Part shown: positions 1-64,000 of the stretch, piece by piece | Layout: each line of letters starts with the position of its first letter | Numbering within the stretch: the first letter of the stretch is position 1 | NCBI RefSeq assembly: GCF_003048595.2 | Contig: NZ_CP049270.1 | Location: 930,001-994,000, forward strand | DNA from: Campylobacter concisus | GTDB lineage: Bacteria > Campylobacterota > Campylobacteria > Campylobacterales > Campylobacteraceae | Length of the DNA: 64,000 bases | Reading direction: 5' to 3' | Notes under the pieces: model-generated | Seen by the model: the letters and a program-made list of their open reading frames with translations, nothing else | The model's database searches: none | Told to the model about the DNA's origin: nothing | Position numbers and translations under genes: made by a program

Positions 1-385
1 AGCTCCTATCACTTGGCTCAAGCATTCTTGCCACTTGCATCGTGATAGTGCTAGCGCCTATGCGGTTGTCACTTCTTAGGTTGTGGAAAAATGCTCTAAA
101 AATGGAGGCAAAATTTACGCCAAAATGGTAGTAAAAGTACCTATCTTCAAAGAGAACGACGCATTGTTTTAGCGAGTTTGGGAAGCTTTGCTCGTGAAAT
201 CTCCAAATTCCATCGCTACTAAGCTTCATATTTATGATCTCGCCATTTTTATCAAGCAAAATTTTGGCTTCGTCTTTTTTAAGCGCGTCTAAATTTAGTG
301 GATAAATTTGATCAAATATCAAAAAAATAGCGACCACTAAAGCCAAAAATAGGGCAATAAATTTTAGAAATTTAAACTTTTTCAT
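1..385 (-). CDS. pbpC: penicillin-binding protein 1C-like peptidoglycan glycosyltransferase (N-terminal part, runs off the window)
   Basis: Only the first ~128 codons are inside the window. The protein opens with MKKFKFLKF and one membrane segment (about residues 5-25). It then shows the hallmarks of a family 51 glycosyltransferase: the LFEDRYFYYHFGVN segment, which holds the catalytic Glu of motif 1 (EDxxFxxHxG type), followed by IGASTITMQVARML, which matches motif 2 (GGSTITQQ type). This family polymerises lipid II glycan strands at the outer face of the inner membrane. The short lead to motif 1 suits PbpC better than PBP1A, but the transpeptidase half is not visible, so the subtype is inferred. 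The ATG lacks a clear Shine-Dalgarno sequence. Confidence 0.8.
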   Translation of the reverse strand, partial: MKKFKFLKFIALFLALVVAIFLIFDQIYPLNLDALKKDEAKILLDKNGEIINMKLSSDGIWRFHEQSFPNSLKQCVVLFEDRYFYYHFGVNFASIFRAFFHNLRSDNRIGASTITMQVARMLEPSDRS

Positions 386-392
386 CCGCGTG

Positions 393-398
393 ATTATA
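393..398 (-). promoter_or_regulatory. -10 element for pbpC
   Basis: TATAAT on the minus strand ends 8 bases before the pbpC ATG, so transcription would begin almost at the start codon. The mRNA would be leaderless or nearly so. Confidence 0.4.
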
Positions 399-418
399 GC
401 TGTTAAAGTTTAAGTAGC

Positions 419-424
419 TATAAT
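419..424 (+). promoter_or_regulatory. -10 element for the UvrD-like helicase gene
   Basis: TATAAT on the plus strand lies 26 bases before the helicase ATG, and an AGAGGAAG ribosome site sits between them. It is divergent from the pbpC -10 in the same 65-base gap. Confidence 0.5.
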
Positions 425-450
425 TAGCCCTTTTTAAAAAAGAGGAAGAC

Positions 451-2484
451 ATGCCCTTATCTAGGTTAAACAAAGAACAATACACCGCCGCAACTGCGCC
501 ATTTGGACACAATCTCATCATTGCTTCAGCTGGCACTGGCAAGACTAGCACTATAGTGGCACGCATAGCTCATCTACTAAATTTAGGCGTTGCGCCAGAT
601 AAAATTTTACTACTTACATTTACAAATAAGGCCGCAAGCGAGATGATAGAGCGACTAAATAGATACTTTGACAAATCAGTCACCTCTAAAATCACCGCAG
701 GCACCTTCCACTCAGTCTCGTTTTCACTTTTAAAAAGCCTTGATAAAGGCGTCACGCTAAAGCAACCAAGCGAGCTAAAGACGCTTTTAAAAAGTCTTGT
801 TGAGAGACGAAAATTTTACCATTTAAGCGACGTCAAACCTTATGGCGGAGCTTATCTATACGACCTTTACTCGCTCTTTCAAAACAGCGAGCAGGGCACT
901 ACTTTTGGCAAATGGATAAGCGATAAGAGTGAAGAGCAGGGCGTTTATGCTGAAATTTATGAAGATGTGCTAGAAGAGTTTGAGGCTGAAAAGGCTAAAT
1001 TTGCCTACGCTGATTTTAACGATCTGCTCATAAAAATACGCGACGAGCTAAAAAAGGGTGCAAATTTAGCTTATGATGAAATTTTGATTGATGAGTATCA
1101 AGACACAAATACACTTCAAGGTAGCCTCATAGACGCATTTGCGACGAAGAGCCTATTTTGCGTGGGCGATTTTGACCAGAGCATTTACGCATTTAACGGC
1201 GCAAATATCGAGATCATTGGCTCGTTTAAAGATCGCTTCCCAAACGCAAATATCTACGCTTTAAATGTAAACTATCGCTCAAGCTCAAGCATACTTGCCC
1301 TTGCAAATAAAGTCATCAACAATAACCCAAGGCTTTATGAAAAGCACCTAACCGTAAGCCGCGAGGGAAATTTCAAGCCTCCAAGACTGCTTGTTTATAA
1401 CGAGCTTTTTGATCAGTATCAAAACATCGCTGATATCATCTCGCTTTCGCCATTTAACAGAGAAAACATCGCCATCATCTTTAGAAACAACTCATCAGCT
1501 GACGGCATCGAGGTCGCGCTAAAAGAGCGAGGCATCAGCTCAAAGCGAAAGGGTGGAGTGAGCTTTTTTGAGAGCCGTGAGATCAAGGCGCTCATCGACA
1601 TAATGGGAATTTATGTCAATCCAAAAGATATAATGGCATTTATCCACATCTGCGAATACGCAAAGGGTGTTGGTAGCGCAGTTAGCAAAGAAATTTTTGA
1701 TGCACTACTTAAGCTTGGGCATGGAAATTTGATAAAAGGGATAGTTGAGCCAGACGAGAGTGCAAATATCTCATCAAATAAAAGGCGAAACTACCAGCTG
1801 GGACTTTTTGACGACCTTGACGAATTTGCCGAGGTTTCAAGGTTTTCTAAGCTTGGCTTTAGCGATAAATTCCTAGGCCATCCAGTGCTAAAACTACAAA
1901 AGCTAAGCGAGAGTGGGGCGCAGTTTTTATATGAAATTTACAACTTTTTAAGAGGCATGAGAAATATCTCAAAGCCAGCCACGATGATAAATGAGATAAA
2001 AACTAGCAAAATTTACTCGCTAATCGTCGAAAACATCAGCACAAAAAGGGCAACTCTAAAAAATGGCAACGTCGATCTAGCTCTAAAAGAAGAGGTCAAA
2101 GAGCGCATAATGGCAAAGAGCGTGGTGCTAAGCGAGCTAGCTAAAAAATATCAAGACATCAGTAAATTTTACAACTTCTTAGCCCTTGGAAGCAACGAAA
2201 TGAGCGAAGGGCAGGGCGTTAGCTTGCTTAGCGTGCATGCGAGCAAGGGGCTTGAGTTTGACCAAGTCTTTATCGTCGATCTCGCGCAAAACCGCTTTCC
2301 AAATTTAAAACTAATGAGCATGGGTGGCAGCCTAGAAGAGGAGAGGCGACTCTTTTACGTAGCAGTGACCAGAGCAAAAGATGAGCTATATCTAAGTTAT
2401 GCAAAATACGACAAGATAAAGAAGGTGAATTATCAGCCAAGTAGGTTTTTGATAGAGGCTGGCATGGCAAAAGAGGAAGTTTAA
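451..2484 (+). CDS. UvrD/Rep-family ATP-dependent DNA helicase
   Basis: This is a superfamily 1A 3'-5' DNA helicase of 677 residues, close to Rep/UvrD/PcrA length. The motifs occur in order: Q motif LNKEQYTA (6-13), Walker A ASAGTGKT (25-32), Walker B LIDEYQDT (~211-218), motif III VGDFDQSIYAFNGA (~237), motif IV NVNYRSS (~272), motif V SVHASKGLEFD (~590) and motif VI FYVAVTRAKDEL (~634). The family unwinds DNA in repair and replication restart. The start follows AGAGGAAG. Which of the Campylobacter UvrD/Rep paralogues it corresponds to cannot be settled from sequence alone, so no symbol is given. The macA homologue follows by 54 bases. Confidence 0.92.
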   Translation: MPLSRLNKEQYTAATAPFGHNLIIASAGTGKTSTIVARIAHLLNLGVAPDKILLLTFTNKAASEMIERLNRYFDKSVTSKITAGTFHSVSFSLLKSLDKGVTLKQPSELKTLLKSLVERRKFYHLSDVKPYGGAYLYDLYSLFQNSEQGTTFGKWISDKSEEQGVYAEIYEDVLEEFEAEKAKFAYADFNDLLIKIRDELKKGANLAYDEILIDEYQDTNTLQGSLIDAFATKSLFCVGDFDQSIYAFNGANIEIIGSFKDRFPNANIYALNVNYRSSSSILALANKVINNNPRLYEKHLTVSREGNFKPPRLLVYNELFDQYQNIADIISLSPFNRENIAIIFRNNSSADGIEVALKERGISSKRKGGVSFFESREIKALIDIMGIYVNPKDIMAFIHICEYAKGVGSAVSKEIFDALLKLGHGNLIKGIVEPDESANISSNKRRNYQLGLFDDLDEFAEVSRFSKLGFSDKFLGHPVLKLQKLSESGAQFLYEIYNFLRGMRNISKPATMINEIKTSKIYSLIVENISTKRATLKNGNVDLALKEEVKERIMAKSVVLSELAKKYQDISKFYNFLALGSNEMSEGQGVSLLSVHASKGLEFDQVFIVDLAQNRFPNLKLMSMGGSLEEERRLFYVAVTRAKDELYLSYAKYDKIKKVNYQPSRFLIEAGMAKEEV

Positions 2485-2538
2485 AGAGAATTTTAATCTT
2501 ATTAAGTAAAATTGACTAATTTTTTACAAAGAGAAGCA

Positions 2539-3732
2539 ATGAAAAAATCTAAAATTTTAATAATCCTGCTTATTTTAGGCGTCGGTGGATACTTTATCTA
2601 TGATAAATTTTTTAAGATAAAAGATGAAAAGGTGGAGTTTATCACCAAAAAGGCAAAGAAAGGTTCATTTAGCAAAAAAGTCGATGCGACTGGAGAAATT
2701 TTCGCTACCGAGCTAGTTGATGTGGGTGCGCAGGTGAGCGGCCAGATAAAAAAGCTCTACGTTAAGCTTGGAGATCAGGTCAAAAAGGGCGATATGATCG
2801 CAAGTATCGATAGCTCGACCCAGCAAAATAACATCGATAATAAAGAGGCGCAACTAGCTATCTACAAAGCTCAGCTTGAAAGCGCAAAAGTGGCTCTAAA
2901 TATCGCTAAAACGCAGTTTGATAGAGAAAATGCACTCTTTGCTAAAAACGCCACTTCAAAGCAAGAATTTGAAAGCGCAAAAAACACTTTTAGCTCAAAT
3001 AGTGCCAAGATAAAGGAGCTCGAGGCTCAGATCAAGCAGACAAATATCGAGCTAAGCACCGCTAAGATAAATTTAGGCTACACAAAGATCACCGCTCCAA
3101 GAGATGGCATAATAGTAAGCGTGCAGGTCGAAGAGGGACAAACCGTAAATGCCAATCAAACTACGCCAACCATCGTAAAGATCGCAGATCTTGCCTATGT
3201 CAAGATGAAGATGCAAATAGCCGAGGGCGACATCACAAAGATAAAAGTTGGCACGCCAGTTGAATACTCGATCCTCTCTGAGCCAACGAAAAAATTTCAA
3301 ACGACGGTTAGCTCAATCGACCCTGGCTTAACGACATTAAGCGATGGTAGCTACGGCTCTAGCAGTAGTAGCAAATCCACAAGCTCAAGCACTTCAAGCA
3401 ACTCAGCTGTTTATTATTATGCTCAAAGCATAGTTGAAAATAAAGATAAAATTTTAAGAATAGGCATGACAACACAAAATGAGCTTTTAATAGCAAATGT
3501 AAAGGACGCTATCATCGTACCAAGCATCGGCATCAAAAAAGATGAAAACGGCACTTTTGTCTATATTTTAAAAGACGGCAAAGCGGTAAAAACAGCGGTC
3601 AAAACTGGCATAAAAGACAACCTTGATACGCAGATCATTAGCGGCGTGAAAGATGGCGACGAGATCATCACATCACAAGGCTCAGCAAGCGAGATAGCCA
3701 AGATGATCGAAAAAGAAAATAAGAAGTTTTAA
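2539..3732 (+). CDS. macA: MacA-like periplasmic adaptor of a MacAB-type ABC efflux pump
   Basis: This is a membrane-fusion (HlyD-type) protein of 397 residues. A single N-terminal anchor (ILIILLILGVGGYFIY) precedes a split lipoyl domain (VGAQVSGQIKKLYVKLGDQV and the TAPRDGIIV half) around a long alpha-helical hairpin (~95-175), then beta-barrel and membrane-proximal domains. A serine-rich loop (many Ser from ~275 to 295) interrupts the barrel region. The ATG is chosen because GAGAAG stands just before it. An upstream in-frame TTG would add nine residues without a ribosome site. The stop abuts the GTG of macB. MacA links inner-membrane MacB to an outer-membrane channel for export of macrolides, peptides or other hydrophobic compounds. 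The substrate here is unknown. Confidence 0.9.
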   Translation: MKKSKILIILLILGVGGYFIYDKFFKIKDEKVEFITKKAKKGSFSKKVDATGEIFATELVDVGAQVSGQIKKLYVKLGDQVKKGDMIASIDSSTQQNNIDNKEAQLAIYKAQLESAKVALNIAKTQFDRENALFAKNATSKQEFESAKNTFSSNSAKIKELEAQIKQTNIELSTAKINLGYTKITAPRDGIIVSVQVEEGQTVNANQTTPTIVKIADLAYVKMKMQIAEGDITKIKVGTPVEYSILSEPTKKFQTTVSSIDPGLTTLSDGSYGSSSSSKSTSSSTSSNSAVYYYAQSIVENKDKILRIGMTTQNELLIANVKDAIIVPSIGIKKDENGTFVYILKDGKAVKTAVKTGIKDNLDTQIISGVKDGDEIITSQGSASEIAKMIEKENKKF

Positions 3733-5661
3733 GTGATAAGCCTAAAAAATATCACAAAAAGCTTTAAGCTTGGCGATAATGAGATAGAAATTCTTCATGG
3801 CATAAATTTAGAGATAAAAAAGGGCGAATTTATAGCCATTATCGGTCAGTCTGGCTCTGGCAAATCAACGCTTATGAATATCCTTGGCTGCTTAGATAGC
3901 CCAAGTGGCGGACAGTACTTGCTAGATGGCAAAGATATATCAAAATTTGATAGTGACGCACTTGCTAAGCTTAGACGAGATAAATTTGGCTTTATCTTTC
4001 AAAGATATAACCTTCTTAGCACAATGAATGCTCTTGAAAACGTCGCACTTCCAAGCATTTACGCAGGGGCAAATAAGAGCGACCGAGAAAAAAGAGGAAT
4101 GGAGATTTTAGACTCTCTTGGCCTTAGCGAAAAGGCTAAAAATTTACCAAATAAACTCTCAGGCGGACAGCAGCAAAGGGTCTCCATAGCAAGGGCGCTG
4201 ATGAATGGTGGCGAGATCATCTTGGCTGATGAGCCAACAGGCGCGCTTGATAGCAAAAGTGGTCTAAGAGTGATGGAAATTTTAGTGGATCTTTACAAAA
4301 AAGGTCACACCATCATCATCGTCACGCACGACCCAAAGATCGCCGAGTACGCGAGTAGAGTGATCGAGATAAAAGATGGCAACATCGTAAGTGATAATAT
4401 AAAAAATAGTGAAATTTTTGAGGCCACAAAGCAAACTCAGCCAGAAAAAAGTAAATTTACCTACTATAAAGATCAGCTAATTGAAAGCTTTAAAATGTCG
4501 GTAAATGCGATGCTAGCTCATAAATTAAGATCGCTTCTTACTATGCTTGGCATTATAATTGGCATCACGGCGGTCATTAGCGTCGTAGCTCTTGGCAAAG
4601 GCTCACAGGAGCAAATTTTAGCTGGCATTAGAAAGATCGGCACAAATACGATCGATATAATGCCAGGAAAAGGCTTTGGCGATATGCTCTCAGGCAGGGT
4701 AAAAACGCTCTCTATAAGTGACGCAAATATGCTCTCAAAGCAGTCGTTTCTTGACTCAGTCACTCCAAATACAAGTACTTCAGGCGTACTAACATATGAA
4801 AATATCTCCTTAACAGCGACACTAAAAGGCGGTGGAGTAGGGAGCTTTGACGTAAATGGACTAAAGCTAGAAGAGGGTAGAATTTATGATGATGACGAGG
4901 TTTTAAACTCTGATTCAGTTGCTCTAATCGATCAAAACACCAAAAATAGTATCTTTAAAAATGATGACCCTATCGGCAAGATCATACTTTTTAACAAAAA
5001 GCCGCTCCGTATTATCGGCGTTTTGCAAAAGGATGATTTTAAGATGGGCGACGCCAGCACGCTTAAAATTTACGCCCCTTACACGACTGTGCTAAACAAG
5101 GTCACAGGGGATAAATTTATAAGCTCGATCACAGCTAAAGTAAATGAAGGTGTCAATGCGCAAATCGCCGAAAAGAGTATAAGCGAGCTTTTAGAGATCA
5201 AGCACGGCAAAAAGGACTTTTTTACAAGAAACTCAGACAGCATAAAGCAAACGATCGAAGAGACCATCTCAACCATGCGCCTTCTCATCTCAAGTATCGC
5301 CGTCGTCTCGCTCGTAGTTGGGGGCATAGGCGTCATGAACATCATGCTAGTCTCAGTCACCGAGCGCACCAAAGAGATAGGCATAAAAATGGCGATCGGA
5401 GCCAGACAGAGCAACATCTTGCAGCAGTTTTTGATAGAGGCGGTGCTACTTTGCCTTATCGGCGGAGCCATCGGCATAGGATTTTCTTACGCGATCGGCT
5501 ACATATTTAATAACTTTTTAGATGGCTTTAGCATGATCTTTTCAAATGGCTCGATCATACTTGCACTTGTTACGTCGATGGCTATTGGCATCATCTTTGG
5601 CTACATGCCTGCCAAAAATGCCTCAAAACTAAACCCAATAGATGCGCTTTCAAGGGAGTAA
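3733..5661 (+). CDS. macB: MacB-like ABC exporter (ATPase fused to permease)
   Basis: This 642-residue protein fuses an N-terminal ABC ATPase to a four-helix MacB permease. Walker A is GQSGSGKST (~38-46), the signature is LSGGQQQR, Walker B with D-loop is ILADEPTGALD, and the switch His is in IIIVTHD. The first membrane helix is at ~275-295, then comes a large periplasmic domain (~300-510), and three helices close the protein (~520-640) with the FtsX-like segment. It starts with GTG immediately after the macA stop, with AAGAAG as a ribosome site inside macA, so the two are translationally coupled. It acts as a mechanotransducing exporter in the inner membrane. Confidence 0.93.
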   Translation: MISLKNITKSFKLGDNEIEILHGINLEIKKGEFIAIIGQSGSGKSTLMNILGCLDSPSGGQYLLDGKDISKFDSDALAKLRRDKFGFIFQRYNLLSTMNALENVALPSIYAGANKSDREKRGMEILDSLGLSEKAKNLPNKLSGGQQQRVSIARALMNGGEIILADEPTGALDSKSGLRVMEILVDLYKKGHTIIIVTHDPKIAEYASRVIEIKDGNIVSDNIKNSEIFEATKQTQPEKSKFTYYKDQLIESFKMSVNAMLAHKLRSLLTMLGIIIGITAVISVVALGKGSQEQILAGIRKIGTNTIDIMPGKGFGDMLSGRVKTLSISDANMLSKQSFLDSVTPNTSTSGVLTYENISLTATLKGGGVGSFDVNGLKLEEGRIYDDDEVLNSDSVALIDQNTKNSIFKNDDPIGKIILFNKKPLRIIGVLQKDDFKMGDASTLKIYAPYTTVLNKVTGDKFISSITAKVNEGVNAQIAEKSISELLEIKHGKKDFFTRNSDSIKQTIEETISTMRLLISSIAVVSLVVGGIGVMNIMLVSVTERTKEIGIKMAIGARQSNILQQFLIEAVLLCLIGGAIGIGFSYAIGYIFNNFLDGFSMIFSNGSIILALVTSMAIGIIFGYMPAKNASKLNPIDALSRE

Positions 5662-5662
5662 T

Positions 5663-7009
5663 ATGAAATTTCTTAGCCTAGCTTTAGTGCTCGTTTTAAG
5701 CGGCTGCGCTGTTAAAAATATAGATGAAAATTACAAGCAAATTTTACTTGAAGATAACGCTAGCAGGGAGTTAAATTTAAACACTTCTTGGTGGAAAGAG
5801 TATCATCAAAGCTACCTTGATGAGCTTGTAGAACTTGCGCTTAAAAACAATACCGACCTTACAAAAGCAGCAATAAATGTAAATAAAGCACTCGCTCAAG
5901 CTGGTATTTTGGAGGCAAATCTTATCCCAAACTTTAACGCTGGTTTCGAGGCTGGAAGTAGTAAAAATATAAAAGAGGGTGGTGCTTCTAGTAGAAATTT
6001 TAGCTCAAATATAGGGCTTAGCTACGAGCTTGATCTTTGGCAAAAGCTAGCAAATAGCAAAGACGCAGCGATGTTTGAGACAAAAGCAACTAAATTTGAT
6101 CTGGAAGCTAGCAAACTAAGCGTGATAAACTCTGTGGCAGACGCGTATTTTCAGATATTATATCTAAATGAGAGCATTAAAACTTATAAGCAAATTTTAG
6201 AAATTTATAATGAACTAAATGAGATAGTTAGGTTTAAATTTGAGCTTGGCAAAGAGGAGGCGCTAAGCTTAAAACAGATAAACTCACAGCTTTTAAGCGC
6301 TCAAAACAAGATAGAAAATGCCAAAAAAGAGCTAGTCGTAGCCAAGAAAATGCTTAGGATTTTGCTAAATGAGAGGCCGGATTTTGAGCTTAAATTTGAG
6401 GGCCTCACGCTAAGTCCTGTAAAAAAAGTGGGCGTTGATCTAGATGTGCCAACAAGTGCCATAGCAAACCGCCCTGATATAAGAGCGGCCATTTACCGCA
6501 TAGAAGAGGGCATCCTAAACTATAAAGCTAGTCAAAAAGATTTTTATCCAAGCATCACGCTAGGAGCTAGCCTAAAAAGTAGTACCAACAAAAAAGAGGA
6601 AGCGTTTAGCCTTAAATTCCTAAATGGCAACATAGCTTTAAATTTACCATTTTTAAACTACCACAAACTAAAGTCAAATTTAAAGGTCAGCGAGGCAAAT
6701 TTTGAGCTTGCAAAACTAAACTACATAAGCACTCTAAATAGTGCATTAAACGAGATAGACGCATTTTACAAAGGCTACTTAAACGACGAAGCACTACTTA
6801 CAAACTACCGAGAGCAGATAAAAAACTACGAGGAAATTTCAAAAATTTACGAGCTAAAATACTCTTATGGCAAGATTGAGTTAAAGCAGTTTTTGGAGGC
6901 AAAAAATAGCGAGCTAGAAGCCAAAATAGGGCTATTAAAGGCAAAATATACTCTCTTACAAGACGAGCTAAATATCTACAAAGCCATGGCTGGTAAATTT
7001 AATAGGTAA
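5663..7009 (+). CDS. outer-membrane efflux lipoprotein (TolC/NodT family), partner of MacAB
   Basis: This is an outer-membrane factor of 448 residues. The N-terminus MKFLSLALVLVLSGCAVK is a lipoprotein signal with lipobox LSGC, so maturation at Cys15 is expected. Two OEP repeats follow, with long helical segments (~80-210 and ~285-440). The ATG at this position is preferred over an in-frame ATG seven codons upstream because GGGAG lies five bases before it. It begins one base after the macB stop. In the operon it supplies the outer-membrane duct that completes a tripartite pump. It resembles CmeC-like lipoproteins, but the neighbours place it with MacAB. Confidence 0.9.
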   Translation: MKFLSLALVLVLSGCAVKNIDENYKQILLEDNASRELNLNTSWWKEYHQSYLDELVELALKNNTDLTKAAINVNKALAQAGILEANLIPNFNAGFEAGSSKNIKEGGASSRNFSSNIGLSYELDLWQKLANSKDAAMFETKATKFDLEASKLSVINSVADAYFQILYLNESIKTYKQILEIYNELNEIVRFKFELGKEEALSLKQINSQLLSAQNKIENAKKELVVAKKMLRILLNERPDFELKFEGLTLSPVKKVGVDLDVPTSAIANRPDIRAAIYRIEEGILNYKASQKDFYPSITLGASLKSSTNKKEEAFSLKFLNGNIALNLPFLNYHKLKSNLKVSEANFELAKLNYISTLNSALNEIDAFYKGYLNDEALLTNYREQIKNYEEISKIYELKYSYGKIELKQFLEAKNSELEAKIGLLKAKYTLLQDELNIYKAMAGKFNR

Positions 7010-7141
7010 ATTTCTTAGTTTGGAGCTATGAGACAAACGAGTTTAGCGCAGATAAAACTAAAACAAGCAAAAAAAGTTGTGAAATTTCTCTCATTTATGA
7101 GAAGATATGCTAGAAATTTTAGACTCACCAATCTTTATACT

Positions 7142-7174
7142 AAAGAATATACACTGAATGTCCGTATATTCTTT
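7142..7174 (+). terminator. hairpin downstream of the efflux operon
   Basis: AAAGAATATAC pairs perfectly with GTATATTCTTT across an 11-base loop. It is followed by CTTTAGTTAAATTT rather than a clean T-run. It is probably the end of the macAB-OMF transcript. Confidence 0.45.
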
Positions 7175-7548
7175 CTTTAGTTAAATTTAAAAAATAGGTT
7201 AGCTAAATTTCTTTCTACCACAATCGCTTAAATTTCTTAAACTACAACAAAAAAATCTATTATTTTTTTTAAAAAAATTGTAAATTTTTAACTGATTTTT
7301 TTACAAATATTTTTTTACATCAAATTTAATGGATAAATTAAATCATACAAAAGATAAAATCCAAAATAAGCCTATAAATCAATATTTAAATTTATTTAAA
7401 AGAAAAAACAAGAAAATTAAAATAATAATTTGAAAATTATAGTTTTCAATACAAATATATAAAAAAGCTTGTATTTTACCCTTTAACATATTCATATAAG
7501 TATTATGCTTTTAAAATTATCTTTTTAAAATGAAAGTCGTATTTGTTT

Positions 7549-7578
7549 TTTTGAAAACTTACAAGTAAGTTTTCAAAA
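7549..7578. repeat. 30-base perfect inverted repeat
   Basis: TTTTGAAAACTTAC and its exact complement are separated by two bases. It lies 27 bases beyond the yqeY stop. Neither strand has a proper T-run after it, so it may be a weak terminator or a binding site. Confidence 0.6.
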
Positions 7579-7604
7579 TTAAAATTTTTATAAGATTGTA
7601 GATT

Positions 7605-8036
7605 TTAAGCCAAAAGCTCTTTTGCGATCATGCTTATGCGTTTTGCCTCAGCACTCGCTCCGATTTCATCTTTTGCCATTTTCATCACAGCACCAAGGTT
7701 TTTACCAGTTTTTTGGATGATAGTCTCGATCTTTGCCTTTAGCTCCTCATCGCTTAGTTGCGCTGGTAAATATGTCTTAATCAGCTCAATCTCACCCTGC
7801 TCTTTTTTAGCCAAATCCTCTCTAGCACCTTTTATATAAAGTTCAACCGAGTCAGCCCTCTTTTTGATCTCCCTTTGAAGTAGCGGAAGTACCACTTCAT
7901 CAGTCATTTCAATCCTTTGATCGACTTCAACTTGCTTAAGTGCTGCATTTAGCGTTCTTAAAGTATCTCTTTTAAACTCATCTTTTGCCTTCATAGCCTC
8001 TTTTATGTCAGCTAAAATTTGCCCTCTTATGCTCAT
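7605..8036 (-). CDS. GatB/YqeY domain protein
   Basis: This is a 143-residue stand-alone YqeY protein. It shows the family pattern: an N-terminal helical half with RDTLRTLNAALKQVE and KKRADSVELYIKGAREDLA, then YLPAQLSDEEL and the C-terminal GAVMKMAKDEIG and AKRISMIAKELL helices. The fold is shared with the tRNA-binding tail of GatB in the Asp/Glu-tRNA amidotransferase, but free-standing YqeY has no firmly assigned role. The ATG follows AAAGGAGAA. It lies 30 bases downstream of the ppx gene on the same strand and probably shares its transcript. Confidence 0.9.
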   Translation of the reverse strand: MSIRGQILADIKEAMKAKDEFKRDTLRTLNAALKQVEVDQRIEMTDEVVLPLLQREIKKRADSVELYIKGAREDLAKKEQGEIELIKTYLPAQLSDEELKAKIETIIQKTGKNLGAVMKMAKDEIGASAEAKRISMIAKELLA

Positions 8037-8066
8037 TTTCTCTCCTTTAAATTTTTGAAATATTAA

Positions 8067-8969
8067 CTAAAAATTTGTGATAATTTCTTGAAATTTTCCT
8101 TGCAGATAGGTCACCCCAACACCCTCTCTAAGCCCATCATCTATCACTATAAATTTCGCTTTTTGCCCTATTAGTAGCTCTTTTAAGAGCAGTGTCCCAG
8201 CTATGAGCGGATACTTTCTACTTCTTCCAACCACCACGTCAGCGCTCTTATCGTCCATCTTTAAGAGCTCATTTACAAACCAAGCAAGATCGTCGTTTTT
8301 AAGCTCAAATCCGCTTACTTTTTTTGGATCATAGTTCTCGTAGTTAAGTCCAAGTCGTAGCGCTGCGATAGTAGTTGGTACACCGGAAGTCAGTACGATA
8401 AATTTATTTTTTAAGCTATTTAAAAATTCTCTTGCATCTTTTGTATAAAATTTTGCATTTTCTTGCATTAAATCAAGTGTTTTAAATTTTTCAAAAAATG
8501 TAATAATGCCAAATTTAAAGCTCATAAAATTTCCATCTTCGCCGATCTCTGAGCTTGCTCCACCAATGTCAATGACGCTAAAATTTTCATTGATTCCAAG
8601 CTTTTTAAAAGCATTTTGAACACCCAAAAATGTAAGCTTTGCTTCTACTTTACCACTGATGATATGAAAATTTATGCCAAATTTCTCTCTTATCTCGCTA
8701 AAAATTTCCTCGCTATTTGACGCTACCCTAAAAGCCTCAGTCGCGACTGCTATGCATGTAAATTTATCAAAATCAAATTTATTTTTAGCCTCTGCTATCG
8801 CCTTAAAGAGCCTATTTTTGGACTCATCTGCTATCTTGCCACTTTCATTTAGCCTTCTAGCAGCTCCTACTATCTTTTCATAAATTTGCTCATTACTAAA
8901 ACCATTTTGCTCTTTTTTGACAAGCGCTACGCGAAATGTGTTTGAGCCAAGATCGATCGCTATAACCAA
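8067..8969 (-). CDS. Ppx/GppA phosphatase family protein
   Basis: This 300-residue protein has the ASKHA phosphatase fold. The phosphate-1 loop is DLGSNTFRVAL near the N-terminus, and the second phosphate loop is VIDIGGASSEIG (~140). TSGVPTTIAALRLGL follows further on. At this length it has the two catalytic lobes but not the C-terminal HD-like domain of E. coli Ppx/GppA. The family hydrolyses exopolyphosphate and/or pppGpp. Which substrate is used here cannot be read from the sequence. The start is TTG, chosen because AAGGATAAA precedes it and the DLGSNT loop then sits at the usual distance. A Pit phosphate transporter is divergent upstream. Confidence 0.88.
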   Translation of the reverse strand: MVIAIDLGSNTFRVALVKKEQNGFSNEQIYEKIVGAARRLNESGKIADESKNRLFKAIAEAKNKFDFDKFTCIAVATEAFRVASNSEEIFSEIREKFGINFHIISGKVEAKLTFLGVQNAFKKLGINENFSVIDIGGASSEIGEDGNFMSFKFGIITFFEKFKTLDLMQENAKFYTKDAREFLNSLKNKFIVLTSGVPTTIAALRLGLNYENYDPKKVSGFELKNDDLAWFVNELLKMDDKSADVVVGRSRKYPLIAGTLLLKELLIGQKAKFIVIDDGLREGVGVTYLQGKFQEIITNF

Positions 8970-9063
8970 AATTTATCCTTAAAAATTTTTGCAGATTCTA
9001 ACATATGATAATTTAGTATCATTTAAAGTTGAAAAATTCTAAAAACTTTAATATTTTTCAAGA

Positions 9064-9069
9064 TATAAT
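9064..9069 (+). promoter_or_regulatory. -10 element for the phosphate transporter gene
   Basis: TATAAT lies 30 bases before the TTG start. AAGGGGG sits five bases before that start and is an unusually strong ribosome site, which supports the TTG. Confidence 0.5.
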
Positions 9070-9099
9070 CCATATCAAAAACCTTATAAGGGGGCTTGA

Positions 9100-10638
9100 T
9101 TGCTTCGAGATAACTTATTGGCATTTGTTATTTTCGCAATTTGTAGCGTTGGATTTTTCGTTTGGGGCTATCAATACATCCCGACAAATAACTACTTTTT
9201 ATTCTTGATCGCCAGCATGTTTGGTCTTTTTATGGCCTTTAATATCGGTGGAAATGACGTTGCAAACAGCTTTGGCACAAGCGTTGGCGCTAAGACTCTT
9301 ACGCTTAAGCAAGCTCTCATCATTGCAGCCATTTTTGAGCTTAGCGGTGCTATATTTGCAGGATCAGAGGTTACAAATACGATTAGAAACGAGATCGTGA
9401 AATTTCCAAGCGATCTAAATCCGATGAAATTTGTCATCATCATGATCTCAGCCCTTCTTAGCTCAGGCCTTTGGCTATTTTACGCATCCAAAAAAGGTCT
9501 ACCAGTCTCGACCACCCACTCGATCGTTGGCGGCATCGTTGGTGCAGGACTTGCTATGGGCTTTATGATAAAAGATCCAGAACCATTTAGCATGGTCTCA
9601 TGGGGTGAGATTGGCAGGATTGCCGTAAGTTGGGTTATCTCACCACTGCTTGGAGGTGTGATGTCTTACATTATATTTGGCTACGTAAAAAGTAAGATTA
9701 TTGAGCCAACACATGAACTTAAAATGAATCTAAAAGCTCTAAAAGCTGAGCGAAAAGCTTATAAAGAAAGCTTTATAAAGGCACTAAAAACGAAGCCGGC
9801 TGAGGAGCAAATAGCTACTCTTTCAAAGATCGCAGTTATCGATGAGGACGAGATCGAAACCACTGAATACAGCGAGTACCGTTCAAAAATTCGCATTATG
9901 AAAGATGGTGAAAAAGAGATAGACACTTTTAAGGCAATGAAAAAACATATCCCAATCATCGCTGGATTTGCCGCAATGGTGATCTCATCGATGATGCTTT
10001 TTAAAGGGCTTGAGCATATAAATTTAGCCTTTAGCATCATCCAAACTATCTGGATTATCTTTGTTATCGGAGCTCTAGCATATCTTGCAAGCCTTGCTAT
10101 CATAAACGTCATGAGTAAAAACGATAGCGAAAAGAGCATCAATAGAATTTTTTCATGGTTTCAAATTTTTACAGCTTCATCTTTTGCGTTTTCACACGGC
10201 GCAAACGACATCGCAAATGCAGTTGGACCATTTGCAGCTGTACTTGACGTGCTAAAAACTGGCTCTATAAACGAAAGCTCACCGATACCTAGCATCGCAA
10301 TGGTAACCTTTGGTATCTCACTTGTCGTTGGACTTTGGTTTTTAGGTAAAGAGGTGATCACTACCATCGGCTCAAAACTAGCTGAAATTTTGCCTACAAC
10401 TGGTTTTAGTGCCGAGCTTGCGTCAAGTATCGTCATACTTCTAGCCACAAAGCTTGGCATACCAGTTAGCTCAACTCATATCCTAATAGGCGCAGTTTTA
10501 GGCATCGGCATCGTAAATAAAAATGCAAACTGGAAAATGGTAAGACCAATCATTCTTGCTTGGCTCATCACGCTCCCAGCAGCTGCTATCTCATCAGCTA
10601 TATTTTATTTTGCCCTTGCTAAATTTTTAGGCGTTTAG
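9100..10638 (+). CDS. pit: inorganic phosphate transporter, PiT family
   Basis: This is a 512-residue integral membrane protein with the duplicated PiT signature. The first copy is GGNDVANSFGTSVGAKTLT (~50-70), the second is SHGANDIANAVGPFAAVL (~365-382), and each is followed by a STTHSIVG- or SSTHILIG-type segment. A hydrophilic cytoplasmic loop (~200-280), rich in Lys and Glu, separates the halves. The family carries metal-phosphate complexes into the cell, driven by the proton or sodium gradient. The start is TTG with AAGGGGG before it. Its divergent neighbour is a Ppx/GppA phosphatase, a plausible phosphate-economy pairing, although no Pho box was recognised. Confidence 0.92.
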   Translation: MLRDNLLAFVIFAICSVGFFVWGYQYIPTNNYFLFLIASMFGLFMAFNIGGNDVANSFGTSVGAKTLTLKQALIIAAIFELSGAIFAGSEVTNTIRNEIVKFPSDLNPMKFVIIMISALLSSGLWLFYASKKGLPVSTTHSIVGGIVGAGLAMGFMIKDPEPFSMVSWGEIGRIAVSWVISPLLGGVMSYIIFGYVKSKIIEPTHELKMNLKALKAERKAYKESFIKALKTKPAEEQIATLSKIAVIDEDEIETTEYSEYRSKIRIMKDGEKEIDTFKAMKKHIPIIAGFAAMVISSMMLFKGLEHINLAFSIIQTIWIIFVIGALAYLASLAIINVMSKNDSEKSINRIFSWFQIFTASSFAFSHGANDIANAVGPFAAVLDVLKTGSINESSPIPSIAMVTFGISLVVGLWFLGKEVITTIGSKLAEILPTTGFSAELASSIVILLATKLGIPVSSTHILIGAVLGIGIVNKNANWKMVRPIILAWLITLPAAAISSAIFYFALAKFLGV

Positions 10639-10705
10639 TCATATTTTTAAGTAGCAAAAACCGCCCTATTTTTTAGATATTTTTTGTATAAATTTTATAT
10701 GAGAG

Positions 10706-10732
10706 CTTGGCAAGTTGATCCAACCTGCCAAG
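10706..10732. terminator. hairpin between convergent pit and clpB
   Basis: CTTGGCA-A-GTTG pairs with CAAC-C-TGCCAAG around a three-base loop, with one A/C mismatch. It stands between two convergent genes and can serve both, though no long T-run follows on either side. Confidence 0.5.
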
Positions 10733-10743
10733 TAAATTTGAAG

Positions 10744-13317
10744 TTATTTTTTCTTAATGATGATCTTCTCGCCATCGCTATCAATGGTGATCTCATCGCC
10801 ACTTTCAAGCCCATCTTTTAAGATCATATCAGCGATCTTATCTTCAACTAGCTCATAAAGCGCTCTTCTAAGAGGCCTTGCACCATAAACTATGTCAAAG
10901 CCAGCTTTTGCGATAAATTTCTTAGCCTCTTCGCTCAAAATTGCCTTGATACCGCGGTTATGAAGAGTTTTTTCAAGCTCTTTAAACATGATCTCAACGA
11001 TAGAGATTAGGCCTTGCTCATTTAGAGGATTAAAAATGATAGTATCATCAAGCCTATTTAAAAACTCAGGTTTAAAGTAGTTTTTAAGCTCGTTTTTAAC
11101 AGCCACATCACGATCTTCGCCCTTTAGCTCCATTATGAAATTTGAAGCGATGTTTGAAGTTAAAATGATGATAGTATTTTTAAAATCAACCGTTACACCC
11201 TTGTTATCAGTAGCGCGTCCATCATCTAAAATCCCCAAAAGTATGTTAAACACATCCTTATGTGCCTTTTCAACCTCGTCAAAAAGTATGACTGAGTAAG
11301 GTCTTCTACGAACTGCCTCTGTTAGCTGACCACCCTCATCGTATCCTACATATCCTGGAGGCGCACCAAGTAGCCTGCTCACGCTGTGTTTTTCCATATA
11401 TTCGCTCATATCAAAGCGGATAAGTGCCTTCTCATCGTCAAATAAAAACTTGGCCAAAGCCTTAGCAGACTGAGTTTTACCAACGCCTGTTGGTCCAAGA
11501 AATAAAAACGAACCAATCGGCCTTTGACCCTCATTTAGCCCTGCTTTGTTTCTCTTAACAGCACGTGCAAGTGCGTGTAGTGCGTCATCTTGACCGACAA
11601 CACTCTCTCTTAGATGCTCTTCAATGCGCAGATATTTCTCTTTTTCGCTTGTTAGCATCTTTTTAACTGAAATTCCAGTCCATTTGCTCAAAATTTCAGC
11701 CACAAGCTCTTCATCAACTTGATTTTTAAGAAGCACGCCCTCTTTTTTCATGCTCTCCCATTTTTCTTCAAGCTCGTGTTTGTGCTTTTTAGCGTCAGCT
11801 ATCTTGCCGTATTCTATCTCGGCAGCCTTTTGAAGATCGCCATTTCTTTTAGCTATCTCAGCTTGTGATTTTAAGCTATCGATCTCTTTTGTAGCTTTTG
11901 AAATTCCGCCGAAAACTGCCTTTTCATTTTCAAATTTAGTATCAAGCGCTAGCTTTTTCTCGTTCAGGTCAGCTATCTCTTTTTCGATCTCGCCAAGTCT
12001 TTCTTTGTTTTTATCAGCATTCTCCATCTTTAGAGCTTCTTTTTCTACTTGAAGTGTTACGATCTCGCGTTTTATCTTTGAAAGCTCGTATGGCTCGCTC
12101 TCTATTTGCATCTTAAGCTCAGCTGCTGCCTCATCTATAAGGTCGATCGCCTTATCTGGCAAGAAGCGGTTTGCGATGTAGCGGTCACTTAACCTTGCTG
12201 CGGCAACTAGCGCACTATCTGTTATCGTGATGCCGTGATGAACTTCAAGGCGCTCTTTTATGCCACGTAAAATTTGAAGTGCCTCATTTACGCTTGGCTC
12301 TTTGACGTCTATTGGCTGGAAGCGCCTTTGAAGTGCCGCATCTTTTTCAAAGTACTTTCTATACTCTTTTAATGTCGTCGCACCAACAGCGTGAAGCTCG
12401 CCACGTGCAAGAGCTGGTTTTAGGATATTTGCAGCGTCCATTCCGCCCTCGCTCGCACCAGCTCCTACTATGGTGTGAATCTCATCTATAAAAAGTATGA
12501 TATTACCAGCTTTTTTGACCTCGTCGATGACAGCTTTTAGCCTGTCTTCAAACTCACCCCTATACTTTGCGCCAGCTACAACTGCGCTCATATCAAGCGC
12601 GATGACACGCTTGTTTGCAAGACTTGTTGGCACATCGCGAGCCACTATCTTTTGAGCTAGCCCCTCAACGATGGCAGTTTTACCAACACCTGGCTCACCA
12701 AGCAAGATAGGGTTGTTTTTGCTCTTTCTTATTAAAATTTGCATCATCCTAGTGATCTCTTCATCGCGGCCGATGACTGGATCAAGCTCTTTATTTAGGG
12801 CTTTTTGCGTTAGATCGATACCAAATTTCTCTAAGCTATCAAGGGTATCATCGCCAGTTTGGCTATCTATCTTTTTACCGCCTCTTATGCTTTCAAGGTT
12901 CTTTTTAATCTCTAAGATGTCGCAAAATTTGCTTAAAATTTGTTTGATCTCACTAAGCTCAAGAGCCGAGATGATCCATGTATCAACAGCTATGTAGCTA
13001 TCGCCCATACTTACCATCAAAGCTTTTGCGTTTTCAAGCGAATTTATAAGCTCTCTTGAAACCGAAACGTTATCTTTTGTGACATTTGAGCTACTTGGAA
13101 GTGAAGAAATTTTACTTTTTACTTCAAGCTCGACAGCATCTTTACTTACATTCATTTTATTAAACACTTGGTTTAAAATGGAATTGCTATCTGCAAGCAA
13201 AGCCCAAAAAATATGAAGCGGAACAACTTGCGGATTTTTAGAAAATATCGCTAAACTAATACCTTTTTCAAGAGTTTCTTGCATCTGAGCTGTTAAATTT
13301 TCTGTTATATCAGCCAT
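10744..13317 (-). CDS. clpB: ATP-dependent disaggregase ClpB
   Basis: This is an 857-residue Hsp100 unfoldase that works with DnaK to resolubilise aggregates. In order it has the Clp N-domain (1-~145), AAA-1 with Walker [10 protein letters not shown] (~200) and Walker [10 protein letters not shown], the coiled-coil M domain (~400-520) that separates ClpB from ClpA/ClpC, and AAA-2 with GPTGVGKTQ (~600) and [13 protein letters not shown]-terminal small domain with [14 protein letters not shown] closes it. The second P-loop reads GKTQ rather than the commoner GKTE. The gene is single and divergent from ctpA. It is preceded by a consensus promoter and a HAIR-like inverted repeat, so heat-shock control by HspR is expected. 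Confidence 0.97.
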
Positions 13318-13349
13318 TAAATCTCCTTGGATTATTTTATATGGTCGCC

Positions 13350-13378
13350 ATTATATAACTTTAGTCTTATATTGTCAA
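13350..13378 (-). promoter_or_regulatory. consensus sigma-70 promoter of clpB
   Basis: On the minus strand TTGACA and TATAAT are separated by exactly 17 bases, 33 bases before the ATG. CCAAGGAG provides the ribosome site. Confidence 0.75.
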
Positions 13379-13379
13379 G
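13359..13379 (-). promoter_or_regulatory. HAIR-like inverted repeat (candidate HspR operator) at clpB
   Basis: CTTGACA-N7-ACTAAAG compares with the HspR/HAIR consensus CTTGAGT-N7-ACTCAAG at 11 of 14 positions. It overlaps the -35 box and the spacer of the clpB promoter, a position where a bound repressor would block RNA polymerase. Confidence 0.5.
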
Positions 13380-13536
13380 TATTTTTATAATGCTTGTCAC
13401 TCTTTTTATTTAATTGCTAAAATTCGCTGTTATAAATTTGTATCAAAAACTATTTAAAAGCAAAAATATAAGCTTAAATTTATACTTTTTTTAGCCAAAA
13501 GCTAATAGAATTGAGCCAAAAAATATAGGAGATAGT

Positions 13537-14844
13537 TTGAATAAATTTACTAGATCTTTTGCGCTAAAAATAACAGGCGCCTTACTCATCTCAAGCGTAG
13601 CAGTAAATGCACTTTTTGCTAAAACTGAAGATGAGGCGAGTGCAAAACTTGAAGCACTTTCAAAACTTACAAAAACCATCTCAACTGTTGAAAAATACTA
13701 CGTTGATGACATTAAATTTAAAGAGATAATTGACAAAGCCATCGCTGGTTTGATGCAAAATTTAGATGCTCACTCAAGCTTTTTAAATGAAAAAGCATAT
13801 AAAGATATGCAGGTGCAAACAAGCGGCGAATTTGGCGGACTTGGCATAACAGTTGGCATGAAAGATAGCGCACTAACCGTTATCTCGCCTATCGAGGACA
13901 CTCCAGCTGATAAAGCAGGCATAAAAGCAGGCGATATCATTTTAAGGATCGATGGCAACTCGACTATCGGCACAACGATAGATGAAGCCGTAAATAAGAT
14001 GCGCGGCAAGCCAAAAACTCCAATAACTATCACAATTTTGCGAAAAGGCGAGCAAAAGCCATTTGACGCAAAGATCATAAGAGATCTTATAAAGGTTGAG
14101 TCTGTCTATGCAAAAATGATAGAAAACGATAACATCCTTTATATACGCGTCACAAATTTTGACAAAAACGTCGTTACAAAGGTAAAAGATGCTATCAAAG
14201 AGCATCCAAAAGCAAATGGCATCATACTTGATCTTAGAAACAACCCTGGTGGTCTTTTAAATCAAGCTGTCGATCTAGTGGATCTTTTCGTAGATAATGG
14301 CATCATAGTATCTCAAAAAGGTCGTGATGCATCTGAAAATGTAGAGTATAAAGCAAGTGCTAGCAAAACCTTATCAAAACTCCCACTTGTTGTCCTTGTA
14401 AATGGCGGAAGCGCAAGTGCTAGCGAGATAGTAAGTGGCTCACTGCAAGATCACAAGCGTGCGGTGATAATTGGCGAAAACACATTTGGTAAAGGCAGCG
14501 TTCAGGTAATCTTGCCAATAGACGACACTGAAGCGCTAAGACTAACCATTGCAAGATACTACTTGCCAAGTGGCAGAACTATCCAAGCAGTTGGCGTAAC
14601 GCCTGATGTAATAGTACATCCAGGCAAAGTGCCACAAAGCGATGATAGTGCATTTAGCATCAAAGAGAGCGAACTAAAAGCACACCTAAAGAGCGAACTA
14701 AACAAGATAAATCCAACAAGTGAAGGCAATAAAACTGAAGCAAAAGATGATAAAAACATAATCACACAGAAAAAAGTCGATGAGGATATTCAGTTAAAAA
14801 CAGCGATTGATACGATCAAAATTTTAAAGATAAAACAACAATAA
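13537..14844 (+). CDS. ctpA: carboxyl-terminal processing protease CtpA (S41 family)
   Basis: This 435-residue periplasmic serine protease begins with a signal segment ([17 protein letters not shown], cleavage after ~Ala28). A tail-binding N-terminal part with [17 protein letters not shown] follows. The PDZ domain (~95-175) contains GGLGITVG and [16 protein letters not shown]. The S41 core holds the catalytic Ser in [14 protein letters not shown] (~290) and the catalytic Lys in [11 protein letters not shown] (~317). It trims or degrades periplasmic proteins from their C-terminus. The start is TTG with AGGAGA just upstream. purC follows by 16 bases, so the protease leads a purine-synthesis transcript. 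Confidence 0.93.
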
Positions 14845-14860
14845 TCTAAAGGAGAACAAC

Positions 14861-15571
14861 ATGCAAAAAAGAGAGCTTATCTATGAGGGAAAAGGCAAGA
14901 AAATGTACGCCACAGATGATCCAAATCTACTTGTGGCTGAATTTAAAGACGATCTAACAGCATTTGACGCTCAAAAAAGAGGCAACGAAGCTGGCAAAGG
15001 CGCACTAAATAACAAAATCTCTACTCAGCTTTTTAAACTGCTAGAGAGCAAAGGTATCGTGACTGACCTAGTTGAGACAATAAGCGACACTGAGCAAGTG
15101 GTGAAAAAATGCGAGATTATACCTCTTGAAGTTGTTGTGAGAAATATTGCAACTGGCTCACTTAGCAAAAGGCTTGGCATAAAAGAAGGCACAGTTCTAC
15201 CTTTTACACTTGTTGAGTTCTACTACAAAAATGACGATTTGCACGATCCACTAGTTACTGACGAGCACTGCATCATCATGGGTCTAGTAAAGAGCGAAAA
15301 AGATCTTCAAACTCTAAGACACACAGCAAGAGAGATCAACTCTATCTTATTTAAATTCTTTGCAGAGAGAAATTTAAAACTAGTTGATTTCAAAGTCGAA
15401 TTTGGTATAGACAAAGATGGCAACATCATCTTAGCTGACGAGATAAGCCCTGATAGCTGCAGATTTTGGGATGCTACAACAAACGAAAAACTTGACAAAG
15501 ATAGATTTAGACAAGACCTTGGTAGCGTAAAAGTAGCTTACGAAGAAGTTTTAAGAAGAATTCTTTCTTAA
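14861..15571 (+). CDS. purC: phosphoribosylaminoimidazole-succinocarboxamide synthase PurC
   Basis: This 236-residue SAICAR synthetase joins CAIR and aspartate with ATP in de novo purine synthesis. Diagnostic segments are [17 protein letters not shown] (nucleotide loop), [29 protein letters not shown] and [12 protein letters not shown], all at the usual spacing. The length matches the short bacterial form. AAAGGAG precedes the ATG. purS begins eight bases after the stop, and purQ follows, forming a compact purine cluster behind ctpA. Confidence 0.97.
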
Positions 15572-15579
15572 GGACAAAG

Positions 15580-15816
15580 ATGAAAGCTGTCGTAAATATA
15601 GCATTAAGAAGTGGGGTCTTAGACCCTGCTGGTAAGGCAGTGGAGCACGCGCTAAATTCGCTTGGATTTAGCGGTGTTTCAAATGTCAGGATAGGCAAAC
15701 AAATCGTTTTAGACATCGACGAGAGCGATAAAAACAAAGCAAAAGAGCAGCTAAAAGTGATGTGTGAAGAGCTTCTAGCAAACACTGTCATCGAAGACTA
15801 CGAGATCGTGCTATGA
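15580..15816 (+). CDS. purS: phosphoribosylformylglycinamidine synthase subunit PurS
   Basis: This 78-residue protein is the small dimeric subunit of the three-part FGAM synthase (PurS-PurL-PurQ). It shows the family opening KAVVNIALRSGVLDPAGKAVEHAL, written here as the KAVVNIAL and VLDPAGKAVEHAL segments, and the FSGVSNVRIGKQIVLDID strand. PurS bridges PurQ and PurL so that ammonia can pass between their active sites. It sits between purC and purQ and overlaps purQ by four bases (ATGA), indicating translational coupling. PurL is not in this window. Confidence 0.95.
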   Translation: MKAVVNIALRSGVLDPAGKAVEHALNSLGFSGVSNVRIGKQIVLDIDESDKNKAKEQLKVMCEELLANTVIEDYEIVL

Positions 15817-16478
15817 AAGTAGCGATCATACTTTTTCCTGGCACAAACTGCGAAGAAGACACAGCTCACGCTTTTAAACTACTTGGCTGCCAAACGCAGA
15901 TCATCTGGCACAAAGAAGATAAGATCGAAGCTGATCTAGTCGTTTTGCCTGGTGGTTTTAGCTACGGCGATTACCTAAGAACGGCTGCGATAGCTAAATT
16001 TAGCCCAGCGATGCAAGCTGTAAAAGAGCATGCGAAAAAAGGCGGCTACATCCTAGGAATTTGCAATGGCTTTCAGATGCTTCTTGAGCTTGGACTTTTA
16101 AAAGGTGCAATGAGAAGAAATAAAAATTTAAATTTCGTCTCAAAATATCACCATCTAAAAGTGATCTCAAATAGCAATAAATTCCTAGCAAATTTAGCCA
16201 AAAACGAAGTAGTAAATATCCCTATCGCTCATGGCGAGGGCAACTATTATACTGATGAAAACACTCTAAAAAGCCTTTACGACAACGATCAAGTACTACT
16301 AAAATACTGTGATGCTAAAGGTAACGAAATAAATCCAAATGGCTCAGTCGATAGCATAGCTGGAATTTGTGATGAGAGCAAAAAGATTTTTGGTCTTATG
16401 CCTCATCCTGAGCGTGCTTGTGAGAAAATTTTAGGTACAGATGATGGTATGAAGATGCTAAAAGGTCTAGTTTGGTAA
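15813..16478 (+). CDS. purQ: phosphoribosylformylglycinamidine synthase glutaminase subunit PurQ
   Basis: This is a class I glutamine amidotransferase of 221 residues. The nucleophile Cys is in GICNGFQMLLELGLL (~86), the catalytic His/Glu pair is in LMPHPERACE (~203), and the start GTNCEEDTAHAF is typical of PurQ. It releases ammonia from glutamine for conversion of FGAR to FGAM by PurL. The start codon overlaps the purS stop, and its own stop overlaps the TTG of the next gene by seven bases, so translation looks coupled through the whole run. Confidence 0.96.
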   Translation: MKVAIILFPGTNCEEDTAHAFKLLGCQTQIIWHKEDKIEADLVVLPGGFSYGDYLRTAAIAKFSPAMQAVKEHAKKGGYILGICNGFQMLLELGLLKGAMRRNKNLNFVSKYHHLKVISNSNKFLANLAKNEVVNIPIAHGEGNYYTDENTLKSLYDNDQVLLKYCDAKGNEINPNGSVDSIAGICDESKKIFGLMPHPERACEKILGTDDGMKMLKGLVW

Positions 16479-17767
16479 AACATTTTCTTTTTATCTCCCT
16501 ACTCGTACTAAATTTATTTGCTGTAAATACCGACGAGGTAAGCGTTTTTGACATGATGGACGAAGCTAGGGAGGATAAATTTGTAAATAGCCCTACTTCA
16601 AATCCAAAAACTCAAAAACCGCCAAAAGAACAAGATTTTTCAAGAAAATTTGTGTCACCACAGCCAGAACGTATCACTCCAGAGCAGATGCGAAACATTG
16701 TGCCAACAAACGAGCCAGACATTAGCGTTCCAGACAATCAAGTATATGACAAGATCAAAGTAAAAGAGCTTCTTTTAAAAGCCACAAATGTGCCAAAAAA
16801 TGTTGTTATAGGAGAAATTTTTAGTATTGAGATAGTGGCTGATACGCAAAATGACTTTGAGTTTGAGTTTGAGACACAGCTTGATGAAACAAATATCAAA
16901 TGGCTAAATAAGAAAAATTTTCAATGGGTAAAAAGTGAAGACAACAAATATGTAGGTACTTTTTATCTTGAGGCAACAAGCATTGACGCAAAGACTTTAA
17001 AAGTTAGCTTAACCCTAAAAAGAAATGGCGAAAACTATCAGAGCTCAAGCATAAATATCTTTTTGCCGAAGTTAAAAGAGCTTAGAAGTGATGAGAACTA
17101 CAACCATATCGTGGCTGATAATCTTGAAGTTAAGAAATTTAAGACAACAAAATTTGATGATATAAACAATATCATGGTTGTAGAAATTTATGGCAACAAT
17201 GTCGATCTAAGCGCCTTTAATATTGAAAATAAAACGATATTAAAGCAAGGCGTAGATACTATAAATGGCGACTTTAACTCACAAAGTGCATATTATTTTG
17301 CAGTATTTAAGCCAAACAAAAAATCGCTTGACTTTAATTATTACAACCTAAAAAAGGCTAAATTTGAAAGCTTTTCTTTACCAGTTAGTGTCGAAGATGA
17401 CGATGTCAGCACACAAATCGGACTAAACCCAAAACAAAGCGAGTTTAGCACCTATAAAGATGTCACGATCTACTCTTGTGCGGTAATTTTTATATTATTA
17501 GCTATTTGGCGCAGAAGGCTTAGCTACTTTTTCGTAGCAACCATTTTTATAGCACTTGGAATTTATACCTACAACCCTTTTGGTAAGGCTGTTCTAAAAC
17601 CAGATATTAGCGTTTCGATCTTGCCTACAAAAAACTCAACCATCTTTTACACATCCCGTAAAAATGAAAATGTAGAAATTTTAGACACTAAAGGTGACTA
17701 CTCTAAAATTTTATTTGCTGATGGTAAGATTGGCTGGGTAAAAAAGGATAATCTTGTCAAAAATTAG
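16472..17767 (+). CDS. membrane protein with a C-terminal SH3-like domain, function unknown
   Basis: This 431-residue protein has no clear functional assignment. An N-terminal signal (FLFISLLVLNLFA) leads into a Pro- and Gln-rich stretch (~45-85). A large beta-rich periplasmic region of BatD-like aspect follows (~95-325). Two membrane helices come next (SCAVIFILLAIW and YFFVATIFIALGIYTY, ~332-370), and the C-terminus is a bacterial SH3-like domain (SVSILPTKNSTIFY to GKIGWVKKDNLV). SH3b domains often bind peptidoglycan or peptides, so a cell-envelope role is likely but unproven. The start is TTG and overlaps purQ. The stop overlaps plsC by 14 bases. Confidence 0.75.
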   Translation: MVKHFLFISLLVLNLFAVNTDEVSVFDMMDEAREDKFVNSPTSNPKTQKPPKEQDFSRKFVSPQPERITPEQMRNIVPTNEPDISVPDNQVYDKIKVKELLLKATNVPKNVVIGEIFSIEIVADTQNDFEFEFETQLDETNIKWLNKKNFQWVKSEDNKYVGTFYLEATSIDAKTLKVSLTLKRNGENYQSSSINIFLPKLKELRSDENYNHIVADNLEVKKFKTTKFDDINNIMVVEIYGNNVDLSAFNIENKTILKQGVDTINGDFNSQSAYYFAVFKPNKKSLDFNYYNLKKAKFESFSLPVSVEDDDVSTQIGLNPKQSEFSTYKDVTIYSCAVIFILLAIWRRRLSYFFVATIFIALGIYTYNPFGKAVLKPDISVSILPTKNSTIFYTSRKNENVEILDTKGDYSKILFADGKIGWVKKDNLVKN

Positions 17768-18422
17768 AGCTTTATTTTTTGCTATTGAGTTTGTTATCAG
17801 CGTTATTCTAGTCGTCTTTTTTATGTGGCTATTTAATGATAAAAATAGAGACATAAGAAAATTTTGGGGAAGGTCGCAAAGATTTTTTGGTGGATATAAA
17901 CTTGAAGTGATAGGCGATTTTAGTGATGAGGCAAATATCTTGCTCATAAACCACCAAAGTATGCTTGATATTATTGTCCTTGAAGAGGTTCATCCAAAAA
18001 ATCTTTGCTGGATAGCAAAGGTACAAATTGGCAAGATTCCTATAATTGGTAAAATTTTAAGCTTACCAAAAATGATAGCGGTTGAGCGTGAAAATAAACA
18101 TTCACTAATAAAGCTTTTAAGTGAAGCAAAAGATAGGGTTGAAAATGGTCGCGTTTTAGCCATATTTCCCGAAGGAACTAGATCTCAAACCAATAAGCTT
18201 TTGCCTTTTAAGGGTGGTGCAAAATTATTAGTTGAAAAACTAAATTTAAAAGTCCAGCCTATCGTTATCGTAGGAAGCGATGCGATGAAAGTAAAAGAAT
18301 TTAGCTTTAAAAAAGCAGATATCAAGCTCTTTTGCCTTGATCTAGTCGATACTTCAAAAGAAAACTGGTTAGAGACAACTAGAGAGAGTATGCAAAAAGT
18401 CCTAGACGAAAATAGAAAATAA
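17754..18422 (+). CDS. plsC: 1-acyl-sn-glycerol-3-phosphate acyltransferase PlsC
   Basis: This 222-residue membrane acyltransferase makes phosphatidic acid from lysophosphatidic acid. After one N-terminal helix (ALFFAIEFVISVILVVFFMW) come the four family blocks: NHQSMLDIIVL (the HX4D motif, ~65-70), KIPIIGKILSLPKMIAVER (block II), FPEGTRSQTNKLLPFKGG (block III) and LKVQPIVIVG (block IV). The start is TTG inside the upstream SH3-domain gene. The 14-base overlap implies co-translation of this lipid enzyme with an envelope protein and the purine genes. No recognised terminator separates them. Confidence 0.93.
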   Translation: MSKIRALFFAIEFVISVILVVFFMWLFNDKNRDIRKFWGRSQRFFGGYKLEVIGDFSDEANILLINHQSMLDIIVLEEVHPKNLCWIAKVQIGKIPIIGKILSLPKMIAVERENKHSLIKLLSEAKDRVENGRVLAIFPEGTRSQTNKLLPFKGGAKLLVEKLNLKVQPIVIVGSDAMKVKEFSFKKADIKLFCLDLVDTSKENWLETTRESMQKVLDENRK

Positions 18423-18517
18423 ATTTAGTTTTGCAAATTTGCAAAGCCCCTACTCTATATCATTATCTATAAAAATTTGACTTTATATACTAGAAATTTT
18501 TATCAATAAATTTAAAA

Positions 18518-18540
18518 AGGTCTAGCGGAGAGCTAGACCT
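18518..18540 (-). terminator. terminator of the chemoreceptor gene
   Basis: AGGTCTAGC pairs with GCTAGACCT around a five-base loop. On the minus strand it is followed by TTTTTAAATTT, 28 bases beyond the stop codon of the chemoreceptor. Confidence 0.75.
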
Positions 18541-18567
18541 AAAAATATTAGTTTTGTAGATAAGTTC

Positions 18568-20544
18568 TTAAGTTCTAAAGACACTAAGTTTTGAATTTAA
18601 TGCATCTGTCATCTTGTTTAGATGTTCTGCCGCTGAAGCTATCTCTTCGACACTTCTAGCATTTTCGGATGAAATTTGGTTGATATTTGAGATACCTTCC
18701 ATGATTTCATTTACATTTTTGCCAGTTGCGATGTAGTCTTGCATAGTCTTATCAGACATTGCTATAGCGTTATTCATCGTTTCACTCATAACATTTATAG
18801 TTTTTTCAACGTCGCTTGCCACGTGAGTTAGCTCTTGGATCTGTTTAGAGTTGATACCCATTTGCTCACTGCTATCATTAATCGCTTGAACAATAACATT
18901 GATAGTTGCATTTATCTCAGTTAAACTCTTTTGAGTCCTCTCAGCCAACTGTCTAACTTCATCAGCAACGACGGCAAAGCCTCGTCCATGCTCACCTGCT
19001 CTTGCAGCCTCTATAGCTGCGTTAAGAGCAAGTAAATTTGTTTGATCAGCTATATCATTGATAACAACAAGGACTGATTTTACCTGCTCGGCATCACGGC
19101 TAAGCTGATTGATCTTATCAGCCATTTGATTTTCAACATTAGCAGAGTCAATAATCTGTGTCGATAGCGATCTTATGGCTTCAGTTGCCGTTTTTATATG
19201 CGTGCTTGCCTTTTGAAGGTCATCTTTACCAGCTTGAGCTACTGCTAAAGATTCTTTCATATTTTCTTGCATTACTTTACATCTTTGATTTGTCTCTTCC
19301 ACTATTTCAGTTGATTTTTCTACACGTTTGCCTGTTTGAAGAGATGTAGAACTAAGCTCATTTGCAACGGAGCTATTTTCACTTGAAAGGTGCTTTGTAT
19401 CACTTATTAATACCCTTATTCTTTCAATAAAATCATTTATGTCTTTACTTATCTTAGCTATTTCATCTTTACCATAAATAGGAATTTTAATTGTAAAATC
19501 AGATGTTATCGCATTTAAATTTGTTCCTAGCCTATCGATAGGATTTGCAACCATCTTCTTAAGCAAGAACATCGAAACAACTATCAAAAGTAAGGTAACT
19601 ATGATACTTGCTATGATGAAATTTTTACTAACTACTTTTAATGGTGTTAAAAAATCATCAGTAACAGCTGAACCTAAAACCATCCAGTCTAGTTTATCAA
19701 ATGACTCAAAAGCAACTATGCAGTCAACCCCATCAATTATAATGGGCTCAACACCTTTTCCTTTTTTAACAATATTATCCATAGTAGTTTTTAGCTCACC
19801 ACTTAGCTCTTGATTTGCCTTGGTTGGATGGAAGTCAAATTTACCAGTTTTAGTATTGTACAGAGAAAAATATCCATGCTTACCAAGTTTCATCTCAGAA
19901 AAAGTCTTTTTCATATTGTTTAATCCCTCGGTAGGATCATAGCCAACAAATAAAATTCCTATTACCTCGTTATTTTCAATAATAGGATCATAAACGCTCA
20001 TATAGTTGCGTCCAAATAAATTTACAACACCTATATACCTATCTTTATTCATGATATTTTTATAGGCTTGACCGCTTTTGTCAAGCATTGTACCAACAGC
20101 TCTACTACCATCAGCCTTCGTCACCGATGTACTAACTCTTAAAAAATTATCACCTGATTTTGCAAAAATCGTTGAAATTCCGCCTTTTGTAGCGTTGTTA
20201 AATTTATCTAGAATATCGTAGTTATTGTTTAAAATACCATTTTGAGATATTAGTTCTATCGCTTCGTATTTACCAGTCTTACTCATCTGGTGATTGGTTG
20301 AAATTTTTCCGATCATCTCTTTAAAAACACTCATTATTAGCTCTGCACTACTTGCATTATCTTTCTCAAATAATTTAACCGTATTCATAGCAAGCTGGAC
20401 GTTTTGTTCTACTGTCGTAAGCACACCATCTTTTATCTCGCGCTTTAAAATATTTGATGTATATATGACAAAACATGTCATAGATACAGCCAAAACCGTA
20501 GCAATCGTTGCTGAAACTTTTACCAAAATGCTTCGTAAATTCAT
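18568..20544 (-). CDS. methyl-accepting chemotaxis protein with a periplasmic Cache sensor
   Basis: This is a transmembrane chemoreceptor of 658 residues. It has helix 1 (~7-28), a long periplasmic region of the Cache3-Cache2 fusion type ([20 protein letters not shown] and [17 protein letters not shown]), helix 2 ([20 protein letters not shown]), HAMP, and the cytoplasmic signalling hairpin with tip [20 protein letters not shown] and the following [14 protein letters not shown]. No ligand can be assigned. The ATG used here follows GGAGACAAA. An upstream ATG would add six residues that are simply the translated ribosome site. The gene is monocistronic, between plsC and htpG. Confidence 0.93.
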
Positions 20545-20577
20545 TTTGTCTCCTTTTTCCAAAAAATTTTCGCCTTG

Positions 20578-20586
20578 ATTATAGCA
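20578..20586 (-). promoter_or_regulatory. extended -10 promoter of the chemoreceptor gene
   Basis: TGCTATAAT on the minus strand lies 33 bases before the ATG. The TGn extension and lack of a good -35 box fit the Campylobacter housekeeping sigma pattern. Confidence 0.6.
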
Positions 20587-20703
20587 CTATTTTAAATAAA
20601 CTTTATACAAGAATGCATAATTAATAATAATTAATAAATTATCATTATTATTTTATTTATAAATTATAACTTTTTTGAAATTATTTTAAAAAATTAATTT
20701 AAA

Positions 20704-20730
20704 AACCTTGATAGTATTACTATCAAGGTT
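20704..20730. promoter_or_regulatory. 27-base perfect palindrome upstream of htpG (HAIR-like operator)
   Basis: Thirteen-base arms (AACCTTGATAGTA and its complement) flank one central base. Inside lies CTTGATA-N7-TATCAAG, the same architecture as the HAIR element CTTGAGT-N7-ACTCAAG. No T-run follows, and it lies about 22 bases upstream of the htpG -10 region, so it reads as an operator rather than a terminator. Confidence 0.6.
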
Positions 20731-20751
20731 AAGTATATTTTTATCACTTTG

Positions 20752-20760
20752 TGTTATAAT
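20752..20760 (+). promoter_or_regulatory. extended -10 promoter of htpG
   Basis: TGTTATAAT lies 30 bases before the htpG ATG. AAAAAGGAAA is the ribosome site between them. Confidence 0.6.
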
Positions 20761-20790
20761 CTGCCAAAAATTTAAAAAAAGGAAATCAAA

Positions 20791-22647
20791 ATGGCAGATA
20801 AATTTGAATTTCAAACCGAGGTTAATGACCTTCTAAATTTAATGATTCACTCTCTTTACTCAAACAAAGAGATATTTTTAAGAGAGCTCATCTCAAACTC
20901 AAATGACGCTCTTGACAAGCTAAACTACCTTTGCTTGACTGATGAAAAGTATAAAAGTCTAAGCTACACTCCAAGGATAGACATCAAAGTAGATGATAAG
21001 GCTAAGACTTTAACCATCAGTGACAATGGTATTGGTATGGATAAGGACGAGCTTATTGAAAATTTAGGCACGATAGCAAGAAGTGGCACAAAAGGTTTTA
21101 TGAAAAATTTAAGCGGCGATGCAAAAAAAGATAGTTCGCTAATAGGCCAGTTTGGTGTTGGCTTTTACTCAGCCTTTATGGTAGCAAACAAGATCGAAGT
21201 CATCAGCCAAAGAGCACTTGGCGATAAGGCCTACAAATGGACATCTGATGCAAAAAGCTACGAGATAGAAGAGGCCAGCAAAGAGAGCTTTGGTACTGAT
21301 ATCACTTTGTATCTAAATGACGATGAGTTTGCAAATTCTTGGCGCATTGAAGAGATAGTCAAGAAGTATTCAAACCACATTCCTTATCCTATATTTATGG
21401 ATAAGCAAAGCTATGTTGCTCCAAAAGAAGGTGAAAAAGAAGGCACTTATGAGACCAAAAACGAGCAAATAAATAAGGCAAATGCGCTTTGGAGGCTAAA
21501 TAAAGCTAGCCTTAAAGAGCAAGATTATAACGACTTTTATAAGCAAATTTCTCACGACAGTAGCGATCCTCTCCTTTATATTCATACAAAGGCTGAAGGC
21601 AAGATCGAGTACTCGACGCTATTTTATGTGCCAAGCTCTGAGCCATTTGATCTATTTAGGGTTGATTATCAAAGTGGCGTAAAACTTTATGTAAAAAGAG
21701 TTTTTATCACAGATGATGCAAAAGAACTCTTGCCGCCATATTTAAGATTTATCAAGGGTATCATTGATGTTGAGGATCTGCCATTAAATGTGAGCCGTGA
21801 AATTTTACAAGAAAATGCGATCATGAGAAGTGTCAAAGAACAAAGCGTGAAGAAAATTTTAAGCGAGCTTGCAAAGCTAAAAGATAATGACCGTGAAAAA
21901 TACATAAAATTTTACAAACTATTTGGTAAGGTTTTAAAAGAAGGTCTTTATGGATTTAGTGCTGAAAAAGAGCAAATTTTGGATCTTTGTCTATTTAAAA
22001 GCTCAAAAAGAGATGGTTTAATTAGCCTAAAAGAGTACAAAGAAGCAATGAAAGATGATCAAAAGTCGATCTATTATATCAGTGGCAACAACGAAAATAT
22101 GCTAAGAAATTCTCCACTTCTTGAGAGCTTTAAGAAAAATGATATTGAGGTTCTTATTATGGATGAAGAGATAGATACGATCGTTATGCCAATGGTGAAT
22201 GAATTCGACAAAACTCCTATAAAATCTATCTCGCACGCTGATATTAATGACGAGATAAAAAGCGATAAAAAGGTAGATGAGAGTAAAGTTGCAAATACAC
22301 TTGTTAAAATGAAAGAAATTTTAAAAGATGAAGTTAAAGACGTAAAACTTAGCTCAAGACTCTCAAGCTCTGCTGCGGTGCTTATCTATGATAAAAACGA
22401 TCCTGACTTTGCTATGCAAGAGATGCTAAAACAAATGGGACAAGGTGCAAACGCTCCAAAAGTTAAGCCGATCTTGGAAATCAATGCTGATCATGAAATT
22501 TTTGCAAAACTAGAGAAGAATGAGGCTATGATTTACGAGATCGCGCCTTTACTTCTTGATATGGCAAGGTTAAATGAAGGCATGAGCCTAGAAAATCCAG
22601 TTAAATTTTCAGAGCTACTAACGAAAGTTATGCTAAAAGCTATCTAA
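20791..22647 (+). CDS. htpG: molecular chaperone HtpG (Hsp90)
   Basis: This 618-residue Hsp90 chaperone has a GHKL ATPase N-domain. The opening is [27 protein letters not shown], of which [17 protein letters not shown] is the ATP-binding Glu/Asn helix. [11 protein letters not shown] and [13 protein letters not shown] form the nucleotide lid and loop. The middle domain carries the catalytic-loop Arg in [13 protein letters not shown], and the C-terminal dimerisation domain ends at the usual length. It remodels client proteins in the cytosol, often with DnaK. It is a single gene with its own promoter, a palindrome upstream and a terminator downstream. Confidence 0.97.
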
Positions 22648-22652
22648 ATTTA

Positions 22653-22680
22653 TAAAGCCCAAGAGAAATTTTGGGCTTTA
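22653..22680 (+). terminator. htpG terminator
   Basis: TAAAGCCCAA pairs with TTGGGCTTTA around an eight-base loop, five bases after the htpG stop. Confidence 0.65.
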
Positions 22681-22756
22681 ACCTACTTCTATAAATTTAA
22701 TTTCTTATATTTATTGTTTTTATTGTAGTAAAAATTTAATTGTGTAAGCTAAATTT

Positions 22757-22776
22757 CCCACGCCAAAAGACGTGGG
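22757..22776 (-). terminator. terminator of the mfr operon
   Basis: CCCACG pairs with CGTGGG around eight bases, flanked by AAATTT and AAAATTT that lengthen the stem imperfectly. It lies just beyond the mfrE stop on the minus strand. Confidence 0.55.
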
Positions 22777-22783
22777 GTAAAAT

Positions 22784-23641
22784 TTACGCTATCTTGGTAG
22801 CGTCGATGATGTTTAGATCAAGTCCAAGATCTTCAACAGATAGTCCAAGTGCAAGACCTACAAGCTGAGATAGGTGAATGATTGGCTTTCTCACGTTTGA
22901 GTGGTTCTCATCTTGATATCTCTCTTGGTAGATGTCAAGTTGCATTTGACAAAGCGGGCATGGTGTGACAACTACGTCAGCGCCGTTTTCATCGGCGTTA
23001 TTTACGATCTGACTTGACATTTTTCTTACAGATGTGCCAGCTGGATAACTAGCGTGGAAACCACAGCAATCAAGTCTTTTCTCAAATGGCACGATAGTAG
23101 CACCAAGTGCGCCTACAACAGTTTCAAAGCTCTTTGGATTGACTGAGCTTTCTCTATTGTGCAGATCTTTTTCAGGCCTTAGACTGTGGCAGCCGTAAAA
23201 TAGCGCTACTTTTAGCCCGCTAAGTGGTTTAACAACCTTTGCTCTTAGCGTTTCTACGTTTTGATAAAGCACCCAAAGAAGGCTTGTGATCTCGGTTGAA
23301 CCATTGTATTTCATATTACCCTCAGCCAAGAAAGTATTTATGCGGTCCTTTGCACCCTTATCAAGCGTAGTTTTAGCTCTTGTTAGAGTTAGCATGCAAG
23401 TTGAGCATGTCGTAAGCATAGGCATATTCATCTGTTCAGCAAGCGCTATATTTCTAGCATTTGCCACAAGCGTAGCGATAGGATCGACGTCTTGTGCTTG
23501 TTGGGCACCACAGCAGCTCCAGCCCTTTATCTCGTGAAGCTTCCAGCCAAGTATCGGAGCGATAGCCTCAAGCGACATCTTAGCCTCTTTAGCTGCTTGA
23601 GAGAGTACGCATCCTGGGAAAAAAGCGAATTCGTTTTGCAT
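22784..23641 (-). CDS. mfrE: methylmenaquinol:fumarate reductase subunit MfrE (SdhE-type, CCG domains)
   Basis: This 285-residue protein has two cysteine-rich CCG domains like heterodisulfide reductase subunit B: GWSCCGAQQAQ in the first half and RLDCCGFHASYPAG with PCPLCQMQLDIYQ in the second. In Campylobacter and Wolinella this subunit replaces a membrane cytochrome b and passes electrons from 8-methylmenaquinol to the iron-sulfur and flavin subunits, at the outer face of the inner membrane. It has no signal peptide of its own, so it probably depends on MfrA for export or membrane attachment. It lies two bases after mfrB and ends the operon. Confidence 0.9.
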   Translation of the reverse strand: MQNEFAFFPGCVLSQAAKEAKMSLEAIAPILGWKLHEIKGWSCCGAQQAQDVDPIATLVANARNIALAEQMNMPMLTTCSTCMLTLTRAKTTLDKGAKDRINTFLAEGNMKYNGSTEITSLLWVLYQNVETLRAKVVKPLSGLKVALFYGCHSLRPEKDLHNRESSVNPKSFETVVGALGATIVPFEKRLDCCGFHASYPAGTSVRKMSSQIVNNADENGADVVVTPCPLCQMQLDIYQERYQDENHSNVRKPIIHLSQLVGLALGLSVEDLGLDLNIIDATKIA

Positions 23642-23643
23642 AA

Positions 23644-24609
23644 TTACTCCTTACTAGCAGCTTTGCGAGCCGCATTTATCATTTTTACTAGATCATCATG
23701 TCCTTCTATGTCCTCTTCGCCGAAAATATGAAGCGGATTCATCTTACCTGCAAGCATTAAATTTGCAGCGATATCCATTTTGCCCATATTTCTAAACACT
23801 CCCTCAGAGCGAAGTGCAAGCTTGATCTCATTTAGTCTGCCTGAGCCATCAACTAGATCGGTTAAAAACGCCTCAGCATGATCTGGTCCCATACCATCAT
23901 CAAAGCCTTTTTGTATAGCCATAATGCGAAGATCAGTTATATCTTTGCATGCGCTTATGCCTTTTGGACAGCGATCAGCGCACTCTTGGCATTTTACACA
24001 CATCCAAAGCCCATTATCTATAGCTGGTTTTAGGTGCGGCATAGGATCTTTACTACGTGAATCAAAGGCCGCTCTATAAGCATGAACAAATACAAATGGC
24101 TGCATATAATCGCTCGCATCAGCTTCAAGTTTATTACACTCGCTAGCGCACGCACCGCAAAGTATGCAGTCCCATTCAAGCGCTACTTTTTCATACTCTT
24201 TTTGGCTTTGCTTACAGCCTTTTTCTGCGCTAAATTCTGACTTAGCAGTGATGCTAGGCCTAATCTTGCGTAAATTTTCGATACTTGGCTCCCAGTCCAC
24301 CATAAGATCAGATATAACCCTGAAATTTCCAAGTGGAGAAATTCTTATGCTCTCTGGATTGTCATACTCCGCCAAAAGCTCATTCATCTTCGTATCACAG
24401 GCTAGATATGAGTGGCCATTTACTCTAACAGCGCACGCACCGCATATCGCTGAGCGGCAAGATGCTGTGAAATTTAGCGTCGCATCCTTTTTTTGTTTGA
24501 TATCAAGAAGCACTGTTAAAAGAGTTTTCCCTGCGATCTCTTCATTTGTTAGTTCATAAGTTGATTCATATTTTTTAGTTCCGTCAAAACGGTCGATAAT
24601 AATTTTCAT
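23644..24609 (-). CDS. mfrB: methylmenaquinol:fumarate reductase iron-sulfur subunit MfrB
   Basis: This 321-residue SdhB/FrdB-type subunit has an N-terminal [2Fe-2S] ferredoxin domain with CRSAICGACAVRVNG and a further Cys in YLACDTK. A C-terminal dicluster domain follows, with DCILCGACASECN style ligands (CILCGACASEC, ~152) and CVKCQECADRCPKG (~208). It relays electrons from MfrE to the FAD in MfrA. It is longer than E. coli FrdB (244) because of an extended C-terminus (~250-321), as in other epsilonproteobacterial Mfr proteins. The ATG follows the mfrA stop by nine bases, and AGGAG gives the ribosome site. Confidence 0.93.
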   Translation of the reverse strand: MKIIIDRFDGTKKYESTYELTNEEIAGKTLLTVLLDIKQKKDATLNFTASCRSAICGACAVRVNGHSYLACDTKMNELLAEYDNPESIRISPLGNFRVISDLMVDWEPSIENLRKIRPSITAKSEFSAEKGCKQSQKEYEKVALEWDCILCGACASECNKLEADASDYMQPFVFVHAYRAAFDSRSKDPMPHLKPAIDNGLWMCVKCQECADRCPKGISACKDITDLRIMAIQKGFDDGMGPDHAEAFLTDLVDGSGRLNEIKLALRSEGVFRNMGKMDIAANLMLAGKMNPLHIFGEEDIEGHDDLVKMINAARKAASKE

Positions 24610-24618
24610 CCTAGCTCC

Positions 24619-26481
24619 TTACTCTGGCTTCTTGCCGTCAAGTGAAAATATGCCTGTCACAACGTCTTTGTAGCTAAGTTCAAGCTTGCCGTCTTTTAGT
24701 GTGACTATGCTGTGTTTTAAGAAATTTACATCATCTCTTTTTGGATAGTCCTCTCTTGTGTGAGCGCCACGGCTCTCAAGACGATTTTGCGCTGCAAGGC
24801 ATGCTGCACGAGAAAGAAGTATAAGGTTGCCAAGCTCGACATAGTCAGTAAATGCTGTGTTCATGACTGGGTTTTGATTTGGCACTTTAAGGGTGTCATA
24901 TTTTGCTTGGATAGCTTCTAAATTTTTAGAGAGCTGATCTAATTTTGCGCCAGTTCTAAAGATACCCATTAGATCCCAGTTGTTTTTACCAAGCTCTTCA
25001 CGAAGTGCGTACATGTCGTTCACACCGCCCTCGCCTGTTGCTATGGCTTTAAATTTATCCTGCCACATTTTTGCTAGCTCAGAAGTCTTTTTGCCGCTTG
25101 CAAATTTTGCATTTTGAGCGTAAGCACCAGCACCTTTGCCAGCTAGATCGCCAGTTACAACTGCATCAGTTAGGCTGTTTCCGCCAAGGCGGTTTGCACC
25201 GTGGATAGACACGCATGAAGCCTCACCACCTACATAAATTCCAGGAATTTTTGTGCTCATATCATCAAATTTAGCTACCTCTATACCGCCCATTGAGTAG
25301 TGAGCTGTTGGACGGATAGGCACTGGTTGCTCGATTAGATCGATATTTTGGAAAAGCATAGCTGTGTGGCGAATTTTTGGAAGCTTTTTCATAATAGTAT
25401 CTTTGCCAAGGTGGCGAACGTCACAAAGTACGTAAGCGCTCATGCCCTCACCAAAGCCTCTGCCTTCGCGAATTTCTGTCTCGATCGCACGAGCGACAAC
25501 ATCACGTGGAGCTAGCTCCATCTTTTCGTGATAGTTTTTCATAAAGCGCTCGCCCTTGTTGTTTAACAAGTATCCACCCTCGCCGCGAGCAGCTTCTGTG
25601 ATTAATGTGCCACCATTTTGAACGCCAGTTGGGTGAAACTGAAGCATCTCAGGGTCTTCAAAACCAAGACCTGCTTTAAGCGCAGCAGCGATGCCATCAC
25701 CAGTTGCTATAAATGGAACTGATGTGCGGTTATAAAAAATTCTAGTGTATCCGCCAGTTGCGATAACAAGAGATTTGCAAAGAACTGGGTAAATTTGACC
25801 ATCTTGGATGTTGCGAAGAACGACGCCCTCAACCTTGCCATCTTCAAGACCGATCTCAAGCAGCTCGTGATCCATTAGAAATTTAACGCCAGCTGTGATA
25901 GCGTCATCAAGACAAGCATGCATCAAAATGTGACCAGTTTTATCAGCTGCGTAGTTACAGCGCTTTTTGCTAGCGCCACCCATGAAGCGAAACGCAACAT
26001 CACCATTATCTTTACGGGACACATCGCCATTGTCTATACGAGAAAAGAGCATACCATTGTGATCTAGCTCATGTATGACTGCGCCTGCTGCCTCGCAAAA
26101 TTTCACAACTGCATCTTGATCGGCAAGATAAGCCGCACCTTTAACTGTGTCATAAGCGTGAAGCTTGAAGCTATCACCATTACTAAAGTCAGTAACGCCG
26201 TTTATGCCACCCTCCGCCATACAGGTTGCATTGCGAGATGGCATCATCTTTGTAGTGACAACGACGGTTGAGTTTGGATATTGCTTGCGAACGGCTGTTG
26301 CTGCACGAAGTCCAGCACCACCAGAGCCGATTATTAGCACATCAACAGATGGTAAGCCATTTTCATTACCTTTTGGCAACTCACCAGCAAAAACATTGGT
26401 CGCACCAGCTGTTGTAGCTAGCGCACCTACGCTGATACAGGCACTTTGTAGAAATTCTCTTCTGGTAAATTTTTCACTCAT
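24619..26481 (-). CDS. mfrA: methylmenaquinol:fumarate reductase flavoprotein subunit MfrA (Tat-exported)
   Basis: This is a 620-residue FAD subunit of the SdhA/FrdA family. A twin-arginine signal (FTRREFLQSACIS, cleavage near residue 30) shows that it folds in the cytoplasm and works in the periplasm, unlike FrdA/SdhA. The FAD-binding start is VDVLIIGSGGAGLRAATAVRKQ. The active-site segment is LQFHPTGVQNGGTLITEAARGEG, split here into FHPTGVQNG and ITEAARGEGGYL. The His of the covalent flavin site is expected in the ~90-110 region (MAEGGINGVT). It reduces fumarate, and in C. jejuni also related C4 acids, at the expense of methylmenaquinol. It heads the mfrABE operon. Confidence 0.93.
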   Translation of the reverse strand: MSEKFTRREFLQSACISVGALATTAGATNVFAGELPKGNENGLPSVDVLIIGSGGAGLRAATAVRKQYPNSTVVVTTKMMPSRNATCMAEGGINGVTDFSNGDSFKLHAYDTVKGAAYLADQDAVVKFCEAAGAVIHELDHNGMLFSRIDNGDVSRKDNGDVAFRFMGGASKKRCNYAADKTGHILMHACLDDAITAGVKFLMDHELLEIGLEDGKVEGVVLRNIQDGQIYPVLCKSLVIATGGYTRIFYNRTSVPFIATGDGIAAALKAGLGFEDPEMLQFHPTGVQNGGTLITEAARGEGGYLLNNKGERFMKNYHEKMELAPRDVVARAIETEIREGRGFGEGMSAYVLCDVRHLGKDTIMKKLPKIRHTAMLFQNIDLIEQPVPIRPTAHYSMGGIEVAKFDDMSTKIPGIYVGGEASCVSIHGANRLGGNSLTDAVVTGDLAGKGAGAYAQNAKFASGKKTSELAKMWQDKFKAIATGEGGVNDMYALREELGKNNWDLMGIFRTGAKLDQLSKNLEAIQAKYDTLKVPNQNPVMNTAFTDYVELGNLILLSRAACLAAQNRLESRGAHTREDYPKRDDVNFLKHSIVTLKDGKLELSYKDVVTGIFSLDGKKPE

Positions 26482-26701
26482 TGATAACTTCCTATCTTAG
26501 TAAATTTTTAGCGTTTAAAACGCACCGCCAGTTCATTTCTTAATATTTTTTAAAACAACTACATTAATTAAATAATTAATAATGAAACATTACATTAAAT
26601 TTACTTAAAAGAAACATAAAGATTTATTTTAGATTAAGAAATGAGAGCTGATATTAAAATCAAAAAGGATAAAATAGGCTTTTAAAGGTAATTTATATAA
26701 A

Positions 26702-26797
26702 TATAATGGTAGAAAAATTTATAAGATATATAAAAATTTCTACCGATTTGAAGTTTATTTTTATTTTTGAGTTTTTAAGCTTTAAAAGCTCTTTTTT
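26702..26797 (+). ncRNA. candidate small RNA (two hairpins, -10 box, terminator)
   Basis: On the plus strand TATAAT (26702-26707) is followed by a long hairpin of which 14 of 16 pairs match (GGTAGAAA arm). A second hairpin (GAG-T-TTTTAA, three-base loop, TTAAAA-G-CTC) runs directly into six T. No plus-strand gene lies upstream to need a terminator here. Existence as a transcript is an inference. Confidence 0.3.
26769..26797 (+). terminator. orphan rho-independent terminator
   Basis: A ten-pair stem with a GCT loop is followed by TTTTTT on the plus strand. Both flanking genes are on the minus strand. Confidence 0.5.
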
Positions 26798-26879
26798 AGG
26801 ATATTTTAAAGATAAATTTACTTTTTATACTTAAATAAATATATTAAATATAATAAATAACCTTATTTTTGTCCTATTA

Positions 26880-27893
26880 TCAAAATTCACCCTTTGGGTG
26901 CAAAATTTCTTTTAGCTCGCTATCACTTAGCTTGTAGTTATAAAATCTCTCGTAAAACTCTCTTGTTTTTTGCTCTAAATTTAGATCACTAAATTGCTCT
27001 GGGTAAAATGTCTTAGCCAGCCAAAGCGGATATAACGCACCTTCAGCACTTCTTACATTCCAAAGATAAACACCACTTGGCACTACAAAAATTTCTCCAT
27101 TTTGCACAGCTTTTAGCTTAGCAAATGATGCGTTTTTGGCGATAGCATCGGCACTTTTTTGTGAATTTGTGATGATGATATCTGGGTTAAAGATGATGAC
27201 TTGCTCTTCGTTTATCGCTTTTGAAATTTTAAAATCATCATCACTTAGCTCTGAGCTTAAATTTATACCACCGGCCACGCTAATATACTCTGCGCCGATA
27301 TCTTTTGAGCTGATGGTATTAAAGTTTCCTGAGTTGTAGTTAAGCACCAAAACTCTCTTTTTTGGCGTTAAATTTGCTATTTTTTGACTTACAAATTTTA
27401 TGTTGTCGTTAAAATAGTCATTAAACTCATGCGCCCTTTTTACGCTCTTTTCACCCCAAATTTCAGCGATCTTGCTAAAGCTATCTTATATCTCTTTGAT
27501 GCTTTGAAATTTATCTATCTTCACAACTGCGATGCCAGCGCTCTCTAACTGAACCTTGCTATTTTCATCAAACATCATACCAATTGGCCCAAAAACAACT
27601 TGCGTTTTTGACGCGATGATAGTCTCGACGCTGCTACTTAGCATGCCGCTTTTATTGTCGTTGCTCTTTATTTTTGGAAAAATTTTTGACATAAGTGGAG
27701 GCAGTTTTGGCGCACCGCTAATTATATGATCTTCGTTGCCAAGCATCGCAGAGACCTGCACAAAAGCCCCTATCAAAGGTGTCGCACGCTCGATCACGTC
27801 AGGCACTTCTACCTTTTTATTGTCGCTATCAAGCACCACTCTTGCTTGCAAACTAACAAGCAAAAAAGCCAAAAGTAAAATTTTCTTAAACAT
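26880..27893 (-). pseudogene. ABC transporter periplasmic binding protein (iron/cobalamin type), interrupted by an in-frame TAA
   Basis: Read through, this is a 337-residue solute-binding protein of the FepB/BtuF family (PF01497 type). It has a signal peptide (FKKILLLAFLLVSLQA), VEVPDVIERATPLIGAF, ETIIASKTQVVFGP in the N-lobe, and NPDIIITNSQ and VPSGVYLWNVRS in the C-lobe. A TAA at 27486-27488 follows FQSIKEI, and the same frame continues DSFSKIAEIWGEKS without any other stop. One substitution therefore cuts the protein at residue ~135. The true ATG follows AAAAGGAGAATAT. It is the last gene of the uptake operon. The ligand is unknown. Confidence 0.85.
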
Positions 27894-27904
27894 ATATTCT
27901 CCTT

Positions 27905-28681
27905 TTAATCCACCATCACGCAAGAGTAATGCTCGCGCTCATCGATGATATTTTTCACCACTCGTATATCTACGCCGTAAATTTTCTTTAAATTTTCGCT
28001 ACTCATCACCTCGCTAGCCTCGCTGTAGATGTAGTTTTTATCACGCCCAAGCATCGCAACTTTTGCGTTTAGATAAAAGACCTGCTCTGGCTGATGTGAG
28101 GTCAGGATGATAATGTAGCCTTGCTTTGCGAGCTTTTTTATCTCTTTTAAAACTCGCATTTGGTTGCCAAAGTCTAAATTTGCCGTTGGCTCGTCAAGTA
28201 GCATCACCTTTGAGCGTTGCGCTAATGCCCTAGCTATGAGCACCATTTGCCGCTCGCCGCCACTTAGATCGGTATAAATTTTATCTTTAAAGCTCTCTAA
28301 ATTTAGCGTCTTTAACGCATCTAACGCTATTTCTTCATCCTTTTTGCTAGGCCGCTCAAATATACCAAGCCTTGCATTTGCACTCATCATCACCACGTCA
28401 AAAACGCTAAAGGCAAATGGCGGAGTGTGAGCTTGCGGGACGTAGCTTATAAAGCTTGCTCGCTCTTTCTCGCTCATCTTTAGCGCGTCTTTGCCGTCTA
28501 TTAAAATTTCTCCCCCAAGTGGCTTTAAAAAGCCAAGTATCGTCTTAAACGTCGTCGTTTTGCTAACACCGTTGCTACCAAGCAGGCAAAAGATGTCGCC
28601 ATCTTGTAAATTTGCATTGAAATTTTCTATAACGACCTTTTTATCGTAGCCGCAGCTTAAATTTTTGATCTTAAATTTCAC
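27905..28681 (-). CDS. ABC transporter ATP-binding protein (FecE/BtuD type) with an altered Walker A motif
   Basis: This 258-residue ATPase of the iron-siderophore/cobalamin uptake class is full length. It has the Q-loop region ISYVPQAHTPPF, signature LSGGERQ, Walker B VMLLDEPTANLD and switch His in IILTSHQPEQ. The Walker A motif reads GSNGVSKTT (35-43): the near-invariant Gly before the catalytic Lys is Ser40 (codon AGC, one step from GGC). That change would be expected to cripple ATP binding. The start overlaps the permease stop (ATGA). All the neighbouring operon genes carry nonsense or frameshift lesions, so this is probably a defective gene with an intact frame. Confidence 0.85.
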   Translation of the reverse strand: MKFKIKNLSCGYDKKVVIENFNANLQDGDIFCLLGSNGVSKTTTFKTILGFLKPLGGEILIDGKDALKMSEKERASFISYVPQAHTPPFAFSVFDVVMMSANARLGIFERPSKKDEEIALDALKTLNLESFKDKIYTDLSGGERQMVLIARALAQRSKVMLLDEPTANLDFGNQMRVLKEIKKLAKQGYIIILTSHQPEQVFYLNAKVAMLGRDKNYIYSEASEVMSSENLKKIYGVDIRVVKNIIDEREHYSCVMVD

Positions 28682-29687
28682 GCAAAACCCTTTTTGCTCT
28701 TATAGAGCAGATAGACAAAAACAGGCGCGCCAACTAGCGAAGTGATGAAGCCAAGTGGGATCTCACTTGCCATTAAGCTGCGTGAAGTGGTATCAACTAT
28801 CAGTAAAAACAGCCCTCCGCCAAGCAGCGAAGCTGGAAAGAGCGTGATGAAATTTGCTCCCACGACAAAGCGCATAATGTGAGGGATGACGAGCCCCGCC
28901 CAGCCCACGATACCGCAAAATGAGACGCAAGTAGCGGTTAGAAGCGTTGAGGCGATGATGATTATGATGTTGTAAAATTTGACATTTAGCCCCATAGCCC
29001 TAGCCTCTTCTTCGCCAAAACTAAGCGTATTTAGCTTGAAGCGAAGCATGAAAAGTGGCACAAGGCAGATCATGACTACGCAAAAAAGTAGAGCTAAATT
29101 TTTATATCCGCCACTTCTTACAAGGCTTCCCATCAGCCAAAAAGTAACTTCAGGCAGCTTATCTTCGCTGTCAGCTAGAAATTTTATGAGCGAGCTAAGC
29201 GCTCCAAAAAGAGATGAGATGACGATGCCAGTTAGCACCATCACGAGTAAATCTAGCCTACCCTTTGCGATGACGCTGCTTATAAAAACAACGGCAAAAA
29301 CAGCAAAAAGACCGCAGGCAAAGGCGCTAAGCTGCAAGCCTATGTAGTTGAAATTTAAGATGATAGCCACGCTCGCTCCCACAGCTGCACCACTTGAGAC
29401 GCCAAGGATGTCAGGCGAGACTAGATGGTTTTTAAAAAGACCTTGATAGACCGCTCCGGAGCTAGCAAGCGCTGCTCCAACTAGAATGGCAAAAAGCACC
29501 CTTGGTAAGCGAATGAGCGTAAAGACCGTATATCCTTGCTCGTCGCTTGGCTGCTCGTTTAAAATGGCTGATCTTATAAACTCAAAAATTTGAGCGTAAC
29601 TTATCTCGTAGCGTCCGATGCCTAGAGAAAAAAGAGCACCAGCAAAAGTAGCGCAAATAATGCGAAAATGATCTTTTGACTACTCAA
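28678..29687 (-). pseudogene. FecCD-family permease, frameshifted near its 5' end
   Basis: This is an inner-membrane permease of the iron-chelate/cobalamin class. The family core LIRLPRVLFAILVGAALASSGAVYQ and PDILGVSSGAAVGAS region is intact, as is the C-terminal GAPVFVYLLYKSK. The start TTG overlaps the methyltransferase stop, and the first ~20 codons (SSQKIIFALFALLLLVLFF) are in one frame. After a run of six T (six A at 29628-29633 on the plus strand) the remainder, SLGIGRYEISYAQIFEF, is in another frame. One extra T restores a continuous ~336-residue protein. An internal GTG could start a fragment lacking the first membrane helix. Confidence 0.85.
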
Positions 29688-30518
29688 ATTTCATCTCCCG
29701 TACGTCCCACCAGATGAGATAGCTCTTGGTTTCTCTTTTAAATTTATATCCGTCATTTGTTTTAGTAAGATACTTTTCTACGTTTCGTTTGTAGATTTCT
29801 TCTTTTTCGGGCGCGATCTCGCCGACAAATCTAAAATAAGAAAACGCCTCTTCAAGGCTAGCAAAATCTCTCTCGTAAGTGGTATCTATTATCTTTAAAT
29901 TTGGATTTGCTCCCATGTCATAGACGATATTAAAGATAAAGTTATAGCCAAATCTCCTGTCGCTTAGACCTGTCTCGTTTTCATTTTTTATCCCTTTTAA
30001 GAAGTCTTACCAGATATCTTTAAGGCTTGGATGATCCATTAAAAAAGAGGTCATCACGACATATTTTTTAGCAAATTTGCAAAGCTTTCTTATATCAAAA
30101 AGTCTAACTGAGCGTGATGCTAGCACGATATCGTGTTTTGGCAAGTCTTTTAAGCCCTGCTCATCACTCCAGTCTTTTTGGATGAAATTTATATTTTTTA
30201 CTCCAGCCTCTTTTGCATTTTTTTAGCGTATTCAAGCATTTTCGCAAACGGATCTAGCGCGCTTACACTCTTTGCTAGCTTTGCAAGTGGCACGCTAAGC
30301 CTTGCTGGACCACATCCCACGTCAAGCACGCTGTCATCTTTTGTGATAGGTAAATTTGAGAGTAAATTTAGCGTAGAAGCCGTCTCCATGCCGGTCATCT
30401 CGTTATACATATCTGCATAATCATCCCAGTTTACGCCGCCATCTTTGCCTTTTACTTTTTGCAAAGTAGGCGAAAACACTCGCTCCAAAATCGCTTGATA
30501 ATCAACCAACCCTTGCAT
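29680..30518 (-). pseudogene. class I SAM-dependent methyltransferase of the uptake operon, frameshift plus nonsense
   Basis: Reconstructed, this is a ~279-residue Rossmann methyltransferase. Motif I is VLDVGCGPARLSVPLA, with the acidic loop SALDPFAKMLEYAKK after it. A run of seven A (seven T at 30218-30224) breaks the frame. With eight A the sequence continues NAKEAGVKNINFIQKDWSDE, then KHDIVLASRSVRLFD. A TAA at 30007-30009 follows KDIW and the frame resumes DFLKGIKNENETGLSDRRFG to the end. Two independent lesions make it a pseudogene. Its place between a TonB receptor and its ABC transporter suggests a role in making or modifying a metal chelate, or in processing one after uptake. This is speculative. 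Confidence 0.85.
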
Positions 30519-30602
30519 CTTTCTCCCTTTGGTTATTTAAATCTGCCCTACGAAAAGGGCAAATTTAAAGAGCCTAAAGCCAAAATAAATTTGGCTTTGG
30601 TT

Positions 30603-32645
30603 TTAGAATTTAACCTGAGCTGAAAGCATGAAGGTTCTTCCGTAGCCCCTAAACATGCTTGCGCCAGAATAACTGCTTGGAACAGATCCATCAAGATCGC
30701 CAGAGAAGATGCTGACCCAGTATTTTTTATCAAATACGTTATTTACATTAAATCTAATAGATGTCTCTTTACCTATCCAAGCTTTTGTAGTGTATCTAAC
30801 ACCAAGATCGGTTGTAAAGTATCCACTTACGCTTGCAGTATTCATCTCATCAACATAGCGTTTGCCTGTGTAGTGGAAATTTGTTGTAAATGCAAGTTTA
30901 TTTGTGCCTGGCACAGCGTAATCAAATAACATATTTGCTTGAACTTTTGGTTTACCAACGATAGTTTTTCAAACTACTTTTTGATTTGCTGACTTATTCA
31001 TTTTTGGATCTATAAATGTTATACCACCATAAGCGCTTAAACTATCTACTATTTTTCCGCCAGTTGTAAATTCTATTCCTCTATTTCTTTGATCACCTTG
31101 TCTTCCAAATATTCCATTAACTTCATAATAAGTTGGTCTTGTTATTTGGAACACAGCAGCACTAAAGTCGATCTCATTTACTCTAGTTTTTACACCTAAC
31201 TCATATTGTGTGCTTCTATAAGGATTAAAGCTAATAGTTTGTCCATATAGAGGATGAGAAGGAAAATAATCAGCTGGATCATAGAATTTAGAAGCACCAT
31301 CTTTTAAGCTATCAGCATATGTAAAATATACATTAAAATCGGGCACGATTTTATACACTACGCTTCCGGCCCAGCTTATGCCATCTTTTTTATAATCAGT
31401 CTTTTTAAACCAAGTATTTGAAGCTGAAAGTATGACATTTAAACTATCATTAAGAGCGATATCATCGACTACTGAGATATTTTTCATATCTGTTAGCAAA
31501 GATTTAGTTTTACCACTTGACCATCTATATCCATTTAGCTCAGTAGCAAAGTTATGTTTGATGCTTCCGGTATTAAAATCAGTCTGAGCTTTTAAAAATG
31601 CACTAGGTACAGTAAATACACTATCGCCATTTCTGCTTCTAATAGCCTTTTGCCATTGATAGCCGCCTTCAAGATACCATCTATCAGTTGGAGCATATTT
31701 AAATTTACCACTAGCTGTTATGGTCCTCATAAATCTCTCACCATTAGTTTCTGTAGTTACATCTGAAAAACTAGGCATACCATGATACTTAACACCAATT
31801 ATTTGTCCTCTTCGTCTAACAGGAGAGTATCCTTGATATATTCCATCTTTACTTGCAAAACTAACACCATTGTAATAGCCACCCATAGTGTGTTTGTAGT
31901 AGCTAAAATTTGTCTCAAATGTTAAGTCATCAGTTGGATAAAAATCAAGTCCTATAGAAGCTAAGCGGCGTGAAGTTTTACTATCTTTTGGCTCTCTTTC
32001 TCCATCTGTATAATAAAATACTCCACGGTAGCCTATTTTTTCAAATTTATTTGATGTATCAAATCCTACACCCAAATTTCCACGAGAGATATAATCTGTC
32101 CAAATAGCGTTGTAATCAGTAACAGGACGTTTGCGAGAGTAGCTAAAAATACCTGCTGGATCTTGTCCGCCATATAGTGAGCCAGCAAGTCCGTTTTGAA
32201 TTTGTAAGCTCTCAAACATTACCATAGGTATAGCTGTCGTAGAAACTGCGTAAAAGCCGTCCCAAAGGACGTTACCTACGACTGAGCCTTGAAAACCGCG
32301 AGTTTGTGGGCGACCCATTTCGCCACCGCCTCTATATTGAAGTTGTGCTGATGGAAAATATTTAACAGCTTCATCAAAAGCTTGAACGCCTTGGTTATCA
32401 AGAACCTCTTTTGAGATCGTATTTACTTGATAAGGCATATCTATAACTTTTTTGTCAGCCAAAGGACCAGCGGCTACTCTTTTGTTTAAAATTCCCTCGT
32501 CGATACCACTCTCGCTTATGTTATCGCCAACTGAATTTACTTCAATGCCCTCAAGCTTTGTCGTTTAAACAGCAAAAACTTGACTTAAAAAACCACTGCA
32601 CATCAAAAGCGCAGCACATGTTGCAACTGAGATTTTATAACTCAA
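30603..32645 (-). pseudogene. TonB-dependent siderophore-type receptor, two in-frame stops
   Basis: Read through, this is a ~680-codon outer-membrane receptor. It has a signal peptide (SYKISVATCAALLMCSGFL), a TonB-box-like segment KLEGIEVNSVGDN, and a plug domain (~65-190, DMPYQVNTISKEVLDNQGV and QTRGFQGSVVGNVL). A 22-strand-type barrel follows, with RGIEFTTGGKIVDSLSAYGG, and the protein ends in FMLSAQVKF with terminal Phe. A TAA at 32565-32567 stops it at codon 27, next to the signal peptide. A TGA at 30969-30971 separates NKSANQKVV from KTIVGKPKVQANML. Both lie in an otherwise open frame. The start is TTG after AGGAG. The ligand is not assignable. Confidence 0.87.
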
Positions 32646-32946
32646 TTTTTACTCCTTTTATAAAAATTTTACGTCTGAAATGTTACTAAAACAAATCTTA
32701 AATATAATTTATTAATTTATTAAATATTTAAAAATATATTTTATTTAAAAAAGGTAAAATAAGGCATTGTGAGAACGATTTTTAAAAATTTCATAGCTTT
32801 GACAAGATAAATAAATACTATAAATATAATCTTTTATATCGATAAATAATGCTTTAGATTTTAAGAAAAGTAATAATTGATAAAAATATAATAAAGGCTG
32901 ATTTTTTTATTTTTAGTAGAAATTTTGGCTAAAAATTAGCCAAAAT
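32646..32946. other. 301-base AT-rich region before the receptor gene
   Basis: No gene was found. It must contain the uptake-locus promoter on the minus strand and the 3' end of the oor transcript on its other side. Long A/T runs occur, but no clear Fur box or hairpin could be defended. Confidence 0.5.
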
Positions 32947-33498
32947 TTATTTTAAAAGCTCTTTTGCGTATTTTAGGCCTAGCTCATAAGCTTTGGCATT
33001 TGCCTCTTTGACTTTCTCAGGCACACTTGCTAGCATCTCTTCACGCACTAAATTTTCATCCATACACTTGCTCATCGCCACAGCCACGCCAAGAGCCACA
33101 ACGCTTTGAGTGATAACATTTCCGACCTCGTCTTTTGCGATAGAAATGATAGGAATTTCATAAATTTTCCAACGCTTTTTGTCTTCATCGCTCACCTTTA
33201 CCAAATTTGGCTCAACAACGATCGCGCCGCCATCTTTTACGCCGCTTTTAAAGGCATCGTAGCTTATCTGCGCGGTAGCAAGCATAAAGTCTATCTCGCC
33301 CTCGTTTGCATAAGGGTATAAAATTTCCTTCTCATCAAGGATGATATCGACCTTTGTTGGTCCGCCACGTACCTGAGACGTGTATGTAGAAGCCTTGACG
33401 CCGTATCCGCCTGCCTTTATTTTGGCAGCTGAGAGGATCTCACCTGCTAGTATGACGCCCTGTCCACCAACGCCGACAAATCTTAATTGTGACTTCAT
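32947..33498 (-). CDS. oorC: 2-oxoglutarate:acceptor oxidoreductase gamma subunit OorC
   Basis: This 183-residue gamma subunit of the 2-oxoacid:ferredoxin oxidoreductase family shows the diagnostic start RFVGVGGQGVILAGEIL, then YGVKASTYTSQVRGGPTKVDI and GAIVVEPNLVKV. With OorA, OorB and OorD it oxidatively decarboxylates 2-oxoglutarate to succinyl-CoA, passing electrons to ferredoxin or flavodoxin. This replaces the pyridine-nucleotide 2-oxoglutarate dehydrogenase. The start overlaps the oorB stop (ATGA type) and it ends the operon. Confidence 0.94.
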   Translation of the reverse strand: MKSQLRFVGVGGQGVILAGEILSAAKIKAGGYGVKASTYTSQVRGGPTKVDIILDEKEILYPYANEGEIDFMLATAQISYDAFKSGVKDGGAIVVEPNLVKVSDEDKKRWKIYEIPIISIAKDEVGNVITQSVVALGVAVAMSKCMDENLVREEMLASVPEKVKEANAKAYELGLKYAKELLK

Positions 33499-34340
33499 GC
33501 TAGCTCCTTAAAATCGATCGCTTGGCCGCTCATAGCAGCCCTTCTTACCATGTCGTAAGCCTTGGTATATTCAATCTTTTCTTCATCTTTATGAAGTACA
33601 CCAAGTGGGAAAATACCCTTTTTCTCCTCATCACTTAACATGTCAAATTTAACCTTGCTCGTCGTGCGGCCCTTTATCCACTCTAAATTTTTCACCGCCT
33701 CGCCCATTTTGTTCTTGCGACCTAAATTTATATGGCAGTTTGAAAATACATCAAAAAAGCTGTATCCATCGTGGCTAAAGCCCTCTACAAAGAGCTTTGT
33801 AAGCTTCTCTGGCTCGATGACGCTTCCGCGCGCGACGAAGCTAGCACCTGCGGCGGTTGCGAGCTTACAGGCGTCAAAGCTAGGATCGATGTTGCCGTAT
33901 TGCGCTGTGACCGTCCACATGCCCTTTGGCGTAGTTGGGCTGGTTTGCGAGTTTGTTAGTGCGTAGATGAAGTTATTTATTAGGATGTGATTTAGCCCGA
34001 TATTTCGGCGGCATCCGTGTATCGTGTGGTTGCCTCCGATCGCTAGCCCGTCGCCATCGCCAGTTACCACGATGACGTGCTTATCTGGATTTGCCATCTT
34101 TACACCAGTGGCGTAGGCTACGGCTCTACCGTGAGTTGTGTGGATGGTATTGCAGTCAAGATATCCGCTAAAACGGCCAGAGCAGCCTATGCCTGATACC
34201 ACGCAAACATCATTCATATCCCAGCCCATAGTGTCGATCGCGCGGATGAGCGCCTTTAGTATGACGCCGTCACCACAGCCCCAGCACCAAAGAGTAGGCA
34301 TTTTATCTGTTCGTAAGTATTTATCATAATTAAAAGCCAT
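33495..34340 (-). CDS. oorB: 2-oxoglutarate:acceptor oxidoreductase beta subunit OorB (thiamine diphosphate)
   Basis: This 281-residue beta subunit carries TPP and an iron-sulfur ligand set. PTLWCWGCGDGVIL holds the first Cys pair, VSGIGCSGRFSGYLDC the second, and VVTGDGDGLAIGGNHTIH is the TPP/Mg motif (GDGD..N type). IGLNHILINNFIYALTNSQTSPTT follows as IGLNHILINN and YALTNSQTSPTT. It forms the catalytic centre with OorA. The gene overlaps oorA by 11 bases and oorC by four, showing tight coupling. Oxygen sensitivity is expected for the family. Confidence 0.95.
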   Translation of the reverse strand: MAFNYDKYLRTDKMPTLWCWGCGDGVILKALIRAIDTMGWDMNDVCVVSGIGCSGRFSGYLDCNTIHTTHGRAVAYATGVKMANPDKHVIVVTGDGDGLAIGGNHTIHGCRRNIGLNHILINNFIYALTNSQTSPTTPKGMWTVTAQYGNIDPSFDACKLATAAGASFVARGSVIEPEKLTKLFVEGFSHDGYSFFDVFSNCHINLGRKNKMGEAVKNLEWIKGRTTSKVKFDMLSDEEKKGIFPLGVLHKDEEKIEYTKAYDMVRRAAMSGQAIDFKELA

Positions 34341-35460
34341 AAATTTCTCCTATCTTCGCCTCGATCTCGCTTGGGCTTATCGGTCTGCCGTTTGCTTTTA
34401 GCAGTTTTGCAAAGTCATCTCTTAAGATGATCTTTGAAATTTCACCGCTATATTGACCTAAATTTAGCTCGCAAACTAAAATTTTATTAAATTTATTTGA
34501 TATCTCTTTTAGCTTTTTAGCTGGAGCTGGGAAAAGTGTAAGTGGCTTAAATAGCCCTACTTTTAGCCCTTTTTCACGTAAATTTAATATCGCTTGCTTG
34601 GCTGAGAGAGCCACACTACCAAAAGCGATGATACAAATTTCTGCGTCATTTAGCATAAACTCTTCATAACTCTCGCACTCATCGGTGTGTAAATTTATCT
34701 TATCAAATAGCCTATTCATTGAGTATTCAACGATTTTTCCATCTTCTGTTGGAAAGCCAGTTGCTCCGTGATGAAGCCCAGTGATATGGTAGTGGTAGCC
34801 TTTAAAGAAAGGATTTAGCGTGGCTGGCTCATCTGGTGCGGCCTCATAAGGTTTATACTCTTTTGGCTCACCGCCAAATTCTCTTCTTTTATAAATTTCT
34901 AGCTCGCTAATCTCTGGCAAACGCACCTTTGCTTGCATGTGTCCTATCGTCTCATCAAGTAGCAGCATAACTGGCGTCATAAACCTAGCTGCAAGATTAA
35001 ACGCTCGAACCGTTTGCGTATAGCACTCCTCTAGGCTGCTAGGTGCTAGCACTATCATATTTACATCGCCGTGAGTTGGGTTTTTAGCCTGCAAGATATC
35101 GCCTTGTGCGACGCGGGTTGGCAAGCCAGTTGAAGGGCCGCCGCGCATTACGTTTACGATGACAAGCGGTATCTCAGCGATAAAGCCAAGGCCTATTTGC
35201 TCAGCCTTTAGTGAAATTCCAGGTCCTGAGCTAGCAGTCATCGCCTTAGCACCACTCGCACTTGCGCCAAGAGAAACTGAAATCCCAGCTATCTCATCTT
35301 CCATTTGTATAAATGTGCCACCATGTTTTGGCAAAAGCACGCTTAGCTCGTGGGCGATCTCGCTACTTGGAGTGATCGGATATCCTCCAAAGAAGTTACA
35401 GCCACACTCGACAGCAGCCCTTGCTACTAGGGCATTTCCAGTTGATACTAGCTCTCTCAT
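34330..35460 (-). CDS. oorA: 2-oxoglutarate:acceptor oxidoreductase alpha subunit OorA
   Basis: This 376-residue alpha subunit opens with RELVSTGNALVARAAVECGC and FFGGYPITPSSEIAHEL, the classic pyrimidine-binding part of this family. MEDEIAGISVSLGASASGAKAMTASSG (seen as MEDEIAGISVSLGAS and GAKAMTASSGPG) and VMRGGPSTGLPT follow. Its length and lack of a fused gamma domain match the four-subunit Oor/Kor type. The ATG overlaps the oorD stop by four bases. It combines with OorB to cleave 2-oxoglutarate and with CoA to release succinyl-CoA. Confidence 0.95.
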   Translation of the reverse strand: MRELVSTGNALVARAAVECGCNFFGGYPITPSSEIAHELSVLLPKHGGTFIQMEDEIAGISVSLGASASGAKAMTASSGPGISLKAEQIGLGFIAEIPLVIVNVMRGGPSTGLPTRVAQGDILQAKNPTHGDVNMIVLAPSSLEECYTQTVRAFNLAARFMTPVMLLLDETIGHMQAKVRLPEISELEIYKRREFGGEPKEYKPYEAAPDEPATLNPFFKGYHYHITGLHHGATGFPTEDGKIVEYSMNRLFDKINLHTDECESYEEFMLNDAEICIIAFGSVALSAKQAILNLREKGLKVGLFKPLTLFPAPAKKLKEISNKFNKILVCELNLGQYSGEISKIILRDDFAKLLKANGRPISPSEIEAKIGEIYGF

Positions 35461-35768
35461 GCGCTCTCTCCAAGCTTTGCAAATTTATTTGCCTTTACGG
35501 CAGCAGCCTGCTCTTTGCTCTCAGCGGTTAGTTTTGCAAATTTAAAGCCTTTTTCAGCCACATAAATGGCAAAATCAGGACAGTGAAGCTCGCAGTCGCG
35601 ACAGCCTATACATGAGTCAGCATAGACGACCTCTATCATCTTACCAAGCACCGCCTTTGGCTCAAGCCTCATCGCTAGCACGCCTGCTGGGCAGTAGCTC
35701 ACGCAGACATCACAGGCTTTACACCTGCTCTCATCGACCCAAACAGGTACGTTTTCTTTTACTATCAT
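35457..35768 (-). CDS. oorD: 2-oxoglutarate:acceptor oxidoreductase delta subunit OorD (ferredoxin-like)
   Basis: This 103-residue ferredoxin-type subunit has two [4Fe-4S] motifs, CKACDVCVSYCPAG (~18-30) and CIGCRDCELHCP (~53-64). It is expected to take electrons from the OorAB active site to an external carrier. It stands first in the oor gene set, directly behind mdh (eight-base gap), and overlaps oorA. The C-terminal tail past residue 75 is Ala/Lys-rich without motif. Confidence 0.93.
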   Translation of the reverse strand: MIVKENVPVWVDESRCKACDVCVSYCPAGVLAMRLEPKAVLGKMIEVVYADSCIGCRDCELHCPDFAIYVAEKGFKFAKLTAESKEQAAAVKANKFAKLGESA

Positions 35769-35776
35769 CTATATTC

Positions 35777-36670
35777 CTAATCCAAATTTTCTTTTAAAAA
35801 TTTAATGTTTTTTCTAATATCAGCTTCGCTTTTACTTAGCTGCTCTTGCTCACTTTCATTTATATTTAGCTCTAAAATTTCTTTTAAGCCCTCACGTCCA
35901 AGCCTTACTAGCCTTCCGCAGCTTAGCTCATCATCAAGTATCACGCTAGCGCTTAGTATTTCATCACTCTTGCCCATGATCGCTTCACACATTTTCACAA
36001 CTGCAGCCGCTGGTGCGTAGTAAGCTGAAGTACCAAGGAGCTTAACGATCTTTGCACCACCTGTGCTTGTCTCTTTTTTAAGAGTTGTAAGCTCATTTTC
36101 GTTTAAATTTTCGCTAATGTTGCTAGCAGATACGATCATCTCGTCGTTGTGAGCGCCAATTATCTTTGTCTTTAGCCCTTTTGCATCCTTGTCTTTTAAA
36201 AGTGCTAGCTCATATCTGCATCTTGCACCATCCAGCTCACCAGCCATGCCGATCACTTTATTTTTGCTAAAACCACTAAATTTATGAGCCGTCCAGACCA
36301 TCACATCAAGCGGATTTGTTACGACGATTATCACCGCATTTGGTGCAAATTTTGCAATATTTTGAGCTGTTTGTTTTACAACTACGGCGTTTTTAAGTAG
36401 CAGATCCTCTCTAGTTTGACCATCTTTTCTAGGGCTTCCAGCAGTTACCACTACGATATCACTGCCCTCTATTAGCATAAAGTCATCGCCACCACAAACG
36501 ATAGTTTTTGCATTAAAAACGCAACTTGACTGTGCTAGATCGATCGCTTTTGCACGTGCCACATCACCAAATATATCCACAAGCGCGATCTCATCGCAAA
36601 TTTCTCTCATACAAAGTGCATAAGCTATGCTTGCACCGACGTTTCCAGCTCCAACTATACTTATTTTCAT
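35777..36670 (-). CDS. mdh: malate dehydrogenase
   Basis: This 297-residue NAD-dependent dehydrogenase of the LDH/MDH superfamily has the nucleotide loop GAGNVGASIAYAL (7-19) and acidic VDIFGDVARAKAIDL. The substrate loop RKDGQTREDLLLKNA has Gln-Thr-Arg, and the Arg favours malate over lactate. VTNPLDVMVW and the catalytic His in IIGAHNDEM (~172) follow. It interconverts malate and oxaloacetate. It lies four bases after icd and eight before oorD, forming a single TCA-cycle operon. The subfamily (MDH versus LDH-like MDH) is inferred from the loop. Confidence 0.93.
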   Translation of the reverse strand: MKISIVGAGNVGASIAYALCMREICDEIALVDIFGDVARAKAIDLAQSSCVFNAKTIVCGGDDFMLIEGSDIVVVTAGSPRKDGQTREDLLLKNAVVVKQTAQNIAKFAPNAVIIVVTNPLDVMVWTAHKFSGFSKNKVIGMAGELDGARCRYELALLKDKDAKGLKTKIIGAHNDEMIVSASNISENLNENELTTLKKETSTGGAKIVKLLGTSAYYAPAAAVVKMCEAIMGKSDEILSASVILDDELSCGRLVRLGREGLKEILELNINESEQEQLSKSEADIRKNIKFLKENLD

Positions 36671-36674
36671 TTTC

Positions 36675-38849
36675 TCATCCTATTATTTGATTTAAAATTT
36701 TACTTGGTCTCATGACCTCATTTGCCCTCACTTCATCTGGCAAATAATATCCGCCAAATTCCACGCTTGCACCATCATTTTGTCTTAACTCTTTTAGAAT
36801 CTCATTCTCATTTTTCTCTAGCTTGTCTGCTAAATTTTCAAAAATTTTACTTAAATTCACGCCACTTTTTGCCATCTCTCTTGCCCAAAAAAGCGCTAGA
36901 TAAAAGTGCGATTCTCTGGTATCAAGAGTGGCATTTGGCGTTTTATTTTCATCTAGATAGCTAGCAACCGCTCTATTTAGCGCATCACTTAGCTCTTTTG
37001 CCTCTTTTTTTTGCTTAACAAATGCCAAATGCTCGAGCGAAGCACTAAGCGCTAAAAACTCGCCGAGACTATCCCAAAGTAAGTGATTTTTCTCTTTTAG
37101 CTCTTTTACAAGCGTTGGGGCCGTTCCACCAGCACCTGTTTCAAACATCGCTCCACCAGCAAGTAGCGGCACAACTGAGAGCATTTTCGAGCTACCACCT
37201 AACTCAAAGATCGGGAAAAGATCGGTTAAATAATCTCTTAAAACGTTACCAGTTACGCTTATAACGTTTTTGCCAGCTCTTATCAAGCTAAGCGTTTTTG
37301 TAGTCGCTTGCTCGTAGTTTAAAATTTCAAATTTTACGTCAGCTCTAACAAATTTATCTCTAAATTTTTCAAATTTAGCTATCAAATTTCTATCATGTGC
37401 ACGGCTGCTATCTAGCCAAAATATAAGCTCATCTTTTGAAATTTCGCCTCTTTTTAAAGCAAGCTCAAACCACGCATTTATTGCGTCGTCTTTAGCCTGC
37501 GTCATCCTAAAAATATCGCCACTTTTAACACTAAATTTAAAGACGCTCTTGCCCGCTTCGTCAAAAACTACAAATTCTCCGTCCTCTTTTGCGATAAAAG
37601 TCTTATCGTGACTGCCATATTCCTCAGCCTTTTTAGCCATTAGCCCCACGTTTGCTACGCTGCCTATGCTGCTCACATCAAGCGCACCATGCTCTTTAAA
37701 GTCCGCCACACAAGCCTCATAAACCCTAGCATAGGTCCTATCTGGGATCATGCAAAGTGAGAAATTTAGCTCGCCGCTTCTATCTTTTACCTTGCCAGAG
37801 TTTCTAATTAGCGCAGGCACTGAGGCGTCTATTATGACGTCATTTGGCACGTCAAAGTTGCTGGCATTTTCATTTAATGCCCAAATTTTTGCCTTTTTGC
37901 TCAAAATTTCATCAAATTTAGCCAAAATTTCATCTTTGTTTTTAAGCTGCGAAATTTTAGAAAACATATCTTTTAAGCCGTTTTTTGCCTCCACGCCGTG
38001 AGCTTTAAACTCCTCACCAAATAGCTCAAAAACCTCTTTAAAATAGCTTTTTATCGCATGCGCAAAGATGACTGGATCGCTAACCTTCATCATTGTGCAT
38101 TTTAGGTGCAGGCTCAAGGTTAAATTCTCTTTTTTTGCCTCTTCAAAACAGCTTTCATAAAATTTATCTAGCTCATCTACACTTAAATATGTAGCATCAA
38201 CTATCTCACCACTTTGAACGGCAAGCTCTTTTAAAAGCTCTTTTTTACCATCCAAACTTATGAAATTTACATAAAATTTCTCATCTTTACTGGCGATAAT
38301 TGAGCGCTCATTCTCATAAAAGTCGCCCTTTTGCATGTAGTAAATTTTTGTCTTATTTGTCTTGTCCCAGTCGCCATTGCTGTGAGGATGCTTTTTGGCA
38401 AATTCTTTAACCGGAGGCAAGACTCTTCTATCTGAGTTTCCTTGCCTAAGCACTGGATTTACCGCGCTTCCTAGCACTTTTTGGTATTTTTTAGCGATCT
38501 CTTCGTCGTAGTCTGTGATGATCTCATCTGGATAAAAAGGCACATTTATGCCCTTACTTCTAAGCTCCTCTATCGCTGCTTTTAGCTGAACAAGCGTGGC
38601 TGAGATGTTTGGCAGTTTTATGATATTTGCCTCTTTGTGACTAGTCAGCTCACCCAAAAGCTCTAGCTCATCGGCCTTATTTAGCCCAAGCTCTTTGCTA
38701 AAAAGAGATAAAATTCTCCCAGCTAGGCTAATATCGGCCCTAGTTATGCTAATGTCAGCACGTGATAAAAAGCTCTTTACGATAGGAAAGAGAGAGTAGC
38801 TTGCAAATAGCGGTGCTTCGTCAGTTTTGGTCCAGATAATGTCACTCAT
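36675..38849 (-). CDS. icd: isocitrate dehydrogenase, monomeric NADP type
   Basis: This 724-residue protein matches the large monomeric isocitrate dehydrogenase (about 740 residues, IDH-II) rather than the 45-kDa dimeric form. Family segments include IIWTKTDEAPLFASYSLFP at the N-terminus, NPVLRQGNSDRRVLPPVKEFAKKHPH (seen as VLRQGNSDRR and VKEFAKKHPH), and MFETGAGGTAPTLVKEL with WDSLGEFLALSASLEHLA in the C-terminal part. It makes 2-oxoglutarate and NADPH from isocitrate. The product feeds the OorDABC enzyme encoded three genes downstream. RBS and ATG are standard. It heads the icd-mdh-oorDABC run. Confidence 0.95.
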   Translation of the reverse strand: MSDIIWTKTDEAPLFASYSLFPIVKSFLSRADISITRADISLAGRILSLFSKELGLNKADELELLGELTSHKEANIIKLPNISATLVQLKAAIEELRSKGINVPFYPDEIITDYDEEIAKKYQKVLGSAVNPVLRQGNSDRRVLPPVKEFAKKHPHSNGDWDKTNKTKIYYMQKGDFYENERSIIASKDEKFYVNFISLDGKKELLKELAVQSGEIVDATYLSVDELDKFYESCFEEAKKENLTLSLHLKCTMMKVSDPVIFAHAIKSYFKEVFELFGEEFKAHGVEAKNGLKDMFSKISQLKNKDEILAKFDEILSKKAKIWALNENASNFDVPNDVIIDASVPALIRNSGKVKDRSGELNFSLCMIPDRTYARVYEACVADFKEHGALDVSSIGSVANVGLMAKKAEEYGSHDKTFIAKEDGEFVVFDEAGKSVFKFSVKSGDIFRMTQAKDDAINAWFELALKRGEISKDELIFWLDSSRAHDRNLIAKFEKFRDKFVRADVKFEILNYEQATTKTLSLIRAGKNVISVTGNVLRDYLTDLFPIFELGGSSKMLSVVPLLAGGAMFETGAGGTAPTLVKELKEKNHLLWDSLGEFLALSASLEHLAFVKQKKEAKELSDALNRAVASYLDENKTPNATLDTRESHFYLALFWAREMAKSGVNLSKIFENLADKLEKNENEILKELRQNDGASVEFGGYYLPDEVRANEVMRPSKILNQIIG

Positions 38850-38932
38850 TTTAGCCCTTTTAGTTTTTTAAAATTTATCACTTTCTTTATTAAATCTCGT
38901 TGTATTTTAGGCATTTGCCGAAAATTCTAGCT

Positions 38933-39862
38933 CTATTTTCCTATATTTTGGTTGTGCTCGCTTAAGGTTTTTGAAAAAATGTGTTTTTTCGCCTTTTTAT
39001 CAAGCACAAAGTATAAATAATCGCTCTTTGCAGGATTTATCGCCGCTTTGATCGCACTTATCGAGACCGAGCAGACTGGACTTGGCGGGATACCATCGTT
39101 TAGATATGTGTTAAACTCGCTCATATCGCTTCTTATGCGCTCAGCCGTGATCACATCGTGTGAATAAATTCCGTAGTTTAATGTGCCGTCCATTTGCAGC
39201 CTCATGCCCTTATTTAGGCGGTTATATATAACTGAAGCAACTAGTGGCATTTCAGCATCATTTGCAGCTTCTTTTTGAATTATCGAAGCAATCGTTAAAA
39301 TTTTAAACCATTTTTTCTCGTTGTATTCGCCAAAAATTTTATTGCTGATCTCGCTTTGAGCCTTTCTTGATGAATTAACAAGATAAAAAGCAAGGTGCCT
39401 TTCACTGATACCTATTGGGATTTTGTATGTATTTGGCATCAAAAAGCCATCACTCACTGGAGCAAGGGCGTTATATTCGCTATTTAATTTGACTGGATCA
39501 AGTCCTAGCTGGGCGGCGATCTGGTTTAAAAAAACAATAGTTGTTTCGCCTGGTATTAGCGTTATCTCGGTTAAAGCCGCTTTCGATTTTGCAAGTTTTT
39601 TTAAAAAATCAACCCTTGAAATTTTATCTTGGCCGATCTCTATCCAGCCAGATTGCGGAGAGCCGATAAAAAGTATGGCGTATTTGTCTATCACGCTTAA
39701 GTTAAAGTTGCGATTAGCTAAATAAGATATAATCTCGCCCACACTTCCCTTTGGTATAAAAACGACCTTGCTTGTGTTTATAGGGCGTGCCAAATAGACA
39801 AAAATACTTAGGAAAATTATGGCTACGATATCAAAAAAAATGTCTAAATATGGCTTTTTCAT
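38933..39862 (-). CDS. mltG: endolytic murein transglycosylase MltG (YceG family)
   Basis: This ~309-residue inner-membrane protein has one N-terminal helix (FFDIVAIIFLSIFVYLA), a LysM-like part, and the YceG core. That core holds the catalytic Glu in ASIIQKEAANDAEMPLVASVIYNRL (the E of IIQKEA), GMRLQMDGTLNYG and FNTYLNDGIPPSPVCSVS, then the C-terminal YLYFVLDKKAKKHIFS. MltG cuts nascent glycan strands and is thought to set their length. The start is uncertain: the in-frame ATGs at 39862 (used here), 39877 and 39916 all lie inside the divergent AsmA-like gene, and none has a strong ribosome site. Confidence 0.9.
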   Translation of the reverse strand: MKKPYLDIFFDIVAIIFLSIFVYLARPINTSKVVFIPKGSVGEIISYLANRNFNLSVIDKYAILFIGSPQSGWIEIGQDKISRVDFLKKLAKSKAALTEITLIPGETTIVFLNQIAAQLGLDPVKLNSEYNALAPVSDGFLMPNTYKIPIGISERHLAFYLVNSSRKAQSEISNKIFGEYNEKKWFKILTIASIIQKEAANDAEMPLVASVIYNRLNKGMRLQMDGTLNYGIYSHDVITAERIRSDMSEFNTYLNDGIPPSPVCSVSISAIKAAINPAKSDYLYFVLDKKAKKHIFSKTLSEHNQNIGK

Positions 39863-42416
39863 AAAATTTTTTATCATCTTGATTCTTTCATTTATCTTAC
39901 TTTTAAAATACGGCATAAAAATTAACGATTTCGAGTTTTACGGCGTAAAATTGGAGCAATTATATATAAAATTAGATAAAAAAATAATTGCAAGAGCAAA
40001 GCAGATAAGGCTTCCAAATTTTAAGAAAGAGAGCAAGCAAAAAAGCAGCGACGAGCGCCTTTTAAACCTTAGTAAAAGCGTAGATTTTATAGATACTATT
40101 TTTCAAGAAATTTCACTTGAAAATGTGCAAATAGGAGATGATTTTAAACTAAAAATTCTATTTTTAGATGATATATTTTTTGTTGATAGTCCTTATTTAA
40201 ATGTAGATATCAAATTCCAAAACGAACAGCAAGACGGAATAGATCTTTTTAGCGTTAGAAATTTAAGCTTTAAGGATTTTAACGTCAGCATTAGCGGCGA
40301 AGGGAGTGCAAATTTTGATAAAAATGACTATAAATTTGAGGGAAATTTTACCTCTCATGAGCTGCATGGTAAGCTAAATTTTGCCCTAAAAGATACATTT
40401 TTAACCTACAAAGCTTACGATGTCGAGGCTGGAAGCATTAAAAACTTCATTGATGAGCTTGATAGACGCATAGAGCTAAATAGTGAAGTTAAAAACTGGA
40501 TATATGGATACATCGTTGCTGATGATTACGAGCTTAAAGAGATAAATGGCAAGGCTGATCTAGCTAAAAATAACTTTTATCTAAATGATCTAAATGCCAC
40601 CGCAAATACTAAAAATTTGCTCGTTAAATTTGAAAAAGGCTTGCCAGCCATAAATGTAGGTGAGGCAAATATCACGCTTAAAAACTCAAAGCTTAAATTT
40701 GATCTTATTTCGCCTATTTACAAGGGCAAAAAGCTTGATGGCTCAAGCGTTGTGATAAATAATATCTTTGATGAAAAAAGCGCAAATTTAGAGCTACTTA
40801 TAAAGACAAAATCGATCTATGATGAAGCTATAAATGAGATATTAAAAGCTTATAAAATCATCGTGCCAGTAAGGCAGCTTAGCGGAAAAATGGATGCTAG
40901 CTTAAAAATTTTGATAAAGCTTGATGAGAAAAGCTTAGAAAATTTTGATGAAAAAAGCGTCATTGCAAATGGAGAATTTAAGCTAAGTGACGCAGTTTTA
41001 GAGATTGCTGGAAGTAAATTTAATACCAAAAATGCTCTCATAAAGCTTATAAATACGACGAATTTAAACATCGATGCTACTGGCTTTGGACTTGAGTTTT
41101 TTAAAGCAAATGCCAAGGCCGATATAAATTTACAAAAAAGTACTGGCGAGATAAAAGGCGTGATAGAAAGCTTTGATCTAAAAGAGAAAAATGATGAAAT
41201 TTTAACTTTTAAAAATGAGCCATTTAACGCATTTTTAGACTTTAGCAAAGCTGGTGAAACTTTGCTTAAGATAGAGCCATTTGGGCTTGATATGAGCTTT
41301 GGCAATGAAAGCAAAATAACAACAAAAAATAGTAAATTTTTCATAGAAAGCTCGCCTGTTTTAAAGGAAAACGGCGTGTATGGTTTTGATGAGCTTAGCA
41401 TAAAAAGTAAGGATTTTACTGATCTTGAAATTTTTGCCAAAGAGGCAAACTTTGATTTGCCGTTTTTAGATAAAAATGGCTCAAAATATGAAAACGATGA
41501 TCTTAAAATTTTAGTCTCAAAAGCTGGTGTGAAGGTAGATAGCGCAAGTAAAAAGCTAAGCCTAGACATAAAAGAAAAAGTCATAAGCGTAAAAACTAAA
41601 GATCTAAATTTGCTAGTGCTTGATGATAACAAAACCAGCGAACAAAGCACGCCGCTTGAGCTTTTAGCAAAAAATGGCGATATCATTTTAAGGGATCTAA
41701 ACAAGACCTTGCCATTTGCTAGCTTTAGTGCCGAGAAAAAGGGCAAAAGCACCTCGCTAAATGGGCTGGCGCAGCAAGGAAGAGTTGGCTATTTTAATGA
41801 TGAAAAGAGTATAAATTTAGACGCAACCGACATAAGCGGAGAATTTATCAACGACCTTTTTGGCATCAAGAGCTTTGAGGGTGGTAAATTTCGCCTAAAA
41901 ATGCTTGGAGAAAACTCAAAGAATTTCAAGGCAGAGGTGAGATTTTTTGATACTTTTTTAAAGGATTATATCTTTTATCAAAGACTACTTAGCTTTTTAA
42001 ACTCAGTTCCATCGCTTCTTAGCCTTAAAACACCTGATTTTAACGACAGGGGCTTTACTGTTAAAAATGGTAAAATCTTACTCACTAGAAATGGCGATAT
42101 GATCGAATTTTTAGCGATTGAAATGATAGGCACAAGCGCTGATATCGGTGGACGTGGTACGATCGATCTAAAGAGCAAAAAGATAAATATCGACCTTGAG
42201 CTAAAGCTACTAAAAGACGCTAGCAGTATCATTGATAAAATTCCACTGGTAAATCAAATAATCCTTGGCAAGGACCGCTCGCTCTCAACTGTCATCGCCA
42301 TACGAGGCACTACCGATAAGCCTGAGTACTCGACGCAGATCCTGCAAGATGCCCTGCTCTCGCCACTAAAGATAATAAGAAACGTGATTCAGACTCCGTT
42401 TTTGATATTTGAGTAG
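39819..42416 (+). CDS. large AsmA/YhdP-like envelope protein
   Basis: This 865-residue protein has a single N-terminal helix (FFIKFFIILILSFILLLKY) and a long periplasmic body of repeated amphipathic beta-strands. DGSSVVINNIFDEKSANLEL, QLSGKMDASLKI and a C-terminal DIGGRGTIDLKSKKINIDLELKLLKD (seen as GGRGTIDLKSKKI) are typical of the AsmA C-terminal region. This architecture (DUF3971/AsmA) belongs to bridge-like proteins that move phospholipids between membranes in E. coli (YhdP, TamB). A similar role is inferred. The ATG has AGGAAAATT before it and lies within the 5' part of mltG on the other strand. Confidence 0.8.
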   Translation: MATISKKMSKYGFFIKFFIILILSFILLLKYGIKINDFEFYGVKLEQLYIKLDKKIIARAKQIRLPNFKKESKQKSSDERLLNLSKSVDFIDTIFQEISLENVQIGDDFKLKILFLDDIFFVDSPYLNVDIKFQNEQQDGIDLFSVRNLSFKDFNVSISGEGSANFDKNDYKFEGNFTSHELHGKLNFALKDTFLTYKAYDVEAGSIKNFIDELDRRIELNSEVKNWIYGYIVADDYELKEINGKADLAKNNFYLNDLNATANTKNLLVKFEKGLPAINVGEANITLKNSKLKFDLISPIYKGKKLDGSSVVINNIFDEKSANLELLIKTKSIYDEAINEILKAYKIIVPVRQLSGKMDASLKILIKLDEKSLENFDEKSVIANGEFKLSDAVLEIAGSKFNTKNALIKLINTTNLNIDATGFGLEFFKANAKADINLQKSTGEIKGVIESFDLKEKNDEILTFKNEPFNAFLDFSKAGETLLKIEPFGLDMSFGNESKITTKNSKFFIESSPVLKENGVYGFDELSIKSKDFTDLEIFAKEANFDLPFLDKNGSKYENDDLKILVSKAGVKVDSASKKLSLDIKEKVISVKTKDLNLLVLDDNKTSEQSTPLELLAKNGDIILRDLNKTLPFASFSAEKKGKSTSLNGLAQQGRVGYFNDEKSINLDATDISGEFINDLFGIKSFEGGKFRLKMLGENSKNFKAEVRFFDTFLKDYIFYQRLLSFLNSVPSLLSLKTPDFNDRGFTVKNGKILLTRNGDMIEFLAIEMIGTSADIGGRGTIDLKSKKINIDLELKLLKDASSIIDKIPLVNQIILGKDRSLSTVIAIRGTTDKPEYSTQILQDALLSPLKIIRNVIQTPFLIFE

Positions 42417-42613
42417 TTTAAATCTGCAACGCATGGAAATTATAGAAAAATTATTGACTGCTTCTAAAGCTAAGAGTGGTGCTCATTTTTGATTATATAT
42501 ATTATCCTCGGCTCGCAAAGCGCGTAAAAAGGATATCAAAAGCTAAAGATTAAGGCTTTGATAGCTCTATTTTTTGATACTACAACTATTAAAATATTTT
42601 GATAAAAAACATA

Positions 42614-42643
42614 AAATTTTACATATAAAAATATGTAAAATTT
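42614..42643 (-). terminator. terminator of the hypBCDEA transcript
   Basis: AAATTTTACATAT and its perfect 13-base complement flank AAAA. On the minus strand TTATGTTTTTTATC follows. The hairpin overlaps the hypA stop codon. Confidence 0.65.
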
Positions 42644-42983
42644 ACTTCATCTCAAGGCGCATAAGATACATATCCTCGCCATCAGTCACCTTTAAATTTT
42701 GGCTCTTGCACTTTGGGCAAGTAAAGTCATTTTCGCTAAGTTCCCCACCAAATCCGCAATCCAAGCACTCAATAACCACGGCTTGTAAATTTATCACAAG
42801 CTCGGCGTTTTCGCAGATCGTACCAGCCTTATAAACATCAAAGGCACTCTCTAAATAGTGTGGCTCAACACTGCTTAAACGACCGACCTTTATCTCTATC
42901 TTGCTTATCTCTTTGGCGTTTTCTTTGGTGGCATTTTTCTCGCAAAGGCTAACTAAATTTTGAACGATACTAAGCTCGTGCAT
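42642..42983 (-). CDS. hypA: hydrogenase nickel incorporation protein HypA
   Basis: This 113-residue nickel metallochaperone has the invariant start MHELSIVQNLV, in which His2 and Glu3 bind nickel. The zinc site is two CxxC pairs, CLDCGFGG (~74) and CPKCKSQN (~92). With HypB it delivers nickel to the HydB apo-large subunit. Helicobacter and Campylobacter HypA can also serve urease where present, but no urease is seen here. It is last in the hypBCDEA run, sharing one base with the hypE stop. Confidence 0.95.
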   Translation of the reverse strand: MHELSIVQNLVSLCEKNATKENAKEISKIEIKVGRLSSVEPHYLESAFDVYKAGTICENAELVINLQAVVIECLDCGFGGELSENDFTCPKCKSQNLKVTDGEDMYLMRLEMK

Positions 42984-43975
42984 TAGCAGATCCTTGGTAG
43001 TAGCTCGCCTTTTGGCGGCTCGAGAAATCTTCTTGATTTATAGGCGTTTTCGATGATGACACGCTCGTTTTTAGCTTCCATTACCTCGCCTATTATCATC
43101 GCGTTTTTATCAAATTCTCTTAAAATTTTAAGCGCGTCCTCGGCCTCGCTCTCATCGACAGCCATCACAAAAGTACCCTCATTTGCAAGCTCATAAGGCT
43201 CAAATCCAAATAGCTCACAAACACCCATCACTTCGTTTGCAACCTTGATATTTTCTTCAAAAACCAAGATGTCAAATTTACTAAATTTAGCCCACTCATT
43301 TAGCACGGCACTTAGTCCGCCCCTTGTCGCATCACGCATGCACTGTGGCTTTATGCCAGCGCTAAATAGCTTTAAGGCAACCTCTTTTAGGCTCTTGCAG
43401 TCACTTTTCAGATCAAGCCCAAGCTCAAATTCTTCTCTTGCTGCAAGCACCACGCCGCCGTGTCTGCCAACATCTCCAGAGATTAAAATTTTTGCCCCTG
43501 CTTTTAAATTTTTAAGCTCCACGCCTTCGCAAACTATCTCGCCGATGCCTGCTGTGTTTATGAAAATTTTATCGCATTTGCCCTTTGGTACGACCTTTGT
43601 ATCGCCACAAACTACGCTTACACCGCTCTCTTTGCAAGTTTTTGCAAGCGAGCCAAGCACGTGCTCAAGCTCCTCTATACTTAGCCCCTCTTCAATGATG
43701 AGCGAACAGCTTAGGTATTTAGCGCTTGCACCAACCATCGCAAGGTCGTTTATCGTGCCGCAAGCTGCGATCTTACCGATGTCGCCACCATTAAAAAAAA
43801 TGGGAGTTACCACAAAGCTATCAGAGCTAAATGCGATCTTGCCGTTTAAATTTAATATCGCTGAGTCGTTACTCTGTCTTAAAATTTCGTTATCAAAAAT
43901 TTTAAATATCGTCTCGTTTATAAGCGAGTTCATCTCCTCGCCGCCGCCGCCGTGGCTTAGCATTATCTTTTTCAT
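42983..43975 (-). CDS. hypE: hydrogenase maturation protein HypE
   Basis: This 330-residue AIR-synthase-like ATPase dehydrates the thiocarboxamide on its own C-terminal Cys to a thiocyanate for the [NiFe] iron cyanides. The start MLSHGGGGEEMNSLI and the substrate-Cys tail ELLPRIC (Cys330) are diagnostic, and PKGKCDKIFINTAGIGEI and GGDIGKIAACGTINDLAM cover the nucleotide part. It works with HypF (carbamoyl donor) and hands cyanide to HypCD. The gene sits between hypD (eight-base gap) and hypA. Confidence 0.96.
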   Translation of the reverse strand: MKKIMLSHGGGGEEMNSLINETIFKIFDNEILRQSNDSAILNLNGKIAFSSDSFVVTPIFFNGGDIGKIAACGTINDLAMVGASAKYLSCSLIIEEGLSIEELEHVLGSLAKTCKESGVSVVCGDTKVVPKGKCDKIFINTAGIGEIVCEGVELKNLKAGAKILISGDVGRHGGVVLAAREEFELGLDLKSDCKSLKEVALKLFSAGIKPQCMRDATRGGLSAVLNEWAKFSKFDILVFEENIKVANEVMGVCELFGFEPYELANEGTFVMAVDESEAEDALKILREFDKNAMIIGEVMEAKNERVIIENAYKSRRFLEPPKGELLPRIC

Positions 43976-43983
43976 TAAATTCC

Positions 43984-45075
43984 TTAACCAACTCTTGCGT
44001 ATTTAAAATATGCCGCACAAGCGCCCTCGCTTGAGACCATGCACGATCCTATCGGATTTTGCGGGTTACAGACCTTGCCAAAGACTTTACACTCTGTTGG
44101 CTTTGCTAGCCCTCTTAAAATTTGCCCACAAATGCAAGCCTTGCTCTCGCCCGCGCTCTCTACACTGCAGTCAAACTGCACTCTGGCGTCAAGGTAAGCA
44201 AACTCGTCTCTTAGCTTCATGCCACTTTGTGCTATCTCGCCAAGGCCTCTCCAGACAAAATCGCACGGCTCAAAGTACTTAGCTATGAGCTCTTTTGCCT
44301 TAACATTACCCTCTTCTTTGACAGCCCTCGCGTACTCGTTGTAGACTTCATGTGTGCCTGCATTTTGCTGACGGACTAAATTTAAGACACTTGCCATGAT
44401 GTCAAGCGGCTCAAAACCGCTAATGGCAATCGGTCTTTTAAACTCATCTGCTAGCTCTTTGTAAATTTTACTACCAGTGATGACGCTCACGTGACTTGGG
44501 CCTAAAAATGCGTCTATTCTTACATTTTCATCGCCCATTATCGCTCTAACTGGAGCTGGGACGGTTACGTGATTTATATGAAAGTATAAATTTTTAATGC
44601 CCTGCTCAACTACTTTTTCAACCAAATTTGCGCTCATCGGAGTCGTCGTCTCAAAGCCTATGGCAAAAAATATGACCTTTTTATCTGGATTTTGTTGTGC
44701 TATATTTAGCGCATCAAGTGGCGTGTAAAGTGCTCTTATGTCGTGCCCTTCGCCACGAAGCTTTTGCAGGCTAGTCTTTGAACCAGGCACTCTTAGCATG
44801 TCAGCTAGCGTGCAAAAGATCACATTATCCATGCTAGCTAGCTTACAGGCCTCATCTATGCGACTCTTTGGCATCACGCAGACCGGACAGCCTGGGCCGT
44901 GGATGAAATTTATATGCTCTCCAACCAAGCTTGGCAGTGCAAATTTCATAATGCTATGCGTGTGACCACCACAAATTTCCATGATATTTAGGGGCTTTGT
45001 GCTCTCTTTTTGGATGAGTTTTGAAAGGGCTAGGATTAAATTTTTATCGCGAAAGTCATTGATAAGATCCATCAA
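43984..45075 (-). CDS. hypD: hydrogenase maturation protein HypD
   Basis: This 363-residue [4Fe-4S] scaffold holds Fe(CN)2CO while it is built. Diagnostic motifs are NIMEICGGHTHSIMKFALPSL (CGGHTH at ~35), HGPGCPVCVMPKSRID (~62-77) and FFAIGFETTTPM (~145). The C-terminal cluster ligands are in ACICGQILRGLAKPTEC and VCNPQNPIGSCMVSSEGACAAY. It partners with HypC, whose gene lies directly upstream with a four-base overlap (ATGA). Length and motif order match the family. Confidence 0.96.
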   Translation of the reverse strand: MMDLINDFRDKNLILALSKLIQKESTKPLNIMEICGGHTHSIMKFALPSLVGEHINFIHGPGCPVCVMPKSRIDEACKLASMDNVIFCTLADMLRVPGSKTSLQKLRGEGHDIRALYTPLDALNIAQQNPDKKVIFFAIGFETTTPMSANLVEKVVEQGIKNLYFHINHVTVPAPVRAIMGDENVRIDAFLGPSHVSVITGSKIYKELADEFKRPIAISGFEPLDIMASVLNLVRQQNAGTHEVYNEYARAVKEEGNVKAKELIAKYFEPCDFVWRGLGEIAQSGMKLRDEFAYLDARVQFDCSVESAGESKACICGQILRGLAKPTECKVFGKVCNPQNPIGSCMVSSEGACAAYFKYARVG

Positions 45076-45311
45076 ATTTTCCCCGCGTTCATATCATCAG
45101 CGATCTTTTGATAGACCTCTAAGCTCTCAAGCGCAAACTGCGTATCGATCTTTTGCATAGCGTATCCTACGTGGATTAGCACGTATTCGCCCACTTTTAC
45201 CTCTTCAGAGATGAGATCTAGGCTTACCTTTCTAGTAACGCCCAGAGTCTCAACGGTGGCAACGTTATTTTCATCTATTTCTATTACTTTTGAAGGGATT
45301 GAGAGGCACAT
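45072..45311 (-). CDS. hypC: hydrogenase assembly chaperone HypC
   Basis: This 79-residue small chaperone has the invariant N-terminus MCLSIPSKVIEID. Cys2, exposed after Met removal, binds iron and HypD. EYVLIHVGYAMQKID is the conserved strand. It shuttles the Fe(CN)2CO group to HydB and holds it open for nickel insertion. It shares one base with the hypB stop and overlaps hypD, so stoichiometric production is likely. Confidence 0.95.
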   Translation of the reverse strand: MCLSIPSKVIEIDENNVATVETLGVTRKVSLDLISEEVKVGEYVLIHVGYAMQKIDTQFALESLEVYQKIADDMNAGKI

Positions 45312-46123
45312 TATCTTAGCTCTTTTTTAAATTCCAAATAACTTATCCATTTATCAATGCCTTCACCAGTTTTGCTATCTATCACAAAGATATCGACCTT
45401 TGGATTTAGCTTTCTAGCGTCGTTTTTCACTCGCTCGATGTCAAAGTCAAAGTGTGGCGCAAGCGAAGCTTTTGTGATGAGAAGCACGTCAGCAGCCCTA
45501 AACATCACTGGATATTTGCTCACCTTGTCATCACCCTCTGGCACTGAAAGAAGCACAGCGTTAAAGTGTGAGCCAACGTCGTAGCTTGCAGGACAGACTA
45601 AATTTCCAACATTTTCTATAAAGACTAGATCAAGCTCGTTTAGCGGCAAATAATGAAGCCCTTCATGCACCATAAATGCGTCCAAGTGACAGGTCTGACC
45701 TGTGCTTATCTGATGAGCCTTTGCACCAGCTTTTACTATGCGATCAGCATCTTGATTTGTCTCCAAATCGCCCTCAACAACGCCTATTTTAAATTTACCA
45801 GCCTTTATCGTAGCCTCTAAAAGCGTCGTCTTACCAGCGCCTGGGCTACTCATCAAATTTACACAAAGTATCTTTTTTTCATCAAGATGAGCTCTGTTGT
45901 GAGCAGCTTCTTTATCATTTTCACAGAGAATTTTCTCTATCACGTCTATGGTTTTGCTCTCGTTTAGCACAGGGTGTGCATGAGCCTCATGGCTATGCTC
46001 ATGTGCGTCATGAGCGTGATCCGTATGCCCATCATGAGTATGTGGGTGCGAGTGAGTGGTGCCATCTACATGAGTGTGGGCATGGGCGTGATTACCCATT
46101 GAGCAACCGCAATCTTTGCACAT
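45311..46123 (-). CDS. hypB: hydrogenase nickel-insertion GTPase HypB
   Basis: This 270-residue SIMIBI GTPase powers nickel delivery. The N-terminal CKDCGCS is the high-affinity CxxCGC nickel site. Then comes a histidine-rich tract, with 16 His between residues 12 and 50, of the storage type known as nickelin. The GTPase core has P-loop NLMSSPGAGKTTLLE (~105), GDLETNQDADRI and the metal-site HQISTGQTCHLDA. VFIENVGNLVCPA is switch II, and LLITKASLAPH is the base-specificity loop. AAAAAGGAT precedes the ATG. It heads hypBCDEA. Confidence 0.96.
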   Translation of the reverse strand: MCKDCGCSMGNHAHAHTHVDGTTHSHPHTHDGHTDHAHDAHEHSHEAHAHPVLNESKTIDVIEKILCENDKEAAHNRAHLDEKKILCVNLMSSPGAGKTTLLEATIKAGKFKIGVVEGDLETNQDADRIVKAGAKAHQISTGQTCHLDAFMVHEGLHYLPLNELDLVFIENVGNLVCPASYDVGSHFNAVLLSVPEGDDKVSKYPVMFRAADVLLITKASLAPHFDFDIERVKNDARKLNPKVDIFVIDSKTGEGIDKWISYLEFKKELR

Positions 46124-46251
46124 TTTTTTATCCTTTTTTATTAATTTATGGAGATTTTAACTCTTAAATTTAAAAATAAAATTAAAATTTAGGAGTTTAG
46201 CGTTAATAAAATAAAACTAATTAATTTTTTAAATTTTTATTTAAATTTACT

Positions 46252-46857
46252 TTACTCTTTTTGCCTAATATCATCCAGCTTATCAAAATTTTCATTACCA
46301 AATAATTTTTTACTATTCTTTCCGGCACTCTTTTGAATTATTAGATCCTTTAATCTAGCCTTGCCATTATCCATCACCATCAAAACCGCATATGCATTAA
46401 CATCTTCTTCTCTCATTTCATTTTCTGCCTTAGCCGCACTATCAGGTGACATATAAAACTGCTCTATGCCGTATTTTACGAGTGAGTAGCCGTCATATCT
46501 ACCAGCTAAAAACACTCCATTGTCTGGCTTGCTTATACTAAATTTAGCAAAGCTGTAAGTGCCATTAACATCTGGTTTTAAAACAGCATAAACTCTAGCC
46601 CCATCTCTTACTCTCTCATCGTATTGGTCGATATAGCGGTCATCTTCATCATTTTCGTCAAAATTTCTTGAATGGAAATTTGAAAATTCATAGTTTAAAT
46701 CAACATAGTTTCCACGAAAAAGATCTCTTGGATCATAAAGATTAACCCTTACTCTTACCTCTTGCCCAAAATAAAGTGGCATAAGTGCGTAGCCAAGCAT
46801 AATGCCAATAAGTGAAATTTGAAAAACTACAGCTACTATTAATACTTTTATCTTCAT
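46252..46857 (-). CDS. GDYXXLXY-type membrane-anchored protein
   Basis: This 201-residue protein begins with a membrane segment (VLIVAVVFQISLIGIMLGYALM). The periplasmic part contains YDPRDLFRGNYVDLNYEFS, matching the GDYxxLxY signature with Asn in place of Asp (GNYVDLNY). The family occurs next to DUF2157 proteins, as here, where it overlaps the upstream gene by four bases. The biochemical role is unknown. Energy coupling and stress functions have been guessed for such pairs, but nothing in the sequence decides. It lies between nikR and hypB, although no hydrogenase link is visible in its residues. Confidence 0.75.
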   Translation of the reverse strand: MKIKVLIVAVVFQISLIGIMLGYALMPLYFGQEVRVRVNLYDPRDLFRGNYVDLNYEFSNFHSRNFDENDEDDRYIDQYDERVRDGARVYAVLKPDVNGTYSFAKFSISKPDNGVFLAGRYDGYSLVKYGIEQFYMSPDSAAKAENEMREEDVNAYAVLMVMDNGKARLKDLIIQKSAGKNSKKLFGNENFDKLDDIRQKE

Positions 46858-48113
46858 TTTTTACATCCTTTTCTAGCGACAACTAGCACTATGAAAGCAA
46901 ACACCATAAATAGCGCCGTAGCACCAATATAATCACCTATGAGTTGGAAATACCTCACGGCTGCAACCAAAAATATCATACAAAGACCGAGTTTTAACTC
47001 ACCCTTTTTGATAAGAACCGCAGCTGTTATGATATTTGCGAGCGAAAAAAATATATTTGCGTAGCCAGGACCGTAGCTAAAGACAAAGGGTAACGACACG
47101 AGCAGTGCCCCAAGCAGCAATCCACTCTTGTTTTTTTCTTTAAAAAACAGTGCAAAATAAGCAACACTAAATAAAATAAAGACAAAGCCAAAATTGCTTT
47201 TAAAAAACGACTTCACAAACCAAAGCTCTTCATCTCCAACCTCAAATAAATTTCTTTCTTCAAATAAAAATAGACAAAATAACAACACAAAAACGCCAAA
47301 ATTTTTACCAAATTCTTTCGTAAATGCGCCAAGCCCTACTCTAAATTTATCTAGTAGCGGCGAAATACCAATAAGCAAAAGTGCATAAGATAGCGATACG
47401 ATCGCAACCATAGGAAGTCCAAACAAAAAGTCATAATCAAATATCGCCCTAAGACCACTAATGTAGCCGCAAAATGAAATGATGTATATAAAAATATCTA
47501 CAAAAAGCACAAAAGCAAGCCATTTCGAGTCGTCTTTGTAAAGCGTATATGCGCCAAGTGCTATAAAAATGATAAAGCCAAAACCAAAGTCGCCCTGATA
47601 GCCCACCATAAAAAACCAAACTGTCGCAAAGATAAGGCTTTGGGCTACCAACACACCTTTTTTACTAGCAAAAGAAACTGCAAACGCTCCGATACTCCAA
47701 AGCAAAATACCACCGCTTGGCTCATCGCTAATGTTATAAATTTGAGCAATAAGAGCAATCGCCGCACCAAAGCAGAAATTTCCAAGAAAAAACATCGCCG
47801 TTGATAGATTTTCCTTTCCCTTTGCGAGATAGTAAATTCCACCAAAATTTACAAGCCCAAGTACAAACAATACAAGTGCTAAACGTCCTAGTCTTGGTAT
47901 CTCTTCCCAGTTTGCACCAACGAGCGTAAAAAAAGCTAGCGCAAAAAATAGATATGCTACGAGCTTTAAGACAAAACTTATCTTGTCGCTATGAGCATCA
48001 GGGTCGATGTCATATAAATTTGCTATTTTTATAGCGGTCTCTTTATCGACTATACCGTCACTTTGCCACCGATCCAGCTCTTTTGCTAGAAAAATTTTAT
48101 TTAAAAAGTTCAA
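46854..48113 (-). CDS. DUF2157 family polytopic membrane protein
   Basis: This 419-residue protein begins with a soluble DUF2157 head (FLAKELDRWQSDGIVDKETA to IANLYDIDPD, ~5-45). About twelve membrane helices follow, beginning ISFVLKLVAYLFFALAFFTLVGANWEEIPRLG (seen as VLKLVAYLFFALAFFTLVG). The start is taken as TTG, the third of three consecutive TTG codons, because AAGGAG stands six bases before it. A longer frame begins 25 codons upstream but would translate the ribosome site. The function is unknown. It is coupled to the GDYXXLXY gene (ATGA overlap). Confidence 0.8.
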   Translation of the reverse strand: MNFLNKIFLAKELDRWQSDGIVDKETAIKIANLYDIDPDAHSDKISFVLKLVAYLFFALAFFTLVGANWEEIPRLGRLALVLFVLGLVNFGGIYYLAKGKENLSTAMFFLGNFCFGAAIALIAQIYNISDEPSGGILLWSIGAFAVSFASKKGVLVAQSLIFATVWFFMVGYQGDFGFGFIIFIALGAYTLYKDDSKWLAFVLFVDIFIYIISFCGYISGLRAIFDYDFLFGLPMVAIVSLSYALLLIGISPLLDKFRVGLGAFTKEFGKNFGVFVLLFCLFLFEERNLFEVGDEELWFVKSFFKSNFGFVFILFSVAYFALFFKEKNKSGLLLGALLVSLPFVFSYGPGYANIFFSLANIITAAVLIKKGELKLGLCMIFLVAAVRYFQLIGDYIGATALFMVFAFIVLVVARKGCKK

Positions 48114-48507
48114 CAACAACTCCTTTGCAAGCTCATTAAAACATAAGAAGCCTATTAGCCAGCGTAGAAATGTGGTAATAAGGATCAAATTTTTGTTGTT
48201 ATTATATAAAAATATAATTTAAATGCTAAGAAGAATTACTTGTATGAAATTTGAGCTTATCTTTTATAAATTCTAGCCTTAAACTAAGCTCAAGAAAAAG
48301 ACTACAAACTATATTTTATTTAAAAGATATGGAGTTTGCACGAGCAAATCAGCAAAAACTCCATATCGATTTACAAAAACCACAAAAACCGCTTAAAAAC
48401 TATTTTGAAAGACAAATACAATAAACAACGCAACTATGAGAAACCAACTGCTTGCTATACTTGTTAAAAACTCCTAAATTTCCTACCACCGCAAAGACTT
48501 TAGCGCG
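48114..48507. other. 394-base gap between DUF2157 and nikR
   Basis: It holds the terminator of the nikR transcript (48326-48367) and a GC-centred palindrome TTTAGCGCGCTAAA (48499-48512) overlapping the nikR stop. Two tiny reading frames were considered and not accepted. The promoter for the DUF2157 pair must lie near 48120-48240, but it was not identified. Confidence 0.55.
48326..48367 (-). terminator. terminator at the end of the hyd-hypF-nikR genes
   Basis: GATATGGAGTTT pairs perfectly with AAACTCCATATC around an 18-base loop. On the minus strand CTTTTAAATAAA follows. It lies 141 bases after the nikR stop. Confidence 0.55.
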
Positions 48508-48921
48508 CTAAAATTTAGGAACAGCAGCCTTTGTGAGTTTAGAAAATTTTACACCCTTTAAGCCGGCGATCCTTTCAGCAAAGCGTTCAATTTTGCCAGC
48601 CTCGCCTCTTATTGAAATCGTTTCTAAGCAGTTATGATGATCGACATGAACATGGTTTGTACAGATGATTTTCACATCAGAGCTATGCTCTATATCCATC
48701 TTTTTATTCACCAAATCGTTGTGATGATGCATATAAATGAGCGTCAAAACCCCGATCAACTCCTCACTAGCGTCCTTCCAGCTATCACTTACGATCTTTT
48801 CGCGTATCAGATCCCTCGTAAATTCGCTCCTAGAAGCGTAGCCTTGTTCGCTAACCTTTTTATCTAGTTCGTCTAGTAACTGACTAGGTAAAGAAACACT
48901 AAAACGTATAACACTATCCAT
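48508..48921 (-). CDS. nikR: nickel-responsive transcriptional regulator NikR
   Basis: This 137-residue tetrameric regulator has an N-terminal ribbon-helix-helix ([19 protein letters not shown] with [13 protein letters not shown]) and a C-terminal ACT-like nickel domain. The nickel ligands are visible as H-x-H then Cys in [12 protein letters not shown], with the further His in IYMHHHNDL. It represses or activates nickel-uptake and nickel-enzyme genes when nickel is bound. The ATG follows GGAGCAG by six bases. An upstream in-frame ATG would translate the ribosome site. It lies 45 bases after hypF and has its own possible -10 box in a palindrome. Confidence 0.94.
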
Positions 48922-48951
48922 TTTCTGCTCCTTTCTCGTTTGATTACCGTT

Positions 48952-48964
48952 TATAATCATTATA
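48952..48964 (-). promoter_or_regulatory. nikR -10 box inside an AT palindrome
   Basis: TATAAT-C-ATTATA is a perfect 13-base inverted repeat. Its minus-strand TATAAT lies 38 bases before the nikR ATG. It could serve as both -10 and operator. Such AT-only repeats arise often by chance in this genome. Confidence 0.35.
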
Positions 48965-48966
48965 CA

Positions 48967-51210
48967 TCACTTATTAGAAAATGTGGATAAATAATAATAA
49001 ATTTGCCCTAAATTTACGTTAGAATCGTTGCTACAGAATTTTTTATTGATATAGAATTTCAAATTTGATTTAGTAAATTTTTTGTAAATAAGTTCGAGTA
49101 AAGTCTTATTTTGAAAAACTCCACCGCTTAGCAAAATTTCTATTTTTTCTTTTTTTGAAATTTCAAAAATAATATCAGCCAAGCCATTTATAAATGCCGT
49201 TGCAGCCGCTCTTGGCTCATCTTTTAAAGCACTTTTAAAAGCTTCTTCAAAGCCGATCACTCCATCATCTAGGCTAAATTTATAACACACATCTAAATTT
49301 TTATCATAAAGTGATTCAAGTCTCATACCACTCTCGCCCTCAAAACTCGAGTGAAAAAGCCCACAAATAATCGCTCCAAATGCGTCAAATATCCTACCAA
49401 CTGAGCTAGTCTTTACTAAGTTTAATCCTTTTTGCTCCATTTTTTTAAAATTTGCAAGCATTTTTTCATCAAAATTTACTAAAAATTTACTAGCTTCGTC
49501 CTCAAGAGAGTATTTTAAAATAATAGAATATGCGATTAGATAAATATTTTTGATGCTGTTTTCGCCCCCAAATAGACTAAATTCATCAAAATGATAAACT
49601 CGCTCGTAACTCTTTTTATCAAGCCTAAAGACCTCGCCACCCCAAATTTTACCATCCTCCCCGTATCCAGTGCCGTCAAAACAAAATCCAAGATACTTTT
49701 TATCTGCTAGATCGTTTTCAAGGATCACGCTTAGCAAATGCGCGTAGTGGTGCTGCAAATGAACTAGCTCAAAGCCCTGATCCTTTGCCCATTTTGTATT
49801 TAAAAAATTTGGATGCAGATCGGCTATGACCTTGTCTATTTTTAGGTTGTAAGTCTTATAAAAAAGGGTAAAAATATCTTTAAATCTATCAAAAGTCGCT
49901 ACGTTTTTTAGATCACCAATATACGGGCTAATCATCAAAAGCCCGTCTTTATAGATACAAAATGAGCTTTTTAGCTCCGCTCCAAGGGCTAAAAATGTCC
50001 CTTTTTGCTTGAAATTTGTATGAATGAAATTTGGATTTAGCCCACGGCTTGTCCTTGTAAAAATCGTCTCATCACCAGCACAAAATGCGATACTATCGTC
50101 ACTTGGCGAGTAAATTTCTCGGTCGTGATCAAGGTAAAAGTCTATGACGTCACCTAGCTTTTCTCTTAGCTCACCCTCATCTTTTATTACAACTTCGCCT
50201 GATATGTTTGCGCTAGTTGCAATGATGTCGTGCAAAAGATAGTCAAATAGCAAAAGATGTATGCCACTAAATGCAAGCATAACGCCAAGCTTGTTTAAAT
50301 TTGGAGCGACACTTTTTGCGATATTTGAGCCATTTTTTGCTTCAAGCAAGACGATGGGTTTTAAATTTGAGTTAAGTAGCTTCGCCTCTGCCTCTGAAAT
50401 TTGCGCTATTTTTCTGGCGTTTTGTAAATTTTTACTCATCAGCGCAAAAGGCTTACTTGGGCGGTGTTTTCTGGCTCTTAGCTCGCAAACTGCGTCTTCG
50501 TTTGTCGCGTCGCAAACTAGATGAAAGCCACCAAGCCCTTTAATGGCTAAAATTTTGCCCTCGTTTATGAGCTTAGCTGCCTCTTTGGCTGCTTCGTTTT
50601 TACTAGCCAAGACTTTGCCAAATTTATCTTTTAGATAGAGTTTTGGTCCGCAGTTTGGGCAAGAGATCGGCTCTGCGTGATAGCGGCGATTAAGCGGATC
50701 TTTGTACTCGCTCTCGCAAAATTTGCACATTTTAAACTCATTCATCGTCGTATTCACCCGGTCATAAGGCAACGCTTTGATGATCGAAAATCTAGGCCCG
50801 CAGTTGGTGCAGTTTATAAATGGATATTTGTAGCGTGGATTTGTGGGGTCATAAAACTCGCACAAGCAGTCATCACAAAGTGCGTAATCAGGCAAAATAG
50901 GCGCTTGTTTGGTGGCTGACTTTGAAGCGATGATCTCAAGCTTTTCATAAATTTTATCTATTTTAATCTTCTTTAGCTCATCAATCCTAGCAAGGGCTGG
51001 CAGCTTCTCATAAAGCTCTTTTTCAAAAGCCAAAAAGTTAGCCTCTTCGCCGCTAAAATTTAGCTTCACACCCTCGTCGTCGTTGTAAATTTCACCAACT
51101 AGCTTAAATTTATCCGCCAAAGTATAGACAAAAGGTCTAAAGCCCACACCTTGAACTAAGCCTTTGATCTCATATCTAAAGCTTGATCTCAACGCCAAAT
51201 CCGGGGTCAA
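48967..51210 (-). CDS. hypF: carbamoyltransferase HypF (hydrogenase maturation)
   Basis: This ~740-residue protein makes the carbamoyl group for the iron cyanides. The acylphosphatase domain has KGLVQGVGFRPFVYTLA (catalytic Arg25). Two zinc-finger repeats follow (CDDCLCEFYDP with CTNCGP, and CKFCESEYKDP with CPNCGP, ~107-190), then the YrdC-like domain (~200-385, GLGGFHLVCDATN, KHRPSKPFALM). The Kae1-like domain has the metal site LQHHYAHLL and a C-terminal LLSGGVFQNKTL. It transfers carbamoyl to HypE. The start is a TTG inside hydE. Nearer in-frame TTGs at 51198 and 51192 are equally possible. Confidence 0.95.
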   Translation of the reverse strand: MTPDLALRSSFRYEIKGLVQGVGFRPFVYTLADKFKLVGEIYNDDEGVKLNFSGEEANFLAFEKELYEKLPALARIDELKKIKIDKIYEKLEIIASKSATKQAPILPDYALCDDCLCEFYDPTNPRYKYPFINCTNCGPRFSIIKALPYDRVNTTMNEFKMCKFCESEYKDPLNRRYHAEPISCPNCGPKLYLKDKFGKVLASKNEAAKEAAKLINEGKILAIKGLGGFHLVCDATNEDAVCELRARKHRPSKPFALMSKNLQNARKIAQISEAEAKLLNSNLKPIVLLEAKNGSNIAKSVAPNLNKLGVMLAFSGIHLLLFDYLLHDIIATSANISGEVVIKDEGELREKLGDVIDFYLDHDREIYSPSDDSIAFCAGDETIFTRTSRGLNPNFIHTNFKQKGTFLALGAELKSSFCIYKDGLLMISPYIGDLKNVATFDRFKDIFTLFYKTYNLKIDKVIADLHPNFLNTKWAKDQGFELVHLQHHYAHLLSVILENDLADKKYLGFCFDGTGYGEDGKIWGGEVFRLDKKSYERVYHFDEFSLFGGENSIKNIYLIAYSIILKYSLEDEASKFLVNFDEKMLANFKKMEQKGLNLVKTSSVGRIFDAFGAIICGLFHSSFEGESGMRLESLYDKNLDVCYKFSLDDGVIGFEEAFKSALKDEPRAAATAFINGLADIIFEISKKEKIEILLSGGVFQNKTLLELIYKKFTKSNLKFYINKKFCSNDSNVNLGQIYYYLSTFSNK

Positions 51211-52648
51211 AATTTGTTTTTATATTTGGGTTTAGGTGCTTTTTTATCAAGTTGCTAACTACCTTATTATAAAATAAATCCCCGCTTAAAGTAATATTTT
51301 TGATGTTAAATTTATCTCGTTTTTCATAGCTAAAATCGCTCAAAAAATGTGCCAAAGACTCGGTGCAACCAAAGCTGATGTTCTTCTCTCCAGCGCCAGC
51401 AAGGATGAATGAAATGATACTTTTTACAAACTTAACCCCGTCTAAACCAAACTCATCTTTCATCTTGTAATCAATCCTAACTCCCTTTTGACCGCTAAAA
51501 TCAGCTGCCATAAGAAGCAAATTCTCCCCTGCTTTTTTAAAGTCATCGCCTAAGCCAAGTATGCGCCCAGCTATGCAAAATATCGAGAAAAAGCTAGCAT
51601 TTGAACTAAAATTTCCACTTGGTAAAGTATGCTCTTTGCTGAAATTTTCAAGTAGCCTTTCGCCGCCCTCATCAGCTCTTATGAGCTCATAAATTTCTTC
51701 AAAGCTACTAAATTTTGGCAAAAATAGAAGCTGCGTTTTGCTTGATTTTGAAAGCAGGCAAATTTCGTCATCACTAAATTTGCTAAATTTTAACCCCAAA
51801 GCTATATCGCTAAAATTACTAAGCTCAAATTCCTCGTTTTTTGCATAGAAAAATGGGCTTAAAACTGCGCTACTTTCAAGCAAAGTAAGCCTTGAAAGAG
51901 CATTTTTTTGCTCCTTTACTTTAACGCTTAAAAAGCTAAAGCTCTCTTTGTTTAGCTGCTCGCAAAGGGCGTAAAGAAAAAGATCATTTGGCGCCATCAC
52001 GTCAAAAAATAGTGGTGCATCCTCGTGATTTTGTCTATAAATGGCTGTCGTCTTTAGAGCTAAAAGTGGCTTTTCAAAGCTAGCTAAAAATGTCAAAACT
52101 CTATCATCGGCAATAAAAATTTTTGGTAGATGCTTTAAATTTACAGGCATCAAGAAATTTGCGTCAAAATTTACGCCAAGAGAAATTTCATATAAATTTT
52201 CATCCTGTTCTATACAAACACTCTTGCCGTTTTTTAACAAATTTAGGCAAGCTTTTAGCTTTTCATTAAAATTACCAAGCGTTATCTCGCTCTCAAATTT
52301 ACTCTCACATAGCACGCCACTTTCATTTAAGATAGCCTTTTCGCTAGCCAAAAAAGCGCTCGCTTGAGTCGGAGTTAGGCCGCCAAATTTTATCTCATTT
52401 ATCTTGCTATCTTCATCAAGCTCACTTACAGCCAAGACCTCACTGTGCTTTATAAAAAGACTAAAAGGCAAGAGCGTACTTGCTTTATTTGCCACGCTCT
52501 CAAGCTCGCTGGCATTACCACTTACCTTTAGACAAATTTCATCTTCTTTGCACTTTATACTATGAGCTAGATCGCCAGCAAGCAAGCGTAAAAATGGCGC
52601 TAGAAACGAAGCGTCTTTGTGGCAAGTAAATTTAAAAGCAAGTATCAT
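51176..52648 (-). CDS. hydE: HydE-like protein, a degenerate HypF paralogue (inferred)
   Basis: This 490-residue protein sits between hydD and hypF, where Wolinella and relatives carry hydE. I find collinear similarity to the adjacent HypF: ASFLAPFLRLLA against GVGFRPFVYTLA, with the catalytic Arg replaced by Ala17; EICLKVSGNASE against GVKLNFSGEEAN; LLKNGKSVCIEQ against LINEGKILAIKG; FSGQKGVRID against FEGESGMRLE; and ITLSGDLFYNKVVSNLI against ILLSGGVFQNKTLLELI. The zinc-finger cysteines and the HHYAH metal site are absent. It thus looks like a shortened, catalytically dead HypF. A scaffold or chaperone role in hydrogenase maturation is my inference. Confidence 0.75.
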   Translation of the reverse strand: MILAFKFTCHKDASFLAPFLRLLAGDLAHSIKCKEDEICLKVSGNASELESVANKASTLLPFSLFIKHSEVLAVSELDEDSKINEIKFGGLTPTQASAFLASEKAILNESGVLCESKFESEITLGNFNEKLKACLNLLKNGKSVCIEQDENLYEISLGVNFDANFLMPVNLKHLPKIFIADDRVLTFLASFEKPLLALKTTAIYRQNHEDAPLFFDVMAPNDLFLYALCEQLNKESFSFLSVKVKEQKNALSRLTLLESSAVLSPFFYAKNEEFELSNFSDIALGLKFSKFSDDEICLLSKSSKTQLLFLPKFSSFEEIYELIRADEGGERLLENFSKEHTLPSGNFSSNASFFSIFCIAGRILGLGDDFKKAGENLLLMAADFSGQKGVRIDYKMKDEFGLDGVKFVKSIISFILAGAGEKNISFGCTESLAHFLSDFSYEKRDKFNIKNITLSGDLFYNKVVSNLIKKHLNPNIKTNFDPGFGVEIKL

Positions 52649-53187
52649 TTTAAACCTTTTTTAGCGTATTCATCAACGATATCATTTAGGGTAAAATTTG
52701 CCACCTTTTCACACTCAAAATCAAGCTCTTTTAAGTGTTCAAGCAGCGTTTTTTCTAAAATATTAGAAGCTTTTATAACCTCATCTGAGAGGCTAAAATT
52801 TGATGATTCTATGCGGCTAGGCACGATGCCTAAGATTTTGGTTGTCGGCCTGTCGCCTGCAAGCTCCATTAGATGAAGGGTTTGAAGCATCTCGATCTCG
52901 TGAGCCGAGCCGTCCCAACTGATAAAATTTGGCACGTTTAGAAAGTCGAAAAAATAAACATCGCCCACGCTTGCGCCATTTGCGCTAATGCAATCAACGA
53001 CGATAAGATAGTCAAATTCGCTTATTATGTGAGTTAGAGCGAGGGCTAAAGTGCCCCCGTCCATTAGAGTAAGCTCGTTTTTAGAACTTGTAAAGTTATA
53101 GTTTTTAGCCATCAAATTTACAAAATGAACACCTATGCCCTCATCGGCAAACATCACGTTGCCGATACCAAGAACCAGCACTCTCAT
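52645..53187 (-). CDS. hydD: hydrogenase maturation endopeptidase HydD
   Basis: This 180-residue protease of the HyaD/HybD family has the family start VLVLGIGNVMFADEGIGVHF, with the nickel ligand Glu16. The second acidic ligand Asp is expected in DYLIVVDCIS (~68), and the His ligand is in GSAHEIEMLQTLHLMEL (~97). It cuts the C-terminal extension of HydB once nickel is in place. The start shares one base with the hydC stop. Its last codons overlap hydE (ATGA). Confidence 0.94.
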   Translation of the reverse strand: MRVLVLGIGNVMFADEGIGVHFVNLMAKNYNFTSSKNELTLMDGGTLALALTHIISEFDYLIVVDCISANGASVGDVYFFDFLNVPNFISWDGSAHEIEMLQTLHLMELAGDRPTTKILGIVPSRIESSNFSLSDEVIKASNILEKTLLEHLKELDFECEKVANFTLNDIVDEYAKKGLK

Positions 53188-53867
53188 CAGTGTTCTTTTA
53201 CAAATTTATAGCCACTAACGATAGCGTCCATCGCTCCATTTTTGCCTTTAACAGCGTTAAATACCGCCATATAAACATGAATAGGCACAAATATCATGAT
53301 GATCCACATGCAAATTCTATGTATCGTTCTAACATTTGCTAGTCCGCCCATAAGCTCTTCAAAAAACCTAGCTGGCTCATAAAGCGCTCCGCCAAGTCCC
53401 TCATGATAAACATGAACATAAAGCACAAGACCGCTTAGGCAAATAAGAGTCAAAATAAGATAAAAGAAGAAGTATGAGGCAAACTGCAAAGGATTATAAA
53501 CGCCCCTTAAATGCGGATGCGGCCCCATAAAAAGATAGTATTTGATCTGTGCGATCCAAATTTTTGGATTTAGAAAATCGACCACACTCATCCACTCTTT
53601 TTTACTATGTTTATCAAAGACAAATAGATAAAATTTAAAGATAAACGCCGCTATTAGCACAAAGCCAGCGATCTGGTGAGTCATACGCCACTTTGCTTGC
53701 ATAAAATTTGTAGGCTCGCTCGTGATCTCTGGACTCACAAAAACGTATGAGATATAGTAGCCACTCACAACCAAAAGTGTGATCGCTGCAAATCTAATCC
53801 AGTGTGTCAGCCTAACGCCGATGGAGAATTCATATTCGCTGATCCTGTCAGGATTTTTATGTGACAT
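53187..53867 (-). CDS. hydC: [NiFe] hydrogenase cytochrome b subunit HydC
   Basis: This 226-residue di-heme membrane cytochrome b anchors the hydrogenase and reduces menaquinone. Four to five membrane helices are visible. Candidate heme ligands are in IGVRLTHWIRFAAITLLV (His near residue 22), MTHQIAGFVLIAAFIFKF, GLVLYVHVYHEG and RTIHRICMWIIMIFVPIHVYMA. The length fits the HyaC/HupC/HydC family. It lies nine bases after hydB. The final His-rich helix probably carries both high- and low-potential heme ligands. Confidence 0.95.
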   Translation of the reverse strand: MSHKNPDRISEYEFSIGVRLTHWIRFAAITLLVVSGYYISYVFVSPEITSEPTNFMQAKWRMTHQIAGFVLIAAFIFKFYLFVFDKHSKKEWMSVVDFLNPKIWIAQIKYYLFMGPHPHLRGVYNPLQFASYFFFYLILTLICLSGLVLYVHVYHEGLGGALYEPARFFEELMGGLANVRTIHRICMWIIMIFVPIHVYMAVFNAVKGKNGAMDAIVSGYKFVKEH

Positions 53868-53876
53868 CTTTTCTCC

Positions 53877-55595
53877 TTACAAATTTGGATTTATCTTATA
53901 AGTACTCAAATCATTTCCCTTTGTATCCATAACATGCACAGCGCATGCGATGCAAGGATCGTAAGAGTGAATTTTTCGTATTATCTCGAGTGGTTTTGAA
54001 AGATCAGCGATCTTTAAACCAACTAAGCACGCCTCATAGCTTCCCATTTGATTTTGCGCATCTTTTGGAGAGGCGTTCCATGTGCTTGGTACGACTGCTT
54101 GCCAGTTTGTGATAACACCATCTTTTATGCGGCACCAGTGGCTAAGCGCACCTCTTGGAGCATTGCCTTGAAAATTTCCTTTGTACTCTTTTTTGTTATC
54201 GATTACATATTTTGCGCAAGTCTCTTGATCTGATTTTAAATTTTCTACCAAGGCATTAAATGCATCCATTGTGTGCTCTGCTACTACTTTTGCCTCAAGC
54301 ATACGAGTAGCGGTTCTGCCTAGAGTTGAGAAAACTGCGCTTAGCGGTAAGCCACTCTTTGCTAAAAATTCATCAACTACTTTTTTAACTCTCTCGTTAC
54401 CTCTAGCGTAGTTTATAACGATACTTGCTATTGGACCTACTTGCATAGGCATGCCATCATATCTTGGTGCTTTGATCCAGCTATATTTGCCTTTTGTATT
54501 AAAAAGCTTACTGTGAGCTAGTTTACCCTCGGCGTCTACGCTCTCGCCGTCAATAAGACCTGTGTAGTTCGCCTCAGTCTCGCCGTCATATGGGTGAAGC
54601 GCTTTGTCGTTTTTATACCAAGACCTAGTAGCTTCTTCGGTGATTTTATTTTCATCGATATCATAAACCTTGTTAAGATCGCCATTTAAGATATAGCCAC
54701 CTTTAAATAGATGATCATTTTTGCCTATCAAAAACTCATCGTAGCAGAGTAAATTTGCCACACCAACGTCGTTTAGAACGCTTGGCTCATTACCATAAGC
54801 TTTAGCTGCCATCAAGATATCTGGATAGTAAGCTCTATCTACAAATTCTTTGATCTCGGCAAATTTGCTCATATATTCGCCCATTCTAGCTGGATCCATA
54901 AGGTCCATCACGCAGGTCACACCGCCAACTGTTAGGCTTTGTGGATGTGGGTTTTTTGCGCCAAAGATAGCCATCATCTGAGCTGCTGTTCTTTGAATTC
55001 TTAAACACTCTAGATAGTGCGAGAGGACGATTAAATTTTGCTCTGGAGTAAATTTATATGTACTATGTCCCCAGTATGCGTTGGCAAATGGTCCAAGGTT
55101 GCCCTTTTTAACAAAGGCTTCAACTCTCTCTTTTACCTCTTTTAGCTTGTCAGCTCCTGTGGCAAATGGCAAATCAGTATATTTAAACGCCTCTTCGCTA
55201 GCTTTATGCACGTCTGCGCTTAGTGCAGAGACCACGTCCGCCCAATCCATGCCATGAAGCTGATAGAAATGCACGATGTGATCGTGAAGATATAAAGCTG
55301 CGTTCATAAGCGTTCTAGTTAGCTCTGCATTTAACGGAGGCTTGATACCAAGAGCATTTTCAACTGCGATAATGCCTGCTCGGTAGTGTGAGTATGTACA
55401 AACGCCACAAATTCTTTGCATGAAAAAGCCAGCATCTCTTGGGTCTCTACCTTTTACGATCTGCTCTAAGCCACGCCAAAGAGTTGAGCCAGAATACGCC
55501 TCTTTTACGACATTATTTTCATCTACGACAACTTCTATTCTTAAGTGTCCCTCGATACGTGTTATAGGGTCTATTACTATTCTTTTTTCACTCAT
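53877..55595 (-). CDS. hydB: [NiFe] hydrogenase large subunit HydB
   Basis: This 572-residue group 1 uptake hydrogenase large subunit holds the Ni-Fe site. The N-terminal ligand motif L1 is FMQRICGVCTYSHY (~58-71) and the C-terminal motif L2 is YDPCIACAVHVMD (~546-558). The 18-odd residues after the His of L2 are the extension that HydD removes. ITRIEGHLRIEVVVDENN is the usual opening. It is exported bound to HydA and faces the periplasm. It lies nine bases after hydA. Confidence 0.97.
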   Translation of the reverse strand: MSEKRIVIDPITRIEGHLRIEVVVDENNVVKEAYSGSTLWRGLEQIVKGRDPRDAGFFMQRICGVCTYSHYRAGIIAVENALGIKPPLNAELTRTLMNAALYLHDHIVHFYQLHGMDWADVVSALSADVHKASEEAFKYTDLPFATGADKLKEVKERVEAFVKKGNLGPFANAYWGHSTYKFTPEQNLIVLSHYLECLRIQRTAAQMMAIFGAKNPHPQSLTVGGVTCVMDLMDPARMGEYMSKFAEIKEFVDRAYYPDILMAAKAYGNEPSVLNDVGVANLLCYDEFLIGKNDHLFKGGYILNGDLNKVYDIDENKITEEATRSWYKNDKALHPYDGETEANYTGLIDGESVDAEGKLAHSKLFNTKGKYSWIKAPRYDGMPMQVGPIASIVINYARGNERVKKVVDEFLAKSGLPLSAVFSTLGRTATRMLEAKVVAEHTMDAFNALVENLKSDQETCAKYVIDNKKEYKGNFQGNAPRGALSHWCRIKDGVITNWQAVVPSTWNASPKDAQNQMGSYEACLVGLKIADLSKPLEIIRKIHSYDPCIACAVHVMDTKGNDLSTYKINPNL

Positions 55596-55604
55596 TTTTT
55601 CGCC

Positions 55605-56750
55605 TTATTCTTTATCTTTACTCATAGAAGCTATAACAGCGTGAGCTGCTATACCAATGCCTGTAAGAGCTAAAATTCCAATGCCAACTTTATCGCTGAC
55701 GTTATCAGCTCCAAGACCTAAAACAGTATCAAAGAGTCTATCTGCCATAGGCTCTTCAAATGGTCCCATTGTATCCCAGAAGTCTGGCTCTGAGCAGCCT
55801 ATACAGCCGTGGCCTGCTTGAACTGGCCATGATGTGTGCTGGTTAAATCTCTCGCGTGAGCAGTTATTAAATGTATATGGACCTTTACAGCCTACTTTGT
55901 ATAAGCAGTAGCCATTTTTTGCACCTTCATCGCCGAAGTTTTGGACAAACTCGCCAGCGTCAAAGTGACCACGTCTTTCGCAAAGATCGTGAATTCTTAA
56001 GCCATAAGCCCATTTTGGCCTATTATAAACATCAAGCGCTGGAAGTGTGCCAAAAAGTAAGAAGTGAAGCACGTTGCCAACGATATTTTTCTCACTTGGT
56101 GGACAGCCCGCAACATTAATAACTGGCTTATCAGTGACCTTTGAAAGTCCCACTGAATTTGATGGATTTGGCCTTGCTGCTTGAATGCCACCAAAGCTAG
56201 AACAGGTGCCGATCGCAAAGATAGCAGCTGCGTCTTTTGAAGCATTTACAGCATGAGTTTTACCTGTTGTGCCATGAGGTCCAACAGTTAGAAAATTTTC
56301 AGTCGCACCAGTTGGGATACCGCCCTCAACTAGCAAAATGTATCTGCCTTTGTATTTTTCGATCGCACTCTCTAAATTTTCTTCAGCCTGCCAACCAGAA
56401 GCTGCCATGATAGTTTCGTGGTATTCAAGGCTTATGTAGTCAAATATAAGACTATCTATGCTTGGAGCATCGGTTCTTAGTAAGCTCTCGCTACAGCCTG
56501 TACATTCTGCCATATGAAGCCATATCACAGGAAGCCTATCGCTAAGCTCAGCAGCACGAGCAACCATCGGTGTCATCGCACTTGGTAGAGCCATAAAAGC
56601 TGTCATCGCACCAGCCCACTTCATAAAATCACGCCTCGTAAAGCCCTTCTCTTTTAAAAGTTGCGCAATACTCGAGTCGCTTTTCATCTTAGGCAACGCA
56701 CTAAGCTCACTTAAGCGTCTATCTATCTTTTGACGCAAGTCATTATTCAT
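55605..56750 (-). CDS. hydA: [NiFe] hydrogenase small subunit HydA (Tat signal)
   Basis: This 381-residue small subunit carries three iron-sulfur clusters. A twin-arginine signal (TRRDFMKWAGAMTAFMAL, ~33-50) exports the HydAB dimer. The proximal cluster ligand motif CTGCSESLLR follows, with further Cys in GTCSSFGG and NVAGCPPSEKN. The medial and distal set includes CERRGHFDAG, CLYKVGCKGPYTFNNC and GHGCIGCSEPDFWD. A C-terminal hydrophobic helix (VGIGILALTGIGIAAHAVIA) anchors it near HydC. AAAGGAG lies before the ATG. It heads the hydABCD operon. Confidence 0.97.
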   Translation of the reverse strand: MNNDLRQKIDRRLSELSALPKMKSDSSIAQLLKEKGFTRRDFMKWAGAMTAFMALPSAMTPMVARAAELSDRLPVIWLHMAECTGCSESLLRTDAPSIDSLIFDYISLEYHETIMAASGWQAEENLESAIEKYKGRYILLVEGGIPTGATENFLTVGPHGTTGKTHAVNASKDAAAIFAIGTCSSFGGIQAARPNPSNSVGLSKVTDKPVINVAGCPPSEKNIVGNVLHFLLFGTLPALDVYNRPKWAYGLRIHDLCERRGHFDAGEFVQNFGDEGAKNGYCLYKVGCKGPYTFNNCSRERFNQHTSWPVQAGHGCIGCSEPDFWDTMGPFEEPMADRLFDTVLGLGADNVSDKVGIGILALTGIGIAAHAVIASMSKDKE

Positions 56751-57095
56751 ATAAGCTCCTTTGCTTGAAAATTTTACTTTTGTTAATAATATCTTTGTTT
56801 AAAGAAGTAAAAAATTATTTTATAAAATTAATATTTGTAATTAAATAAATTTTAACTAAAAAATTTAAAATCCCTTTTTTTGCGATATATTTTCAAAATA
56901 TAAAAAATAATATTTTGAGAAATTTTATTTTATTTTGATGAATCTTCAATATTTTAAGCATATTATTCTGAAAGTAAATATCAACTATAATTTTTAATAA
57001 TTTCTAAAAATTTAGCATATTTAAGGCGAGAGAAATTTTTGAGATAAAAATTTTTAAAAGCCCAAATGGATGAAATTTAGGCTTTTAAAGTTGCA
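56751..57095. other. 345-base AT-rich region between hydA and flgH
   Basis: It contains the hydrogenase promoter region and the flgH terminator (57053-57089). No gene is seen. I could not define a NikR operator of the TATWATT-N11-AATWATA type or a firm -10 box. Confidence 0.55.
57053..57089 (-). terminator. flgH terminator
   Basis: TTTAAAAGCC pairs with GGCTTTTAAA around a 17-base loop. The minus strand then reads AATTTTTATC. It lies seven bases past the stop. Confidence 0.65.
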
Positions 57096-57803
57096 TTAAA
57101 ATGGCCAGATAGCTTCCATAAGCCTTGTGCCCCAAGGTTTTTTGGTAGATTTGTCTAGCTCGCCCTCGGTTTTATACAAAATTTTGGCATCAGCTATATA
57201 TTTTGAGTCGATTTCGTTGTTTTGTGAGATGTCGTAAGGTCTGATAACGCCACTTACTTGCATGATCTGCTTTTCGCCGTTTATAAGTAGCTCGCGGCTA
57301 CCTTCTATGAAATAGTTGCCGTTATTTAGGATTTTTATGATCCTAGCTGAAATGGTTGCGGTAAATTTCTCGCTTCTATTACTCGTACCACTTCCTGTAA
57401 ATTTATTGCCACCACCTGCTTTAAAGCCGATGTCGCCGTATTTGTTTAGATTATCAGCTATATTTGAAAGTGGAGCGGCTCCAGCCGTAAATACACCTCC
57501 ACCAAGCGAGATGGTGCTATCTTTATTTGTGCTTTTGCTACCAGTTGAAGTTTGGCTTGCATTTTCTGAGATAACGATAGTCACGATATCATTTACATTC
57601 ATCGCTTTTCTATCTGAAAATAGCGGATTCTCGCCCTTGCCAAAGAGGCTGCCAGCATTGCTTTGTCCGGTTCCACTATCTTTTGAAGGGAGTTGCTCGA
57701 CATAAACTGGGGGTTTCATATTGATATGAGGATCAGCACTTGGCGTGCAGCCAGTGCAAATAATGCCCGCAGATAAGACGAGCCAAATCGTTTTATGGTT
57801 CAT
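57096..57803 (-). CDS. flgH: flagellar L-ring protein FlgH
   Basis: This 235-residue outer-membrane lipoprotein forms the L ring around the flagellar rod. A lipoprotein signal (IWLVLSAGIICTGC, Cys at ~19) is followed by SLFGKGENPLFSDRKAMNVNDIVTI and VISENASQTSTGSKSTNKDS. The C-terminal part is FTATISARIIKILNNGNYFIEGSRE and INGEKQIMQVSGVIRPYDIS, all strong FlgH features. It stands alone here, away from other flagellar genes, with its own terminator, and is divergent from pta. Confidence 0.95.
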   Translation of the reverse strand: MNHKTIWLVLSAGIICTGCTPSADPHINMKPPVYVEQLPSKDSGTGQSNAGSLFGKGENPLFSDRKAMNVNDIVTIVISENASQTSTGSKSTNKDSTISLGGGVFTAGAAPLSNIADNLNKYGDIGFKAGGGNKFTGSGTSNRSEKFTATISARIIKILNNGNYFIEGSRELLINGEKQIMQVSGVIRPYDISQNNEIDSKYIADAKILYKTEGELDKSTKKPWGTRLMEAIWPF

Positions 57804-57831
57804 AAAAAATGCCTTAAAATAAGTATCTTTG

Positions 57832-57840
57832 TGCTAGAAT
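57832..57840 (+). promoter_or_regulatory. extended -10 promoter of pta
   Basis: TGCTAGAAT lies 31 bases before the pta ATG, with AAAAAGG as the ribosome site. Confidence 0.5.
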
Positions 57841-57871
57841 TAAGCAATTTAAGTTCCTAAAAAGGTCGCAA

Positions 57872-59239
57872 ATGAAAAGTTGTTACGTTTTTACAGACAA
57901 AAATTTAGCACATCTGCAAGAAATTATAGCTACAAAATTCAAAAAAGTTGAGATTTTTAAGATAATCCCAGATGAAAACGATAAAAATAACTTAATAAAT
58001 TCAAATGAAAAAGAGTTTTTTCTAAAATTTATAGATAAATATGAAGATTTAAAAGCCAAAAGCGACTTTGTCATAGTTCTTGGCTGTGAGGACTTTAGCG
58101 TCTTTGGCAAAAGCGAGCTAAATTTAAAGCTAGCAAGAAATTTAAACGCTCCAGTTTTTGACGAAAATGCAAGCGAGCTAAGGGCACTAAATCCAAACTC
58201 AAAGCTTCTAATCACCGATAAATTTGATAAAATTTTGAGCTACAAAGCTGACATCATCACACCATTTAAATTTCAAAGCCTGCTTCTAAAAAGAGCTAAA
58301 GCTGCAAACAAGACCGTCGTTTTACCAGAGAGTGACGATGAGAGAATTTTAAAAGCAGCTCACATCGTGCTAGAAAAAGATGCGGCAAATATCATATTGC
58401 TAGGACTTGAAGATGAAATTTCAAAAAAAGCGGCCGCTTTGGGGCTAAATCTAAGCAAAGCCAAAGTGATCAATCCAGAACAAAATGAGCTGACAGATGA
58501 ATTTGCAAAGAAAATTTATGAGCTAAGAAAACATAAAGGCGTTGATGAAGCCAAGGCAAACGCGCTTGCAAAAGATAAAATTTACTTTGCTACGATGCTA
58601 ATTCACGAAGGCTTAGCCGATGCCTTGGTAAGTGGCGCTACGATGAGCACGGCTGATACGATCCGCCCAGCTTTGCAGATCATAAAAACAAAGCCAAATG
58701 TAAGCGTGGTAAGTGGGGCATTTTTTATGGCGCTTGAAGAAGAAATTTTGCTTTTTGCCGACTGCGCCGTCACGCCAAATCCAAGTGCAGATGAGCTAGC
58801 TAGCATCACACTAAGTAGCGCTCAAACGGCAAGTGCCTTTGGTCTTAACCCAAAGATCGCTATGCTGAGCTACTCTACGGCTGATAGTGGAAGTGGGCCT
58901 GATGTGGAATTTATAAAAGAAGCTGCCAAAAAGGTGAGCGAGCTTGATGCAAATTTAAAAATCGCAGCACCTATTCAGTTTGACGCAGCCGTTGATCTAA
59001 GCGTGGCTAGTAAAAAGATGCCAAACTCAGAGGTTGCTGGGCATGCAAATGTCTTTATCTTTCCAAATTTAAACTGCGGAAATATCTGTTATAAAGCAGT
59101 TCAGCGAAGCGCAAACGCTCTAGCTGTGGGTCCAATACTTCAAGGGCTAAAAAAGCCAGTTAATGACCTAAGCCGCGGTTGCCTCGTTGAAGACGTGGTA
59201 AATACTATCTTAATCAGTGCCATACAAGCAGGAGAATAA
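57872..59239 (+). CDS. pta: phosphate acetyltransferase
   Basis: This 455-residue enzyme interconverts acetyl-CoA and acetyl phosphate. The PTA/PTB catalytic domain covers ~135-455: [49 protein letters not shown] (seen as [20 protein letters not shown]), [19 protein letters not shown] and [15 protein letters not shown]. The first ~130 residues are a shortened, poorly conserved remnant of the P-loop/DRTGG region found in 700-residue enterobacterial Pta. No Walker A can be seen there. ackA follows by one base, forming the usual acetate switch operon. Confidence 0.94.
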
Positions 59240-59240
59240 T

Positions 59241-60437
59241 ATGAGAATTTTGGTTTTAAACTCGGGTAGTAGCTCAATAAAATTTCAACTTTTTGCAATG
59301 GATACCAAAACCAGTCTAGCAAGCGGTCTAGTCGAGCAAATCGGCAGCTCCAGCTCAAGAGCGGTGTTAAAAGCAAATGGCGAAACCTACGAGATAAAAC
59401 GCTTTATAAAAGACCACCATGACGGACTTGAGGCGATGAACGAGCTCTTTGTCACATCACACACCTTGCACGATCTAAGCGAGCTTGATGGTATCGGACA
59501 CAGGATAGTTCACGGCGGAGAGAGCTTTTTTAGCTCAATGATCGTTGATGAGAGCGTCATCAAAAAGATCGAGGAGATAAGTCCACTTGCCCCTCTTCAT
59601 AACCCAGGGCACCTTGCTGGCATCAAAAATGCGATGAAAGAGAGCAAAAACGTGCCTCACGTGGTTGTTTTTGACACGGTATTTCATCAAAGCATGCCAG
59701 AGTATGCCTACCGCTACGCTCTACCTTATGACGTTTGCAAGACTCATCACATCAGAAAATACGGCTTTCACGGCACTTCGCATAGATACGTCTGCAAGCA
59801 AGCGGCCAAAATGCTTGGCATAGAATTTGATAAATTTAACGCTATCTCGCTTCATCTAGGCAACGGCGCCTCAGCCTGTGCGGTACAAAACGGCAAAAGT
59901 ATCGATACCTCGATGGGTCTAAGTCCACTTGAAGGGCTCATAATGGGTACAAGAAGTGGCGATATGGACCCAGCAGTGGTTATCTACCTCCTAAATATCG
60001 GTGTTTTAAAATGGAACGAGATAGATAACTTTTTAAACAAAAAAAGCGGACTTTTTGGAATTTGTGGCTCAAGTGACATGAGAGAGGTCGTAGCCAAGAT
60101 GCAAAACGACGAGCGAGCCAAGCTTGCTTTTGAGATGTTTTGCTACCGAGTAAAAAAATATATTGGCTCATATTACGCCATTTTAGGACGCGTTGATGCA
60201 CTTATATTTACTGGCGGTATTGGCGAAAATGCACCAAATACAAGGCAAAAAATTTGTGATGATCTAAAACATCTTGGCATTCACATAAATCACGATCTAA
60301 ATTTCCAAGACATGCGAGGCGAGAGATGCATAGACGGGGATCACGCTAAGATAAAAACGCTCATCATCCCAACAAACGAAGAGCTAGAAATCGCGATAGA
60401 AACGGCTAGAGTAATAAAAGAGAGCAAAGCCAAATAA
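59241..60437 (+). CDS. ackA: acetate kinase
   Basis: This 398-residue ASKHA-fold kinase makes ATP and acetate from acetyl phosphate. The start [15 protein letters not shown] contains the adenosine-loop Asn and Ser. [13 protein letters not shown], the catalytic [17 protein letters not shown] (FDTxFH), [16 protein letters not shown] and [16 protein letters not shown] complete the family set. The ATG is preferred over an in-frame ATG eight codons earlier, inside pta, because GGAGAA stands directly before it. It ends the pta-ackA operon. Confidence 0.97.
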
Positions 60438-60526
60438 ATAGATGTTTAAGCCAGACTTGATATATAAATTTTAAGCCTAATTAGTTTTAAAATAGAATTA
60501 GCATTATTTTTAGGTTATAAGATAAA

Positions 60527-60558
60527 AAGCTTTTGCGATTTTAAGCTCGCAAAAGCTT
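60527..60558 (-). terminator. terminator shared by ackA and lpxD
   Basis: AAGCTTTTGCGA and its perfect 12-base complement flank an eight-base loop between two convergent genes. On the minus strand TTTTTATC follows, which favours the ilv-lpxD transcript. Confidence 0.7.
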
Positions 60559-60562
60559 GCAA

Positions 60563-61519
60563 TCAATTTTTCTTAAAAAATCTCAAAATTTTTGCTTGGA
60601 GTTTAAACTGATCTGAAAGCTCCATTATTGGATAAGCTCCGGCGTATTTTTTGCCGCCAGGCAGGTCTTTGCTAACACCGCCGCGTGCAGCGATCTGTGC
60701 AAAGTCACCCACTTTTACATGACCAGCTGAGCCGCTTTGACCGCCCATTACGACGTTTCTGCCTAGCACTGTTGAGCCAGCAAGGCCAGTTTGTGAGACG
60801 ATTAGGCAGCCATTTCCAAGCTCGCAGTTGTGGCCTATTTGAACGAGATTGTCTATCTTTGTGTAGTTTGCGATCATCGTGCTTTCAAAAACGCCACGAT
60901 CTATCGTCGTGCAAGCGCCGATCTCAACAAAATCACCTAAAACAACATTGCCATTGTGATAAATTTTTACATGCTCGCCAGTTTTTGTATGTGCATAGCC
61001 AAAGCCATCGCTGCCTATAACGCAGTTTGCCAGCAGATGGCACTCATTGCCGATGACGCAGTCGTTGTAGATGACGACATTTGGATGGATGATGCAGTTT
61101 TTGCCTATAGTTACGTTATCGCCCAAAAATGCTCCAGCCATTACTACCGTATTTTCGCCAACACTAACATTTGAGCCTATGTAGACATTTGGCATTATCT
61201 TTGCACTCTTAGCGATATTTGATGGCTTTGGCTCGCAAAAAAGCGGCTTAGCATAATCTTTACTAAGCAAGGCAAATGCAAGGTGTGGATTATCACACAC
61301 AAGTGCAACCATGCCAGCTGGTACCAAGCCTAAAAGCGATTTTGTCACCAATATGGCTCCAGCGTTTGATGTGCTTATAAATTTTGCATTCTTCTCGCCA
61401 TCGCAGTATGTTAGCTCAGCTTTATTTGCATTTTTTAAAGAATTTAAGGCAAAAATTTCTATATCTTCTCCACTAAAAGTAGCATTTACTTTTGAGGCTA
61501 TTTCACTTAGTTTCATCAT
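60563..61519 (-). CDS. lpxD: UDP-3-O-acylglucosamine N-acyltransferase LpxD
   Basis: This 318-residue trimeric left-handed beta-helix enzyme attaches the second 3-hydroxyacyl chain during lipid A synthesis. The N-terminal uridine-binding domain (1-~100) contains LVPAGMVALVCDNPHLAFALL. Hexapeptide repeats (~105-280) such as IGSNVSVGENTVVMAG and IGKNCIIHPNVVIYND lead to the catalytic His region DNLVQIGHNCELGNGC. QTGLAGSTVLGRNVVMGGQ is typical of LpxD. The start overlaps the ilvH stop (ATATGATG), so a lipid A gene is coupled to branched-chain amino acid synthesis. Confidence 0.95.
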   Translation of the reverse strand: MMKLSEIASKVNATFSGEDIEIFALNSLKNANKAELTYCDGEKNAKFISTSNAGAILVTKSLLGLVPAGMVALVCDNPHLAFALLSKDYAKPLFCEPKPSNIAKSAKIMPNVYIGSNVSVGENTVVMAGAFLGDNVTIGKNCIIHPNVVIYNDCVIGNECHLLANCVIGSDGFGYAHTKTGEHVKIYHNGNVVLGDFVEIGACTTIDRGVFESTMIANYTKIDNLVQIGHNCELGNGCLIVSQTGLAGSTVLGRNVVMGGQSGSAGHVKVGDFAQIAARGGVSKDLPGGKKYAGAYPIMELSDQFKLQAKILRFFKKN

Positions 61520-61983
61520 ATATCCATTATCACAGATCCGCCACGTACGACGTCAACTGGGTTAAATTTCTTTATCGATTTTAAAAAGCTCTCGATCCTA
61601 CTCGCATCGTCAGCCACCATGACAACGATGTAGTTTTCGTTTGTATTTGTGACGATGCCATTGTACGACTTTAGTATCGCCTCAAGACCGGCAAAATTTT
61701 CACCAAGTGGAATTTTCACAAGAGCCATCTCTTTTTCGACAAATTCGCCACTTTCTATGACTTTATACGTTGGTATGAGCTTGTGAAGCTGTTTTACGAT
61801 CTGCTCTAAAACTCTCTCATCGCCACTTGTTACGATACTTAGCCTTGAGAAGTTGCTCTCAGGTATTGGAGCAACGGTTAGTGTATCGATATTGTAGCCC
61901 CTGCCCGCAAAAAGTCCAGAAATTCTAGCCAAAACACCGTGTTCATTTAAAACTATAACCGAAATCGTTCTTCTGATACTCAT
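61516..61983 (-). CDS. ilvH: acetolactate synthase small (regulatory) subunit IlvH
   Basis: This 155-residue regulatory subunit has an N-terminal ACT domain (RTISVIVLNEHGVLARISGLFAGRGYNIDTLTV, of which EHGVLARISGLFAGRGYNI is the valine-binding segment). A C-terminal domain from ~80 contains EMALVKIP and VDVVRGGSVIMD. It raises activity of IlvB and confers feedback inhibition by valine. It overlaps ilvB by four bases upstream and lpxD downstream. Confidence 0.95.
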   Translation of the reverse strand: MSIRRTISVIVLNEHGVLARISGLFAGRGYNIDTLTVAPIPESNFSRLSIVTSGDERVLEQIVKQLHKLIPTYKVIESGEFVEKEMALVKIPLGENFAGLEAILKSYNGIVTNTNENYIVVMVADDASRIESFLKSIKKFNPVDVVRGGSVIMDI

Positions 61984-63677
61984 TTATCTTCCTTGCTCTT
62001 TAATATCATATTATAAATCGCAGCTCCAGCTGGAACCATAGGAAGCACATCCTCAAAGCGGTCGATCCTAACGTCGATCATCGCTGATTTTTTGCTATCG
62101 ATCGCTTCTTTTAAAGCCTTTCTAAACTCATCCTTACTCTTGCAAACAAAGCCAACTCCGCCAAATCCTTCAGCGATCTTTACAAAATCAGGCTGCAAGC
62201 TAAGATCAGTCGATGAGTAGCGTTTTTCATAAAAAAATGTCTGCCACTGGCGCACCATGCCCAAGAAGTTGTTGTTTAAAATGATGTTTATAACAGGCAT
62301 ATTTATCTCATGAGCCGTCATTAACTCTTGGATATTCATAAGTATTGAGCCATCGCCTGTAAAATTTATAACAAGATTGTCTGGTTTTGCACATTTTGCG
62401 CCGATCGCTGCAGGGAGGCCAAATCCCATTGTGCCAAGTCCGCCACTTGTAACAAGCTGTCTTGCTCGGTTAAACGGATAAAACTGCGCCACCCACATTT
62501 GGTGCTGACCGACGTCTGTTGAGATTATCGCATCAGCTCCTGCTATCTTTGCGGTCTCTTTGATGACCCATTGTGGTTTTAAGACCTTGTCGCTATCTGT
62601 GTAGCCAAGTGGATTTAGTTTAGAATATCTATCTAAAATTTCTCTCCAAGGTGCGTAGTTTTCAGGCTTTGCATTGACTTCTTCATAAAGCTCAGTTAGC
62701 ACGTTTGTAAGATCACCAACTATCGGATAGTGAGCGTTTATAATCTTTGAGATAGAGCTTGGATCGATATCTATGTGAATTATCTTTGCATGTTTGGCAA
62801 ACTCATCCGTCCTGCCAGTGATCCTGTCACAAAACCTAGCTCCAAGTGATATAAGAAGGTCGCACTCGCTAAGTGCCATATTTGAAGCGTAGCTACCATG
62901 CATGCCTGCCATGCCTAAATTTAGCTCATCTTTTGCGTCAAGTACACCAAGAGCCATCAGTGTCTCAACCGCTGGGATGCCAGTTTTTTTCATAAATTTA
63001 CGTATGATCTCGCTTGCTCCAGATGCGACCGCACCACCACCGATGTAAAGAAGCGGCCTTTTAGCTTCATTTATCACAACTGCTGCTTTTTTTATCTGTT
63101 TTGAGTTGCCCTTATAGGTCGGTTTGTAACTTGGAATAGAAATTTCTTTTGGATAGACAAAGTCGCCAAGTCTTGATGTGATATTTTTTGGGATATCGAT
63201 ATGAACTGGTCCTGGACGGCCTGATCTTGCGATGTAAAAAGCCTCTTTTATGATGCGAGGTAGCTCTTCAACGCTATTAACTAAAAAGTTGTGTTTGACA
63301 CAGGGGCGTGAAATGCCAACTGCATCGATCTCTTGAAAAGCATCTGTACCGATCATAAATGTTGGTACTTGACCACTTATAAGCACGATCGGAATACTAT
63401 CACTATAAGCTGTTGCAAGGCCAGTGACAGCATTTGTAAAGCCGGGGCCACTTGTCACAAAAGCAACGCCAACTTTACCACTAACTCTAGCGTATCCATC
63501 GGCCGCATGAACGGCTGCTTGCTCGTGGCGAACCAAAACGTGTTTAAAATAAGTCTGCTTGTATGTTTCGTCGTAGATATTTAAAGCTGCACCGCCAGGA
63601 TAGCCAAAAACTATCTCAACGCCCTCTTCGTGCAAGGCCTCGCTTATCATCTGTGAACCAGAAATCTGTTTTATCAT
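61980..63677 (-). CDS. ilvB: acetolactate synthase large subunit (IlvB/IlvI)
   Basis: This ~565-residue thiamine diphosphate enzyme condenses pyruvate to acetolactate (or acetohydroxybutyrate) for valine, leucine and isoleucine synthesis. The catalytic Glu region is VFGYPGGAALNIYDE with VRHEQAAVHAADGYARVSG. FAD-domain segments are in the middle, and the TPP motif is NFTGDGSILMNIQELMTA with NNNFLGMVRQWQ (Mg ligand Asn). The ATG is used as start. A GTG one codon earlier is equally possible, and AAAGG precedes both. It heads ilvB-ilvH-lpxD. Confidence 0.95.
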   Translation of the reverse strand: MIKQISGSQMISEALHEEGVEIVFGYPGGAALNIYDETYKQTYFKHVLVRHEQAAVHAADGYARVSGKVGVAFVTSGPGFTNAVTGLATAYSDSIPIVLISGQVPTFMIGTDAFQEIDAVGISRPCVKHNFLVNSVEELPRIIKEAFYIARSGRPGPVHIDIPKNITSRLGDFVYPKEISIPSYKPTYKGNSKQIKKAAVVINEAKRPLLYIGGGAVASGASEIIRKFMKKTGIPAVETLMALGVLDAKDELNLGMAGMHGSYASNMALSECDLLISLGARFCDRITGRTDEFAKHAKIIHIDIDPSSISKIINAHYPIVGDLTNVLTELYEEVNAKPENYAPWREILDRYSKLNPLGYTDSDKVLKPQWVIKETAKIAGADAIISTDVGQHQMWVAQFYPFNRARQLVTSGGLGTMGFGLPAAIGAKCAKPDNLVINFTGDGSILMNIQELMTAHEINMPVINIILNNNFLGMVRQWQTFFYEKRYSSTDLSLQPDFVKIAEGFGGVGFVCKSKDEFRKALKEAIDSKKSAMIDVRIDRFEDVLPMVPAGAAIYNMILKSKEDK

Positions 63678-63916
63678 CACTTTAGCCTTTTGATAAATTT
63701 ATCGCAGATTATATCCCAAAGCATTTTAAATCCATTTTAACTTTCTAGCGAAATTTAGGTATTGCTTTGATTTCCTTGAAAAATTTTTAACTAGTTTAGA
63801 AGAATAATACAAAATATTTTACATAAAATTAAACATATTATTTTTAGTAAAATTAATAAATTTAAGTGAGCAAAGGCTATAAAATTTTAAGAGCTAAAAC
63901 TCATTTGTATAAATTC

Positions 63917-63947
63917 TAGGCTTAATTTTTTAATTAAAATAAGCCTA
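63917..63947 (-). terminator. terminator of the gene at the window end
   Basis: TAGGCTT pairs with AAGCCTA and, inside one bulged A, ATTTT pairs with AAAAT. The stem overlaps the stop codon of the partial gene. Confidence 0.5.
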
Positions 63948-64000
63948 AAATTTTGCTTCATTTTTTATATTATTTAGCTTTTTAACGGCCTCGTCAAAGT
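63945..64000 (-). CDS. 3' end of an unidentified gene (partial)
   Basis: An open frame runs in from the window edge and ends with FDEAVKKLNNIKNEAKF and TAG. It overlaps a terminator hairpin, which supports a real gene end. About 18 residues are too few to identify the family; the Lys-rich helical tail is unspecific. Confidence 0.5.
   Translation of the reverse strand, partial: FDEAVKKLNNIKNEAKF

Follow-up and report, generated by a model that had tools for sequence, protein, structure and literature searches.

HydE of Helicobacter pylori (HP0635) is encoded in the [NiFe] hydABCDE operon, and its function was called unknown or not fully understood in papers of 2017 and 2020 (PMC5557546, PMC7695850). 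According to the part of PMC7695850 that cites Benoit 2004, H. pylori hydE mutants have no hydrogenase activity, nickel does not rescue them and urease is normal; the protein has also been described as acting in membrane localisation. HydE is required for hydrogen use by stomach and gut bacteria of the Helicobacter and Campylobacter group, in H. pylori for the hydrogenase that allows this species to live on hydrogen. In other systems, HoxO and HoxQ bind the Tat signal peptide and HupH binds pre-HupS (PMC3126725). We found no published link between HydE and HypF, with Benoit 2004 known to us through citing papers. If HydE is recognised as a dead HypF, its fold and origin follow, and the candidate partners shrink to a few that can be tested.

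The hydE locus and its similarity to HypF

The window analysed is a stretch of 64,000 nucleotides from Campylobacter concisus, and all genes named below lie on its minus strand. The predicted reading frame at 51176..52648 (hydE, 490 residues), with hydD and hypF on either side, was confirmed, and the plus strand carries 34 stops over the same interval. It is preceded by hydA (55605..56750, NiFe small subunit with a Tat signal), hydB (53877..55595, NiFe large subunit), hydC (53187..53867, cytochrome b subunit) and hydD (52645..53187, maturation endopeptidase), the last overlapping hydE by 4 bases. It is followed by an intact hypF (48967..51210, 747 residues, TIGR00143 749.8 bits), which from its listed TTG start overlaps hydE by 35 bases. 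Beyond these lie a nikR-type nickel-responsive regulator (48508..48960) and, in transcription order, hypB, hypC, hypD, hypE and hypA (42642..46123), assigned from order and sequence. The hydE product matches the HydE family profile over its full length (550 bits), its gene stands directly after hydD in the hydABCD operon, and gene order and profile family are those of H. pylori HydE (L147, L148).

The original prediction was that HydE is a catalytically dead paralogue of HypF, collinear with it from end to end; a similarity limited to a short LSGxxFxNK segment would have refuted it. Taken alone, the C. concisus protein gives some support to that limited reading, in which the rest of HydE would be unrelated to HypF. 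A single-pair BLASTP comparison with the HypF encoded beside it falls short of significance (E 0.11), and a Pfam scan up to E 1 returns only PF22521 (HypF_C_2; 25.4 bits, E 1.4e-5, slightly below the cut-off of 27), with no PF17788, PF11939, PF04809 or radical SAM domain. The family tells otherwise. A profile of 61 HydE sequences aligned by hhalign with one of 23 HypF sequences matches end to end (probability 99.7, E 3.7e-26), and the regions match separately and in order (acylphosphatase E 1.1e-7, YrdC 1.8e-9, C-terminal 4.7e-7), while none of the controls for each region, 20 column shuffles and an unrelated HydB profile, approached the real scores. When every CxxC-bearing sequence was left out, the three regions still matched HypF (E 2.7e-7, 9.8e-8 and 5.7e-6). 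The independent profile-profile alignment also reproduced all the motif pairings first made by eye: ICLKVSGN with VKLNFSGE, NGKSVCIEQ with EGKILAIKG, KGVRID with SGMRLE, TLSGDLFYNK with LLSGGVFQNK, and SNLIKK with LELIYK (HydE first). With a pairwise E of 0.11, the eye was therefore ahead of pairwise statistics.

The check proposed at the outset was a profile or structure comparison, expected to return acylphosphatase, YrdC and Kae1 folds in order. A PDB profile search with the HydE family placed HypFs as the top two sequence families (3vth, 3.5e-22; 4g9i, 5.5e-16), the finger-free Campylobacter HydEs alone gave two matches only, both HypF, and one finger-bearing HydE matched a PDB HypF with E 3e-19. 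Both zinc fingers had been reported missing, which holds for C. concisus HydE and for Campylobacter and Helicobacter HydEs in general but not for the family, since all four CxxC pairs are kept in 9 of the 61 sequences and zf-HYPF is detected at up to 1e-16. These finger-bearing relatives, labelled "hypothetical protein" in RefSeq, belong to other Campylobacterota families. Together with the family profile and the tests by region, in which the acylphosphatase, finger and YrdC regions each match independently, the zf-HYPF matches rule out the LSGxxFxNK-only reading as nearly as such data can. On sequence grounds we consider it near certain that HydE descends from HypF, decisively because HydEs of other families retain both HypF zinc fingers.

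Domains and catalytic residues of HydE

The acylphosphatase-like domain occupies residues 1-75 (52424..52648). Its LAPF (residues 16-19, 52592..52603) is the counterpart of HypF FRPF, with Ala17 (52598-52600) in place of the catalytic arginine; this residue (HypF Arg25) is present in 23/23 HypFs and 1/61 HydEs, and the asparagine (HypF N43) in 2/61. A remnant of the zinc-finger region follows (residues 76-121, 52286..52423), without the Cys pairs, all four of which are kept in distant HydEs. In the YrdC-like domain (residues 122-263, 51860..52285) the KxR segment (K248/R250) is deleted, and S333 and N335 of the SxN motif survive in six and three of the 61 sequences. The HHYAH site was correctly described as missing, but the loss extends to the entire first Kae1-like subdomain (PF17788), and only the second is left (PF22521; residues 280-490, 51179..51811). 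Across the family, His487 and His491 of HHxxH are found in 1/61 each, D512 and G513 of the DG motif in 8/61 and 0/61, and the terminal ND is lost in nearly all. The description "catalytically dead" is thus supported, with catalytic residues of acylphosphatase, YrdC and Kae1 lost in nearly all 61 HydEs. We infer from the residues that HydE would have no catalytic activity, carbamoyl transfer to HypE included.

Structure prediction added little beyond the N-terminus. AlphaFold with full HydE from four sequences (the window and L031-L033) gave a pLDDT of 40.8 and is usable for residues 1-75 only, where a beta-alpha-beta-beta-alpha-beta fold is predicted, with a block pLDDT of roughly 74-83 for residues 1-60. 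In Foldseek the full-length model matched 2fhm, an acylphosphatase, best of all (E 0.0095, prob 1.00), with the HypFs 3vti and 4g9i lower and every match weak, while the N-terminal model alone retrieved generic ferredoxin-like folds including acylphosphatases, which is consistent but not specific.

Divergent as the 61 sequences are, a small number of positions hardly vary among them. The most conserved motif is FLASFEKP (residues 187-194, 52067..52090), with Leu188, Glu192 and Pro194 in 61/61; the first Gly (G456) of TLSGDLFYNK (residues 453-462, 51263..51292) is likewise in 61/61, and S63, G389, D393, S410 and S413 complete the set. Such positions could be taken as a sign that the old scaffold has acquired a new active site, perhaps one that binds a nucleotide or metal near E192/P194 or G389/D393, and that it catalyses a step of hydrogenase assembly. 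We think this improbable: the 61 sequences contain no conserved His/Cys cluster or known motif, no enzyme profile matches HydE except as a HypF remnant, and its fast evolution would suit a binding protein better.

In a phylogenetic tree the HydEs form one clade (support 100/100) on a stem of 2.93 changes per site, and the tree cannot resolve whether they lie inside or beside the Campylobacterota HypFs (support for the HypF group 71/38). We infer that the duplication of HypF that gave rise to HydE took place early, when the phylum began or close to that time. The family sequences show that the copy has lost the catalytic residues of all three activities and, stepwise, the zinc fingers. Since some relatives have kept every zinc-finger cysteine, others only part of the set and others not one, HydE is an unusually well-graded case of the transition from enzyme to pseudoenzyme.

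Distribution, gene order and the possible partner of HydE

The order hydABCD-E(-hypF) is conserved across the phylum, with one hydE per structural operon. Among 40 HydE genes (that of the window and those of 39 loci longer than 9 kb), hydD is directly upstream in 36 and hypF downstream in 27, and at least one of the two is adjacent in all 40. Among the plasmid matches listed, full-length HydE occurs only in Sulfurovum and Sulfurimonas, the others being HypF or unannotated stretches with HypF-like coverage. Genomes without HydE have no type I/II HydB, and HypF may remain in them; in two Campylobacter genomes (G008, G010) hydE lies in ruins, HydB is absent and HypF is intact.

These ruins, and a rate of amino-acid change faster than that of HypF or HydB, could suggest that hydE is merely a decaying gene without function. 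This we find scarcely tenable, since the ruins occur in genomes without HydB, the HydE profile finds matches in 57 of the 58 genera sampled from the phylum (some of them to HypF itself), dN/dS is 0.17-0.23, and hydE mutants of H. pylori are reported, in what PMC7695850 relates of them, to lose hydrogenase activity. Because of the gene order, the single copy per structural operon, the co-loss and the published H. pylori mutants, we infer that HydE is a dedicated, operon-specific maturation factor of the membrane-bound uptake hydrogenase HydABC. It is probably a HypF-derived pseudoenzyme that acts as a maturation chaperone for its operon.

The partner of such a factor might be sought within the Hyp machinery itself, where a pseudo-HypF would bind HypE (or HypF, or HypC-HypD) and guide either the making of CN ligands or the supply of Fe(CN)2CO for the HydB encoded in its own operon. 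HypF and HypE form a stable complex, HoxV/HupK sets a precedent for inactive paralogues that scaffold the Fe(CN)2CO unit (both PMC12134894), and hydE, which immediately precedes hypF in 27 of the 40 cases, remains beside it even where hydABCD has moved away. Against this, the copy number of HydE tracks structural operons and not HypF, as in a genome with two such operons, two hydE and one hypF; other NiFe-hydrogenases of the phylum occur with HypF and without HydE (G160, G163, G300, G302); and the sole fusion found joins a HydE domain to the small subunit. We regard a role within the Hyp machinery as unlikely, yet serious enough to keep in play. In the C. jejuni-like genomes (L142, L143), hydE lies beside hypF and away from hydABCD, a placement that fits a Hyp partner equally well.

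The fusion protein, HydA2, consists in 16/16 proteins examined of a NiFe small subunit followed by the C-terminal, Kae1-like part of HydE. All cluster ligands are kept in the 16 proteins and none has a Tat motif. The C-terminal domain matches HydE (E 1e-11 to 1e-44) and not HypF (E 0.0017 or worse), which explains the last 200 residues, hitherto unassigned, of a protein annotated as "hydrogenase small subunit". The fusions form a single group in the tree (support 91). HydA2 gives a direct handle on the choice of partner; from sequence comparison, without binding data, it points to the small subunit HydA rather than to HypE, HydB or HydD, which are neither shown nor excluded. As HydA2 is encoded by an orphan gene whose role is not known, the inference is indirect. 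Further, the small-subunit chaperones HybE and HyaF/HupH (PF11939, PF04809) were absent from 60/60 relatives, the E. coli positive control being detected. HyaE cannot be excluded in this way because its profile matches ordinary thioredoxins; the hits look like plain thioredoxins (107-119 residues) and occur even in a genome without HydB or HypF (G005).

Our overall explanation, which we hold to be the better supported account without regarding it as settled, is that HydE is a HypF-derived pseudoenzyme kept as a maturation factor, most likely a scaffold or chaperone of the small subunit. That it acts on HydA itself is inferred in the absence of binding or activity data, and we put this part forward only tentatively. 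In the mechanism we propose, the Kae1-like domain of HydE would hold the Tat-tagged HydA precursor in the cytoplasm, and release would wait for the Ni-Fe centre to be installed in the large subunit and for HydD to trim that subunit. HydE would thereby do the job done elsewhere by HyaE, HyaF or HybE. More speculatively still, a ligand-making HypF stripped of catalysis may have become the small-subunit chaperone of Campylobacterota uptake hydrogenases, replacing the HyaF/HybE type, and its Kae1-like domain may later have been fused to the Tat-less HydA2 as a possible maturation decoy or sensor.

Comparison with known maturation systems

HydE shares with HypF, the carbamoyl--[HypE] ligase (TIGR00143; PF00708, PF07503, PF01300, PF17788, PF22521), the order of acylphosphatase, zinc fingers (in 9/61 HydEs), YrdC and second Kae1 subdomain, and differs from it in having neither the catalytic residues nor the first Kae1 subdomain and, in Campylobacter and Helicobacter, no fingers. 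Against TIGR00143 the C. concisus HydE scores 12.6 bits, far below the cut-off of 466.1. The radical SAM HydE of [FeFe]-hydrogenase maturation has only the name in common, since it serves another hydrogenase class and the window HydE has no radical SAM domain. HyaE/HupG/HoxO, HyaF/HupH/HoxQ and HybE resemble HydE in the role that we propose for it, operon-specific and directed at the precursor of the small subunit ahead of its Tat export, but are unrelated to it in sequence. HoxV/HupK is, like HydE, an inactive paralogue of a protein of the hydrogenase pathway that has been put to new use as a scaffold in maturation (PMC12134894), derived from the large subunit whereas HydE derives from HypF.

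Relationship of HydE to HypF

The hydE gene (51176-52648, minus strand; an ORF of 490 aa) lies in the run hydA-hydB-hydC-hydD-hydE-hypF-nikR, overlapping hydD by 4 bases and hypF by 35 bases, the latter counted with the listed TTG start of hypF. The neighbouring HypF is intact (TIGR00143 match, 749.8 bits). In the same maturation locus, two genes overlapping by 4 bases are inserted between nikR and hypB (46252-48188, minus strand): one encodes a GDYXXLXY protein (PF14345), the other a DUF2157 membrane protein (PF09925).

Since BLASTP between the window HydE and HypF was not significant (E 0.11) and the C-terminal HypF_C_2 match of HydE falls slightly below the Pfam cut-off, this pair alone is no proof of kinship. 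We sampled HydE homologues from across the order and phylum. In other families HydE is longer, at 586-656 aa, and contains HypF_C_2 together with a pair of HypF-type zinc fingers (zf-HYPF, E 1e-14 to 1e-17); RefSeq labels these finger-bearing proteins 'hypothetical protein'. A profile of 61 HydEs matched 23 Campylobacterota HypFs over the whole length (probability 99.7, E 3.7e-26), and each region, compared separately, aligned to its own counterpart domain (acylphosphatase part 1.1e-7, YrdC part 1.8e-9, C-terminal part 4.7e-7), bearing out the original prediction that HydE can be laid along HypF from end to end. Neither 20 column shuffles per region nor a HydB profile gave a comparable score, and all three matches persisted after dropping every CxxC-bearing sequence. 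HypF structures headed a PDB search with our first, 24-sequence HydE profile (3.5e-22 and 5.5e-16). Finger-free Campylobacter HydEs by themselves gave a weak PDB signal, in which HypFs were the only two families matched (E 0.09 and 0.47); hhalign matched their acylphosphatase part to HypF at 7e-5. A structure model of HydE had low confidence overall, with a usable N-terminus in the acylphosphatase order beta-alpha-beta-beta-alpha-beta, and acylphosphatase was its best Foldseek match. It is the family comparison, not the window pair, that settles the relationship.

Loss of catalytic sites and constraint

We transferred HypF active-site columns to the 61 HydEs through the profile alignment. The acylphosphatase catalytic Arg is kept in one of them and the Asn in two; the window protein has Ala17 in place of the Arg, as originally proposed. 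The YrdC KxR segment is deleted, and the SxN motif keeps Ser in 6/61 and Asn in 3/61. The HHxxH histidines survive in 1-2 of 61, Asp512 in 8 and Gly513 in none; the C-terminal ND and the first Kae1-like subdomain (PF17788) are absent. Positions that remain (Pro285 and Gly696, 61/61 each; Ser281, 50/61) are, on this alignment, structural. Zinc-finger loss is graded, with four CxxC pairs in 9 HydEs, fewer in others and none in most. Because the catalytic residues are lost in this mapping, we infer that HydE is inactive.

In the tree, HydE forms a single clade (support 100/100) beside Campylobacterota HypF, set off by a very long stem of 2.93 changes per site; an origin inside or just outside that HypF group is not resolved. 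Amino-acid change is faster in HydE than in HydB, HydD or HypF. Its dN/dS of 0.17-0.23 indicates constraint.

Association with one kind of uptake hydrogenase

Of 40 HydE genes (39 longer loci plus the window), 36 have hydD directly upstream, 27 have hypF downstream, and none lacks both. The relatives have two distinct types of structural operon; a genome with both (L159) has one hydE per operon and a single hypF. Type I/II HydB is also missing from the genomes without HydE, of which several retain HypF and another NiFe large subunit. Two Campylobacter genomes have a hydE ruin, have lost HydB and retain HypF. The sole partial exception is genome G242, with HydB and only profile fragments of HydE. 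From this pattern, read across the full sample in one direction only, from genomes without HydE, and from the copy number, HydE is tied to a single kind of uptake hydrogenase and is no general helper of HypF.

In G242, hydE is broken or strongly diverged (G242:C4:155285-155974; 381-aa frame, two profile fragments) and flanked by intact hydB and hypF. The two ruins (G008:C1:696914-697255 and G010:C1:721269-721826; loci L043 and L046) contain many stops, with hypF elsewhere in the genome. The other large-subunit type, with HypF and no HydE, is found at G163:C1:1282540-1287121 and likewise in G160, G300 and G302, scoring 754-801 bits with the HydB profile versus 942-1074 for HydE-linked types; in G163, hydB and hypF closely adjoin with no hydE match in between. 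Plasmids of Sulfurovum mangrovi and Sulfurimonas paralvinellae (L198, L199) carry entire hyd-hyp clusters, including a finger-bearing hydE, with transposase genes nearby; such a module may transfer between strains.

Fusion to the small subunit and possible role

HydE-profile matches also lie within proteins that begin with a NiFe small subunit of 330 residues. We examined 16 of these, encoded at L151:6644-8341 (-), L153:5560-7230 (+), L182:6316-7950 (-), L188:5171-6955 (-) and 12 further loci. All 16 keep every HydA cluster-ligand Cys/His, and none has the Tat motif, versus 31/34 HydAs. Their C-terminal, Kae1-like domain matches HydE (E 1e-11 to 1e-44), not HypF, and in the small-subunit tree the fusion proteins fall into a single group (SH-aLRT 91). 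They occur in Helicobacter-family genomes and a C. jejuni-like genus, groups that we inferred, partly from gene order; no hydB was found nearby at loci with longer flanks. In the C. jejuni-like genomes the fusion gene adjoins tpiA-pgk-gap and is, judging by its position on the C. jejuni map, presumably HydA2 (Cj1399c). The annotation of HydA2/Cj1399c reads putative Ni/Fe-hydrogenase small subunit, and proteomics has detected the protein (PMC4004267; PMC7048796). The fusion points to HydA as the target of HydE, though it does not prove this.

HydE function was called unknown or not fully understood in 2017 and 2020 (PMC5557546, PMC7695850); other papers assign it a membrane-localisation role, and a 2025 maturation review does not mention it (PMC12134894). 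We found no paper linking HydE to HypF in the open-access literature, subscription papers being outside our scope. A Sulfurospirillum cavolei paper reports HydE in all eleven genomes and the full [FeFe] maturase set HydEFG in only three (PMC4794192), possibly confusing the [NiFe] HydE with the radical SAM HydE through their common name.

The main rival reading makes HydE a partner of HypE, HypF or HypC-HypD, directing Fe(CN)2CO to the HydB of its own operon; this suits the adjacency of hydE and hypF in C. jejuni-like genomes and would resemble HoxV/HupK, an inactive paralogue serving as scaffold (PMC12134894). The gene fusion and the HydE copy number favour instead our best reading, that HydE is a pseudo-HypF which would hold the HydA precursor until HydB is ready. 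None of the 60 relatives that we searched has the known small-subunit chaperones HybE or HyaF/HupH, E. coli serving as the positive control; for HyaE the search gave no basis for judgement. An inactive paralogue in a maturation pathway is an already known class, of which HydE appears to be a new variant; as a precursor holder, it would resemble HoxO/HoxQ and HupH, which hold the small-subunit precursor in other systems (PMC3126725).
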